DNA from: Ascidia mentula
Taxonomy: Eukaryota > Chordata > Ascidiacea > Phlebobranchia > Ascidiidae
Length of the DNA: 64,000 nucleotides
NCBI GenBank assembly: GCA_947561715.1
Contig: OX387202.1
Location: 3,596,001-3,660,000 of the forward strand
Direction: 5' to 3'
The notes under the pieces were generated by a model. The model was not told the origin of the DNA. It made no database searches and worked only from the letters and a program-made list of their open reading frames with translations. The position numbers and the translations under genes were made by a program. Below, piece by piece: positions 1 to 64,000 of this stretch. Numbering within the stretch: position 1 is the first letter of the stretch; each line of letters opens with the position of its first letter.

Positions 1-372
1 TCCACTCTGTTCGACAACTCTGTGAATATAATGTTCGATGTGTGAGTGGACATTGAATGTTAAGTGCATGAACTTAACTGTTAGATTTGCGGTTCTGCTC
101 ACTTTGCAGTTGATCCACTCTGTTCGACAACTCTGTGAATAAAATGTTCGATGTGTGAGTGGACATTGAATGTTAAGTGCATGAACTTAACTGTTAGATG
201 TGCGGTTCTGCTCACTCTGCAGTTGAGCCACTCTGTTCGACAACTCTGTGAATACAATGTTCGATGTGTGAGTTGACATTGAATGTTAAGTGCATGAACT
301 TAACTGTTGGATGTGCGGTTCTGTTCACTCTGCAGTTGATCCACTCTGTTCGAAAACTCTGCCAACAAAACT
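1..372. repeat. 113-bp satellite array
   Basis: Near-identical monomers start at 1, 114, 227 and 340, each exactly 113 bp apart; the fourth diverges after about 30 bp. Monomers begin with TCCACTCTGTTCGACAACTC. The window starts inside the array, so its true length is unknown. The same monomer recurs at 37,476, 37,589 and 38,168 inside an intron of the second ficolin-like gene. Confidence 0.9.
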
Positions 373-1085
373 TACGTTAACGTTGACATGTTTTACGTCA
401 CTAACATTACCCTTGTTACCATGAACTCCAATGTAATCGGTCTGCATTTCTTGGATCGTTTGGTTTTTGTCTTTTTTAAGTTGGCCTGGAAACATGCATG
501 TTTTTCTGATATAACTCTTAAGAAACAAAACAAGCTACTTTTTAGACCAGTCCAGGTCAGTGCGTCTTTGTGTTATTCACCGAAATTAATAAAGTGCCTT
601 TTGTTATTTACTGTGCGGACCTTCTCAAAAAATACAACATAATTTTTTCCCAACATCGTATGGAGGAAAACCACATATTGATACTTTTCTCCACGTTTTG
701 TTTGATTATCTGTGTTGTTTATGCACGCAACACACCCCTTCTATCCCTTTGTTTTCATCGGTTTCCTGCACTCACATGTAATTTTGCACAAGTGTAAAAA
801 AACTTCACCGGGTTTTCTTAGTATGGTTCGGTTGTATTTTTTTTGCTGGTATTAGTTAAGTTGTAAGATATACTCAATACACAAAGGTCATTAATGTAGT
901 CAGTAACTGGATAGCTGTACTAGTAATCACTAGGTGGCGATGATAAGGCCAAAAGGTGGCGCTATAGAAAGATAATATACTTTGAATATCCACCAGGTCA
1001 GTCTGTTGGGTTTGAATTTCCTGCAACTTGTTCGTAAGTTGACCTGAAAGTGCAATCGTTAACGAAAAAGGGAAATATTTTTATA
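373..1085. other. No gene recognised
   Basis: AT-rich sequence with only short open frames and no recognisable domain, splice-site pattern or repeat. Confidence 0.5.
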
Positions 1086-1187
1086 ACAAAACCGGTGATA
1101 TTTAATTCTTTGTTTTATTACAAAACCGGTAATATTTAATTCTTTGTTTTATTACAAAACCGGTAATATTTAATTCTTTGTTTAAAG
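1086..1187. repeat. 34-bp tandem repeat, three copies
   Basis: Three copies begin at 1,086, 1,120 and 1,154, each with the word ACAAAACCGGTRATATTTAA. Only one base differs between the first copy and the others, so the expansion looks recent. Confidence 0.85.
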
Positions 1188-1689
1188 TAATTATAACTTC
1201 CTGTGTATTTAAGTGTCAGCTTTCACAATCTCATAAATTCTCATATTTTCCTACCATTGGTCACGAAGATCTGAATCAAACCCTGAAAAATATTTTGTTT
1301 TATTCCGTGATCTCTAAAATGAACAGAATCTAGCCCCTGATGTTGCACAGTCTTAAAACACGACAGCAATTATCCGATAGGAAACGTTTGAAACAAAGTG
1401 TTTCTGATTACCGTCAGTTGGTTTATTTTTTAAAAATTGTGAAAAATCGATTTCGCCTACAGCATACGTCATCATCAGTTTCTGCATTAAAGCACTCGAA
1501 GTACCTAAAATAAGCCAACAAATAAAAATAAAACTGAAATGGTGAGCAGAATTTCCCCTACCACTGCATCTACACAACTGCAAACTTCACACCAGTGCAA
1601 GACCCGCTAACATGAGCAACATTAAAAACAATGATAAAAGATGTACTCCATCCATAAAACACAACACCAAACAAAACTTTATTTTTTAG

Positions 1690-2030
1690 TTTGTTGAAAC
1701 TTGGGTACGGTTTCCTTTCCTTTGGCCCCAGGCTGTTCCACAAATACCACCGGAAAACAACTTAAAATGCTTAGGCGCGTACCTGCCGGTGGGTGCGCGT
1801 TTGCAAAATGGTGGCGCAAAGCCGTCTTGTCGTTGCTTCCCAACTTACTTTTGGTTGAATTCCAATCTGTGTTGTGTCCAACTTGTGGTTTTGGCTAACG
1901 TATTGTTCATGACATGTTGTGCACGTCGCAACATAAATGCTGAAATTCGCACAAGTTACATGTTGCAGCAGTTTATATTGTTTGCCTGCTATTGTTGTTA
2001 ATGTTGGCGTTTCATTAACCATGGATATGT
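1690..2030 (-). pseudogene. GIY-YIG endonuclease fragment, left arm
   Basis: Read on the minus strand, a C-x2-C-x3-QYV motif followed by a degraded T-rich segment parallels the right-arm copy at 2,287-2,580. Cysteine pair then QYVGQT is typical of the GIY-YIG domain of Penelope-like elements. Stops and frameshifts interrupt it, and it is only the C-terminal part. Confidence 0.45.
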
Positions 2031-2286
2031 AGTTACCTTGGTGACCGCCCAATGCGAACCGCCCACAAGGGTAGCTACCAGGAGGGTCGTTGCAATCCGT
2101 TTGGAGAACAAGTTGATTGTCCTCGGTAAAGCATGCCGCTTGCGCCGCCTCAACAGGGCCACTTCCTCCAAAGCCTTGAGAACAAATGCAGGAAATTCTC
2201 CAAGAAAGTCATTGTTACGAGTATCGCAGAGGCACGAACGTGGTCAAATAATTGCTTGGGGTACAGCATATCCTCATGTTATCCAG

Positions 2287-2580
2287 CTCACACTAAAAGA
2301 ACAATACGTTGGCCAAACCAAAAACAAATTTTCAACAAGATGGACACAACACAGATTGGAATTCAACCAAAGGCAAATTGGAAAGCAACGATAAGACGGC
2401 TCTGCGCCACCATTTCGCAAACGCGCACCCACCAGCAGGAACGCGCCGAAGCATTTTAAGTTGTTTTTCGGTGGTATTGGTGGAACAGCCTGGGGCCAAA
2501 GGACTGGCAACCGTACCCAAGTTTCAATTAACATTTAAAAAAGCAGTTGCTGGCAGTTTTGTTTGGTGTTGTGTTTTATG
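2287..2580 (+). pseudogene. GIY-YIG endonuclease fragment, right arm
   Basis: The plus strand encodes QYVGQTKNKFSTRWTQHR at about 2,302-2,355, matching the GIY-YIG signature (Y-V-G-x-T, later R...H). The reading then continues in another frame with FANAHPPAGT and SVVLVEQPG. At least one frameshift and no upstream reverse transcriptase show it is a truncated relic. Confidence 0.5.
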
Positions 2581-2795
2581 GATGGAGTACATCTTTTACC
2601 GTTGTTTTTAATGTTGCTCATTTTAGCGGGTCTTGCACTGGTGTGAAGTTTGCAGTTGTGTAGATGCAGTGGTAGGGGACATTCTGCTCACCATTTCAGT
2701 TTTATTTTTATTTGTTGGCTTATTTTAGGTACATGTAGCATCGAGTGTTTTAATGCATTTGATTTGCAGAAATTGATGATGCGTATGCTGTAGGC

Positions 2796-3606
2796 CAGTG
2801 TTTCCCAACCGGTAGCATGCGTGCCACCAGTGGTAGGCTGTGCCATTCCAGGTGGTACGCAAACACATTTTTGGACATTACGTCAGCAAGTACAACACGG
2901 TGCTAAGCACAAAGCCTAGCCTGGATAAATGCTACTTCGTAACATTTGTCGAACAACCTTGCTGCAGAACAGTTGACGTATGCAAGTCGAAATGGCAGGC
3001 CATAACCAATGCAACAATTAACATTCAACGCATGGTGTTGCCCAGGATACGATAAACACAACGTTTTCTTATTGTTTTTATTTTTAACTTTTTTTACATT
3101 TTCTATTTATATTTTAATCTTTAAACCGTTCTAATCCATCCAGCCACTGGTGTGATGCCTGAAAAGGTTATCTTTGCCCCGCGAGCAAACCACTGACGCA
3201 ACAACGTTTTTTGTTGCTACCGTTCAACTGCTGGTGTGCTTGTGTGTTTTTATTTGGTTTGGTACAGGATTGCGGTCTGGAGGCTAAGTGTGTGTTAGTC
3301 TTGATATGTGCCATTGATACTAATTACTACGATTACTGTTGTTGTTTTTAGAATACTGAGGATGCCACATAGGCGAAATATATATATTCAAAAAAAAAAT
3401 TGATTGGTGATTAAGTAGATATCTAGGCCAGTCCTAGTTAACACATTTTTGTAATTTGCGGATATAGTTCGAATTTAAAAAATCGCAAGTGTTCTTAAAA
3501 TGTTTCTTACTCCATCCCTTAGGTTACTTTGTAACACTCAACTAGGTGGTAAGCGTCGAAATTGTTTCACCTCCATGAGGTACGACAAAAAGGTTGGGAA
3601 TCACTG
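2796..3606. mobile_element. Non-autonomous hAT-like element nested in the inverted dimer
   Basis: It starts CAGTGTTTCCCAACC and ends GGTTGGGAATCACTG, inverted termini typical of hAT elements. Flanks CTGTAGGC (2,788-2,795) and CTGTAGGA (3,607-3,614) form an 8-bp target-site duplication with one mismatch, as expected for hAT. No transposase was seen in the 811 bp. It split the right arm of the older inverted element. Confidence 0.8.
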
Positions 3607-3891
3607 CTGTAGGAGAAATCGATTTTTCATAATTTATAAAATATAAACCAACTGAATGTAATCAGAAACACTTTGTTTCAAACATTGTTTTATTCCTTCC
3701 ATTCGTATTTACCCAAGTAGTGGAAGCGTACAAGATCTATGTTAGCTCCCAAAACAGAAACGAAACTTTTATATTGGTCATGATTGATGTAACTCGTTTC
3801 ACAAAGAACACGGTTGATTTATTACGCTCCAACTTACGTTTACCCATAGCATGTTGACGCTACGCTAATTTCTTAATGACAAGACACTTAC

Positions 3892-4025
3892 AAGAGCGAG
3901 AACTGCTGCAATAACAAGACCCTGCACCACCAGCACCACCACGAGCACAAACTTGGTTCTTCTAAGCTCAGCGCGTAGTTGTGGCAAGTTCTCCTTCCCC
4001 GCGCTTTGCAGAGGTTCCTCGTAAA
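3892..4025 (-). CDS. Possible exon encoding a membrane anchor
   Basis: On the minus strand an open segment encodes a short acidic and basic stretch followed by TKFVLVVVLVVQGLVIAAVL, a strongly hydrophobic run preceded by arginines as in a type II membrane anchor. It ends at a good donor (GTAAGT at 3,891-3,886) and begins after a weak acceptor (ATCAG). No partner exon was found below 3.9 kb, where the sequence is repetitive. It could be a stranded exon of a rearranged gene or chance. Confidence 0.3.
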
Positions 4026-5487
4026 CTGATTGTTATTAAGTTTACAGACGTGCTTTTGGTTCGGGTAATTTAGCTTCCAACAAAGCCTTACGCTACGAGG
4101 TCTAGTATCTTTATCCTTGAGTTTGTCATTGTAATATTCAAACTCTTACATAAGCCCATTTATGGCGTTTCATTATGCAAAGGTTATGACGTCATAATAC
4201 ATGTTGTCAAATAAATGACATTTTGGTACAAAGCTTTCAGTAAGCGTCAATAGTGACGTCAAAAGTTGTTAAACAATGGTTTTGACTTTCCCGCTTTATT
4301 CACAGCAGTTGGGAAACCGCGTCAGACAACAAGATCTTAGTTTCTCCACACAAAGATAATATAACCGGTTTGTACGACTTACTGTGTTCCTTGGGATCAG
4401 AGCGAATCGTAGTTTCATAACTTTCTCGTTTCATTTCGATGAAAAATTGAATGATGATCGACCAGTGTTGCGACCTTTCTTGGCACTGATGATGAACACT
4501 GTTGCGACCTATTATGCCAAAAATGAGCCTCTAGCCGAGTATTAACAAATTGTTTATGATCGACGGGAAATCCTATTTGATTAACGCATTTGACATAAGA
4601 TCGCACGTGAGTTCTAATTGTTGTGTGTTCCTAACCTGACTTTAATTGAAAAAAAACTGAACAGAACCGAATCACAAAACCAAAGAACTGAGGTGAGCAC
4701 AGTACAGCATCGAGCAGAGCTACCCTGCCTCGCCTCACCTAACCTAAACGCGGAAATGTTCCATTATTTAAACTGGAGGTTTAGCACACTTAGGGCGGAT
4801 GCCCACTGCAGTCGTAAGCGAGTCGTAAGGGCATTACGTCACGACGATTACGACCGTCGGAGCAATTGTATGCCCACTGCGTTGGAGCGCTGTCAGAGAA
4901 GCATTCGGCGGCGCCGCTTACGACGAAAGAAGTCAATTTAACGACGCAACAATCGAGTAGAATTGAGATCTACTCCGTCGTACATCGTAAGCACATCGTA
5001 ACGAAATAGCTTGTTGTAGAGTTGAAAATATGATTCGCTGTGCTGTTCATGAGTGTTTTAGGATTGCTTTAATGCTCACTACTGGTGAATAATTATTTAA
5101 GTTTATATAAAAAAAAACTTTTTTCTCATTTTTTGTGATATTTACAGCAAATTTGGAATGATTCATGTGTGATTAGTGAACATCTTTTATATTAAAACAC
5201 AATGATTATGAAACATGTAACAGCTTATTTGGCATCAAGCTAACGTCATGGAAAGGGGATTTTATTGTCCAGTAACTAATAAATTTGCAGTTGCACCACA
5301 GAGAAACTTCTATAAAGAGAAAGTGATGTAAGGTAAATTTATAACAAACGTCCAATGTTAAATCGACTCAAAGGTTGTAGTTCATGATAGCAAAAAGATC
5401 CGGAAAAGTTTTCAAACAATTTGATTACGCAGATAAATCGTTCAACAATTAATATTTACACATCACTTTAACACAAAAACATATCAA
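4026..5487. other. Intergenic, no gene recognised
   Basis: No coding signal was recognised. 4,547-4,660 matches 50,010-50,105 (a shared GATCGCACGTG-like block and ATTGTTGTG word). 4,792-4,990 is rich in GTCGTAAG and its complement and has two GCCCACTGC words, possibly a decayed terminal-repeat element. TTTATT at 5,261-5,266 is a candidate AATAAA signal for the minus-strand gene ending at 5,488. Confidence 0.4.
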
Positions 5488-7041
<1,554 letters not shown>

Positions 7042-7117
7042 ATAATTGTCTTGCAAATCGTCTCTGGAAACGTTGACACAACATAAGCGAAATGGCAATA
7101 ATGTGTAACATACCCAG

Positions 7118-7124
7118 CTTTATA
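7118..7124 (-). promoter_or_regulatory. Candidate TATA box of the ficolin-like gene
   Basis: TATAAAG on the minus strand lies about 77 bp upstream of the start codon at 7,041, a plausible spacing for a short 5' leader. Based on the motif alone. Confidence 0.35.
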
Positions 7125-7442
7125 GAATTATCTGCGATGTTATCTGACACCTGACATTTCATTTTATGGTGGGGAATTCTACTTCATGGATTCCTTGCAG
7201 TTTCATGAACATTTTAGTTGATTGCGGCTTTAAATTCGTATACGATTTTCTGCACGACTGGCCAGGTACGTTTCACAGTGATAAATATCCTGAGGCGTTT
7301 TCGTAACCAATCTCAAATGAAGAAATGTCTCGGATTTGTGAAGTGAGTTTTACCACGTCTCGGTATACTGGCAAACTGCAGTAATTATACGGAATTTTCG
7401 TCGAAATATCTATTTATCAATCAAAATATATCCGAAATTAGA

Positions 7443-7697
7443 CTGCGCAGTGGGACGATCCTGGCTTGTCATGCAATATCATATAACACTCACGTGTTGT
7501 CTGATAACGGTGGTGGAGCTCCCCTCCGTATGTGAAGGACACCCCGCAAAACAAGTAAGCTACCTCAGCTTAGTCGGAAGATCGTTGGTCCTGATAAGCT
7601 CAAGGTCGTGAGTTCAAACATTACCGGCAACTTGTTTTTTTTTAAATATCGCAATGACGGGACGAGGAAAATGGTTGTTCCAGCTTGGCTGCGATGC
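7443..7697 (+). repeat. Dispersed repeat with decayed central tRNA-like segment
   Basis: It shares an upstream block (GCGCAGTGGGACGATCCT), a central tRNA-like part containing GGTCGTGAGTTCAAA, and a downstream block (TTCCAGCTTGGCTGC) with the better copy at 31,886-32,211, in the same order. The cloverleaf is degraded here. Confidence 0.6.
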
Positions 7698-7705
7698 CAC
7701 TAACC

Positions 7706-7810
7706 CAGTGTTTCCCAACCGGTTGTGCGCGACCGCAATCCAGATGGAACGCGAGCACCTTTGTTTTACCTCCAAATGGGATGAAACCAAAAAAAGGTAG
7801 GGAATCACTG
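7706..7810. mobile_element. 105-bp hAT-type MITE
   Basis: Termini CAGTGTTTCCCAACCGG and GGTAGGGAATCACTG are imperfect inverted repeats, the same as those of the element at 2,796-3,606. CACTAACC (7,698-7,705) and CACTATCC (7,811-7,818) give an 8-bp duplication with one mismatch. Confidence 0.8.
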
Positions 7811-8455
7811 CACTATCCCTTAATATTATTTACTGACGTCATTGGTGGTTTGAAATTTGTTCAACAGAATAAAGAATTTCATTCAGGTCGGATGGCTGGA
7901 AGTTGTTTAAATTGGGCGCCACCAATTAATTTACAATGTTTGATTTTCCTGCATGTTCTCCTTTTATGGTCGCAGATCCCGATTTGTGAATCTACACCAG
8001 ATCTGAAGCGTTCCAACTTTCCTCATGTTTATCTATCGTTTTTTGTAAACGAGCCATTGCGTTTGTTTTCTGTTAACCGCGTGGCTCCAATGTCTGGCTT
8101 CAGCCGTAAGCCATATGACGTAGACTTTTTGCAAGTCGGTGGTGGCAACTCCGCTTTAGATCGAAGTTGAGGTTGAAAAGTTCACTATGTTTGTTCAGGA
8201 AATTTATTATCAATCATCAGCATGTTTTGTCTGTGTATAAATGACAACAGTTCATAATGTTATGACAATATATTGTGATGAAGTCCCTTGTAAATTCGTA
8301 TCTCTTCCATTGGACTCTTAAGGTAGGTTTTTGGACTTTCGGAAACGTTAAAGCGCCTGATAAGCTCGACACCAGGGTGTGGATGTGCTACATTCCCTGC
8401 CGTGGGTGCAGCGGTTGTTCATTGGGAAAACTGGGCGCTGTAAATTGGCGTCAAT
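7811..8455. other. No gene recognised
   Basis: An open frame of about 160 codons crosses from the MITE into this stretch, but it has no recognisable domain and begins inside mobile DNA, so it is not called. Confidence 0.4.
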
Positions 8456-8959
8456 GCATTTTTGGGTTTTATCAGAGAAAGCCAAACTGAACTGTCAAAT
8501 CTGATGGATCAATGTTTATATTTACATGGATTATCAACATAAAGCAAGGAAACGGTTGCATGCGATGTTACAACAACGACATGATATACAAGGAATGATA
8601 AAACGGAATATGTTGTCAATATCTAATTGACACGTTTACACAATTCTGTGAAAAAAGTGGTAGGCGAAACGCACGGAATGCTTTGATAAATAATACCATG
8701 ACAATAACAATAATGCAAATGTATAGTTTTTGCTATTAACACAAAAAAATGATTTGTGGGTTAAATACGGTTTGATACAATGGTTTTCGTATTTACGACT
8801 TGAAGCCATTTTCAAAACAGGTGAAAGTAATTTCAATGTCTGTAAATAATTCTAAATCATCACAATGTTGCCATGGTAACTAACGACGCAATGTTAATTT
8901 CCGTCACTTTAAACCTCCCCAACATTCATTCGCATTTCACTTTCATCTTCGACTTGCTA
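8456..8959. repeat. Diverged copy of the ficolin-flanking segment
   Basis: From TTTATCAGAGAAAGCC onward this matches 33,060-33,955, with parts missing, including CTGATGGATCAATG, AACGACATGATATACAAGG, GGTAACTAACGACGCAATG and the last codons of a fibrinogen-domain gene. A related copy is at 41,090-41,340. It marks an old local duplication of ficolin-like loci. Confidence 0.75.
8926..8958 (-). pseudogene. Relic 3' end of a third ficolin-like gene
   Basis: The minus strand encodes SKSKMKVKCE then stop, the same C-terminal end as the fibrinogen-domain gene whose original stop lies at 33,927. The homology ends just upstream, so only the last codons and 3' flank remain. Confidence 0.6.
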
Positions 8960-10430
8960 ATCTTACTAATGTGAAAAAATATGATGACGTATTGCAGCGT
9001 ACAAGTAGGATTCCCCAGTCACTGCTTTGCTGAAGCTAAAGTCTGTTTGCGTGTTCTTGCTGATATAGACTACTGAATTAAAAGCTCCGTGAACAGACTT
9101 CTTTATTAATGGAAACACACGATTGCAATTACCAGGTGGCTTAAGTTTAACTTGTTTCAAGCGCGTTTAACTATTAAAAGAACGTGCGAACGTTTACAGC
9201 GCGATGGCAAGAATAACGACAGGGCCGAGAGAATACGAGCGACTGAGAGTAGGCAAGACTAGCCTAGACTGGGCTCTCGAAGGATTACGAAATAGGCGTT
9301 TTATAACAAAGTGTGAGAAAAAATGTGTTGTCCAGCAGGATGCCAGAAAGCCAGTGGGTGCTCCGGCAGGAAAGCTTAACACCGTCTGCAGTCTTCGGTC
9401 CGTATGTGTTCCAAATGTGTAAAGAATTAAGTAGGGAAACATGCGTGTTGCTACAGTATGCTGTAGACGAAATCGATTTTTCACATTTAAAAAAAAAATA
9501 AACCAAACATTTCTTAAATCACGTGTCTTTACCCACTTGTAAACCGGGCCATGAGTCATTATTGCAACTCGCTACAGAAAGGACGCCTTAACCTCATGAT
9601 GTATTGATGTATTGATATTCGGAAAAACGGCCTTCGGTTGATCTATGGTTAAGTTTATCTGGCGCGCTTTGAAGATCGGTTGAGCGTGAAAATAATGCCT
9701 GCGTTTAACCGGTCAATGTTGCACGAAAAGTTGTGGTCACCTGGCTTAAACCACGAAGCAGGCATTAAACCTTGCTTTAACTAACTGTAGTTTGTTACAA
9801 ATGCATTGGAAATATTTACAACATTTCTTGCGAACCAACGTCCGGATATCTCGTGGCAATCACGTGTTTCTCGGTTGAAAGAGTGGGAGGTAATTTACTT
9901 CCTCCTATAATACAGGTAGTTACAGTTCTTCTTGCCATGTGAGTTTGACATTTGCCGAAACTTACTAATGCTTGCCAAACATTTGCGAGCCGTTTGTAAG
10001 GGCGATGTCCTGAATATGTTGACAAAGAAAGTTCATTGAACAACAATTTGGGACGAAAATATTTTCAAACATTGAAAATCAGCTCCCTTCCCATTTTCAA
10101 ACCGATGGCGTACCCAAGTTGTCATGCGTGCCTTACGATGTTGTGCACCCTGTCCTAACTGTTATGCCACAAAATATGTAGCTGTGGAAGTAACCGATAT
10201 ATAGTACCGGCCGACCTAGCAACCCTAGCACAAAACTTCACCGCTCCGTTGTAAAACGACTGAAAGTTTTGGGCAGACTTCATGGCTTTGGGCAGTTTAT
10301 TTTCACTGTAGTACAGGAGTAATAATCACAATCGAGCGGTTTTCTTTGGGGCAAAACCAATGCCGTGAAAAGTTTTGCCGCCTGTCTAATACGTTGCTCT
10401 CATCCGCCATTCGAAAAGATACGTGCGAAA
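8960..10430. other. Intergenic; one Penelope-like end fragment
   Basis: No gene recognised. 9,450-9,503 carries CTACAGTATGCTGTAG, a perfect hairpin, followed by CGAAATCGATTTTTCAC and AATAAACC, closely matching the ends of the inverted Penelope-like arms near 1,430-1,480 and 3,607-3,650. Confidence 0.45.
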
Positions 10431-10440
10431 GTGACGTCAC
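10431..10440. promoter_or_regulatory. Palindromic CRE-type site upstream of myosin X
   Basis: GTGACGTCAC is a full consensus CREB/ATF site, 68 bp upstream of the proposed first ATG at 10,508. TGACGTCA-like words are also frequent elsewhere in the window, so the role is inferred from position only. Confidence 0.35.
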
Positions 10441-10507
10441 AAAAGTGATAACTTGGCGTTTTTAAAGGGAATGCAGAATCGTTTGCGTATTATTGGATTG
10501 GTAGAAG

Positions 10508-13500
10508 ATGAATGGTTCTACTGCTGGGAAAAAATTGCCAAAAAAGGTAACATTTTCAGCGTCACGCACAGAGCTTGTGTATTTCCTGCAACTTAGCTTG
10601 CCTGAAAGCTTTAATGCCGCTCAAACTTACTCTGTTCTCCTGCACAATTTCTCAATGCTTTCGATTTACACAAGATTTCAATGCCCTTAGTTGAAGCCAT
10701 TGTTGTGAGTTTTGCGTTGAAACGTTTCCTGATACTAAGCGACTTGAAACACCGGTGAAAGGATTTTGGCTCCCGTCGTTTTGTACGTCACAATGGAAGT
10801 AGAACTCCTCATTCATTTCAGGACAAGGAGCTTTGCTGAAACAAAAAATTCCCGGTTTAACGGCAGCAGGCAACGATCTCAAGGCTGATTCACGAGGAAA
10901 TTATCTTTTTTATGGACTCATTACTTCATGAATTTATCCATCCCCATGTCTTTTAAATTTTCTACAAAACATATTTTTATTTTGTTCCATAGTTGCAGTT
11001 GAACCGATATATTGGTGTTTAACCACGAGCTACATGCCTTTAGTTGATAAACTATCTTTACTGTCTCTATATAAACCATGGGCGGAAAAAATACCCCCTA
11101 CAAACAGGGTGTACACACTGTTTCAACTTGTAAGGTCTTATAAGTGGAGCTGTTGACTGTGGCCAACGAATCGACGTTAACCTCAAGGTACCACAAAGTG
11201 GAAATCTGTGTGCCTGCTAGTGTAAAAGCTTGCGCAGTGCCACAGTCAATAAGCTGCACTGACTAAATTAAAGTGTAAACATTAAATGCGTGTTGCAATA
11301 GTAACCTGACCTGTGTCAGCTTAATTGGGAACTACAGTGTACAAATGCATGTGACCAAGGGTATTTTGTGGACGTTTAAAAAAAAACTGTTGGATTTATT
11401 TTAGGAACAACGAAAGTGGGTTTCGGAGGTAACTGGGTCTGATGTGAAGCCGATGAATGGAGTCAACGATGGAGTCCCGGACATGGCGAAACTCTCCGAG
11501 TTGAACCAAGCTACTATTCTATGCAATCTGAACACCAGATATCAGAAGAACGACATTTACGTAACAGCTTACGTTTTTACAAACAAGATGTATTTATATT
11601 TTGTACCTTGGGTGGGGTTTGATTGAGAGTGATTTGGTTTTGCATTTGGGCTGAAAATGATCGCGATTATTGTCGCAAAAGTTGATTTGTGCGACCGACA
11701 GAATTGCCTTCGTTGAGTCTGTGTGTCCTGTGCTTCAACCCGATTGTGATAAAATGAATGTTCCCTCTGCAACACAAAAACATAAAATTTTAAACGTTAT
11801 TAAATTTTTTCATAAAATTATCCATCCGGTATTAATCGCACTTACTTTGCATAAACATTTAAATAAAAATTTGCATAAAACACGCATCAATTTTAGCGCA
11901 CTGAATGAACGTAAAGTTTATGCCGAGTAAAAAGGGTTTGGTTCTCGGTTAAGGTTTTGTTGTGGTTTCGGATGTTTGTGATTGTGTTGGAATATTTCGG
12001 TGGAAGTCGGGATTTTTGTCTGAATATGTAAAGGCAAACTTCTGTGGATGCAAAAGTACAAAGGCTTTTGTCAACCTGAGGTTTTGGTTTCGTTTTCCCC
12101 GAGACATTTGGTTATATGTTGTATGTTAATAGCCGAAAACTAATTTTAACTTTAATCGTTGGGTTGTTCGTTCAACACCTTTACGTCTGTTTCATATTTT
12201 ATGTAAACAACGACTTGGATGTTTATCGATTTGATTCAACACAAAACACAAATCACGAACGGATTAACTTCGAGAACCGCCAGCGTTACGAACAATTTGT
12301 TGCAATATTTTCGCGTGAACGAACGCTCAAGTCACGTGATCACTTTTCACACGTCAGTTAAGCTATCAATTCCACACATTAACGTCACCGAATGCGCAAC
12401 ACACGAACCTTGACAGATTGACGTAGCCCGGGGAAGGGTTTACGCGCACTTACCTCATATAATTACCTGGGAAGTGGAACCGTCTTTAACACCACACATG
12501 TGAAGACGCATTTTCAAACGACCCATCTTATGTAATTAACGATGCTGCGTTAAAGCTTCTGAGTAATCGGGATTTTTCCCAAGTTTAAAAGTGATTTAAT
12601 TGATTTGCTGAGACGATGCCCCGACAAATCAGTTGAAATTGATTCAGTGTTTCTGCGAACATCACTCAGACATAACACGATTCACGCCAAAGCTTCACAA
12701 CATAAACGAACGAATATCGAAGCAAATTATTGTCCATGTTCAATAAGCAAAAGCGAAAAACCTCAATCTTCGTATAATGCTGAACCCGCTCAATGTTTTT
12801 GTACCACTTTTATATTAGGGGTTTCCATCATTTTAATAACCGAAAGCAGCCTCATTAAATCCTGTGTTACGTCATCATTGATGACGTATAAACCTTGTTG
12901 CGCAGACTTACATCGGTTCAATCCTAATCTCTGTGAACCCGTACAAACGCCTCCACGACCTCTACTCCGACGATGTTCTGGCGAAATACAAAAACAAGGA
13001 CCTTGGAGAGGAACCCCCACACGTGTACGCTGTATCCAATGAGTGCTACACGTGCATGTGGAAGAGTGAGGAAAATCAGTGTGTGCTCATCAGGTGGGTG
13101 GACTTGAATCCCATGAGAACAAGTAAAACATCGGGAAGTTTGTTTACGATCTATAGGAAATGTCAGCCTTGTAGTTGTTTTAGTTGAAAATGTTTTTGAA
13201 CATTTATGTGAGAAACGAATCGTTTTTTTTATGCATATCCCGTCTCATACTCATGTCGATAGTTCGAAAAGTTTGAAACCGCGTTACCTCCGCTCTTCTG
13301 GGTCCGGATTTAAATCCAATCCACATCACCACTGAACGTCATGCGATTATTTCCATTATGAGCAGATTTAAAGGAAAGATTTTTTCCCGGAACCCGGTTT
13401 CCACCCCACAAGCGCATGGTGCATATTTGGCGCCGAATCATGTTTAGCATTTTCCGGTAATGTGTTACGTGGAAAATTAGCTGACCTTTGATTTAACAGT

Positions 13501-16500
13501 TTCCATGGCAACAGGTCACGACTGAGTCTAGTTTGGTGTTTGAACAAAAATTTTAAAATTGGATGATTCGGAGATTAGCGCTAAACATGGACATGCGTGT
13601 ATTTAAACACTTTATGTGAACGCACGGCGTGTTTCGGGGAAAGGTTTTGGTGAATTGCAATTAAATGAGGTTCAAAGATCAATTTCTATGTTGTATTTCC
13701 TTCAACAACCACAGATCGACTCGGCATAACTCAAACGAACGTTTGAACAGAATCCTGTTTAAAACATTTTGGAAATCTTATCTATTGTAATCGAACGCAA
13801 GCGAATTGTTTTGGAAATCTTCAAATTAAGTTGACGGACGAGTTGCTGGGACTGCAACTCAAATTTTCCTGCTTTTAGTGTAAACACTTTTTCGTTATCG
13901 CTCCTGTTAATCCTAAAATTGTAACCGAGCACTTGTCTGTGACGGCGTAAACTGACAAATTGTTCCCTGCTCATCAAGTACAGCAGAAAGTGACTCGCTA
14001 ATTGACGTTAATACGGTTACTATGACAACCGAGGGACACTTGCGAAAGGAACCAACATTTTACCACGACAGAAAACTTTTTGGAAACACTGTTGCGTGGC
14101 CTGTGTTGTTGCATTCAACTCGTATCGTTACAAACACGTGTTATTATTCTTGTCTTTCGTTGTTACTGAAACAACGTTGACAAACGTAACAATATGCTGA
14201 CGTCAGACGTGACGTCAAATTTACGTGGTTCTGTTTTTTAATTGCTTCTAGAATTATGAGAGTTCATTGACAGTTTTTTGGCCGTTTCGCCTCATGTTGT
14301 ATTCTTTTAAGATTGGACCGAAGGAAATCGATTCCAACAACATTTCAAATTTCTCTGTATCTCGGTCTTCGTGACGAAAGTGCGTCAGTGCCGGGTATTC
14401 CCCCATTATCTTCTGTGCCAAATTTCGGGGAAATTTGAGTAAAGGAAAAGCAACAGAATTTTCCAAATGCCATCTGAATGTTAGGATTCTTCAGTGCGAA
14501 TTCGTTGCCTTCGAATCACTTTTTGCACCAAAGTTTTGCTGAATGTGCGTGTATTTATTTATTGCAATAACGCAATGCAATGTATTGACTTGTTCGCCAC
14601 AATTGACAGCTTGGTGTCGCGGCGCCTTCCTCGCCCTTGTATAAACTCCACCAAACATGACCATATACATGTAGCCCAAAGGCCCAATAATAACCCCTGA
14701 TATCGGTATAACCTGAGATAACCCCGATACAATATTTTACAACCTTTTGTGTGACCTTTAATAACCCGAATATTTTATTCAGCGGAGAAAGTGGAGCTGG
14801 AAAGACGGAAACGACCAAATTCATGCTCAGTTATCTCTCCCACGTCAGCCGTGCTTCCAGCAAGACAGAGTGAGTTTAACCTATGACGTCACGGCATGTG
14901 GAAATTTATGAATGGGGAAACTGGCAGTAGGTTTTCAATGGCGTTTGATCCCGAATGCCGGGAGTACTTGGGGTTTTTGTGCAGCTAACTTGTGATGCAA
15001 ACCCTCAGTCTATATGAGTGGAATCGGCGCATGAATTTTTCCGATAACTAAGCTGTGAAAGCTGTGTCTTCCAACGTACAAGATTGTGGGACAATAAAAA
15101 TTCTGCTTCGAGCTTTTGGTTATAAGTAAAAATTATCTAAACCGTTGTAACCGGGCATGAGGTTTCACTAAATCATCGCTCAAAGAACGATTGACCTTTC
15201 GTGACCCCTGCCGTCTCAAACCCTGTTCCATTTTTTCCCCAACAGACCATCAAAGGACAACGGGCGTTCGATCGAGCAGTCCATTCTTGAAAGCAGTCCA
15301 TTACTCGAGGCTCTCGGGAACGCGAAAACCGTGTACAACAATAATTCGAGTCGGTTCGGAAAGTTTATCCAGCTTCTCTTCAGTGAGGCTGGCCAGATCA
15401 AAGGGGCTCGGATAAATGATTGTATCCTTCAGTGTCTATATGGGACTGCGGTGATATTGTTAGGGACTTGGGTTGATATGTTGGGATTAAAGGATCTAGG
15501 CTTGGTTACCTCGGTTAAAGTCTGTATCAAAGGTGGTCAAATAATCTTATCAATGGTTGTAGGCCAACCTTAGCATAAATACATCCGGTTGGAACTCAAA
15601 TAGTCCCTAATATTGTAAGAGACTCCATGCCTTTCTTGCTGGTTCGTATTTACCAACGTGGCTGATAACCGTCTGTCGGCACCTCCCCGTCTGCACAAAA
15701 AAGTAAGGGACATTTTGCACTTTTTTAAATCGGAAACACCGCTAGCGACCATGTCGTTGTTTATTACATCAATATAGCTCAAGCAGTTTCTTGTCGCACC
15801 AATTTGGAAGGTTTTTCCAACATATAATTTTATGTAAATTGCTTTTGTAACCGAAATTAGCTTGTCTTGGGCCAAGGCTACTCTGCACTAACGGCCTATC
15901 GCAGAGGCCTGGAGTCACACGACCAAGGTGGCTATTTTTGTAATACAATAGAAAAACGCTAATAGGTATAAAAAGAATAAAACGATAAAAACGCGAATAA
16001 AACAACGTTTGTTCTAAGACTGGCACAAAATACACATTCCACTACGACTAGCGTTCATCAGCAATTACCACATAAGATCTCTCACCAAAAACAGTGTTTA
16101 CCACACGCCACCACCAGAGAACTGTCTGGCTTTTCGCTCATTATTTCTCTCGCCAGCGCTTGACCAATCATTTCTGCCCGCGTTTGCCACGCAAGCATGA
16201 TCACTCGGGCATATTAAAACGAGTAAATTGCAAAATAATTACAAATATATTATAAAGGTGAGTGTGAAAAGTAAACAAAGAAAAACATGTGAGTTAAAGT
16301 GAAGGTGAAGTGAAAATACAAAAAGAAATAAAGCGTGTGAAAAACAAAACGAACAAAGACGTTTACACCCCCCACGTTAAAAATTGTCCTACTCCGTTAG
16401 GACGCTTGATAAAATTTGGTTTGTCGCCGATTTCGCTGTGGCCGGCTATCATTCATCGTCGCCGCAGCGTCATTTATGTCGGCGCCCAAACCTTGACCAA

Positions 16501-19500
16501 CGTCCATCAATAGCCGTGTAGGCAACCCTGTATCCTGCACCGTGGGTGCGTCCGTGGGTGTTTCGCTTTGTGGTGTGTAGATAACAAAATTGTCTGTGTC
16601 GTGCAGCCCGAGCTCATCCGGCTGCGTGTTTCGGCGTTCTTTTTCATGGTAAGGCATGTTTGCCTTTTTTAAGCGGTTAAAATGTACTTGCTGCTGTTTC
16701 CCATCCTCTCCTTCAATAAGGTAATTCACCATACCTCGTTGCTCAATAACTTTGAAAGGGCCTTTGTATGGTCTGATGAATTTTCGGCACTCGCCAGGCG
16801 GAACCACCGGATTCTCCAAAAGAACGATGTCGCCTTTCTTGATTTCGTCTCCATGCCGTCGTCTGTTGTATTGTTCTTGCATGTGAACTCGTTGGGTCGT
16901 CAGGGTTTCTCTGGCTACTTCCTCAGCCAGCCGCAACCGAGCTCGTAGCCCATCCAAATAAACCAGCGGAGTCGTTGCCACTTCGTTATCTGGAGAAATG
17001 AGATCGGCGGGTAGGCGCAGTTCGTGTCCTGTAAGTAGAAAGTGAGGGGATACCCCCGTGCTTTCATGCCGGCTTGCGTTGTACGAAGCCACCACCGCCG
17101 ACAGTGCTTCATCCCATTGTTTATTATCGCGTTGGACGTAATTGCGGAGCATTGTTATGATGGTGCGGTTGTTGCGTTCGACTCCCCCATTGCTCGCGGG
17201 GTGATATGGCGTCGTTCGGGTCTTTTTACAACCCATCAACCTCACCAGTTCTGCAAATAATTTGCTTTCGAAATTCCCCCCTTGATCGGAGTGAATTACC
17301 TCAGGTACCCCATGTACCGTTAGCCACCTGTGAAACAAAATGCTCGCTGTTTCATGTGCGGTTTGATGCCGCATAGGCCACGCTCTGACATATTTTGTGA
17401 ATAAATCACAAGCGACTAGGATATACTGGTATCCTGTCCTGGTTAACGGAAGTGGACCAAGCACATCAATCTCAACGCGTTGCATCGGTCGCATTTCTTG
17501 TGATGGAACTAACGGTGCTCGGGTGGTAGTGGTTGGTTTCTTATTTCGTTGACAGTGTTCGCATTTACGGCAATAAGCCTCGGTCTCTTCTCTCCATTTT
17601 AGCCAGTAAAAACGCTGCGACAGTTTGCTCAGGGTTTTAGCCATTCCCAGGTGTCCCCCGCCATGTACCTGGTCATGGCACGCGGACAGCACTTCGCTGC
17701 GCATGGCAAAGGGTACCAACACTTTCTGAACATCGTTTAAACCTGGCACCGCACCGGGGTCAGTAATGAATAGCACCCCACCGTGACATGAGAGCCGCTC
17801 GAAAAGGCTCCATAAGTGTTTTGTCTCTGCCGACAGGCGTTTGACGTGGCGAAAAGACGGCCTTATTCCCTGTTGTACCCATTTCACTACAGGGCGCAAA
17901 CTTAAGTCCCTATACTGCGCTTCTGCTACATGGGTGGACTCATACCCGTACTCCGCCTTTAAATCAAGTGCAAGTACCTCTTCCAATGACTCATCCTCAC
18001 GAACTGTGTAAGGGAATCCGTCATCTTCCGGTTGCCTCCGGCTGAGCGCGTCTGCGTTTGTGTGCTTCTTTCCGGGCCGGTGTTGAAGATCAAAATTGTA
18101 ACTAGCCAGGTGTTCAACCCATCGAGCACATTGTCCATAGAGTTCCCTGGATCTCCACAGCCAGCGAAGGGATGAATGGTCTGTGCGCAACAAAAATTTC
18201 GATCCGAGCAAATAACTGCGATATAACTTAGTCGCAAATATGACGGCCAGCAATTCCTTGCGAGTTGTGGAATAATGCTTTTCAGCTTTGCTCAATGATC
18301 TACTGCCGTAAGCGATCACATGCTCCTTACCGTCAATTTCCTGACCGAGAACACAACCTACGGCTGTGTCCGAGGCATCGGTGTCCAACACGAAGGGTCG
18401 GCTAAAGTCGGGATACTGTAGGACTGGAGCTGTTGTCAGAATTCTTTTCAGGCTGGCGAACGCCTGCTGGCAACTGTCCGTCCAGATAAAACGACGTCCC
18501 TTTTCTGTCAATTTGTCTAAGGGGGAGGCGATACGAGCGTAATCTTTAACAAACTTTCTGTAATACAATGTAAGACCCACAAATTGACGCACCTGTTTTA
18601 CAGATTTTGGTACTGGCCAATCTTTAACTGATCGTACCTTATCGGGATCGCATCGTATTCCATGTTTTGACACTATGTGGCCAAGGAATCGCACTTCATC
18701 TTTGAACAGGTCGCACTTCGTGGGCTTTAGTGTAAGTCCAGCCGACTCCAGGCGTGAAAGAACATCTTCAAGACGCTGCATGTGTTCGTTGAAATTTCTA
18801 CCATAAACAATCACATCGTCTAAGTATGCGAGTGTTCCTTGCCACTCTATACCCTGCAGCACAATACGCATTAGGTGTTGGAAGCTTGCCGCTGAGTTGC
18901 ATAATCCCATAGGCATCACGGTGAATTCAAACAAACCCATGTGACTGGAAAAGGCTGTCTTCTCCCTTGATTGTTCGTCCATGGGGATCTGCCAGTAGCC
19001 AGATTTTAGATCAAGGGTGGAAAAGAAACGTGACCCAGACATTTCATCCAGGCTATCATCAACCCGGGGAATAGGGTAACTGTTTTTTTTGGTTGCTTCG
19101 TTTACTTGTCGATAGTCGACGCAAAATCGTAACTCACCAGACTTCTTTTTCACCAGAACAATCGAACTTGACCATGGCGAGGTTGAAGGTCTCACGAGTC
19201 CTTGGCTTCGCATTTCGTTGATGATCTTCTCAACCTCCGTTTTATGATGGATGGACATTCTTCGAGGATGTTGACGGATTGGTGCCGCATCCCCGGTGTC
19301 GATCGAATGTCGAACAAGATCAGTCCGGCCTAGGTCAAAGTTACATGTCGAAAATACTTTTTGATGGCGACGAAGAAGTTTTAAAACATCCTCCCTCTGG
19401 GTTGCTGACAACCCATCTCCGATACTCACGCCTTGGTGAATGCATTCCCAACTTTCTTCATTGGTCGGTGTCTGTGCATAGGAGATATTGCAAACTTCCT

Positions 19501-22500
19501 CTGTAGGTTGCACACTGCTATCTTCAACAACAACACACCATTCCGATAATGGACATGCAACGTTGCCAAAAGCGTGTACTGGAATCGCGACAGCAACCCT
19601 AGTTGCTGATGGTACTAGGATTGGGTCATCGGTAAAATTGGCTATACGTATGTTTACCTCATTTTTCCGCACAGTTGAAACACAGTTCGCTGTACAGAGT
19701 CCAACCTTTTCTGTAAACCCCGGTCTTCGCGCGATATACACTTCAAAGTCAGGGATGTCTTCTCCGCGGACGTCAAGATGGTAACGACATGTGACCCACA
19801 CCTCCGACATTGGAGGGACTTCTGTGGCGTCGGTCACACAAATATCTCTGGTACGTTGTACGAAAGACGACGAGAGTAATGGCACCTTAGCACGGCCCGC
19901 TGTCAACAAATTTTGGTCGTAACACACACTGCAGCGGTTCTTCTGCAGAAAATCCAAACCCAAAATTAAGTGGTGAGCGACGCCCGACGCGACATATAAA
20001 CACGTGGGAACATCTAGCCCTCCCAGTTTAACATTTACAGTGATTTTCCCAATTACTGAAACCAAACTACCGTTAATTCCAGAAAAACGTTCGTTTTGGC
20101 CCAGCGGGGAGATTTTGAGGCGATCATTGTTCAACGTCTCTAAACACTTTTGGCTTATCAAAGAGACACTTGCACCAGTATCAACTAAAGCACATACCGG
20201 CTCCGAAGCGATAGAAATGTTGACAAACCGTACTAATCGGGGTTTGGTGGGATTCTCGCTCGTGTTCTGATTATTGGTAGGATTCGAAGTTTTGGGTTCG
20301 GTGTCCTTCAAACATACACTTGCTTTTGCCTCTTGGGTCACAGGGGTACCAGGTCTTTTATTGAAATTCCTGCGAGGCGTAAAACTGGTATGAAAGCCGC
20401 GCTTACCTTGCATTGGGCAAAATCTTTGCAAGTGTCCTGGTTTACCACAGGCATAACAGCGTCGATCCAACCTGTCTGCCATCTGTTGTGGTGTTGGTTT
20501 CCCCAATCGCTGCACCTCGCGGCGTACAAGCTCAATGTCCTTCTGGAGCGCGGTCACAGTTTTTTGGAATTCTCGAACGCTGATGTCTGCATCCTTTTCC
20601 GGTTGTTTTGATACTGATGGACCTTGAACGTCACGACGACACACGCCTAAAACCTGGAACATTTCCGGTACATGCGTGGACAAAACCATCTGAGCGGCCG
20701 TCCAAAAGTCCCGTTTATATTCCAACCGTTGCGGCAGGGATCTGGCCATGTGCTGGTCCAACATGCCAACAAAGAGTAATGAATATAACACCTCATTTTT
20801 AACAGTCTCCTCCGTAGGATAAGCCTTGTCGCCAAGAGCTTTCAAAGCATACACAAAGTCCTTAATGCTTTCCTGTGGCAACTGCCGCCGGCCAAACAAC
20901 ATTGCGCGTGTTTCATGGAGGCGCGAGTGGTCAGAACCTTGCTTTAGGGCGCGGCTAATTAACTCATCGTACTTCAGTTGAAAAACATTATTGTCGTTTC
21001 CCTGAACTAGCCAGCGGAGGTCATCATCAATTGATGTCAAAAAAAGATGACGCTTCACTTCCTCACTAGCTTTCACACTCTCACAGTACGATTCAAATAA
21101 GGAAACAAACTGGCCAACATCTTGTCCCGGTACAAAGCGCGGTGGCGATAAAAACAAATTAAAAGACATTAAGTTCTCTGAAAGCCGTGTGACCCCTTAT
21201 AAGCGATAGCAGAGTCCTGGCGTGCTCGCCAAATGTAACCGAAATTAGCTTGTCTTGGGCCTAGGCTACTCTGCACTAACGGCCTATCGCAGAGGCCTGG
21301 AGTCACACGACCAAGGTGGCTATTTTTGTAATACAATAGAAAAACGCTAATAGGTATAAAAAGAATAAAACGATAAAAGCGCGAATAAAACAACGTTTGT
21401 TCTAAGACTGGCACAAAATACACATTCCACTACGACTAGCGTTCATCAGCAATTACCACATAAGATCTCTCACCAAAAACAGTGTTTACCACACGCCACC
21501 ACCAGAGAACTGTCTGGCTTTTCGCTCATTATTTCTCTCGCCAGCGCTTGACCAATCATTTCTGCCCGCGTTTGCCACGCAAGCATGATCACTCGGGCAT
21601 ATTAAAACGAGTAAATTGCAAAATAATTACAAATATAATATAAAGGTGAGTGTGAAAAGTAAACAAAGAAAAACATGTGAGTTAAAGTGAAGGTGAAGTG
21701 AAAATACAAAAAGAAATAAAGCGTGTGAAAAACAAAACGAACAAAGACGTTTACACTTTCACTTATGTCCGTGCTCTGGGTTGTTGCCTGGCTCGTCTAA
21801 AGTGGCCGGTGTTGGTTGGGAAACCCCTATAATACCAATATTATGAACGTCACCGTTGTCACCTGGCAATTCATTCGATAAAGTCGCCGTAAAAAACATT
21901 TCATGTAACTTAAAATGGAACAAAACTATGTATTTGTAAATTATCGCCCCTTAACCCCCTGTGATGTCCGCGAACCCCAGATCTCCTTGAGAAGGTAAGG
22001 TTTTGAGAGTTTTACAATATTATAGAAAGACATTGTAATATTTTATATTTATTTGAAAATATTTTGAAACCAATTCAGTTCAATCGTGCAAAATACATAA
22101 GGCGTATGATGTATAAGACCGATGACGAGGTCTTCATATTTACATAAAATTATAAAAAAACACTCCAATTATTTTGACATCGTTAGTGGTTTTGTTTGAC
22201 CACAGAAATTTATTCGAAGTTAACTTAACACTTATCTCGTGCTGCAACACTCTGACGTTTGTCACGTCTCGTTCCCGTTTATCGACGCCGATGAACTTTT
22301 ATAACTGAAGCGTGACGTTATAGTATTGTTCTTACGTCATCACAGCATAGAGTCGTCCGTCAGAACCCCGGAGAGAGGAATTATCACATTTTTTATCAAT
22401 TAGTCCGCGGTCTTTCTCAAGATGAAAAAGGTGAGGCTGCTTTGCATGAAATAACTTAAAACACGAAATAATCTCGTGATATCTCGATGGATTGTTTTTA

Positions 22501-25500
22501 CTGTATGACGTCATGTTTATGCCGAACGAACGGTTAAGGCAACAATTAAACAAAAAAAACCTTGGGGTATCTTTGCTGGGACAATTTAACCATTTTGCAA
22601 ATACTTGCAGACAAGTTGCACTTGGGTGAACCCGCCAACTACCACTATCTCAACCAATCAGGATGCGACTCCGATCCTACCCTCGATGACGTCAAAGACT
22701 GGGAGCAATTAGAGGTACTTCCCCTAGATTAGGACTGTTTGAAAACAAATTGTCGTCTAATTTAAGGCGGTTCTTTCTTCGTGTTTGACCATTAGAAAGC
22801 ACAGATATATTTAACACTATTTTCAATGTTTTGCGACTCCTTGTTCTGTGTGGTGAATATATTGACCTATAAACGTGTTTATAAATAAACAAAACGAGAA
22901 TATCCGACCTGTGCTAATTTTGCAATTCAATTGAAACCACGATCTTGAATTCAAAACGAATTGACACCTCGGGTCAAATCCTTTCTGATTTAGAAGCCGC
23001 AAGGCTTTATATATCCACAAACACCAGTAATGCAAATTCGCAACAGAATAAACTAAACCCGATACTTGCGGAAATCACGTGACAAGGATCAAATCTTTTA
23101 ATTGTCCCCCCGCGTAATTTGAAACCTGTTTTTTTCCTGAAACCGTTTCGTCATTCCGTGGCCGTAGACCACGTGCTGGCCCCTTTACTAAAATACGTGT
23201 TTTGTAATTTATATAACAGGAGAAAGAAATGTTGCTCGGTATTCCGATTAAAATGTCTGCTTTGTGGATACTTTTGCGTGCAAAGTTACTGATTTCCAAG
23301 CAATGTTCCAAGCATTCGTCACAAAGTTTATGTTGATTTGTGAATAAATCTGGTCATGTGACTTTGAGTCGTACAAAGCTTTGATTTCGCATGTATTTCC
23401 ATCAAAAAACCCGTCACAGTTAACATCACTAATGCACCAGAAATAGGCAACAAATTGTTTTAATCCAAATCAGTTCGAAAGCAAGTCCTGGGTTATACTT
23501 TATTACCGAATGTAAATTGTGCTTTTACATCACTTACAAAATATATGTTTTGAATAAAATTGGTTTATTTTGAATAGCGTCTCCCTGCCCACACTCCCAC
23601 ATTCTCCATGTGTTTTCGTTACTGAAATACTTTGGGCAAAATAAACCAATGAATGAAAAATATCGTTCGTAGATAACAATATAAGCCTCGGTGTAAAAAG
23701 AATCGTGAGGTCGAACTTCCCCAGCAAGTTGCAACTTATTTCGTGTCGACCTTATTTGTTCGCTTTTCATTCACACGCTATCTCTAGTTCGGAAATGATG
23801 ACGTCACAATACCGCGCCGGACGTGACAAGGCCTAAATGTTTTCGTGTCAGTTTGTTACGTCACAGTGATGAATTATCGCTAAATTTTTATTGTTTTGGA
23901 GTTGGGGACATTTGATGCGATGAACTTTCGAGCCAGCGCTGTTTTAAAACTCGGAATCATGAATTGCTAAACTGTTGCAAATGCTGGCTTTGCCATGGAT
24001 GGTTTTCACGACCCGAAAAGCTACATATTTTCATAAGAACAAAATATCAACGCCTTAACTTTCCCTTCTTCGTGTTTAGCAAGCGCTCAAAACGATTGGT
24101 TTCAAAGACGGCCAACAGCAGGACATGAAAAGTGTGCTTGCTGGGATTCTCCAACTTGGCAATGTTGCTTTTGCCAACGCTGGTGGTGCCCAAGTCGTTG
24201 ATGTAGACGGTAAGTCTTTCTTTCTGATATGTCTTATACAATTACACATGTATAACTAATTGGTCAGTACCCAACATTTCGTGTTACACGGGTATAGGTG
24301 CTTTAATAATTTGTATCACAAAGTTTATCTATAAGCATTGGTGTTTATCCTACCTTTGTTGGTGACCCCGATGTTCGACCAAATTTAACCACGGGCGTAA
24401 ACACTTGGTTTCTTTCTTTGTTCTCTGCTCCTTATTAATTCCTTGGGCGTTTGCCTTCTCTCAATCACGTCTTTCGAAATTTAACGCTGATCGGAAACCT
24501 TTGATTTTGTACGTTTTAATCTCGACCACTCAACTCAAGCAATCCGTTTTCTTGCTTGATTTAAGTTTAGTGTCCTATTATGTAAACTACTTTCGTTTCC
24601 TCCACTTTGTAACATAGGAAAAGCGTTTCTTCCACCGGATATCTTGCCAGGTAAACGTATTGCTGGTTGTAGGCTGTAGCTGTCTGTAGATGGAATCATC
24701 CGCATGCTTTTAATTAACTCCCAAGTTAGCCAACACTAATTTGCAACAACATGTAGAATGTGCACTAAATCCGATCACCGCAACTAATAACCCCGTGAGT
24801 AGGATCCAGGAGGTTTAGTGTGTCTTGCAATAAAGCATTTGTGGTGACAACTTCGCGATAAAACACAACTAAAAAGAAAAATCTTGTTTACTGGATGGAA
24901 AAGTCAAACAATAAACCTTTTCGTGTTGTTTTGAATGTTTCATATTTTAATTTTTAGAGTTGAATCTTTTGCAAAAACAATTTATGTAAAATAAGCATGG
25001 GGTCCTGTGGTTATCACGTTAAATCAAATACCTTACCACGGTATGTTGTATTCAGACTCAAGTGCATGCTCGGTAAAATATTCACATCAAATGGTTTGTG
25101 TCTTATCTAATATCACGGCCGCAAGCATGTGTAGTTGTTTGTGTGTAGACAACTTTGTGTGGTTCATTTAGAAGTAATGTAAACAGGGGCGGCATTATGA
25201 ACACTTGCTCGCTCGCTAAGTTAACGAGCTCGCTAAAATAATTTTTAGCGAGGACTTAACGAGCGAGGAACTCGGTAACGTATTTGGTATTACGAAGTGC
25301 CCTCGTAAACGCCTCGCTAAAGCCTGACGCAAAAACGAGAGAATGCGTCAAAATCGTGAGAAAAAATACGTCTGACGCAGCAAAATTAGAAAGTCGCGCT
25401 ATGCGACATCTTACGGAAGGCTTTATTGTGTTGATAGTTGAGCTTCACGTGGACATTGAGGGCATTATTTTGCAAGTTTTACGCCGAATAATTTTATTTC

Positions 25501-28500
25501 TTGTGTTTAGTAATTGTGTAAACTTTAGTTTTTTTTTGAAAAGTAGAAATTGATTATGGATACAAAAATAAGCAGTAAAACTGTAAGAGCGATCTCGAAG
25601 ATGGACAGCTGTTGAAGTAGAGACATTAGTTAATGCAGTGGAAAAAAAATGCAAAATGCATTCTGGGTTCATTTTTACTAGAAATTACAGTTGCTTCTAA
25701 ACAACAAGCGTGGAAAGTAGTGACAACTATGGTAAGATTTCAGCACAACATTTTTTTATTACTGCTGTACATAGATTATGATATTTGCAGGTCAATTCAG
25801 TAAACATCACTGGTGTTAATCGCACAATTGACCAAGTGGAACAAATCAGTGTCGGAATGGAAAAAAGAATCAACTAAAACGGGTGTGCATTATAAAATCA
25901 TCAACATAATTGGACAACAAGCAGTTTATGGAATAAAAGGTGCATCATCACTTAAAAGCAGTAACATGTTACAAACGGTTTGTGCACTTGTAATGCTTAA
26001 TTGTTTTTTTTTTGTAGAAAGTGTTTCCCAGTTTGCCACTACTAACCATGCACCTCAAGATGTTGAAGAACCGGTTGCATTCACATGTTCAACTATGGAT
26101 GACAGCCTTTTTGAAATAATCGACGAACCAGTGAGCCCTGCATCATCACACTCCGAAGCATCATTACAACCCAAAGCAAAGCGCCGCCGTCGTGATCCAG
26201 AATAGGACATAGTTGACATACAAAAGGAAATTTATGCCCAAATATCAAACATAGCTATAATTCAACAACTTTACAGTTGATGATTAGAACTAATTTGCAT
26301 TTTTAACAATTTTTGCTTTCTGCATGTGTTTTTCAATTTTCTTTTATTCACTGCTGGTTTTTAATTAAAGGCCCAAATCTGTCAGGGTTTTTATTCATTC
26401 TTTTTCACTGTTTTTTATTGCCCGTTTCATGTTCTTCACTGTTCTTTTTTAACTACCTTATCACTTTCATATTCGATCAGTGTTCTGTTACCTACTTTTC
26501 AAGTTCATTTCTGTGTTTCTGTGCAGCCACTTTTTTCAATAAACAAACACAAATACATTTCACAAACATCACTTTATTGGAATGTAGAAACAATTGAATC
26601 TCTCACAGTACTACCTTGCAAGTCATGAATTTCATTTGTTGTGGTGATGTCTAGTAGTGAATCTATGTCAGCATTTGCTGGCAGTGGTTGAGGCAGTGGC
26701 ACATTGTGAAGGCGACAAATATTGTGCAGAATGAAACAACACATTGTAATTTTACAAACTTCATCTCTGTTTCAAAACACCAAATGCCCTAAACAAAAAA
26801 GCTTTATTATTATTTATGTTAATGTTATGAGATGCAAGACAAATGTAACTTACTTCTCTATAGTTGACCTTGTTTGTTTGTGAGCCTTATTATACTTCTG
26901 TTGTGAAGGGGTAGTTGGATGGCTAAGAGATGTCATTAACCAAGGTTTTAATGGATAACCACTGTCACCCAGCAAAATGTCATCGTGATATTTTCAACTC
27001 TCAAACTCCTGGTACACATTTGATTGTCGCATAATGAATGAATCATGACATGAGCCAGGCCACTTGCATACCACATCCAGAAACACCATATTGGCGTCAC
27101 ATATAGCCTGCAACAATAATTTGAAGTCAAAACCAATTTATGACAAGGGAAAAGTATGCAACTTGCCTGCAAATCGATGGAATGGTAAACCTTTCTGTTG
27201 ACAAAGAGATGTTCTTCCTCACTTGGTGCAATTATGGGAATATGTGTTCCATCAATGGCCCCTATGACGCCAGGAAACCGTGCAATTGAGTAAAATTGTT
27301 GCTTTATCATTGTTGAAGACACCCTGTTTGGCATGTGGATGAATTGATGTTGTTTTGAAATCAAACTATCCATAAATCGACTTGGTACTATGCTGACAGT
27401 TGGTTGTGAAACTTTAATATTGTAACAAAACTTGTTCTTCCACTGTAAGACATCTTTTACTGGCATTCTTTGGGTTTTAATCTTGGTGCAAGTGGTTGCA
27501 CAAATCCATTATCACATCTTTACGCATTCGATATTCTGAAATTAATTCTAAATCCGACATTTTCAAGGGATTGTGTCTTAAATTTTTTCGTTTGTATGAG
27601 CGTTTAGCGGCAAAATAGACAGCCATTATTAATTGCTGATGCAGCTGTACGGCTTTGTCCGGAATAATTTGGCGTTAGCGAGTGGTCTAAGCTTCTCGCT
27701 ACTTAGCGAGGAGTTTAGCGAGGCCCGATTAGCGAGACGGCAGTTCGTAATACCAAATCTCGACTTAACGAGGTCGTGCGTCAATACCGAGCTCGCTAAA
27801 CTTAGCGAAATGTGTTCGTAATGCCGCCCCAGATCTTGGATTTCTGCCTACTTTGTGATAAAAGCTTGCTGTGAAAACTGTGAGTCATTTAATTCATAAC
27901 GTAGCGAGAATAAAGAATCAATAATATGTGCTGTGGAAAGTCGTGCACTTTGCGTGTGTTGCGCAGATCCAGTGTAAAGTAATACAGACTCCCATAGCTT
28001 TCATATTCAGGAAGTTACATTTTGTTCCTGCAGTTGTTGAGAGAACGTCCAAGTTGCTCGGGATCGATAGTGAGAGGTTGGAGGCGGTGATGAAAGAGAG
28101 GACGATGAAGTTGAGAGGTGAAAACATAACCTCACCGCAAAGCGTGGATCAGGTAGTGGAGACAAGCACAAGGTCATGGTGACCTTGCAGTGGAAACCAC
28201 TCAAATTCGTATCCAAACTAGACTTTCTGTACAACGTAATCACGTTCAGACGCACGGTCGGAAAACGATTTTTCTTTTTAGTTCGGCACTTGTGGTGTTG
28301 TGTAAACAAACTGTCCAAATGTTTGTGTAAATCTGTCTTGCGTCATTAAAGCTTTGAACAGTCCTGACCCGGTTACTCAGCACTTGCGGATCTACGTAAG
28401 CATGAGTCAGCAATTCGTTCCCACAGTCACGCGTCAACATTTGAACAAGAATAAATATCATATTCAGCTCAAACGCCAACGTTTTAAAGAGTTACACGTC

Positions 28501-31500
28501 TATATATTCATACTATGTTAATGAGAAGTTCCAAAAAATGCACACAATTTTCTTTGTATTACATCCTGTGCAACTATAGTCGAACCCATGAAATACTATA
28601 TTCCTTGTCTCTGATTGGCAGGCCTGCGACTCACGTGACTCCCTTTCTATGGCGCTCTACTCCCAATTATTCCGTTGGATAATATCGAAGGTGAATCACC
28701 GCATCAAGGGGCCGGACGACTTCCATTTCATCGGAATTCTCGATATTTTCGGTTTCGAGAACTTCTCGGTAACGAAGTTGCTTTGATTGTATGAAGAAAA
28801 AGTTCTTCTTGTATAAAATGTTTTTATTTCAACCGAAGTTACGTCTGCCATCCGGCGAGGGTTGCCACAAGAACAGTTCCTTTAAATTAACAATACATGT
28901 CAGCTAGAGTTACACTGCAGTTATTGCTTTAAAACCAGCAGCGTTTCGTTTCAAGTCGAAATTACAAACGTTTTTTTATGCATTTTTAAAGCCCAGAAAC
29001 GTGGACATATAAGTTTGTCTTGCTATAGGGTTGCTTAGTTACTTTCTAATTCAAGATATACATTATTTGTTCTTGTTGCATCAATGTTTTGTGTGAGAAA
29101 GTACTGAAATCTTTGCAATCATTCAGTCACCTTCTATCGCCGGGTCTACACGGGTTGTTTTCAGGTGAATCGTTTCGAGCAATTCTGCATCAACTTTGCA
29201 AACGAAAAACTACAGGAATTTTTTAACCGGCACATTTTCAGCTTGGAACAAATCGAATACAACAAGTGAGTCTTCGTAAAACATCACTTACTGCATTGGA
29301 AAGCACAAATTTATGCAACAAAACATGGAAACCATACAATCTTCCCATTCCCCTCCACTTGTTATTTAGATTAATTAAGGACCTAAAAAGTCTTTATTTC
29401 TGTATTTTTTTCTCTACATTTTTCACTTTTTCGCCTGTATTTTATACCACTTTGGGACTCGAACCAATGCTATCCTGCACACGAACCCTAGTAAATTTGT
29501 TCACTTATTTGTGGGGGTTTAGTGATTTCAATCCCAACCATTTTATAATCGTTTTTAACCACACCGGGATTCGAACCCAGGATATCCTGGCCATGAATCC
29601 CGATCAGGTTTCTGCTTGGTATATGGGTCAGGCGTTTGACCAATGTTGCCACCATTTCACAATCTTCCACTTTACAGGGAAGGTATAGACTGGTGCGACG
29701 TCCAGTGGTCAGATAACAGTGAGTGTCTCGACCTGGTGGAGAAAAACCTCGGTTTGATGTCACTTATTAACGAGGAGAGTAGATTTCCTAAAGGAACGGA
29801 CAAATCCCTGCTGCAGAAACTCCACAACCAACATGCGGTAAGAAAAAACATATTATTCACCCTACTTTGTTACGTCACAACTTTCTCAACAACTCGGTAT
29901 TTCGAGTTTAAAGCACTAGTGTCCGCTTTGTTACGTCACAACTTTAACTCTGTTTTTTTCGCAGAAAAATCCCTTCTACGTGAAACCTCGAGTGACCGGA
30001 AACCAGTTCGGGATTCGACATTACGCTGGGGAGGTAAGGGTTGAGGCTGGGTTGAGGTTGGGTTGAGGCTGGGTTGAAGTTGAAGTTGGATTAAGGCTAG
30101 GTTGAGATTGGGTATTCCCAAACGATTTTGCTTTATGCGTTCGTGGGTGATGGCTAACTTAATATTGCAGGTTCTCTACAATATCGATGGCTTCCTGGAA
30201 AAAAACCGCGATACATTTCGTGATGATTTACTCGGCTTGTTGAAGGATTCCAGGTATATATATTAACTAATTTAATTATCTAAAAAAAAACTCGTGACAT
30301 TATTTTTCATAGCTGTGATCTTATCTACGACATGTTTGAGAAAGTTCGGGGAACTTCGGAAGACTCAGGAAAAGGTCGGAAAAAGCAGTCAGCCGTAACA
30401 GCAAGTGGCCACTTTAAAGTAAGTTCTCTTTCTACAGTTGAAGTTAATTTGGATTTTCCATACATTTAACAATTTGACAGAAATCCCTCCACGCTTTAAT
30501 GGAAAGACTTTCATCTGCAAGTCCATTCTTCGTAAGATGCGTGAAACCAAATGTGGAGAAGGTGATTACTTGTAAAATGTTCACAATGTATAAAATGCAT
30601 ATGTGGGTACCTTAGTTACCCGAATAATTAACTTTTGTTATTTTTCCTGTGTTGCGCAGGAACAAGGAAATTTAATGCACATAATATACGCAAATAAACA
30701 TAAATATTAACAAACACAATCCCGTATAAAAGCAACAAAAATATCAGCAGAAGTCGCCGCGATCAGAAAGTTTGTAACAAACTTGTTATTCACCACTAGG
30801 TGGCGGAGAACTTCAACCCCGGGGTCGTTCTAAACCAACTCCGTTATTCGGGAATGTTGGAAACTGTGAGAGTGAGGAAGGCTGGCTTTCCAGTCAGGCG
30901 GTTTTACAAAGACTTTCTTGACAGGTGGGTCACGTGACTATCTAGAACGGAACGATTTAAATGTAATAAGTTTCGATAAAATCCAGGTCTGTGATTGGTT
31001 GTTCACGCGACATGGATCTAGTAATAACTCAAAATTCATGTGAATGTCCTCCACTTTCGACCATTCAAAATGTGCATGTTGGACTACAAATCACACCAGT
31101 CTCTGTCGCTTAACTGCTAAATGTTTTGACCATTAAGATACGGAATGATTTGCGCTCTGTCGTCATCCAACGAACCACGTGATCACAGCAAGGAAGTTTT
31201 GAACTTGGTTGACCCCGAAGGGACGAATTGGAGACTCGGAAATACAAAGGTGGGATTTGAACAAGATCCATTCTTCACAGGTGTTAAGTATTTGCCGTCT
31301 TGGTTTAAGTCGCGAACTGCTGGCAGATCTTTCACTCAAGGGTCTTATGCGAAAACCCTGCGTAACCGCGCAATTGCCTCGAACAATGTTTACATTCTGT
31401 GTTATTTTATTGATAAGAAATAATGACGTAACGTTGGATCTTTTAACTCTGCAGGCGTTCATGAAGGAAATTCTCGAACAAAAGTTGGAAAAGGCGCGAT

Positions 31501-31616
31501 TTGAAAAGGTGTCACGTGCCGCTATTATCATCCAATCAGTGATGAGAGCTGTAGCGGCGCGAAAATACTTTCTTCGCCTGAAGAAGAACATCGTACACAC
31601 ACAACGATTCGTGCGA
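10508..31616 (+). CDS. MYO10: Myosin X-like motor domain, 20 exons
   Basis: Exons: 10508-10546, 11405-11560, 12906-13093, 14783-14869, 15246-15421, 21981-21994, 22346-22430, 22611-22714, 24080-24209, 28034-28152, 28622-28768, 29165-29265, 29678-29837, 29965-30033, 30171-30253, 30313-30418, 30481-30561, 30800-30924, 31138-31249, 31455-31616. They sum to 2,244 nt (748 codons) with consistent phase throughout. The product is an actin-dependent ATPase motor: P-loop GESGAGKT, switch [11 protein letters not shown], switch II DIFGFE, a short charged loop 2, [18 protein letters not shown] before the converter, then IQ-type helices. Wording around [32 protein letters not shown] and [16 protein letters not shown] is closest, from memory, to class X (filopodial myosin). 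The first exon ([13 protein letters not shown]) is the weakest call: it leaves almost no N-terminal SH3-like domain. The PH, MyTH4 and FERM tail expected of class X was not found downstream. Confidence 0.88.
11100..11150 (-). ncRNA. Decayed hammerhead-like relic
   Basis: On the minus strand, CTTATAAGACCTTACAAGTT precedes GAAACAG, a short loop and CCTGTTTGTAG. It aligns with the hammerhead at 42,689-42,743, but the CTGATGA core is mutated at two positions and stem II is weakened. Probably inactive. Confidence 0.4.
12906..13093 (+). CDS. MYO10: Myosin X exon 3
   Basis: Begins [16 protein letters not shown] after the acceptor TTGTTGCGCAG and ends CVLI plus two bases at GTGGGT. The split serine codon joins to the P-loop exon. 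Confidence 0.88.
14783..14869 (+). CDS. MYO10: Myosin X exon 4, P-loop
   Basis: Encodes [18 protein letters not shown], the nucleotide-binding P-loop and following helix. Acceptor TTATTCAG, donor GTGAGT. Confidence 0.92.
15246..15421 (+). CDS. MYO10: Myosin X exon 5, switch I
   Basis: Encodes [19 protein letters not shown], the switch I region, and ends one base into the tyrosine codon completed by the microexon at 21,981. The 6.6-kb intron that follows carries the Ty3/gypsy element. Confidence 0.9.
15846..16367 (-). repeat. Ty3/gypsy 3' LTR
   Basis: 522 bp, same length as the other LTR; visible differences are A/T at CCAAGG versus CCTAGG, A/G in AAAAACGCG, and one T/A in an AT run. On the element strand it starts TGTAAACG and ends GGTTACA. 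Confidence 0.95.
16368..16382 (-). other. Polypurine tract of the Ty3/gypsy element
   Basis: On the element strand AACGTGGGGGG abuts the 3' LTR start TGTAAAC. Such a tract primes plus-strand DNA synthesis in LTR retrotransposons. Confidence 0.7.
16397..21169 (-). CDS. Ty3/gypsy Gag-Pol polyprotein
   Basis: One open frame of 1,590 residues. Gag precedes a CCHC zinc knuckle (about 238-251, [14 protein letters not shown]). The aspartic protease has VDTGAS near 330. Reverse transcriptase spans about 640-815 with the YLDD active site near 782, RNase H about 925-1045 (DTDAS). The integrase has an HHCC zinc domain (about 1165-1206) and a complete D,D-35-E triad near D1235, D1295 and E1331, then a GPF-type C-terminal module. 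No chromodomain is obvious. Gag and Pol share one frame without an internal stop. Upstream on the element strand, next to the 5' LTR, TTTGGCGAGCACGCCAGG is a candidate primer-binding site whose tRNA I did not identify. All catalytic motifs look intact. Confidence 0.95.
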   Translation of the reverse strand: MSFNLFLSPPRFVPGQDVGQFVSLFESYCESVKASEEVKRHLFLTSIDDDLRWLVQGNDNNVFQLKYDELISRALKQGSDHSRLHETRAMLFGRRQLPQESIKDFVYALKALGDKAYPTEETVKNEVLYSLLFVGMLDQHMARSLPQRLEYKRDFWTAAQMVLSTHVPEMFQVLGVCRRDVQGPSVSKQPEKDADISVREFQKTVTALQKDIELVRREVQRLGKPTPQQMADRLDRRCYACGKPGHLQRFCPMQGKRGFHTSFTPRRNFNKRPGTPVTQEAKASVCLKDTEPKTSNPTNNQNTSENPTKPRLVRFVNISIASEPVCALVDTGASVSLISQKCLETLNNDRLKISPLGQNERFSGINGSLVSVIGKITVNVKLGGLDVPTCLYVASGVAHHLILGLDFLQKNRCSVCYDQNLLTAGRAKVPLLSSSFVQRTRDICVTDATEVPPMSEVWVTCRYHLDVRGEDIPDFEVYIARRPGFTEKVGLCTANCVSTVRKNEVNIRIANFTDDPILVPSATRVAVAIPVHAFGNVACPLSEWCVVVEDSSVQPTEEVCNISYAQTPTNEESWECIHQGVSIGDGLSATQREDVLKLLRRHQKVFSTCNFDLGRTDLVRHSIDTGDAAPIRQHPRRMSIHHKTEVEKIINEMRSQGLVRPSTSPWSSSIVLVKKKSGELRFCVDYRQVNEATKKNSYPIPRVDDSLDEMSGSRFFSTLDLKSGYWQIPMDEQSREKTAFSSHMGLFEFTVMPMGLCNSAASFQHLMRIVLQGIEWQGTLAYLDDVIVYGRNFNEHMQRLEDVLSRLESAGLTLKPTKCDLFKDEVRFLGHIVSKHGIRCDPDKVRSVKDWPVPKSVKQVRQFVGLTLYYRKFVKDYARIASPLDKLTEKGRRFIWTDSCQQAFASLKRILTTAPVLQYPDFSRPFVLDTDASDTAVGCVLGQEIDGKEHVIAYGSRSLSKAEKHYSTTRKELLAVIFATKLYRSYLLGSKFLLRTDHSSLRWLWRSRELYGQCARWVEHLASYNFDLQHRPGKKHTNADALSRRQPEDDGFPYTVREDESLEEVLALDLKAEYGYESTHVAEAQYRDLSLRPVVKWVQQGIRPSFRHVKRLSAETKHLWSLFERLSCHGGVLFITDPGAVPGLNDVQKVLVPFAMRSEVLSACHDQVHGGGHLGMAKTLSKLSQRFYWLKWREETEAYCRKCEHCQRNKKPTTTTRAPLVPSQEMRPMQRVEIDVLGPLPLTRTGYQYILVACDLFTKYVRAWPMRHQTAHETASILFHRWLTVHGVPEVIHSDQGGNFESKLFAELVRLMGCKKTRTTPYHPASNGGVERNNRTIITMLRNYVQRDNKQWDEALSAVVASYNASRHESTGVSPHFLLTGHELRLPADLISPDNEVATTPLVYLDGLRARLRLAEEVARETLTTQRVHMQEQYNRRRHGDEIKKGDIVLLENPVVPPGECRKFIRPYKGPFKVIEQRGMVNYLIEGEDGKQQQVHFNRLKKANMPYHEKERRNTQPDELGLHDTDNFVIYTPQSETPTDAPTVQDTGLPTRLLMDVGQGLGADINDAAATMNDSRPQRNRRQTKFYQAS
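21234..21755 (-). repeat. Ty3/gypsy 5' LTR
   Basis: 522-bp partner of the LTR at 15,846-16,367, on the 5' side of the minus-strand coding region. Confidence 0.95.
21981..21994 (+). CDS. MYO10: Myosin X exon 6, 14-nt microexon
   Basis: ATCTCCTTGAGAAG lies between an acceptor (AACCCCAG) and a strong donor (GTAAGG). With the single base left by exon 5 it encodes YLLEK, exactly the residues expected between RIND and [16 protein letters not shown]. Phase in and out both fit. Confidence 0.82.
25186..25325 (+). repeat. Harbinger left terminal inverted repeat
   Basis: Pairs with 27,690-27,830 on the opposite strand, sharing GGGGCGGCATTA, CGAGCTCG and TTTGGTATTACGAA blocks. Confidence 0.8.
25586..26205 (+). 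pseudogene. Harbinger Myb/SANT-like protein
   Basis: Exon 1 (to about 25,730) encodes [19 protein letters not shown], a Myb/SANT-like first helix, and after a one-base frameshift [13 protein letters not shown] short intron (GTAAGA to TTTGCAG) leads to [16 protein letters not shown] and [10 protein letters not shown] last exon starting near 26,019 ends with a basic KAKRRRRD, a likely nuclear localisation signal. In active Harbinger elements this protein binds DNA and brings the transposase to the nucleus. The frame is broken, so it is a relic. Confidence 0.7.
26574..27626 (-). pseudogene. PIF/Harbinger transposase
   Basis: Minus strand from an ATG at 27,626. The N-terminal part has a stop near 27,480. 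The catalytic core reads [15 protein letters not shown] (first Asp), then HSIDLQ joined across a small GC-AG intron (CAG|GCAAGT to GTTGCAG) to [16 protein letters not shown] (second Asp), and [22 protein letters not shown] is interrupted by TGA. After a further intron, AFGVLKQR is frameshifted before [12 protein letters not shown]. The order matches HARBI1-like DDE transposases; several stops and indels show it is inactive. Confidence 0.85.
27690..27830 (-). repeat. Harbinger right terminal inverted repeat
   Basis: Reverse complement of the left repeat, ending AATGCCGCCCC at 27,830. Confidence 0.8.
28622..28768 (+). CDS. MYO10: Myosin X exon 11, switch II
   Basis: Encodes [17 protein letters not shown] then [12 protein letters not shown], the switch II loop. 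It is 49 codons in phase 0, acceptor TTGGCAG, donor GTAACG. Confidence 0.92.
29456..29646 (-). repeat. tRNA-derived SINE-like remnants in a myosin intron
   Basis: On the minus strand TGGTCAAACGC (A-box-like) and GGTTCGAATCCCGG (B-box) lie about 55 bp apart at 29,560-29,645. A second B-box-like GGTTCGAGTCC lies at about 29,458-29,470. The spacing fits a tRNA-type pol III promoter, and no intact cloverleaf is present. Confidence 0.5.
31455..31616 (+). CDS. MYO10: Myosin X exon 20, lever arm and IQ
   Basis: Encodes [20 protein letters not shown] and a second basic IQ-like segment (calmodulin-type light-chain binding). It ends at a donor-like GTAAGC; reading through it would add 30 codons to a TAA at 31,704, so a truncated terminal exon cannot be excluded. 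Confidence 0.85.
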
Positions 31617-31745
31617 GTAAGCAATTTGTATGATTTCTGTGGGTTCAAGTATCGCGATCGAATGCATGCCAATATTATGGAACAACAACGACACCAAGTG
31701 GCGTAAAATATTACTTGGCCTAACGCGAAACACACCTTGGCCTTT

Positions 31746-32211
31746 GGGAGCTTGATTTTTCAAATCTTGCTTCGACTTGTCAGGAAAAAGTGGCTGATCC
31801 AGCTGGGCTGCATTGCCTGGGCTGCCAAGCCTGAAAACCTCATGATCGCGATACGTTAGCTGTGATCGCCAAGCAAGGACCTGCGCAGTGGGGCGATCCT
31901 GCCTATCATGCCATTGCATGAAATATTACTGCGTCATCTGATACGGTGGTAGAGATCCCCTACGTATATGTGAAGGTTGCCTGGCAAGTTGTGCGCTTGC
32001 GCACCAGTGTACCTTGGCCACAATATACCCCGTGAAACCACTGAGCTCCTGTAGCTCAGTTGGTAGAGCGTTGGGCCTGGTTAGCCCAGGGTCGTGAGTT
32101 CAAACCTCACCGGGAGCTTGATTTTTCAAATCTTGCTTCGACTTGTCAGGAAAAAGTGGCTGATCCAGCTGGGCTGCATTGCCTGGGCTGCCAAGCCTGA
32201 AAACCTCGTGA
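31746..32211 (+). repeat. Dispersed repeat with central tRNA-like unit and duplicated tail
   Basis: A 100-bp tail (GGGAGCTTGATTTTTCAAAT to ACCTCRTGAT) occurs at 31,746-31,845 and again at 32,112-32,211 with one difference. Between them are an upstream block shared with 7,443 and a complete tRNA-like sequence. This suggests a tandem or nested pair of one tRNA-containing retroposon. Confidence 0.7.
32045..32117 (+). tRNA. tRNA-like cloverleaf, Thr(GGT)-like, probably repeat-borne
   Basis: 73 nt fold into acceptor GCTCCTG/CGGGAGC (one G-U), D-arm GCTC/GAGC, anticodon stem TGGGC/GCCCA with loop CTGGTTA (anticodon GGT) and T-arm GTGAG/CTCAC with TTCAAAC. One extra base sits between D and anticodon stems, so the stem can also be read as six pairs. 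A TTTTT terminator follows within 12 nt. The identical tail copy upstream and the decayed relative at 7.5 kb suggest a tRNA-derived retroposon rather than a plain tRNA gene. Confidence 0.6.
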
Positions 32212-32681
32212 TGCTGTCTAATATTATTTATTGTACATTTGCATCAATTTATTGCTTCTTCGATTTGGTTGTTTTATAAACACAGTTCCTTGTATGTCTG
32301 CGGCAAGCCAGTTGATGCCTGTGATGTCACAATTCCTTATTGTTACGTTCCAATTACTGCTATTGTTTCACTGTCGCTCGGTTTTGAAAAAGAAACAAAC
32401 CCTGAATTGGGATCGAAAAGAAATTCATATTTTGAGATCTTGTCGGAAAATTCTGGTTTTTAATATGGCCTGAAACTGACGTCATGACCCTTGGTGTTTG
32501 GTGGCTGGAAATTCTATTTATCGAGTAGTTTATTTCGAGTTCAGGAATCAATTCTACAAAACTTCACTCTCTCCATGCCATCTACATTCTGCCATGGAAT
32601 GCAACCGGCAGACGCATCGGACGCGTCTGTGTCCTCCACAAACTGCTGTGTTAAGTTTGGTTATTACACAAGAGTGTATAA

Positions 32682-32831
32682 GGTCTAACCTTGGGAGGTG
32701 ACAAGAAAGTGATTTGTAAAGGAAAGCCAAAGCTAGTATGCTACTCATGCCGAAGCAAACGTTTCAAACACCACTGTGTTCATCACCAGTGCCAAGTAAG
32801 AATGAGTTGCAGCAAGGTGTGTGCAGAGGTA
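32682..32831 (+). other. Short cysteine-rich open segment, function unknown
   Basis: An open frame reads DKKVICKGKPKLVCYSC, HHCVHHQC and MSCSKVCAE, with seven cysteines in about 45 residues, ending at a possible donor GTAGGC. No start codon, no convincing acceptor and no partner exon; it may be chance. Confidence 0.2.
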
Positions 32832-33986
32832 GGCAGGTAACTGAACAGACAAAAACAACAACACAAATGAAACACGTGACAGGCGCCACTGGAAAGCCCA
32901 CGGCCGTGACGTCATCATTTGGGCTGCAATGAGGACCTGGGTGTTGACAAGAAACCTTGTTACACAATTTACCCTCACATTAAACCTTTCCCATAAGTCG
33001 GAGAAATGGCGCCGCGATATCCGCACATTTCTGTAAATATTTGCGGTGAATTGGCGTGACTGCATTTTTGGGGTTTATCAGAGAAAGCCAAACTAAACTG
33101 AATCAAATTTACTGACATCCTCGAATTAGAAATCAACTGTCAAATCTGATGGATCAATGTTTATATTTACATGGATTATCAACATCAAAGCATGGAAACG
33201 GTTGCATGCGATATTACAACAACGACATGATATACAAGGAATGATAAAACGGAATAGTTTGTCAATATCTAATTGACACGTTGACATAATTGTATGGAAG
33301 AAGTGGCATCCGAAACGCACAAAATGTAATAATAAGTAGTGTCGACGTCATATTTACCTCAACCGTTTTTTTAACGTCGGATAATAATCACGCGGTAAAC
33401 CAAGTTCAACTGATCTACGGCGAACGTGCTATTCGTTCGTTGACACTTCCAGCAACCAGCCGCCTTTTCAAATGAGTCACGTGGTAATCCGAACTCAAAT
33501 AACCCGGTATGCATTTTCTATATAGGTCACATGTCTTTTTGCGTAAAAATGATACGAAGGGACGTTTTAATTTAAATGTTTTAAACTGATCGATTGACTG
33601 TGGGTTTAATAGCAGCCTTTTTATCAGGAGTCAGATATATGGCAGTATTATTATTTGTGTAGACGTTTTAAGTAACGCTTTGCAAATACCATGATAATAA
33701 CAAAAATGCAGAAATGTGACGTTTTCTCTACTAACACAAAAATTAAAAGGATTTGTGTAATCAATTCGGTTTGGTATAATTGTTTTCGTGTTATTTACGA
33801 TTTAAAGCCTTTATCAAAACAGGTGAAAGTATTTACAATGTCTGTCAATAATTGTAAATCAACACAACGTTGCTATGGTAACTAACGACGCAATGTTAAT
33901 TTTCGTCACTTAAACCTCCCCAACAATTATTCGCATTTCACTTTCATCTTAGAACTCATTATTCCACTCCATGATCTCTTCCAGCT

Positions 33987-36900
33987 CTACCAAGTCATAG
34001 TGTTCTCACTAGTAGAAGTTCTCGACCACGGACTATTGAGTTTGGCATGTGAACAACTACGTTGCCACCAAGCTCCACCATCAGTCACTGCACAATTGCC
34101 TCTTGACCACCTGCAATTATAATTACGTCGGTTGTCAACAACTCTGTGTAACAACTTATTTAAACTCAGATAAAACTTGTGTTTAACTAAAACTTTAAGG
34201 CAACCCCCTGTTTCAGAGCAATTGACCTTTACAATTGTTGATTTAGGGTAGGCGGTTAACTTTGTCAACGAAAATCAACTATTTGAAGAAATGCATTTTA
34301 TCTTTTTTAACACAACTCGGTTTGCTTCGTTAGTAAAACAGAAATATAATCAGACACGTGGTATCATTATTACTCACAAATCATTGTCACTGTTGCGAGT
34401 TGAAAATCTCATCCCGTTTAGATTCTGCCCGCTTGTCATGGCATCTCCGATATTCCCCGAATATCCGGATATAGTAATTGTGTAAGAACTTCCTTCATCG
34501 CCAATGCTGAAAGTACTGAAAACAACAATGTCATAATGTTTAATTTAATGCAAAGTAATTTAAATAACAACGGATAATTTGTTGTTTTAAATCAATTCGC
34601 TTACATTGGTTTGTTTCTCAAGGGAATGATTGTTAAAATTAAAACCCTTGTGTGGGATAATTATTTGTCAACTAAGCAATAAACACAGAGTGGGATTAGA
34701 AGTTTTGAGAAGGAAACTCAGATATTTTTCAACTTTAAGTTCACAAACGACTGGAGGTCCATTTTTAAGCAACCTGAAACCTGTTCCATTTAAATAAGAT
34801 GTCAATCAAGCATACGATGCTGACATTGCAAGATGTCGCCTAAGGCAGCGGTTTTTAATCTTTTTTTATCTCATTTCCCACTTCCAGTGTAAACGGAATC
34901 TTTATTTCCCACTGGTATTTACATTTTTTAACTAAGAATCTAAACATTGTATTTTCGCTATATCTGTTATACTTTTTTAACTTTTTATACCGCATGGCAT
35001 TACCAATTACCAATAAGTGTACAACACACAGTGAATACTGATCATTATATTTCTTTTCCGACTACTTTTGTGTATTTCGGTGCCGACTAATTATCCACCT
35101 ACAACCCTAAAATTTCCAACCGGATACGAACCACTGGCCTAAGGAATTAACTCTGCAGGCCAATGCACCCATTTTCTTGCATAGAGGCCCAACAATATCC
35201 AATCAACCACGCAACGACCAGCAGCTAACCCAGGGGTGGGCAAAGAGAACACAGAGAGTTTACACTATACAACTTATACACTGACAATGAAGTTGCGTCA
35301 GCGTCTTACATGTCGCGATTACGGGATTTTGTTGCCCCATTGAAAACCATGTTGGGCAGAAAATCGAAATTTCAAATACTGGATTATGCATGGGTGTTAG
35401 ATGGAGAATATAATAATCTTTTTATCCCATATATCGATGCGGGACACAGCACTAATATTCACTTCTAGATGCCTACGCTTCAGAAGATTTGGAATCAAGG
35501 GAAAGAAAATTTTATGCAGCCACATTCTCTAAGCTCAAAAAGGTGGCGTTCGACCCAATCCGAGCCCCACTGAGCTCGGTTCCGGCAATCCGCGACCAAG
35601 GGATCGCGCAAACCTCAAGAGCGATGATGTGGGGTCGTTACGAGTTGATTGCCATCCCTATGTGTGAGCGGTATCTAAACTTTTTGTTTCATGATTATTC
35701 CGAACCGAGTAAATGCATTGAAACACAGCAAGAATATTCTGTGTTGCTTCAAACTTAAATCCCAAATTTTGGGAATCTGACGTAATAAAGGGGGGTATTC
35801 CCCTAATGTATTTTAAGATTTTGTTAGCTATGACGACCTGGCAGCATCGGGTAAATTAGCGTTGGAACAATGGAATTGAATTGAAAACGTTAAATACGTT
35901 ATATTCTTACCTATACTCGGCAAAACCTTGACCTCCGGAAAAATCCTGAAGGTCAACACGAAGGCGACATCTAGTGGACGCACTGGTGATTTGATGCAGT
36001 TTCTCCAAGCCTGATAAAATTTGTTGGTTGCAATAATATTGCTAAAAAGACTGGAATTTAAATTGGATTAAATGATACTGTTCTATTGACTGATGGGATT
36101 GTTACATAGCGTACTTGAAACGTTTTGCTTGGTAGGCCTGTATATTTAACTGGGTGTGCACAGGTTATAACAATGTGTTCAGTAAATGCACTCAACCTAA
36201 AACAAACCTGGAATTCCTGTTGCTGCCAAGCATATTTCAATTTAAAATGTACCGCTCTTCTGGCATAAAATATACGTGCTGTAATTTTACGACGTTTCGT
36301 CTGCCATGCGGCGAGACTTCATTAGGTATTGATGCCGCAATTTCAAAGTAAACTACACTAAAACATTCAGGGGCACAAAAAAGAAAAAGGATACGTTGAC
36401 ACCGCTTGTCAGATCACGTGGCAGAGGCAAAAACACCAAACACTGCAGGAGGCGCAACAGTTACAACAAATTGTTATAAACTGCCAGAAAGAAAACAGAT
36501 TGTTCTTTGTCATTAACGCATCCACTGTTTTTGTGAATGTGTTCGTGTATTTTATGGCAGAAGAGCGGTACATTTTAAACTAAAACAAGCCATTATTCAA
36601 AGTTTTGCAACATTTGTACTTAGTTAAGGATTGCTTTATTGGCATACAAACCCATCCAAAATTCTGTTGATAGATCCCCAAACCCGTTCTTGTAATCCAC
36701 CCAATCTCTATCGAAACTCACAGATCCATCATAACGACGCTGGAACACCTGGTAATTATCAAGTAAAACACTTGACACTGATTTTCGGTGAATTGGTCTA
36801 AAAAAGTTCGATGACCTCCATGTCAATGTATGACTTTTCACATTCATGTGTAATTTCCTGACCTTTATAAACAACACAATCCCGGGCGTATGGTAAAGTA

Positions 36901-38620
36901 TTGTAGTGTGAAATCGTATATTACATGACGTGCATAATCACCTCGCTAAACCAACATAGCGCTGGTGCCAGGGATTGCCCACCCCTGTGTTAGTGATATT
37001 TACCACAGTATCAATACCTGCCACCCATCTTCACAGTAAACTTCTTCTCCCGATCTGAGATGTTGGCGACCTTTAAGATCTGAAGTTTTACAGGAAACCG
37101 GCAAAACAGTGTACATGAGATTCTGGAGATCTGCAGACAATTAAAACTTATTACATCAGCTAAACTATTAAGTTAAACTCATTCACACGCAAGAAGGCGG
37201 TGAAAACCCCACAATATTTGCACGACCTGCATTATGACCGGAATATACCGGTGCCAGATGAAACCCTCTCTGATTCGCACGTGATGACGTATATGTTGGG
37301 TTTGCCAATACCTTTGCCCTTAACTCACGTTCAATCTACACCACTAGGGGCAGAAGCGAGTCATGACGTGATATACGTGCAAAGGTTTTTGGAATTTGAC
37401 AAATATATGAGATATCAATTTAAATGACACAAAACTCAACTGTTGGAAGTGTTACTCAGTTGACCTTGCAGTTGATCCACTCTGTTCGACAACTCTGTGA
37501 ATAAAATCTTCGATGTATGAGTGGACATTGAATGTCAAGTGCATGGACTTAACTGTTAGATGTGCGGTTCTGCTCACTCTGCAGTAGATCCACTTTGTTC
37601 GCCAAAGCTGTCAACAAAACTTTCGTTAACGCTAGTCAAAGAGTTTGGGGCTAAATGGCAAAAAAACTTTTAAGTCGAAAAAACCTATTAAAAAAAGCTT
37701 CAGCTTATCCTCTGACAAGTGATTCAAATCTTGACTGTGGTTGATAAATGCAATACTTACTTTGCACAAAACAAATCTCTGCCATACATCCTGGTCACTT
37801 GTGTCGTATCACGAGGCTTGCAAGAGTAAGTCAGATAACTAACAATATACTTCATAAAAACACAATATTTGACATAAACAAACTATTTTCAAAAAGAATC
37901 TGCTTTTTTGTGGGTGGTACGACATGAGTGACCTGTAGTAACCCAGACGGACTGTTCCGTTACGAAGGGGATTTGAGTCTCTACCGATAATTGTCACGTG
38001 ATTGGTGAGCACGCAGGTATTTACACCACTAGGGGCAGAAGGGAGTCATGACGTGAGTTACGGGCAAAGGTTTTAACATTTGTTATCTTGACACATACGT
38101 GAGATATCAATTTAAATGAAACAAAACTCAACTGTTGGAAGTGTTACTCAGTTGACCTTGCAGTTGATCCACTCTGTTTGACAACTCTGTGAATAAAATC
38201 TTCGATGAATTTACTTGAATATGATTTTATGACAGTTCACCGTGTAGTGGATTTGTTGTACTGCTGTGTTTGTATGAAATATCTATCTATACTGCTTGGT
38301 CTGTTAAAGCTTCCCTATCCAATAATAAATTTTGTCGAAAAGTGTTTAGAAAAGAATCTTATACCTGTAACAAGTCTCATCAAATCTTCTTTGCCAGCCA
38401 CTTGTCCTTGGTCTCCCTTTTCACCTCGGTGACCTCGAGGTCCACGTGGTCCCATCTTTCCTGGTCTTCCCGTCTCTCCTCTGGCACCTTTTAAGCCCGA
38501 ATGTTCTATCTCTGATCCTTGTTCTTGTCCGTCACAAACAACTCTGCATACTTGTTGTTGTTGGTGAGTTATAGCAAGATGGCCGACCAACAAAACTCCA
38601 AACAACAACAATTTCAACAT
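33987..38620 (-). CDS. Ficolin-like collagen plus fibrinogen-domain gene with premature stop
   Basis: Minus-strand exons: 38620-38365, 37130-37018, 36748-36652, 36010-35911, 34515-34378, 34110-33987. Exon 1 encodes a signal peptide ([16 protein letters not shown]) and ten or so Gly-X-Y triplets ([19 protein letters not shown]...). Exon 2 leads into VYCEDGWQ, joining [16 protein letters not shown]. Exons 3 and 4 are 97 and 100 nt, the same as in the gene at 5.5-7.0 kb. Later exons give [31 protein letters not shown] and [12 protein letters not shown]. After MTW a TAG at 33,987-33,989 interrupts the expected W-Y-S-W-K motif; the same frame continues SWKRSWSGIMSSKMKVKCE to a TAA at 33,927. The stop therefore removes the last 19 residues. 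ATG 38,620 is preferred over 38,668 because it starts the signal peptide. An extra exon-like segment at 37,816-37,761 does not fit the phase and was left out. Confidence 0.78.
36206..36588. mobile_element. Insertion with inverted ends and a hammerhead-like core
   Basis: CTAAAACAA occurs at 36,197-36,205 and 36,580-36,588, bounding sequence that is absent at the matching point of copy 2 (near 48,720). Inside, 36,238-36,277 and 36,541-36,579 are inverted repeats containing GTACCGCTCTTCTG. The GCCAGAAGAGC word links it to the inverted element at 53,749-54,279. Confidence 0.65.
36270..36325 (-). ncRNA. Hammerhead-like motif, second family
   Basis: Minus strand: CTAATGA (one change from CTGATGA), stem II GTCT/AGAC with an inner GCC/GGC around a GCAT loop, then GAAA, then CGT pairing ACG before TA. 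It parallels 54,197-54,240, where stem II is GGCT/AGCC around the same GCAT. Helix I is weak. Confidence 0.45.
37337..37511. repeat. Direct repeat unit a
   Basis: Matches 38,026-38,206, sharing ACCACTAGGGGCAGAAG, GAGATATCAATTTAAATGA and TGTTGGAAGTGTTACTCAG, and ends in the start of a satellite monomer. Confidence 0.75.
37476..37640. repeat. 113-bp satellite monomers in an intron
   Basis: Monomer starts at 37,476 and 37,589, again 113 bp apart, the same family as positions 1-372. Confidence 0.85.
38026..38206. repeat. Direct repeat unit b
   Basis: Second copy of the unit at 37,337-37,511, ending in a truncated satellite monomer that starts at 38,168. Confidence 0.75.
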
Positions 38621-38669
38621 TGTCAAACAAGCCAGACTTTGAAAATCTGTAAATAGTTGCCCAGTCATT

Positions 38670-39960
38670 ACATGGAAATCAACAAAGTAAACGTCATCGT
38701 TAAATTTGCACCAAAATTACCTGATTAACAACTACATTGAAAATATAGAAGATTCACTGAGACCTGCTGGCGAATATCAATACACGTTTATGCTGCGTAG
38801 ATGAAACAAATATAATAATAATGCAAATGATAAATGTGGAGTTTAAAGAAAAGTTGCGCAAAATACAACCTTAAACTGTTGACCAATGTTACGTTACTCA
38901 ATGTAACACTTCAAGTGCGGTCAGTAATTACGCAAGGAAGTGCTCAGTGCGTGCGTTTGTTGATTGTTAATTGTTAATTGCGCATAACTGCATTGTCCCG
39001 TCTACTGAGGTGTTAACAACATCAGTAAACGAATGCAATGAAAAGAATGCTGTTGTTATGTACATCGTTGCCAAATAAACCACAAAACTTTGTTAGGACA
39101 AACTGATTTGTCAATTGTTGCGATACAAAAGTCACTGGTCCTCTTACGTCACCCGTTGTAAAAAGCCACCTGCCACAAGTCACATAGTGCTTCAGTGATC
39201 GCAATGCTTCGACCTAGACACGCGCCGATCATGCATTCATCACGTGGACCGCTTGGGCTTTTAAAAAATTTTGACGTACTTCCACGTCAATTAGCAATGT
39301 GCGCTAAGGATCTTTTGATGTAGATATAAGTCAGCCGCACAGAGAGTGTTGAGAATATTTGTTTATGATTAAGTTGTTTTTTAATAACAAAGGAAAAAAC
39401 ATATCCTTGTAAACGAGTTTTGCAGGCGAGTTATCTATCGCAAATTACATCTGGTATCTTAACTTGGTTTAAACTTCACCTTCAACTTAATCAGTTATAA
39501 CTTGTCCAAGCACGAGTGACTTTAAACCACGGCCAGCTGCAATACAAGCTTGATCTGAACTGGATAACGATGCGTTTCCAAATACACAGACCCGAGCAAA
39601 CTCCAAACAGTAATCACGACGCAACTCTGACTTGCTAAAAAACCTCCTTCAAGTTATCGGAAACCTTTGAATTTCCGAGGACCCAATCAGACCTACGATA
39701 ACGTCACTGATACGAAAACACGGCGTATCAAAATGCATCTGGGCAATGGAAGTCGGTCTTAAATACCTTAAAGTGCGTGCGCTCGATTGCAAGAGTTTGT
39801 AAACTTCTACATTGATTCTTGCTTCGAATGATGGCTTCCTTTAATTGGTTTGTTCGGGAACAAGACGTAGTTGATCTTAATGCAATTTAATGAATATTTA
39901 AATTAGCTGATTTTCATTGCTTCGTTCCGTTTAACGCGAAATTCAAGAACATCGACACCA
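38670..39960. other. Intergenic, no gene recognised
   Basis: No domain, repeat pair or exon was recognised. It is the upstream region of the minus-strand gene starting at 38,620. Confidence 0.4.
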
Positions 39961-39967
39961 AGAACAA

Positions 39968-40830
39968 ATGATGGCAATTGTGGGGAAGCCCCGCTCGAGT
40001 GAAGGAATGGCATCAACGGTAACTCACCTAAATACGCCCAATTTTTCGCCTTTTGATTCGACGTCACAGCTGTGGGTTGAATACTGGTCTCACGTGGTAC
40101 CCGACGATCGACTGGCTTCAACTGTGTACGAGATGCTTTTCAATTTGGCTGCACAGGAATCGACACCAAGAGATATCAACGAGCTCACGTTAGAAGAAAT
40201 CGTCCAACACATGAAGTTTCAGTTCGACCCCAAAAGTTTTATAGTCCGTGAAACAAGTTTTGGACCGACATGAAGGGCAAGCCGGGTGAAACCATTCAAC
40301 AGCTCGCTGTTTGCATTCGACAAAGCGCAGCAACTTGCGACTTTGCATCCATCACAGATCCATTGGATGAAGCTTTGCGCACTCGTTTTATCTGTTTAAT
40401 TGAAAACGAAGCGGTTTTGAAAGCTCTGTTTAGGAAGGATGACGAATTGAGTTTTGCTCGTGCAATTGACATTGCGGTCGAAACCGAAGATGCTGCCAAA
40501 GTGGCTAAAGAAACTGTTTACGGGACGCAGCCATCGACTTCGGTGTTCAAGGTACGTGCTACAACTAAATCGTGGGAGAAACGTAACGTGGATTCGAGGA
40601 CGGTGCAGTCACCGAAAGGGAGGAAATGTTATCGATGTGGCAAGACTTCGCGTCAGGCTTCCGAATGTTGTTTCAAGAATGCAACCTGCCATTTTTGTCA
40701 CCTAACAAGACACTTGGAATCCGATTGCCGCAAAAAGATTCGACAGCGCACGACCCATGGCATTAAGATCACCAATACGACGACGTCACCAATACGACGA
40801 CGTCACCAATATGACGACGTCACCGCGTAA
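39968..40830 (+). pseudogene. Orphan Ty3/gypsy-type Gag fragment
   Basis: The first frame (from 39,968) has a Gag-like matrix/capsid segment with ELTLEEIVQHMKFQFDP. A one-base shift near 40,258 leads to GKPGETIQQLAVCIRQSA and RFICLIENEAVLKALF, then two zinc knuckles: CYRCGKTSRQASEC, in which the histidine is replaced, and CHFCHLTRHLESDC, which is intact. No protease or polymerase follows and no LTRs were seen. It is unlike the Gag of the element at 16.4-21.2 kb. Confidence 0.7.
40770..40824. repeat. 17-bp tandem repeat with CRE-like half sites
   Basis: Three units of CACCAAYACGACGACGT (40,770, 40,787, 40,804; the last with one change) plus four bases. Each junction creates GACGTCACC. Confidence 0.85.
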
Positions 40831-42488
40831 CATGAAATATTCCAACCGCCTTCGTACCTATTGTTGTCAACCCTTTTATCTTTAGACTGCATATCTTTTA
40901 ACATTGTTATCTGTCTAATATTATTTATTGTACATTCGCATCAATTTATTTTTCCTTCGATTTGGTTGTTTTATAAACACGGTTCCTTGTATGTCTGCGG
41001 GTAGCCTTTCCCATAAGTCGGTGAAATGGCGCCGCGATATCCTCGCATTTCTATAAATATTTGCGGTGAATTGTCGTGAATGCATTTTTTGGGTTGATCA
41101 GAGAAAGCCAAACCAAACTGAATCAAATTTACTGACATCCTCGAATTAGAAATCAACTGTCAAATCTGATGGATCAATGTTTATATTTACATGGATTATC
41201 AACATAAAGCATGGAAACGGTTGCAACGACATGATATACAAGGAATGATAAAACGGAATATGTTGTCAATATCTAATTGACACGTTGACATAATTCTATG
41301 GAAGACGTGGCATCCGAAAAACACAAAATGTAATAATAAGTAGCGTCGACGTCATATTTTTTTTCATATTTACCTCATTTAAGTCGGTTGTCAACAACTC
41401 TGTGTTACAACTTATTTAAACTCAGTTAAAACTTGCGCTTAACTGAAACTTTGAGGCAACCCCCTGTTTCAGAGCAATTGATTTTTACAATTGTTGATTT
41501 AGGGTAGGCGGTTCACTTTGTCAACGAAATTCAACTGTTTCAAGAAATGGATTTTATCGTTTTCAACACAATTCGTTTTGTTTTTTTAGTAGAACAGAAA
41601 TATAATCAGACATGTTTTATCATTATCTTTATTTCCCACTGGTAGTTACATTTTTTAACTAAGAATTGAATTATTGTATTTTCGCTATATCTGCTATACT
41701 TTTTAACATTTTCTACCGCATGGCATTACCAATTACCAATAAGTGTACAACACACAGTGAATACAGATCATTATAATGCTTTTCCGACTGCTTTTGTGTA
41801 TTTCGGTGCCAACTAATTATTCACCTACAACCCTACAATTTCTCACCAGATAAGAACCGCTGGCCTAAGGAATTAACAATATCAAATCAACCACGCAACG
41901 ACCAGCAGCTAACCCAGGGGTGGGCAAAGAGAACACAGAGAGTTTACACTATACAAATTATACACTGACAATTAAGTTGCGTCAGCGTCTTACACGTCGC
42001 GATTACAGGATTTTTGTTGCCTCATTCAAAACATTGGGAGTCAAGCATGTTGGGTAGATAATAGAAATTTCAAACACTGCATGGGCGTTAAATGGAGAAT
42101 ATAACAATCCATTGATCCCATATAACGATGCGAGACACAGCACTGATATTCACCGGATTGCTGGCATCAATTGTCAAACGGTTTAGCCGTGGTTAATTTC
42201 GCTTGAACTGTCTTCCAGATGCCTACGCTTCATCCCTATGTGTGTGCGGTATCTAAACTTTTTGCTTCATAATTATTCCGAACCGAGTAAATGCATTGAA
42301 ACACAGCAGGAATATTATGTGTTGTTTCAAACTTAAATCCCAAATTTTGGGAATCTGACGTAATAAGGGGGGGTATTCCCCTAATGTCTTTTAAGATTTT
42401 GTTAGTTATGACGACATGGCAGCATCCGGTAAATTATCGTTAGAACAATGACATTAAATGGAAAACATTAAATACGTCATAGTCTTAC

Positions 42489-42588
42489 CTATACTCGGCA
42501 AAACCTTGACCTCCGGAAAAATCTTGTAGGTCAACACGAAGGCGACATCTAGTGGACGTATTGGTGATTTGATGCAGTTTCTCCAAAC
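42489..42588 (-). pseudogene. Isolated fibrinogen-domain exon in copy 2
   Basis: A 100-nt exon equivalent to 35,911-36,010, encoding LEKLHQIT and [13 protein letters not shown] sequence, still with a GTAAGA-like donor. Neighbouring exons are missing, so it is a remnant. Confidence 0.75.
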
Positions 42589-42601
42589 CTTATAAAATTT
42601 G

Positions 42602-42751
42602 ACGGTGATTGACGGTGATTGTATAGTCACCACAAAGTGGAAGTCTTTGCTTGGCCGTTTGGTCAGCAAAGTCGTCTTATAATCACACAAGCTGCACTGA
42701 TGAGACCTTTTAGGTCGAAACAGTGGCCATCTGTCTGCAGCTTATACACAA
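42602..42751 (+). mobile_element. 150-bp hammerhead-bearing retroposon
   Basis: It is flanked by perfect 13-bp repeats CTTATAAAATTTG at 42,589-42,601 and 42,752-42,764. The paralogous site in copy 1 (near 36,010-36,025) has a single CTGATAAAATTTG and no insert, which defines the insertion exactly. The 5' end has a tandem ACGGTGATTG. It contains a complete hammerhead motif near its 3' end and no coding sequence. Confidence 0.8.
42689..42743 (+). ncRNA. Hammerhead ribozyme, complete core
   Basis: Helix I AAGCTGCA pairs with TGCAGCTT (8 bp). Core CTGATGA at 42,697-42,703. Stem II GACCT-TTT-AGGTC at 42,704-42,716. GAAA at 42,717-42,720. Stem III CAG-TGGCCAT-CTG, extended by the A-U pair next to the core. 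The cleavage triplet is GTC, so self-cleavage would fall after 42,735. All invariant hammerhead nucleotides are present, with helix I open at both ends (type I). Penelope-like elements and small retroposons are known carriers of such ribozymes. Confidence 0.88.
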
Positions 42752-42822
42752 CTTATAAAATTTGTTCGTTGTTATAATCTTGACAAAAACACTGGAATTT
42801 AAATTGGGTTAACTGATACTGT

Positions 42823-43288
42823 TGTAACACGGCTAACTTAACAGGCCCCACGGCCAGCTAACCTTGTCACAGGGTTTTGACCGCACCGACAGCAAAGAAC
42901 AGTATTCTTTTATTCTGCGGCACAGTCAACCTACTGTGACACGTTCACTAAACAAACAAACACATATTAGCGAACAGTGACACATGTAACATGACAAACA
43001 ATATTTAACTCACCAATACAAGATCGACTTCGAATCGCATTCGGTTGCACCAGGTAAATTTACGTTAGGCAGTCACTATTTAAGTTATCAACTTGAGTCA
43101 ATTCACTGCAATTCACAACAGATATTTAACCACCAAAACAGTTTACTGCACGCAGACAAGTTCAACACGTGGCAGACATTAAGACTGCTGGCACTAGCCT
43201 TGCATCATACAGTTGGTAGGGGCATTATGACGTTTCTATTGTTTTGAAATTTCTTCACATGATAAGTTACGCGCACAAAAATCACACA
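42823..43288 (-). repeat. BEL/Pao 3' LTR
   Basis: About 466 bp, sharing GGCCAGCTAACCTTGTCA and TTGCATCATACAGTTGGTAG with the LTR at 48,120-48,600. It lacks a short stretch (ATGTAATAAGG-like) present in the other. Confidence 0.9.
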
Positions 43289-43303
43289 CTCCCCCCCAAA
43301 ATT
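43289..43303 (-). other. Polypurine tract of the BEL element
   Basis: On the element strand AATTTTGGGGGGGAG directly precedes the 3' LTR. Confidence 0.7.
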
Positions 43304-43328
43304 GATAAGTCACAGCGACGTTCAATTT

Positions 43329-44228
43329 TCACAACACAATTTCAACCCGCGGGTGTATCGACCGTTTATCAGTGTCTCTCAGCGACCATTGTCGCCGTGT
43401 CATCGTGTGGCAGGTTATCGTCTCCTCTCCCATCAACTGGTACGACCACACACAGCTTGTGAATGGGTCTTCGCACAATCGTTCCTCTCGATCGAATTCG
43501 AACACTGCGGACCACACCGAAATCATCCGGATTGGTTGATTCAACGCGGCCGATCGACCAAGAACGTCTGGGGGCAGCATCATCAACCAGAAGGACCAAA
43601 TCACCGACCTGGACATTTCTCTTCTCATGCTGCCACTTATGGCGAGCGATGATTGTACGTAAGTATTCCCGAGACCATCGTCTCCAAAATTGATCTCCAA
43701 TATGTTGGACCTTGCGCCAACCCCGGCGCGCGTAGCAGTTACGATCACTTGTGACGGTTGGAGGCAACCCTCCGAACGGATTTATCCTTAGCAAGTGATT
43801 AGGTGTCAACGTGAATTACCAACGTCATCAAGTGTGACCGGAGTCAGGGGTCGCAAGTTGATAATTTATTCCGCTTCAAGCAGAAATGTTTGCAGTTGAT
43901 CATCGTTGAGGATTCGTTCGTTCGTCAGCAGGGAGAGGACGAGTCGAACAGACCGAATCATCCTTTCCCTTGCACCAGGTGGGTTAAAGTGCCACTGAAA
44001 TTCTTTCTTTTTGAAGAACTCTTCTATTTGGTTCTGGTTCCATTCACGTACGGCGTCACGAAGAACACGCGAAGCACCCACAAAATTCGTGCCGTTGTTG
44101 GAATAAATTTGCAGCACTTTGCCCCGACGAGCAATAAATCTGCGAAAGGCATTTATAAAGGTATCGGTGCTTAGGTCATATGCCACCTCGAGGTGAATTG
44201 CTCTTGTAGTGAAAAGGGACAATCCCAT
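43329..44228 (-). pseudogene. BEL/Pao integrase core and C terminus
   Basis: The core reads TTRAIHLEVAYDLSTDTFI and RRFIARRG, then YSNNGTNFVGAS. The second catalytic Asp (normally SDNGTNF) is Asn here, codon 44,097-44,099. NPPGARERMIRSVR lacks the usual PHFGGVW before the catalytic Glu. Beyond a gap the C-terminal part has TPNHLLRINPFGGLPP, FWRRWSREYL and NVQVGDLVLLVDD, typical of BEL/Pao. Confidence 0.85.
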
Positions 44229-44309
44229 CTCTTAACTTCGCATAGCGCCTTTGCCCGACGACTAGAGGTCCGAAATAATCAACTCCTGTAAATGCAAAGG
44301 GAAATTCAT

Positions 44310-44640
44310 TCATTGCAAGCGAGCTGGCGGAACATTGGACATAATTTGCCTTTCAGGCTTTGCGTTACGACGCCAGCATACTAAACTGCGGAAAACACGC
44401 CGCACCGCCACTACACCTTTAACGATCCAATAGCGTTGGTTCATCTGGGACAGAATGTGGTTCACGCCAGAATGTCCACACTCTGCATGGAAATGGGAAA
44501 TTCGCAACTCAATCAGGTACGAGTTGTGAGGCAAAATGACAGGATGTCCGGCCTTAAAAGGAATAGGCGCCTTTTCCAAACGACCGCCAATCCTAAGCAT
44601 TCCATCAATTATCACGGGATCCGGGCTAAAAATTGCCGAT
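44310..44640 (-). pseudogene. BEL/Pao integrase zinc-binding region
   Basis: LRIGGRLEKAPIPFKAGHPV, ILPHNSYLIELRISHFHAE and CGHSGVNHILSQMNQRYWIV match the N-terminal H2C2 region of BEL/Pao integrases; the second cysteine pair is partly lost. Confidence 0.8.
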
Positions 44641-45111
44641 TACTTGCTTGGTTTCTTCAAGTTTCCATCTGGGGTAATTGCTATCATCCATTGTGAGAAA
44701 TGACCTCTTGCACGTATTTCACCAACTCGGCTTCAGCCGTCTGCATCTCATCAACTCTCAGGGCCGAGGAGCCAAATCACGCGGTTCTCGCACTTCGCAG
44801 GATTGCCTTCAAACGCAAAAAAACATGCAGCAGCACGTTTAAGCTGATACAACGAAAAAAATTTCGTTATTAAAACAGGACAATTGTGGGAGGACATTTC
44901 TCTGCCACAGTAAACACACCACAAGGTTTCTTATCAAATACATTAACCTCAACGGGATCTGAAGCAGCGTCAACAAACATGTTTGGCCAGCAGTCGGGTG
45001 TCTTCTTTAGAAACGACAGTCCGTCAAACCACAATACACTCCTCATCAAGGTATCGGCTGGGAGTCCCCTCGAAGCAAATCAGCAGGATTTTCCGTCGTC
45101 ATAACATGTTT

Positions 45112-45864
45112 CTAGTTCTTCACACAGATATTCTTCTCGATCATTGCCAAACGACGAGAGACAAACAACGGAAATCTTCGTTTATCATTTTTAATGCTTT
45201 GCAGCACCACAGACGAATCTGTCCAAAATATGGAGGGACGTACGCCCAAACACATTTCCTTTCTGACAATCAGTTCCACGTTCAGAGCCAGAATAGCGGC
45301 CATCAATTCCAACCGTGGAATAGAATTTTCACCCTGGGGTGTTAGGCGACATTTACACATAACCAAGGTACAGGTCACTTCGCTTTCTTCAATCGTTGAT
45401 AGCACACAGCTCCGTAGGCTTTTTTGGATGCGTCAGCAAACACATGAAGTTGACTTTTTGTTACATTGGCGCTGACACCAAAACCGAATGAACGTGGAAT
45501 ACGTCTTTCTTGCAAGCTGTGTAAGCAGACTAACCACTTCTCCCATTTTCGTCCTTAGCAGGTATCTCATCGTCACATTCAATTTCTTGCTTGCACAAGC
45601 TTCTTAAATGAGCCGGGCTCGCAACACGACGGGGGTAACAAAACCCAATGGCTCGAATAGAAAATTCATAGTTGACAAGAGGCCTCGACGAGTGCGCGGT
45701 TTCATTGGCAACGATACAGCAAATAGAAATACATCAGTATGAACATTCCACTGTATACCGAGCACACGCTCTTGTAATTCAGCGTCCAGTGGGCGCACCT
45801 GCAAAGCCATTAATAATTTATTTTCCGGTAAGCGATCAAGAATCTCCTTGCAGTTTGACAACAT
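45112..45864 (-). pseudogene. BEL/Pao RT C-terminal part and RNase H
   Basis: ERVLGIQWNVHTDVF and the RGLLSTMNFLFEPLGFVTPV segment follow the polymerase domain; IPRLELMAAILALNVE and FWTDSSVVLQSIKNDKRRFP are RNase H hallmarks in BEL/Pao. Frameshifts separate the blocks. Confidence 0.85.
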
Positions 45865-46178
45865 TTGGTCAAGTGAAATCCACCCTTTCTAAGTGAGGAG
45901 CGCAGACCACCGACAAGCTGCAACCCAGTTTCAACATCTGTCCGATGTGAGGCAATCATCAACGTAGAAATTACCTTCAACTATAGAGGCAACAACGGAT
46001 TCAAATTCACTTCCACAATCACTAGCGGTTGACGTAAACAAAAGGTTGCGCAGCTTGGAGACGAAGTTGCCCCGAACATTCATTCTGTGGGGCACAGGCT
46101 CGCGTGACAGGTTCTCACCAGGCCACTAAAGGAAACGCAAACTGTCACGATCACGAGGGGCAACTTGCACTTGTTGCC

Positions 46179-46391
46179 TCAATGACTGTGAACAAGGTCA
46201 GGACCTTGCATCAACGTTTGGTTCAAAGACAGTCCACGGTATTGAGCTGCGCAATCAAACACCACACGCAACTTACCAGGTTTGTGAGGGTTCACAACAC
46301 CATGATGAGGTATGTACCACATCCGACGTTTGGTATTCAGTTCCTCCTTTTGTACTCTTTCAGCAAATCCTTTGTCGATTGTTGCTTGCAT
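46179..46391 (-). pseudogene. BEL/Pao reverse transcriptase N-terminal part
   Basis: MWYIPHHGVVNPHKPGKLRV, then VFDCAAQYRGLSLNQTL and QGPDL, the start of the BEL/Pao polymerase domain. Confidence 0.85.
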
Positions 46392-46955
46392 TTGCTCAGT
46401 GTATGCATTTTCTCGTCGTTGCTCAATGGACGTTTTAACGATTCCAATCTTTTATTGGCCATCTTCACATTGTTAGGCAAAACTTGGTGATCATGTCTCC
46501 ACGACAGTGGCAATTCATAATGTCCATTAATGTATTGGATGGAATCAATTGGTACGTCCTTCGATCTTCCCTGGAGATAGGACTTTCAAACAATTCGTCT
46601 TCTTCTCTGGGATTCAGGTCTCACTCATCGCTTAGAAACATGGTATGTGCGGTGTTCACGACGCAAGCAAAGTTGGCATCTTTAACAGGATTGCAGGCAG
46701 CCTCGAGCGATCGACCCAGCAAAGACCATCCAAGAGGCGTCTTCACGGCATCTGGGCATTCGTCGATTCAAGGACGACTGCACTGTACGCGATGTGCCAC
46801 AGGTACACTAGCACCAATCAACAATGTGACAGTCCATCCAGCAATGGAAGACTGTTGCAGATTCCTTATCGATGGGTGCATCTTCTGAATTTTCCAGGTG
46901 GGAGACTTGTTCGGTTTCATAGGTATTCGTTCAACAACCACTACTTCTGGCAAGT

Positions 46956-48112
46956 TTATTTGCTCACCTCCGTCAAGTGGTTCGACTGACACGGAAATTG
47001 CGATTGTATCCAATTTTTGCGTGTCGTCAGTGTTTTAAAAAAAATTTGTTCAGGTCGTCCAGACGCACCTAATTTGTCTACCAACTTACGTTCACATAAC
47101 GTTGTTGTAGAACCCTGATCCAGAAAAGCGTACGTGGCAATGGCAGTGGTCCCATGGTGAACAACGACAGGTACGACATTCGGGTACACACTAGACGCGT
47201 TGACACTTGCGCTGTACTCGCGACTTCGGATCGTAGCACAAGCAGGATTGTCGTTCCTTACCCCTTCGGAAACAGTAGGAGGGGCCGGGTAATGCAGCAA
47301 TTTGTGGTACGATTTACCATCGCATCCGTTGACAAAACAACTTTGACTGGAATCACAGTCAGCACGGTGGCCAGCCTTTAAACACTTAAAACACAAACCC
47401 ATTGAACGCACGAACTTGCGTCGATCATTCCACGACATTTTCTTAAACTGGACACATGCGTCAAGAGAATGGCTCCCGTTGCGCAGTAAACACTTCATTT
47501 GCACGTGTGTTTGTCCTTACTTGTCGGCGCAGAAGTCGCGCACATTGCTGTGCGTAACTCGGCCGGCGGTTTTCTTTGTTGTCTTCATTCGATGAATACA
47601 GCACCTTACCAAAAATCGAGTTCACAACCTTTACTGGGTCGAATTTCACTTCGTATAGAACTAGAGGTTGAATTTCTACTCGAGTGAACAGACAACGCGT
47701 CGACTGGTGACACTGGTAGGGAAACGGGTCTAGGCTGCGGGTCATGTAGCTTCGATATTCACGTTGCGACCCTTTCATCGAATTCTTGTTTGTCTCGGCA
47801 GTAATTACGCTTACTCGAGATTGTCTCGGGTGGTTTATCACTATCCGACATATTTGAGTAAAATACTATTAGCTTATCAAAGTTCGCATTTACTTGGGGC
47901 AGGAACTCACGTAGCGCTGAAAGATCTTGCGGCATTTTCATAAGACTCTCTGCGCAAGCGTAGCTATCTTGTGGAGCCTTTAAAGAATCTTCTATTTCGT
48001 TTTCTTGATCTTCCGTCAAACGGTTTACTGGTAATTCAATTTCATGGCGTGGCAATGTCCGTCGTGACAAAGTCAATCGTCGATCCTTCGCTTGTTGACG
48101 ATTCTAAGTTCG
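46956..48112 (-). pseudogene. BEL/Pao Gag and protease
   Basis: The N-terminal Gag part (48,076 downwards) is followed in another frame by CLRNGSHSLDACVQFKKMSW, a CFKCLKAGH...C-x-C-H-LLHY zinc region typical of BEL/Pao, and the protease motif YAFLDQGSTTTLC. At least one frameshift separates the segments. Confidence 0.82.
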
Positions 48113-48119
48113 TTAACGT

Positions 48120-48600
48120 CGTAACACGGCTATCTTAACAGGCCCCAAGGCCAGCTAACCTTGTCATAGGGGTTTGAGCGCACAGACATCAAAGAACAGT
48201 ATTTTTTTATTCTGCGGCACAGTTTACGAACTGTGACACGTTCACTAAACAAACAAACAAACACATATTAACGAACAGTGACACATGTAACATGACAGAC
48301 AATATTTAACTCACCAATACAAGATGTAATAAGGACCGACTTCGAATCGCATTCGGTTGCACCAGGTAAATTTACGTTAGGCAGTCATTATTAAAGTTAT
48401 CAACTTGAGTCAATTCACTGCAATTCACAACAGATATTTACCCACCAAAACGGTTTACTGCACGCTGACAAGTTCAACACGTGGCCGACATTAAGACTGC
48501 TGGCACTAGCCTTGCATCATACAGTTGGTAGGGGCATTATGGCGTTTCTATTGTTGTGAAACTTCTTCACATGGAAAGTTACGCGCACAAAAATCTTACA
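48120..48600 (-). repeat. BEL/Pao 5' LTR
   Basis: About 481 bp, ending on the element strand with GTGTTACG; partner of 42,823-43,288. Confidence 0.9.
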
Positions 48601-48845
48601 ACTGTTATATTTACTCTAGGATTGTTACATAGCGTGCTTGAAACGTTTTGCTTGGTAGGCCTGCATATTTAACTGGGTGTCCGCAAGTTGTAACACTCAG
48701 TAAATGTTCAGTAAATGCATTAAATTCAAAACCAACTTTTATTCAAAATTTAACAGCATTTGTGTTGAGTTTTTTTTTACTTGTATGACGTTTAGTTAAG
48801 GATTGCTTTATAGGAATACAAACCCATCCAAAATTCTGTTGACAG

Positions 48846-49574
48846 AACATGGAGATTGAAAAGAAAATCCTCCCAGTCACCTTAAACAGGACATTTCTAG
48901 CGTGATAGCATTAAAAAATTCCATTCGTATCCTTTTTTGGTACTTTCTGGTCATCTACTCATGTAAGGATATATACCAGGATGGTCAACATGTCAGTGAA
49001 TACGATCTAATCCTTCGTAGCGATGTTGTATTTGTGTTATATTCTATTCTCATTTTTCAGTTACCACATTTATCATGAATACAAACAATTGAAAAGAGAT
49101 TTGTGCGTAAAGAAGCAGACTGCCGTTGATTGAAAGCAGTGATTTTTTATTACATTTCCCGAGGCAAACGGTCTTCTGGTTGTGTAGAGTCGATGACGCA
49201 GCAGTGATGTTGCGCTGGGCTTCCTAATATCCACCTGATGTCACACAATGGAACGTAATGAAATAATACATCAGCTTGCAAACACAAGCATCGCAAAGCA
49301 GCGGAAGCAATTTACAACATGGACTGCCAGTTGCCTTTGGAAAAAGGGGTTAGAATAACACACACATTAACGTGTTGGTGATTGCTTTGGTTGCGTTGTG
49401 GTCAGATATATGCATAACGTGGACTACGAACGCAACGTACATCGAGAAGAACAATATAATGTGTGGTTACGAAAATAAAAACGAATATTGCCTGCCAATA
49501 TTTGACGATATTCATTAACTCCTGTCCTTTGTCCATCTCGATATCCACGTCATCTAAATCGGAGGGAATTCTCG
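48846..49574. other. No gene recognised
   Basis: Past the end of the duplicated block nothing coding was recognised. Confidence 0.4.
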
Positions 49575-49889
49575 TTATCTACAGCGAAATTTCATCTCCG
49601 TATTCTTTAGTGGAGCTTGATTTCGGAAAGTGTATACCAGTGCACACATTAGGGAATAAAGCACGTGTGAATTGTTTACTAACATCAGTTCATAGTTTTT
49701 TGGTTGTACTGCATTACTTTGAAGAATTTTAATAGTTAGTGATATTGAATTCCAAATTTTGTGTCCGTGGTACAGCAGCGTTTCTAGAGAAAATGAAGTT
49801 TTCATTATTGGAATGCAGTAGTTGGACCCATCGGCAAATCTGGTAATATGGGAGTGTTTTAATGATGGTATAATGAAAACATGAAGCAA
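49575..49889 (-). pseudogene. LINE ORF2 C-terminal fragment
   Basis: The minus strand reads YCIPIMKTSFSLETLLYHGH, then KIWNSISLTIKILQSNAVQ and KNYEL. The F-x-G-x-IWN-x-(L/I)-x3-I-x3-S...F-K pattern is the common C-terminal end of non-LTR reverse transcriptase proteins (CR1/L2/RTE types). Only this end is present. Confidence 0.5.
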
Positions 49890-49952
49890 TGTTTGTGCAT
49901 AAAATGAACCGCTTTTTGTTTTGCTGTTTCAGGTACCTGAAGATTTTAATTT

Positions 49953-50005
49953 CTATGAGACCTTACAGGTCGAAACAGTGCGTGTACACACCCTGTCTGT
50001 AGCTC
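49953..50005 (+). ncRNA. 5'-truncated hammerhead relic
   Basis: CTATGA replaces CTGATGA, followed by stem II GACCT-TAC-AGGTC, GAAA, and a longer stem III (ACAG...GTGTACAC...CTGT) ending TC then TGTAGC. The helix I 5' strand is missing. The sequence beyond (50,010-50,105) matches 4,547-4,660. Confidence 0.5.
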
Positions 50006-50331
50006 GCCAGAATCCTATTTGATTGACGCATTTGACATCAGGTCGCACGTGTGTTCTAATTGTTGTGTTTCTGACCTGAATTTATTTGAAAACGCGACGT
50101 AAAGCACTTTACTAATCATTATATGAAGATTACATGCTTATGCCATACATGAGCATATCGAATCAAAATGTTGCCTGAACACGAAGTAGAATAGAGTAGC
50201 CATAGACGCAGACGAAAACGTAAATATAGACTGAATTAGACAAGAAGCCATGCACTTATATACACTAACACAAAAGATTTGACATTTCTAAAGAGAACAA
50301 TTGTCAACAGACCAATGATCAGTAAGCTTTA

Positions 50332-51105
50332 GACCGCATATCAGTAATTCTATTAAAATAGTTTTGCCCGCGGGGAATGCCCGTCTTGTACTCCAGCGTC
50401 ATAGAGAGTCTCAGTTTCGTCACAAGGCAACCGGTGATGCATTGGGGTCAATTTTCTGGTTGAATGAGCAAGAAGTCACGTGGTGTAGCCAGGGCGATTT
50501 TCAGCGTGTTTGGTGCAGTTTTAGTGCATTTTTTGCTCTTCTCAGTCAGTCAGACGTTTGGTGCAGGGTGCTGTGAAAAGTTTAGTTGAAAAACCATCAA
50601 AATGTTCAAGGGGATGTAGCTCAAAATTGAATCACAGAAGTATACCTTAATTTGTGATTTTATGTTAGGCCCGCCTCTTGGCTACTCATTAAGGTGAAAA
50701 TTAGTTGCAAGATAGTTGCTTAAAGCCCCCCCTAGGGGTCATTTCGGCCCCCGATCAGTCATTATTTTAGCTAAATGGGCTGCAAAAAAATGTAAGATGG
50801 TTTTGCGAAAAAATGAATCACAAAAACCTCATCCAATTTGCAATTTAATGTTGGCCCTAGCCCTTTTCTATGCAATGGCAAAAAAAATTGTCACAGGAAA
50901 GTTGCTTTGGCTGCCCCCTGGGACTGTTTTTGCTATCCTGTAGGACAAAAGAACCTCCTGGAGGCTCCTCAGATCCTTGCTGTGTTTTGGCGGATGCAGC
51001 TGCAATCAATTTGTTTCTCTTTGAATAGTACCAGTAGATCTTCATGGGTCACTGACCACAGGAATTGTTGTTGGCAAACAAGCAAATCACTCATCACGTC
51101 AAAAC
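50332..51105 (+). mobile_element. TIR element, copy A, right end missing
   Basis: Begins GACCGCATATCAGTAATT and matches 61,118-61,880 almost base for base (GGGGAATGCCCGTCTTGTAC, CCGATCAGTCATTATTTTAG). Homology stops near 51,105 before the right terminal repeat. Confidence 0.75.
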
Positions 51106-52125
51106 ACAATTGACTCGATTTCATTACAATTGATATGTGTACTGCGAAGTGCATAGATTCACTAGTTTTTCAATAAGATCTATAGCTCAATTGGTCACAG
51201 GTGACAGCACCAGGAAATGGGGTTAACGGTCAAACATCACACTTTTTGTATGAAAAATAATATTGGATCCATTAACTTTACAAAACATCTTAGACTATTG
51301 TTTCTCGCTGTTCGGTTACCAGAAAACTGCCACGCACCACAGCTAGTTCGGAAGCGGTTCGGGCAATTAATCTAAATTGTTGTCTTCGAAAACTGATCTA
51401 ATTGGTTTCCATTCACAAAACAAGTGCAAACACATTATAATTTAGCAGAACATGGGGTCAATGCTGTAGTAAGGGCAGCGAACATATGTTATAACACACC
51501 TACATACACTTTTTTTGAACACAATTTTTAGTGCAAGAAATGCAATTAGAGTTGAGATTAGGGAAAAGTTTTTGCAGAAAAGACCAAGAAAACATTATTA
51601 TTGCATACACCGTCATGTATCTTGTGTATAATAGACGTAATAATGTGAGAAAGATTGGAATAGGCAGTGTACCATAGCTGGATTAGACGCTTTTTCCCGA
51701 CCTAATCAGGTTCAACGCTCTAACTACTTAGCTTAGGCGGTTTAACTTCTATCTTGGTCTTAAAATACCCCATTTAGGCGCGTTATGCCAGCAGCTGTTT
51801 TCTACACTCATTGTAACAAATATTTCAGTCAAATAAAACGTTTTACCAAGCTTTCGGATTCCATTTTTCACGAATTTAAAAACACTTTGCAGAACAAAAA
51901 CACCGAAATAACGAAAAAACAGTGGTTATGTCATCTTCGTGCGTCGGTATGATTCAAATAATCAATAACACCTCAAATTGAATATATTTCTGAACAAACA
52001 AAAATTTTAGAACTAAATATAAGAAAATGTAGGAATACTAATGTAATCAGAGAACATCACCAAATCTGTTGGAATAAAGAATACACGTAATGTTTTCATC
52101 CGTTGTGGAGTTAAACGGTCTTCGT
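51106..52125. other. Intergenic; part duplicated at 58.5 kb
   Basis: 51,112-51,230 (CTCAATTGGTCACAGGTGA) matches 58,510-58,650 next to the broken C2H2 paralogue, so it belongs to the zinc-finger gene duplication. No other gene recognised. Confidence 0.5.
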
Positions 52126-53400
52126 TCAATCGCCAGAATTTCCACAGGCTTTGTCACACTGATAAGGTCTCGGAAGTCTCTTTGTAATATGATTTGATCG
52201 GTGGAGTTTCATACAATACGCAGTAGTAAACAGTTTCTCGCAAATATCGCACCGGAAAGGTTTCTCTCCAGTGTGTGTTCGAGCATGTCTTCTTAGACCG
52301 CTGTTCTGCGCAAATCCTTTTGAACATATCATGCACTTGTACGGTTTCTCTCTAGTATGGGTTCGTCTGTGGATTTGGACGTGAGAAAGGGTTGCAAACA
52401 TTTTTTCGCAAATATCGCAACGAAAAGGCTTCTTCCCGGAGTGAATTCGAACGTGCGCCTTTAAATTGTATTTCTGTTTGAACGCTCTTGAACAAATTTT
52501 GCATTCGAATGGCTTCTCTCCAGTGTGCAATTGAAGATGCGTTGTTAGATTGCTCGAAGTGGAAAAAGTTTTTTTACATATGTTGCACTTAAACTGTTCC
52601 TCTTCAGCATGACTTAGAACATGTGCATTTAAAGTAACTTTGAGGCGAAACACTTTTGGACAAAAGGCACACTTAAAAGGTCTTTCTCCAGTGTGTGTTC
52701 GCATGTGGATTCTGACTTCCGTTGCGGTTCCAAAACATTTATCGCAAATTTCACATCTGTGAGGTTTCTCTTCTGTGTGAATTCGCAAGTGTGCGCTTAA
52801 GTTGCTTCTTTGGGTGAACACTTTGGAACAAAATGTGCATTTAAATGGCTTCTCCCCAGTGTGACTTCGAACGTGTGATCTTAAATTGCTGCTTTGGGTG
52901 AACGCTTTCGAACAAAGTGTACATTTGAATGGCTTCTCTCCAGAATGAGTGCGACTGTGGACTTTTAATTCCTGTGCACTTTTATAGCACTTTTCGCAAA
53001 TCTTACATCTGTGAGGTTTCTCTTCTCCGTGAGTTCGGACGTGTTTGTTTAAATGGCTTATAAGTGCGTACTCGTTCGTACAAAATGTGCATTTGAATTG
53101 CTTCTCTCTAGTGTGAGTTCTCAAGTGCCTGCTTAAATTACTTTTTTGGGCGAAAGCTTTCAAACAAACTGTACATTCGAATGGTTTCTCTCCAGTATGA
53201 ATGCGACCATGGACTTTCAATTCCTTTGCAGCCTTAAAGCATTTTTCGCAAATCTTACATCTGTGAGGTTTTTCTTCTTTGTGAGTTAGGACGTGTATTC
53301 TAAAACTTTTTTTCAGACCAAATCCCTTTGAACAAAATGAGCATTTGAATGGATTTTCTCCTTCGTGGTTTGGTACCCGCTTTACTCCACGACCTTCCAT
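52126..53400 (-). CDS. C2H2 zinc-finger protein, 14 fingers
   Basis: Single uninterrupted exon of 424 codons from MEGRGVKRVPNHEGENPFKC at 53,400. It has 14 consecutive C2H2 fingers of 23 residues joined by TGEKPF-type linkers (some varied to EEKPH or EEEQF), and a short tail after finger 14. Many fingers alternate between an FKC-x-FCSK class and an HRCKICEKCF class, suggesting growth by duplication of a two-finger unit. No KRAB, SCAN or BTB domain is present. It is probably a nuclear DNA-binding regulator; its target is unknown. The start and first fingers are shared with the broken paralogue at 58.65-59.37 kb, which supports the start codon. Confidence 0.9.
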   Translation of the reverse strand: MEGRGVKRVPNHEGENPFKCSFCSKGFGLKKSFRIHVLTHKEEKPHRCKICEKCFKAAKELKVHGRIHTGEKPFECTVCLKAFAQKSNLSRHLRTHTREKQFKCTFCTNEYALISHLNKHVRTHGEEKPHRCKICEKCYKSAQELKVHSRTHSGEKPFKCTLCSKAFTQSSNLRSHVRSHTGEKPFKCTFCSKVFTQRSNLSAHLRIHTEEKPHRCEICDKCFGTATEVRIHMRTHTGERPFKCAFCPKVFRLKVTLNAHVLSHAEEEQFKCNICKKTFSTSSNLTTHLQLHTGEKPFECKICSRAFKQKYNLKAHVRIHSGKKPFRCDICEKMFATLSHVQIHRRTHTREKPYKCMICSKGFAQNSGLRRHARTHTGEKPFRCDICEKLFTTAYCMKLHRSNHITKRLPRPYQCDKACGNSGD

Positions 53401-53815
53401 GACCTACTATTTGTCCCAACAGCTGGACACAAATATTTTTCAGCGTGTTTATTGCTGTTTAGTCGGTTTCCACTTTGTTGAATCACGTTCTGTTTTCCCT
53501 ATATTTCTATTTCTATAAATATCTCTATATTGCAAAAATATGATCACTGAAAACAATAACAAGATGTTCGTCCCAAGACAAAAACAACAATGCAAATAAT
53601 TAATCTGCAGAAAAATACATTGCCATTTTCGTATGTTAACCATCGCGCCATTTCTTCAAATATCACAGAAAATTATACATTTCATGATAGGCTACATCTT
53701 ACAATCAGATATTCGTCACTATACTGGAAACAACTAAACATTATACAAATTGTTACTGATGCTGCCAGGCATATTTATTGCTTAATACTGCTCTTCTGGC
53801 AAACTTTATTGTATT

Positions 53816-53859
53816 TACGTTTCTCGTCGTTTCGGCTATTATGCAACAGCCTTCATCAG
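53816..53859 (-). ncRNA. Hammerhead-like motif, left arm
   Basis: Minus strand: CTGATGA, an extra A, stem II GGCT/AGCC around GCAT, GAAA, a short CG-rich stem and ACGTA. It mirrors the motif at 54,197-54,240. Helix I is not supported. Confidence 0.4.
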
Positions 53860-54196
53860 GAGGAAGTATCTAAGTCTACCACAGTGGACGATTTGAGGCA
53901 CATAAACAGAAACGCTAAAAAGTAAGAAGAAGTGAAACAACGAAAAAGCGATAAGGGCGAACACACTTGCACAGTATACTTATCACTAACCGCACGGTTT
54001 TATCACGGTTTTTGAAGTGCGTAATGTCTATCGGCATAATTTTTCTCTAGCAAGTGTCGATACACCGGTGGAAACAGAGTTTGTTTCTTGTGTGTTCGCC
54101 CTTATCGCTTTTTCGTTGTTTCACTACTTCTTTCTTTTTAGCGTTTCTGTTTATGTGCCTCAAATCGTCCACTGTGGTAGACTTAGATACTTCCTC

Positions 54197-54240
54197 CTGA
54201 TGAAGGCTGTTGCATAATAGCCGAAACGTCGAGAAACGTA
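54197..54240 (+). ncRNA. Hammerhead-like motif, right arm
   Basis: CTGATGA at 54,197-54,203, GGCT/AGCC stem II with a GCAT-containing loop, GAAA at 54,223-54,226, CGT pairing with ACG, then TA as the expected U-H cleavage dinucleotide. The A between CTGATGA and stem II and the lack of helix I make activity doubtful. Confidence 0.45.
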
Positions 54241-54299
54241 AATACAATAAAGTTTGCCAGAAGAGCAGTATTAAGCAGCAAACATTATACAAGTCAATC

Positions 54300-56195
54300 A
54301 ATCAGTGAATAAACCCCCGAAAAAAACTCTGTTTGCTTCTTACTGCATTTTTATTCCTTTGTTCACACAGTTTGCTGCCCCGTTTTCACACAATTTAACG
54401 TCTGGTTGTCCACAGACCATGCTGTCAGAATATACTGACCACAATACATCCTTAAGTTAGAAAACTTATTATGGATTATGTATGAAATGTGAGCTGGTCT
54501 ATATAATTCTTTCCATCAATTACTCACAAACCATATACAATTTAAACACAATCCATTTTCTATTATACCAGCTCTCGAACTTACTGACATCAGTTCAGCT
54601 ACCGAACTAGCTTGAGGCGGGCTTGTAACCATTTTTATGACACGTGTCACTATTTGACGTGTGTCACCAATCCAGAACATGTCACTGTTACGTTCACGTG
54701 TTCACGTAACATGGACATTGGACATTGGACATTTACGCATATCATGAACATTGAGCACAAATAGCCAAATTACGTCATTAAAGTTCGGGACCTCTCAAAT
54801 TTGGACTGTTCTGCAGGTTAAATAGGAATGCGCATTCGTTGGTGACCTCATTTCCCAATTTACGGTAGAACTATGCTTTTGCAAAGATCTCACGCTATTC
54901 TCACGCGAAGTTCGTCGCCATTCGCACGCTATTTTCGTTGTTCTGTTTGATTGATAAGTGGTTGGTCACTTCTTGACCACTTCATTAAAATGACCGCTTT
55001 TCATGTCGCACGAGATCTCACGCGATTGTTTGCAGAAGGTTCGCTTCTCTCACGCGATTGTTTGCTGAAGGTTCGCTTCTCACGTAATTGAGATGGGCTG
55101 CTGTCCATCAAGAATAGCTTTTGTCATGGTAACTTCGAACTGACTTTTTTCTTATGGTGACTTTTATCGCAGTGTATATATATGTGTACGCTTCCTGGAC
55201 TAACCTAGACACAGTCTTAAACTCAAATTTCAGCATATCACATTGCGTGTCACCAGCATGTCAAATTGCGTGTCACCAGTATGTCACATTGCATGTTACC
55301 AGTATGTCACATTGCGTGTCACCAAACATGTCACTTTGTATGTTATGGAGAGAAACTAAATTCAAAAACATTTAGTCTTGATATAGCTATTTATTTTAAG
55401 ACATATAACTTATTGTAGCTTGGTGTGTATGTAATGACTCTCACTTTCTGATGTTTTCTTTTTTACCTTGATGGATTAAATAAAAAAACAATCATTTGGA
55501 AAAACTGTCATTGGCAATGTTGTAATTACAGGCAAATAAAAGACAGTACTGCGTTCAGTTAATTGACATAACTGCGATTTGCCCTGAGTTTACCTTTAAC
55601 ACAGAGCAACATGGTAGCCCACCAACAAAAAATCATGAATAGTGATTCACTTTTCTGGAAATTAAATATTGTGTGACATTTACTTACAATAAAATGGCAA
55701 ATCCACCAAGTTTCAAACCATTCCAAAGTTGTTCATAAAAAAGTTTCTTCAAAACATGGACAGTCTACTTACATTTGATCTCTAAATCTAATCATATATA
55801 GACTCTTCGCACCTTCTCATATATTATTTATCTGCCTACTTTTTTTTTATCTGCGAATCAGTTTGGTTGCAGATGTGAATAAACTCTCATTAAATGAAAA
55901 CTTTGTCACACAAAGTGTTACTCCTATCCTTCCTTCACACAGTTCCATGCAAAACTTTCACATAGTTTGGTGTCTTTATGGCGCGCACACGATGCTGTCA
56001 TTGTGAATTGGAAATTATTAATCTTGTCTGTGAAGTCGCAACAATTTCAACAATTTGTGACTCATAGGAGAATGAAAGTTACTGTTTCAAGCATTACAAC
56101 CTCCACATAATGTACTGAGTGCGGTAGTTTAAGGTGGCCGTGTCTTACTAGTCTAAAACAACGAACTAACAACAATTTCTGTAAACATCAAACCA
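54300..56195. other. No gene; small repeats
   Basis: 54,330-54,610 matches 59,745-60,045 (zinc-finger gene duplication). 54,710-54,735 has GGACATTGGACATTGGACAT. Otherwise AT-rich without recognised coding sequence. Confidence 0.5.
55238..55335. repeat. 23-bp tandem repeat, about four copies
   Basis: Imperfect units of CACATTGCGTGTCACCAGTATGT-type sequence follow each other; the last has a one-base insertion. Confidence 0.75.
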
Positions 56196-56199
56196 ATAG

Positions 56200-57540
56200 C
56201 TGATCCTGTAAAGATCAGCTTTAACTATCATAAAAAACAATACAATGAGGTGTTCTGCATATTGATGTCGGACAAATTAAATCTGTCGTATTGCGCTTTC
56301 TCACACATTGGTGTAAGATCGCATAAATAAACTCTCTAACCTCTGTATGCTCTCAACGCAATCTGTTGCTCGCCTCATTTCGTTCACACAGCACCAATTC
56401 ACAACTTTCACATAGTTTCGTGCTGCAGCGTGATTCGGTTTGAATTGCAGTCTTGTGATGTCAACCGCCAAGTACGATCCATTGTTTTGAGGGAGTAAAA
56501 ATGCGTAACAAAGCCGCATGTGGGACAACTCACAGCTGGAAGCTGCTTTGATAAGAATTTGACCTCGTATTCCAGCATTCGCGGAGTTGGTATTAAGTGT
56601 TGCTAAGGTGTTGGTTTCCCGCCCAATTTGGCTGGTTTTTAACATCGAGTTGCGGGTTATTTTGACGGGTTGCGGTTTATTGGGCGGATTTGCCAATGAC
56701 ACTTTCAAATTTCAACCCCTATCATCACGCATTCTGGCACTTATATCTTATGACAAGAGTAAACCAATGCGTTCATTTCCCGACAAACGAAACAATCGTA
56801 CGGCGCAGGGAGTAATAATGCTTTCAGAGAAACACGCAGTGGGTGGGTGCGACAGAAACTTGAACAATGCAACTGGAGTCGTTTTTGTATTGATTGATTG
56901 CGTTGTTTTAGGTTATTGGTTTAAGTCATGCCCTAAAATCATTAAATATTTATTTTTTCTCCTTGCATTTGAAGAAAACATTCCTGTAACGATCAACTTT
57001 AACTATCAAAAACACCAATAAAATGAGATGTTCCGCGTATTGATGTTGGACAAAAGTTATGTACAACTAGACAAACATAATCAAAGTTGTTCTTGGTAAT
57101 ATTGTTGATTAATGCAATATGCATAAGTATTTTTTTCCATCTGCTTCATTCTCATGATTAACACCAAACACCACGGCCGACATGTCAGCAGTAAACAGCA
57201 TTATTCTCAAGTTTTTTGGTGGTATACAAAACAAAGCACCAAGTGTGATAACTAACAGCGAAAATGAGGCAAGTGAGGACGCCGATTTTTTCTTTCCGCC
57301 AGCGCGCGAGTTCGCCAGCCAAAAGTTTCTCTGTGTGTGTGGAAGGCAATGCCCGTGCACGCTACGCTCGCGACAGTTTCTGTATGGACCTGGCCTTAAC
57401 CGCCTTTCACGTACGAGTAATTGTTTTGAGGGAGAAAAAACGTGCCCGCATTTGTAAAAATGCTACATACGGGCCAACCCCCTTGATAAGAATTTGACCT
57501 CGTATTCCATTATTCGTGGAGTTAGACAAGGACACTTTAT
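56200..57540. repeat. Local direct duplication
   Basis: 56,195-56,290 resembles 56,985-57,060 (AACTATCA and a TATTGATGTYGGACAAA block). 56,490-56,590 resembles 57,420-57,530 (TTGTTTTGAGGGAG, GATAAGAATTTGACCTCGTA). A third diverged block is near 57,835-57,890. No coding function recognised. Confidence 0.55.
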
Positions 57541-57946
57541 CTTACGAAATGAACTGGAAAATTTTATTTTTGAATTTATTGACGCGCCCACTGCCTGTAT
57601 CTCACAATATCACGTGACCGCCAATTTATAATGTATCGCTTTGGTCCTCTCTTATTATTTTCTTTGATTCCATTCTGATTCGATGATGTTTAAACTCGAT
57701 TGTATTTGGTTGCATTTCTAATTCTCAACAAACTTCATTGCGAATCATAGCAATCAAGCAATATTTGTTACCATTGGCTGGTTACGTACCTATATACTAT
57801 GCTGTATACGAACGTTGTAAATGATCATATCTATCTGGAGTTATTCCGCATATCAAAGTTGGACGAACGAGATCTGTCACACCGAGCATTCCCATACATC
57901 TTCTTGCTTGGCCGTTTGGTCAGCAAAGTCGTCTGATAGTCACACC

Positions 57947-57999
57947 AGCTGCACTGATGAGACCTTTTAGGTCGAAACAGTGGCCATCTGTCTGCAGCT
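57947..57999 (+). ncRNA. Hammerhead ribozyme, second complete copy
   Basis: Helix I AGCTGCA with TGCAGCT (7 bp), CTGATGA at 57,954-57,960, stem II GACCT-TTT-AGGTC, GAAA at 57,974-57,977, stem III CAG-TGGCCAT-CTG and GTC, predicting cleavage after 57,992. Core and stems II and III are identical to 42,697-42,735, while the flanking sequence differs to the left of TTGCTTGGCCGTTTGGTC. Confidence 0.87.
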
Positions 58000-58649
58000 T
58001 ACACACAAATATAATGACGTAATCTGACTGTGACCATAATGTTCATGATATCTTGAATGCCATGTTACGTAAACACGTAACAGTGGTGATGATTTCATGG
58101 TGAAAGAATATTTGTTTCTTTACGCCTGCATGATATTTTATGACAATTATTCTTTTTCAAAATAGCAAACTATAATAAAAAACAATGCCCAATACCAAGT
58201 TAAATAATCTTTTACACATTAGGGCCAGCAGTGACGAGGCGTCCTTTTTCAATAACTTTCCAAAACATAAACACATGTCTGTTTGTTATATTGATTTTAA
58301 GGCTCTACTTCTTCACAAATGAACATCAATGGAATAGATCAGTGGAAAATGTGTTTGAGTGTTTGTTAACAAAACAAAAGTGAAAAACCGCAATCCAATT
58401 TATCAGTTCTTACTGTGGCACTTATTTCAATACACACGCAAAAGAACAACAAAACAAAAGCGATTTAAAACAATGTGTTTCCTCTTCACAGACTCATCGT
58501 AAAATAATACCTCGATTTCATTACAGTTGATATGTGTGCTGCTAAAAACATAGGTTTACTAGTTTTTCAATAAAATGAGAAAGTTTTTTTTTGTTGTGTA
58601 TCTTTTGCTCAATTGGTCACAGGTGAAAGCACCAGGAAATAGGGCTAAC

Positions 58650-59365
58650 AGGCTTCTTCCCCGAGTGAATTCGAACGTGCGCCTTCAAATAGTATTTCTG
58701 TTTGAACGAACAAATTTTGCATTCGAATGGCTTCTCTCACGTGTGCATTTGAAGATGCGTTGTTAGATTGCTCGAAGTGGAAAAAGTTTTTTTACATATG
58801 TTGCACTTAAACTGTCCTCTTCAGCATGACTTAGAACATGTGCATTTCAAGTAACTTTGAGGCGAAACACTTTTGGACAAAAGGCACACTTAAAAGGTAT
58901 TTCTCCAGTGTGTGTTCGCATGTGGATTCCGACTTGCCTTGCGGTTCCAAAACATTTATCGCAAATTTCACATCTGTGAGGCTTCTCTCCTGTGTGAATT
59001 CGCAAGTGTGTGCTTAAGTTGATTTTTTGGGTGAACACTTTGGAACAAAATGTGCATTTAAATGGCTTCTGTCCAGTGTGACTTCGAACGTGTGATCTTA
59101 AATTACTTTTTTGGGCGAAAGCTTTCAAACAAACTGTACATTCAAATGGTTTCTCTCCAGTATGAATGCGACCATGGACTTTCAATTCCTTCGCAGCCTT
59201 AAAGCATTTTTCGCAAATCTTACATCTGTGAGGTTTTTCTTCTTTGTGAGTTAGAACGCGTTTTCTTAAATTTATTTTCAGACCAAATCCCTTTGAGCAA
59301 TATGAGCATTTGAATGAATCTTCCCCTTCGTGGTTTTCTACCCGCTTCACTCCACGACCTTCCAT
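58650..59365 (-). pseudogene. Broken C2H2 zinc-finger paralogue
   Basis: Starts like the gene at 53,400 (MEGRGVKRVENHEGEDSFKC). Finger 1 has lost a zinc-binding histidine (RKRVLTH). Finger 3 is a chimera, FECTVCLKAFAQKSNL joined to RSHVRSH, as if fingers 4 and 5 and half-fingers were removed in register. In finger 9 TTA has become TGA, ending the frame at 58,847. Beyond it homology to fingers 10-11 continues with single-base deletions and stops near 58,650. Probably non-functional, though a five-finger protein could still be made. Confidence 0.85.
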
Positions 59366-59399
59366 GACCCACTATTTGTCCCAACAACTGGACTCAAAT

Positions 59400-60079
59400 A
59401 TTCTCAGTTTCCACTTTGTTGAATCACGTTCTGTTTTCCCTGTGTTTCTATTTCTATAAATATCTCTATATCGTGAAAAAACATGATCAATGAAAACAAT
59501 AACAGAATGTTTGACCCAAGATAAAAACAACAATGCAAATAATTAATCTGCAGAAAAATACATTATCATATTCATTTTCGTATGTTAACCATCGCGCCAT
59601 TTCTTCATATATCACAGAAATTTATGCATGTTATAATAGGCTACATCTTACAGTATAGAAATTCGTCGCTATTCTGGAAACAACTAAGCATTACACAAGT
59701 CAATCAATCAGTGAATAACCCCCCGAAAAAAACCTCTGTTTGCCTCTTACTGTATTTCTATTCCTTGGTTCACACAGTTTGCTGCACCGTTTTCACACAG
59801 TTTGACGCCTGGTTGTCCACAGACCATGCTGTCAGAATATACTGACCGCAATACATCCATAAGTTTGAAAACTTATTACAGTGCAGGTATGAAATGCGAG
59901 CTGGTCTATATAATTCTTTCCCTCAATTACTCGCAAAACATGTACAACTCAAACACATTCGATATTCTAATATGCCAGCTCTCGAACCTTCTGACACCAG
60001 TTCAGCCAAATACCAATCACTTCCGAACTAGCTTGGGCTGTGTTGCGTGACGCTATTTTTGACAATGACCACAAGCCTT
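59400..60079. other. Flank of the broken zinc-finger paralogue
   Basis: 59,400-59,700 matches 53,460-53,735 and 59,710-60,045 matches 54,290-54,610. It lacks the inverted-dimer element found in the other copy. No gene recognised. Confidence 0.6.
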
Positions 60080-60450
60080 TAGGCCGCATCTCACAATTAA
60101 ATCCTAAAAATTGAGTTTCAGAAGTCATTTGTCATTGTGCACCTGGTTACAGTTTCTCTTGTTTGCCAAAAACAATTGCCGGGTCTGATGACTCATAAAG
60201 GGGGACTACTATTGCTGAACAGAAAAAAAATGATTGCAGCTGCATTAAGACAGCACATTGGGGGGGTTTGCAAAGGCTAACTGCTAAATTGTCAGTCCTA
60301 GGGGTACAAACAGCCCTGGGGGGACCCAAAAAACAGTTACAAGTCATCTAATTCTTAATGAAATGTGTAGAGGAGGGTTGGTGGCTTCACTTAATCGCAA
60401 ATGGAGGGTACTTTTTGTGATTGATTTTTTTTTTAACCCATGAGGCTCAA
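60080..60450 (-). mobile_element. Diverged inverted copy of the TIR element
   Basis: Starts GGCCGCATCTCACAATTAAA, resembling the reverse complement of the right end of 61,118-61,945, and contains ATGATTGCAGCTGCAT, the complement of a segment there. The far end was not identified. Confidence 0.45.
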
Positions 60451-61117
60451 ATATGATCGTTTACGCTGCATCCTATTTCAGAAAAGGCTCGGCCCTCGCA
60501 ATAAAGCCAAACCTCAAACTGGCTTCACTAAATTGGCGTTTGGTTTTAATAAGTGAACTAATATTAAAAGCTTTAGAAACTTTAAACAAAATTAAAGTAA
60601 AAAAGTTGGTCGCCGTTTAAATCCTCACTAGATTTATTCCCGCGCTGGCAAAATAATTCTTTAACACAACCGTACGCCTGACTACATTTTCGCATGAAGG
60701 ATGGCATTGATCAATGAGCACTCGATGCGGTGTGCGAAAAGCGAGCTTTATTTTTTACAAGAAAACCGACAGAAACCAAGGTTAAGTCTTCGCTCTTCGT
60801 CGAACATTTGCTTCTCGCTTTGGTAACAGTCGCGAGGTAGTGCGATTTCTTGATTGGCGCGGCCGCAGGAGACTTAAACGACACATTGTTGTCTTGAACG
60901 CCAATAAACGCTTCAATACAAAGTACTAGTTTGGCAATACTACAAACCACAGTACAGCGCGACACTCATATCACGACTAACAGATCATTCCCGGAACGCT
61001 CCTTGCATCAGTCAATGAACCAATCAAGGACAGTTACACGCAAGTCACTGGCGCGATACAGGATGTGGCAAACATTGAAAAAGAGTGCCGTCCGAAAGTA
61101 AATACAACCTATGTAAA
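60451..61117. other. No gene recognised
   Basis: No domain or repeat pair recognised. Confidence 0.35.
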
Positions 61118-61945
61118 GACCGCATATCAGTAATTTTATTAAAATAGTTTTGCCCGCGGGGAATGCCCGTCTTGTACTCTCCTGTCATAAAGAGTCTCAG
61201 TTTCGTCACATGCAACCGGTGATGCATTGGGGTCAATTTTCAGGTTGAATGAGCAAGAAGTCACGTGGTGTAACCAGGGCGATTTTCAGCGTGTTTGGTG
61301 CAGTTTTAGTGCATTTTTTGCTCTTCTCAGTCAGTCAGACGTTTGGTGCAGGGTGCTGTGAAAAATTTAGTTGAAAAACCATCAAAATGTTCAAGGGGAT
61401 GTAGCTCAAAATTGAATCACAGAAGTATACCTTAATTTGTGATTTTATGTTAGGCCCGCCTCTTGGCTGCGCAGTAAGGTGAAAATTAGTTGCAAGATAG
61501 TTGCTTAAAGCACCACCTAGGGGTCATTTCGGCCCCCGATCAGTCATTATTTTAGCTAAATGGGCTGCAAAAAATGTAAGATAGTTTTGCGAAAAAATGA
61601 ATCACCAAAACCTCGTCCAATTTGCAATTTAATGTTGGCCCTAACCCTTTTCTATGCAATGGCAAAAAAAAATTGTCACAGGAAAGTTGCTTTGGTTGCG
61701 CCCCTGGGACTGCTTTTGCTATCCTATAGGGCACAAGATCCTCCTGAAGGCTCCTCAGATCCTTGCTGTGTTTTTGCGGATGCAGCTGCAATCAATTTTT
61801 TTTCTCCATGAATAGTACCAGTAGATCTTCATAGGTCACTGACCACAGGAATTGTTGTTGGCAAAAAAGTAAATTACTCAGTATGGGTATTAATGGTGAT
61901 AGCCTTCAAAACTAGATTTTTGGGATTTAATACTGATATGCGGCC
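61118..61945 (+). mobile_element. TIR element, copy B, complete
   Basis: Ends GACCGCATATCAGTA and its near-complement TACTGATATGCGGCC; TAAA flanks both sides (61,114-61,117 and 61,946-61,949), a 3-4 bp target duplication. At 828 bp it has no transposase, so it is non-autonomous. Superfamily is uncertain; TWA-like duplication would fit Harbinger. Confidence 0.7.
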
Positions 61946-61949
61946 TAAA

Positions 61950-62375
61950 ACGTAATTGCAGGAAATCGAGGAGAGTAAATATAATGCAGTGTGTTGTGTG
62001 TATGCGAATATATTAAATTGTGCTTTGAATAAACAACAACGATGAAGGAAGAAAGTATTAGGAAAAGCCAAATTGCCATATTTTATTTTCGCCACATTCT
62101 CCATACTCCAAGGACGCTGATGGGCAAGAAGCGTATTGAACAAAGTAACGAAATTTAGCATACAACAACGAAAATAAAACAGAAGATGAAACGATGTGAA
62201 ACTCACCATGTGAACAAAGAACCAATTTCCAGAGATGGTTGTCGACCGTGCATTTAGACGTAATGACAGGGTGGTTCCACTAATCTCAGGTTGCATGCAT
62301 GATCTCTCAAAGATAAGTGGCAACAAGTCGCAAATGATGACGCAATTGCCCATTATCCCCTAATGAGAGGGCTTT
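61950..62375. other. No gene recognised
   Basis: A minus-strand open frame of about 160 codons overlaps the TIR element end and shows no domain, so it is not called. Confidence 0.35.
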
Positions 62376-62379
62376 CGTC

Positions 62380-62864
62380 ATGTGAATGCTTTAAAGCATT
62401 TTTTGCATATGTTTCATCTGTAAGGCTTTTCTCCTGTGTGAATTCTGACATGGTCGGTTAGATGTACTTATGAATTCGAACGTGCCTGTATAAACTGCTT
62501 TTGCAGCGGGACCCTTCAGAACAAACTATGCACTTATATGTCTTCTATCCAGTAAGACTTCGTCTGTACATCAGGACTTCTTTTGATGTTCTGAAGCATT
62601 TTTCGCAAAATTCACATCGGTATGGTTTCTCCTCTGAGTGGATTCTGACATGGTCGGTTAGACGTGCTTTTTGGCGAAATGCTTTTGAGCAAAATGAACA
62701 CTTGTGGGGTTTCTCTCCTGTGTGAACTCGAATGTGATTGGTTAGACTGGAACTACAGCCTTTGGAAACAAATTACGCACGTATATGTCTTCTATCCAGT
62801 ATGAGTTCGCCTGTGCTTTATTAATTCCTCTGCAGATTTGAAAAGTTTTTCGCATATTTCACAC
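62380..62864 (-). pseudogene. Decayed terminal fingers of the C2H2 gene
   Basis: After the stop at 62,865 the minus strand still encodes finger pieces in shifting frames: CEICEKLFKSAEELIKHRRTH, CSFCSKAFRQKARLTDHVRIH and CEFCEKCFRTSKEV, with TAG codons in the linkers. They are remnants of former C-terminal fingers. Confidence 0.75.
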
Positions 62865-64000
62865 TTAAAAGGCTTCTCTCTCTCCTGTGTGTATTCGAAC
62901 GTGTCTACTGAGATTGCCTTTACTTGTGAATGATTTAAAACACAATTTGCACTCGAAAGGTTTCTCTCCAGTGTGTGTTCGAACGTGTCTTCTTAAATTG
63001 CTTGAGTTGCTGAAAACTTTTGAACACAACGTGCACTTGAAAGGTTTCTCTCCGGTATGAATTCGGACGTGTTGGTTTAGACCGCCAGTAGAGCTGAAGC
63101 TATTTGAACAAATTGTGCACTTGTATGGTTTCTCTCCTGTATGAATTCGGACGTGTTGGTTTAGACCGCCACTAGAGCTGAAGCTTTTTGAACAAATTGT
63201 GCACTTGTATGGTTTCTCTCCTGTATGAATTCGGACGTGTTGGTTTAGACCGCGACTAGAGCTGAAGGTTTTTGAACAAATTGTGCACTTGTATGGTTTC
63301 TCTCCGGTATGAATTCGGACGTGTTGGTTTAGACCGCCACTAGAGCTGAAGCTTTTTGAACAAATTGTGCACTTGTATGGTTTCTCTCCGGTATGAATTC
63401 GCCTGTGCATTAGCATTTCTCTTGCGCTTTTGAAGCACTTTTCGCAAATTTCACATCTGAAAGGCTTTTCCCCAGTGTGAATTCGGACATGTGTGACTAA
63501 ATTGCCTTTTAAGGTAAACAATTTTGAACAAAATGAGCACTTGTATGGTTTCTTCCCGGTATGAATTCGGACGTGGTGGTTTAAACCGCTAGAAGAACAG
63601 AAGCTTTTTAAACAAATTGTGCACTTGTGTGGCTTCTTTCCAGTATGAATTCGTCTGTGCATTTTGACTTCACCTGCGCTTTTGAAGCACTTTTCGCAAA
63701 TTTCACATCTGAAAGGCTTTTGTCCAGTGTGAATTCGAACATGTGTGACTAAATTGCCTTTTAAGGCAAACAATTTTGAGCAAAATGAGCACTTGTATGG
63801 TTTCTCTCCAGTATGGCTTCGTCTGTGCATCTTGACTTCACCTGCGCTTTTGAAGCACTTTTCGCAAATTTCACATCTGAAAGGCTTTTCTCCAGTATGT
63901 ATTCGAACGTGTGTGACTAAATTCCCTTTTGAGGTAAACAATTTTGAACAAAATGAGCATTTGAAAGATTTCTCTTTTTTCTGTTCCCGTACCAGTGTGT
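62865..64000 (-). CDS. C2H2 zinc-finger protein, 13 fingers, 5' end outside window
   Basis: The frame stays open to the window edge (upstream of FKCSFCSKLFTSKGNLVTH at about 63,960), so the start lies beyond 64,000. Thirteen fingers are visible, joined by TGEKPY/F linkers. Four consecutive fingers (about 63,060-63,395) are nearly identical 84-bp repeats, differing mainly in SSSGGLNQ, SSSRGLNQ and SSTGGLNQ. After finger 13 the linker reads GEREAF then stop: an extra AGAG within GGAGAGAGAGAAGCC shifts the frame and cuts off the older downstream fingers. A nuclear DNA-binding role is inferred from the family only. Confidence 0.85.
   Translation of the reverse strand, partial: TLVREQKKEKSFKCSFCSKLFTSKGNLVTHVRIHTGEKPFRCEICEKCFKSAGEVKMHRRSHTGEKPYKCSFCSKLFALKGNLVTHVRIHTGQKPFRCEICEKCFKSAGEVKMHRRIHTGKKPHKCTICLKSFCSSSGLNHHVRIHTGKKPYKCSFCSKLFTLKGNLVTHVRIHTGEKPFRCEICEKCFKSAREMLMHRRIHTGEKPYKCTICSKSFSSSGGLNQHVRIHTGEKPYKCTICSKTFSSSRGLNQHVRIHTGEKPYKCTICSKSFSSSGGLNQHVRIHTGEKPYKCTICSNSFSSTGGLNQHVRIHTGEKPFKCTLCSKVFSNSSNLRRHVRTHTGEKPFECKLCFKSFTSKGNLSRHVRIHTGEREAF

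Follow-up and report, generated by a model that had tools for sequence, protein, structure and literature searches.

A 5'-truncated retrozyme copy in Ascidia mentula and insertion footprints that point to Penelope-type mobilisation in trans

Introduction

Metazoan non-LTR retrozymes, as described by Cervera and de la Pena in 2020 (PMC7229834), are non-coding elements with a type I hammerhead ribozyme that occur in tandem copies, and the part of that paper used here gives monomers of 170–400 nt, a GC content under 50% and target-site duplications longer than 4 bp. Its discussion proposes Penelope-like elements (PLEs) as a candidate mobiliser. A 2020 review (PMC7761336) also names PLEs as likely candidates, and describes the retrozyme repeats as without a motif pointing to an autonomous partner. 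Hammerheads have already been reported from tunicates, at nine loci in Didemnum vexillum according to the excerpted text of PMC8704543.

The hallmarks of PLEs given in the relevant section of PMC3846280 are target-site duplications of 8–10 bp, pLTRs arranged head-to-head and a tail of ~31 bp on one inverted pLTR. For an anole PLE, the consulted part of PMC11167929 reports an enzyme that cuts and extends both strands and initiates internally on the RNA, at a pair of adjacent sites; a difference in start site between the strands was not seen there in bulk.

Here we analyse a window of 64,000 nucleotides of the Ascidia mentula genome that carries an insert belonging to the metazoan retrozymes: a small non-coding tandem repeat unit with a type I hammerhead, a GC content below 50% and target-site duplications longer than 4 bp. 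The retrozyme class is already known; what is new here is the mode of insertion. A link between retrozymes and PLE-type insertion is not reported in the titles and abstract openings of the open-access literature searched. The footprints in this one genome, with its thousands of short copies, bear on the question of which enzyme moves animal retrozymes.

The window insert and its flanks

The insert is flanked on both sides by 13-bp repeats with no mismatch (Table 1), which agrees with the perfect target-site duplication of the preliminary description. The extent proposed there, 42602–42751, holds in that the repeats bracket it, but the sequence common to other copies begins at 42610 and not at 42602. 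The 8 nt in between probably reflect slippage of the reverse transcriptase or a junction repeat. The window copy is itself single-ended.

An empty site in a duplicated locus had also been described, and it is present: the unoccupied CTGATAAAATTTG differs from CTTATAAAATTTG by one mismatch. It lies in a paralogous flank 6.6 kb upstream of the insert, where 35653–36023 matches 42231–42601 at 93.0% over 371 bp, and the paralogy picks up again past the insert (35995–36085 against 42737–42827, 81% over 91 bp). The source of the empty site is a pair of segmental-duplication blocks at 32985–36085 and 41005–42827 (80–93% identity). The insert is non-coding, as first noted; the longest open reading frame (ORF) that overlaps it has 78 aa and lies mostly outside, and the longest one mostly inside has 52 aa. 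Elsewhere the window holds an LTR retrotransposon (15846–21756), whose terminal repeats are 99.4% identical and which contains a 1,590-aa gag-pol-like frame (16397–21169).

Table 1 Retrozyme-related features in the window (positions in window coordinates).
Feature	Position	Strand	Remark
Left target-site duplication, CTTATAAAATTTG	42589–42601	+	read directly
Additional 8 nt, ACGGTGAT, partly repeating the following 10 nt in tandem	42602–42609	+	
Family A retrozyme copy, 5'-truncated, monomer positions 143–284, with its end at the no-tail start site of reverse transcription	42610–42751	+	
Type I hammerhead ribozyme	42689–42743	+	
Hammerhead stem I	42689–42696/42736–42743	+	8 bp
Hammerhead core CTGATGA	42697–42703	+	
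Hammerhead stem II	42704–42716	+	5 bp
Hammerhead GAAA	42717–42720	+	
Hammerhead stem III	42721–42733	+	3 bp plus A15.1-U16.1
Predicted self-cleavage site GTC^T, after C42735	42735–42736	+	sequence prediction
Right target-site duplication, CTTATAAAATTTG	42752–42764	+	read directly
Paralogous target, unoccupied, CTGATAAAATTTG	36011–36023	+	
Second family A copy (96% identical, 5'-truncated) with hammerhead core and stems	57904–58008	+	
Family C-like hammerhead remnant, 5'-truncated, start of core lost	49955–50005	+	

The insert contains the conserved core, three helices, an open stem I and an NUH cleavage triplet of a type I hammerhead, in line with the complete ribozyme and GTC site recognised earlier. 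The loop of stem II has only ~3 nt. In the proposed check against the Rfam hammerhead models, RAGATH-1-hammerhead (RF03152) is the closest model with 22.1 bits and Hammerhead_1 scores 16.7 bits; these lie far under the gathering cut-off of 56.3 and under that of 34, respectively. At gathering level no hammerhead is found in the whole window, a tRNA being the sole match. The match below cut-off is nonetheless not due to chance, since the exact 27-nt hammerhead core has 731 matches in the genome and the reversed control none. The weak RAGATH-1-hammerhead match (42660–42740) reaches upstream of the ribozyme into a hairpin, which might hint at a tertiary contact.

Retrozyme families

The searched genome assembly comprises 195.8 Mb in 79 contigs. 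Tandem copies of the family to which the insert belongs (family A) are spaced 284–286 bp apart and give a monomer of 284 nt, and the 44-nt ribozyme core of this family has 1,379 genome matches with at most three mismatches (control, 0). A second abundant family, C, has a 293-nt monomer (L113 and L114, among the 20 loci L099–L118), the same insertion anatomy and 706 cores within three mismatches. The GC content of the 284- and 293-bp monomers is 0.475 and 0.474, i.e. below 50%, and they are non-coding, the longest ATG-initiated ORF on a trimer having 46 aa. Monomer size, GC content and duplication length all agree with the values from the cited part of PMC7229834. The Ascidia retrozymes differ from that set in their tunicate host, and the fixed 3' ends and the PLE-type footprint documented below are not described in the portion of PMC7229834 considered. 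The predicted circular fold of the monomer is more stable than those of 60 shuffled sequences (z = −3.7).

A diverged retrozyme, family B (L074:4600–4842), is about 70% identical to A and has the same tail start, TTCATATTATTGGCTCCAC; a search with it returned one full-identity match and then only matches of 71–74% over longer stretches. It entered only alignment A1 (13 A, 5 C and 1 B units), where its row ends before stem I. Two stretches of the core, CTGATGAGA and GTCGAAACAGT, do not vary among these units, and a tail motif is common to the families, TTATTGGCTC in A and B and TTATTATGGCTC in C. A few hairpin changes in the alignment of A, B and C are compensated; covariation is modest, with both sides changed in 5 of 44 pairs and a covariation term of −1.17. 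Within family A, divergence is 0.28% in the hammerhead versus 2.3–4.8% elsewhere, a contrast that is biased because the units were selected for a near-intact core. The same selection bias affects the comparison of A with C, which are 87% identical in the hammerhead and 45–74% in the four other regions of at least 33 columns.

Target-site duplications

The first 40 family A copies studied were those that matched the window copy best; the next 20, and a further 20 held out, were taken in order along contig C1 from the list of exact cores, leaving out tandem arrays, copies already sampled and one near neighbour. Twenty family C copies were hand-picked from the 40 best matches. The preliminary description would have been refuted by a lack of further genomic copies with target duplications; such copies exist, and it is not refuted on this count. 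Duplications scoring at least 10 flank 39 of 60 family A copies versus 8 of 360 mismatched flank pairs, and 16 of the 20 held-out copies versus 1 of 120; for family C the numbers are 11/20 versus 1/200. The counts for the 60 A and 20 C copies include the duplicated loci L082/L083, L087/L088/L089 and L105/L106, recognised by their shared flanks. A convincing duplication is absent in 21 of the 60. The duplications are AT-rich (0.77–0.80 AT versus 0.62 in the flanks) and measure about 12–14 bp in most sampled copies.

Copy ends and the exactly-one-tail rule

The statistics on ends omit copies that touch the edge of the extracted stretch (2/60 in family A, 4/20 in family C). The right ends of the remaining 58 family A copies fall at two places only: 39 lie 16 nt beyond the cleavage site, just after ...ACACAA, and 19 lie about 45 nt beyond it, about 30 nt further on and after the tail. 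No poly-A or simple-repeat 3' end occurs among the retrozyme ends inspected. About half of these copies (33/58) start with an inverted segment. In the other 25, which have a direct left segment, the start positions are spread widely over the 284-nt unit, between 1 and 251. The outer left end of 30 of the 33 inverted-left copies is again one of the two fixed sites, and the other three have an internal left end. Since the outer left ends of these 30 copies use the same two sites as the right ends, both ends of such an insertion appear to be starts of reverse transcription. The inner junctions of copies are variable, and duplications flank both outer sides of two-ended insertions.

Among the 30 two-ended family A loci, the tail is on the left only in 19 and on the right only in 11; none has both or neither. 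L082 and L083 represent one duplicated insertion, which leaves 29 independent discovery loci (Fisher P = 2.9e-8); the duplicated locus L087/L088/L089 is not two-ended, and the duplicated L105/L106 touches an edge. Family C has eight inverted copies, one with an internal left end, and each of the seven classifiable ones has exactly one tail; the share of two-ended copies in this family is meaningless because some were picked for having a listed inverted partner. The rule was set down beforehand as a prediction for the 20 held-out C1 copies, and all eight two-ended ones obeyed it. Six were classed by script; two had been called 'other' since the BLAST alignment ran into the flank, and on re-examination both have the tail core on the left arm and lack it at the right end. 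Among the held-out copies, L130 reached an edge; it is direct-left. Taken together, exactly one tail of ~30 nt is present in 45 of 45 classifiable two-ended loci of families A and C (44 independent). These loci represent a single genome and two related families and were not sampled at random.

Raw differences between the two arms of an insertion do not separate from those between insertions in family A (5.93% within, 5.96% between) and in family C run against a common template (5.68% within, 3.48% between); some arms are complex, which inflates the raw figure. At seven polymorphic sites of family A, however, arms of the same insertion agree in 26 of 27 comparisons from seven insertions, including the single differing insertion, L094, which amounts to 0.037 differences per site within an insertion versus 0.44 between insertions. 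This agreement suggests that both arms probably derive from the RNA of one locus, and perhaps from one RNA molecule.

Penelope-like elements of the same genome

Exactly one tail is also found in 8 of 8 independent insertions of four GIY-YIG families; these are the insertions with both ends recognisable in the stretches examined and do not constitute a survey. Five of them (L020, L027, L073, L077 and L078; L036 is a duplicate of L027, the two being counted once) represent three Penelope-like families, with 23–37% protein identity between families, tails of 31–43 nt and duplications of 10–12 bp. The fourth family (L026, L034 and L037), classed by its GIY-YIG domain, has an unusually long tail of about 84–85 nt at one end and duplications of 11–13 bp. 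Two PLE ORFs scanned contain RVT_1 and GIY-YIG. A PLE array (L071 and L072, C67:6130000–6149999) consists of units of about 2,870 bp with open frames of 892 aa; two reversed units are followed by three in forward orientation. At a unit junction in L072, a minimal hammerhead (CTGACGA ... GAAAGCTT) was read by eye. A motif scan of eight PLE contexts returned no hammerhead and missed this minimal one. Judging from this single example, the hammerheads of autonomous PLEs in this genome look minimal, unlike that of the retrozyme.

Penelope/Poseidon-type PLEs, as portrayed in the extracts of the literature used here, resemble the retrozyme in their head-to-head layout, the ~31-nt tail at one inverted end, the short AT-rich duplications and a hammerhead that lies close to the insert's 3' end. 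The two-ended retrozyme copies, at family level, have the same footprint of inverted ends, a tail at one of them and a short AT-rich duplication. PLEs are defined by an ORF that encodes a reverse transcriptase and a GIY-YIG endonuclease. The retrozyme is non-coding and so is not a PLE, although it inserts like one. Its stem III is longer than that of the minimal hammerhead in L072, and, retrozyme-like copies apart, it shares no sequence with the PLEs that were examined.

Mode of insertion

The footprints of the retrozyme and PLE insertions support mobilisation in trans by Penelope-type machinery. The earlier reading of the insert as retrozyme-like holds, and its mobilisation in trans, likewise suggested there, is probable. 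On these comparisons the window insert is very probably a 5'-truncated copy of a 284-nt metazoan non-LTR retrozyme with one type I hammerhead, moved in trans by a Penelope-type (GIY-YIG endonuclease) reverse transcriptase. The ribozyme would trim tandem transcripts, which may then be circularised. Because both start sites lie 3' of the cleavage site, the template would have to span the cleavage junction, which would make it either circular or an uncleaved multimer. The enzyme would nick both target strands and start cDNA at one site per strand. In single-ended copies such as that in the window, one strand may have been extended and the other end joined by repair.

The preliminary description took the insert for a complete, minimal ribozyme-only retroposon of 150 bp, and the window copy has that look when taken alone. 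It spans monomer positions 143–284 after 8 extra nt and is thus 5'-truncated; it begins inside a unit whose tandem spacing refutes a 150-bp monomer, and the scattered starts of the 25 direct-left copies point the same way, so that this reading is now extremely improbable. That a MITE or other DNA transposon acquired a hammerhead in its inverted repeats by chance would explain the inverted termini of about half of the examined copies, yet it is hardly conceivable given the single-ended truncated copies, the tandem arrays, the variable inner junctions and the asymmetric tail. A SINE-like element carried by a LINE of the L1, RTE or R2 type through ordinary target-primed reverse transcription would show the observed 5' truncation and duplications of variable length. 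We consider it very unlikely in view of the two fixed 3' ends, the lack of poly-A or simple repeats at the ends inspected, and outer ends that both lie at 3' sites, one and only one of them bearing a tail. This last arrangement is not expected from L1-type twin priming.

For head-to-head insertions, an alternative to the priming of two strands is self-priming, or fold-back, a hypothesis put forward for PLEs in the section of PMC3846280 cited above. A near-palindromic PLE dimer (L073) and the alleles common to the arms of one retrozyme insertion would fit. Fold-back, however, would copy the first end and leave two tails or none, whereas all 45 classifiable loci have one, and duplications occur on both outer sides; it therefore appears very improbable. 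An origin of the retrozyme from the pseudo-LTR of a PLE after loss of the ORF concerns ancestry and is compatible with mobilisation by Penelope-type machinery. It is favoured by the hammerhead, tandem habit and tail common to both elements and by sequence relatives near some GIY-YIG fragments (L074, L075 and L076). We nevertheless think this origin unlikely: the relatives nearby look like separate insertions, and no homologue of the whole 284-nt unit was found in 38 partly overlapping stretches around GIY-YIG matches. Against mobilisation by Penelope-type machinery itself count the same stretches, in which no element with a tail like that of the retrozyme was found, together with the 21 family A copies that lack a convincing duplication and the unlike hammerheads of the autonomous PLEs. 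A search for the tail motif around GIY-YIG matches yielded nothing beyond copies of the retrozyme-like kind and short, unrelated matches.

The exactly-one-tail rule sets tight limits, open to test, on the priming of both strands by PLEs; it concerns the two ends of a single insertion, unlike the bulk start-site data in the part of PMC11167929 considered. A further proposal, to which we give about even chances, is that retrozymes live as dedicated parasites on Penelope-type machinery, much as Alu depends on L1, and that their short copies reveal a rule of this machinery: in a two-sided insertion one RNA source would offer two adjacent start sites, each serving exactly once and on a different target strand. 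If true, it would imply an asymmetric dimeric RNP on one RNA and would speak against fold-back priming for head-to-head PLE copies.

Two other PLE loci deserve mention. A hammerhead relative at L075 was considered as evidence for a partner and dropped, as it comprises one local cluster and more diverged dispersed copies. In that region (C67:15.36–15.40 Mb) diverged hammerhead-like segments are locally repeated downstream of a PLE frame, and relatives about 80% identical to them are dispersed elsewhere. The PLE dimer at L073:4859–9655 is a near-perfect palindrome of 4.8 kb, and sub-threshold Rfam matches of the mir-239 kind at its centre are probably due to the palindrome.
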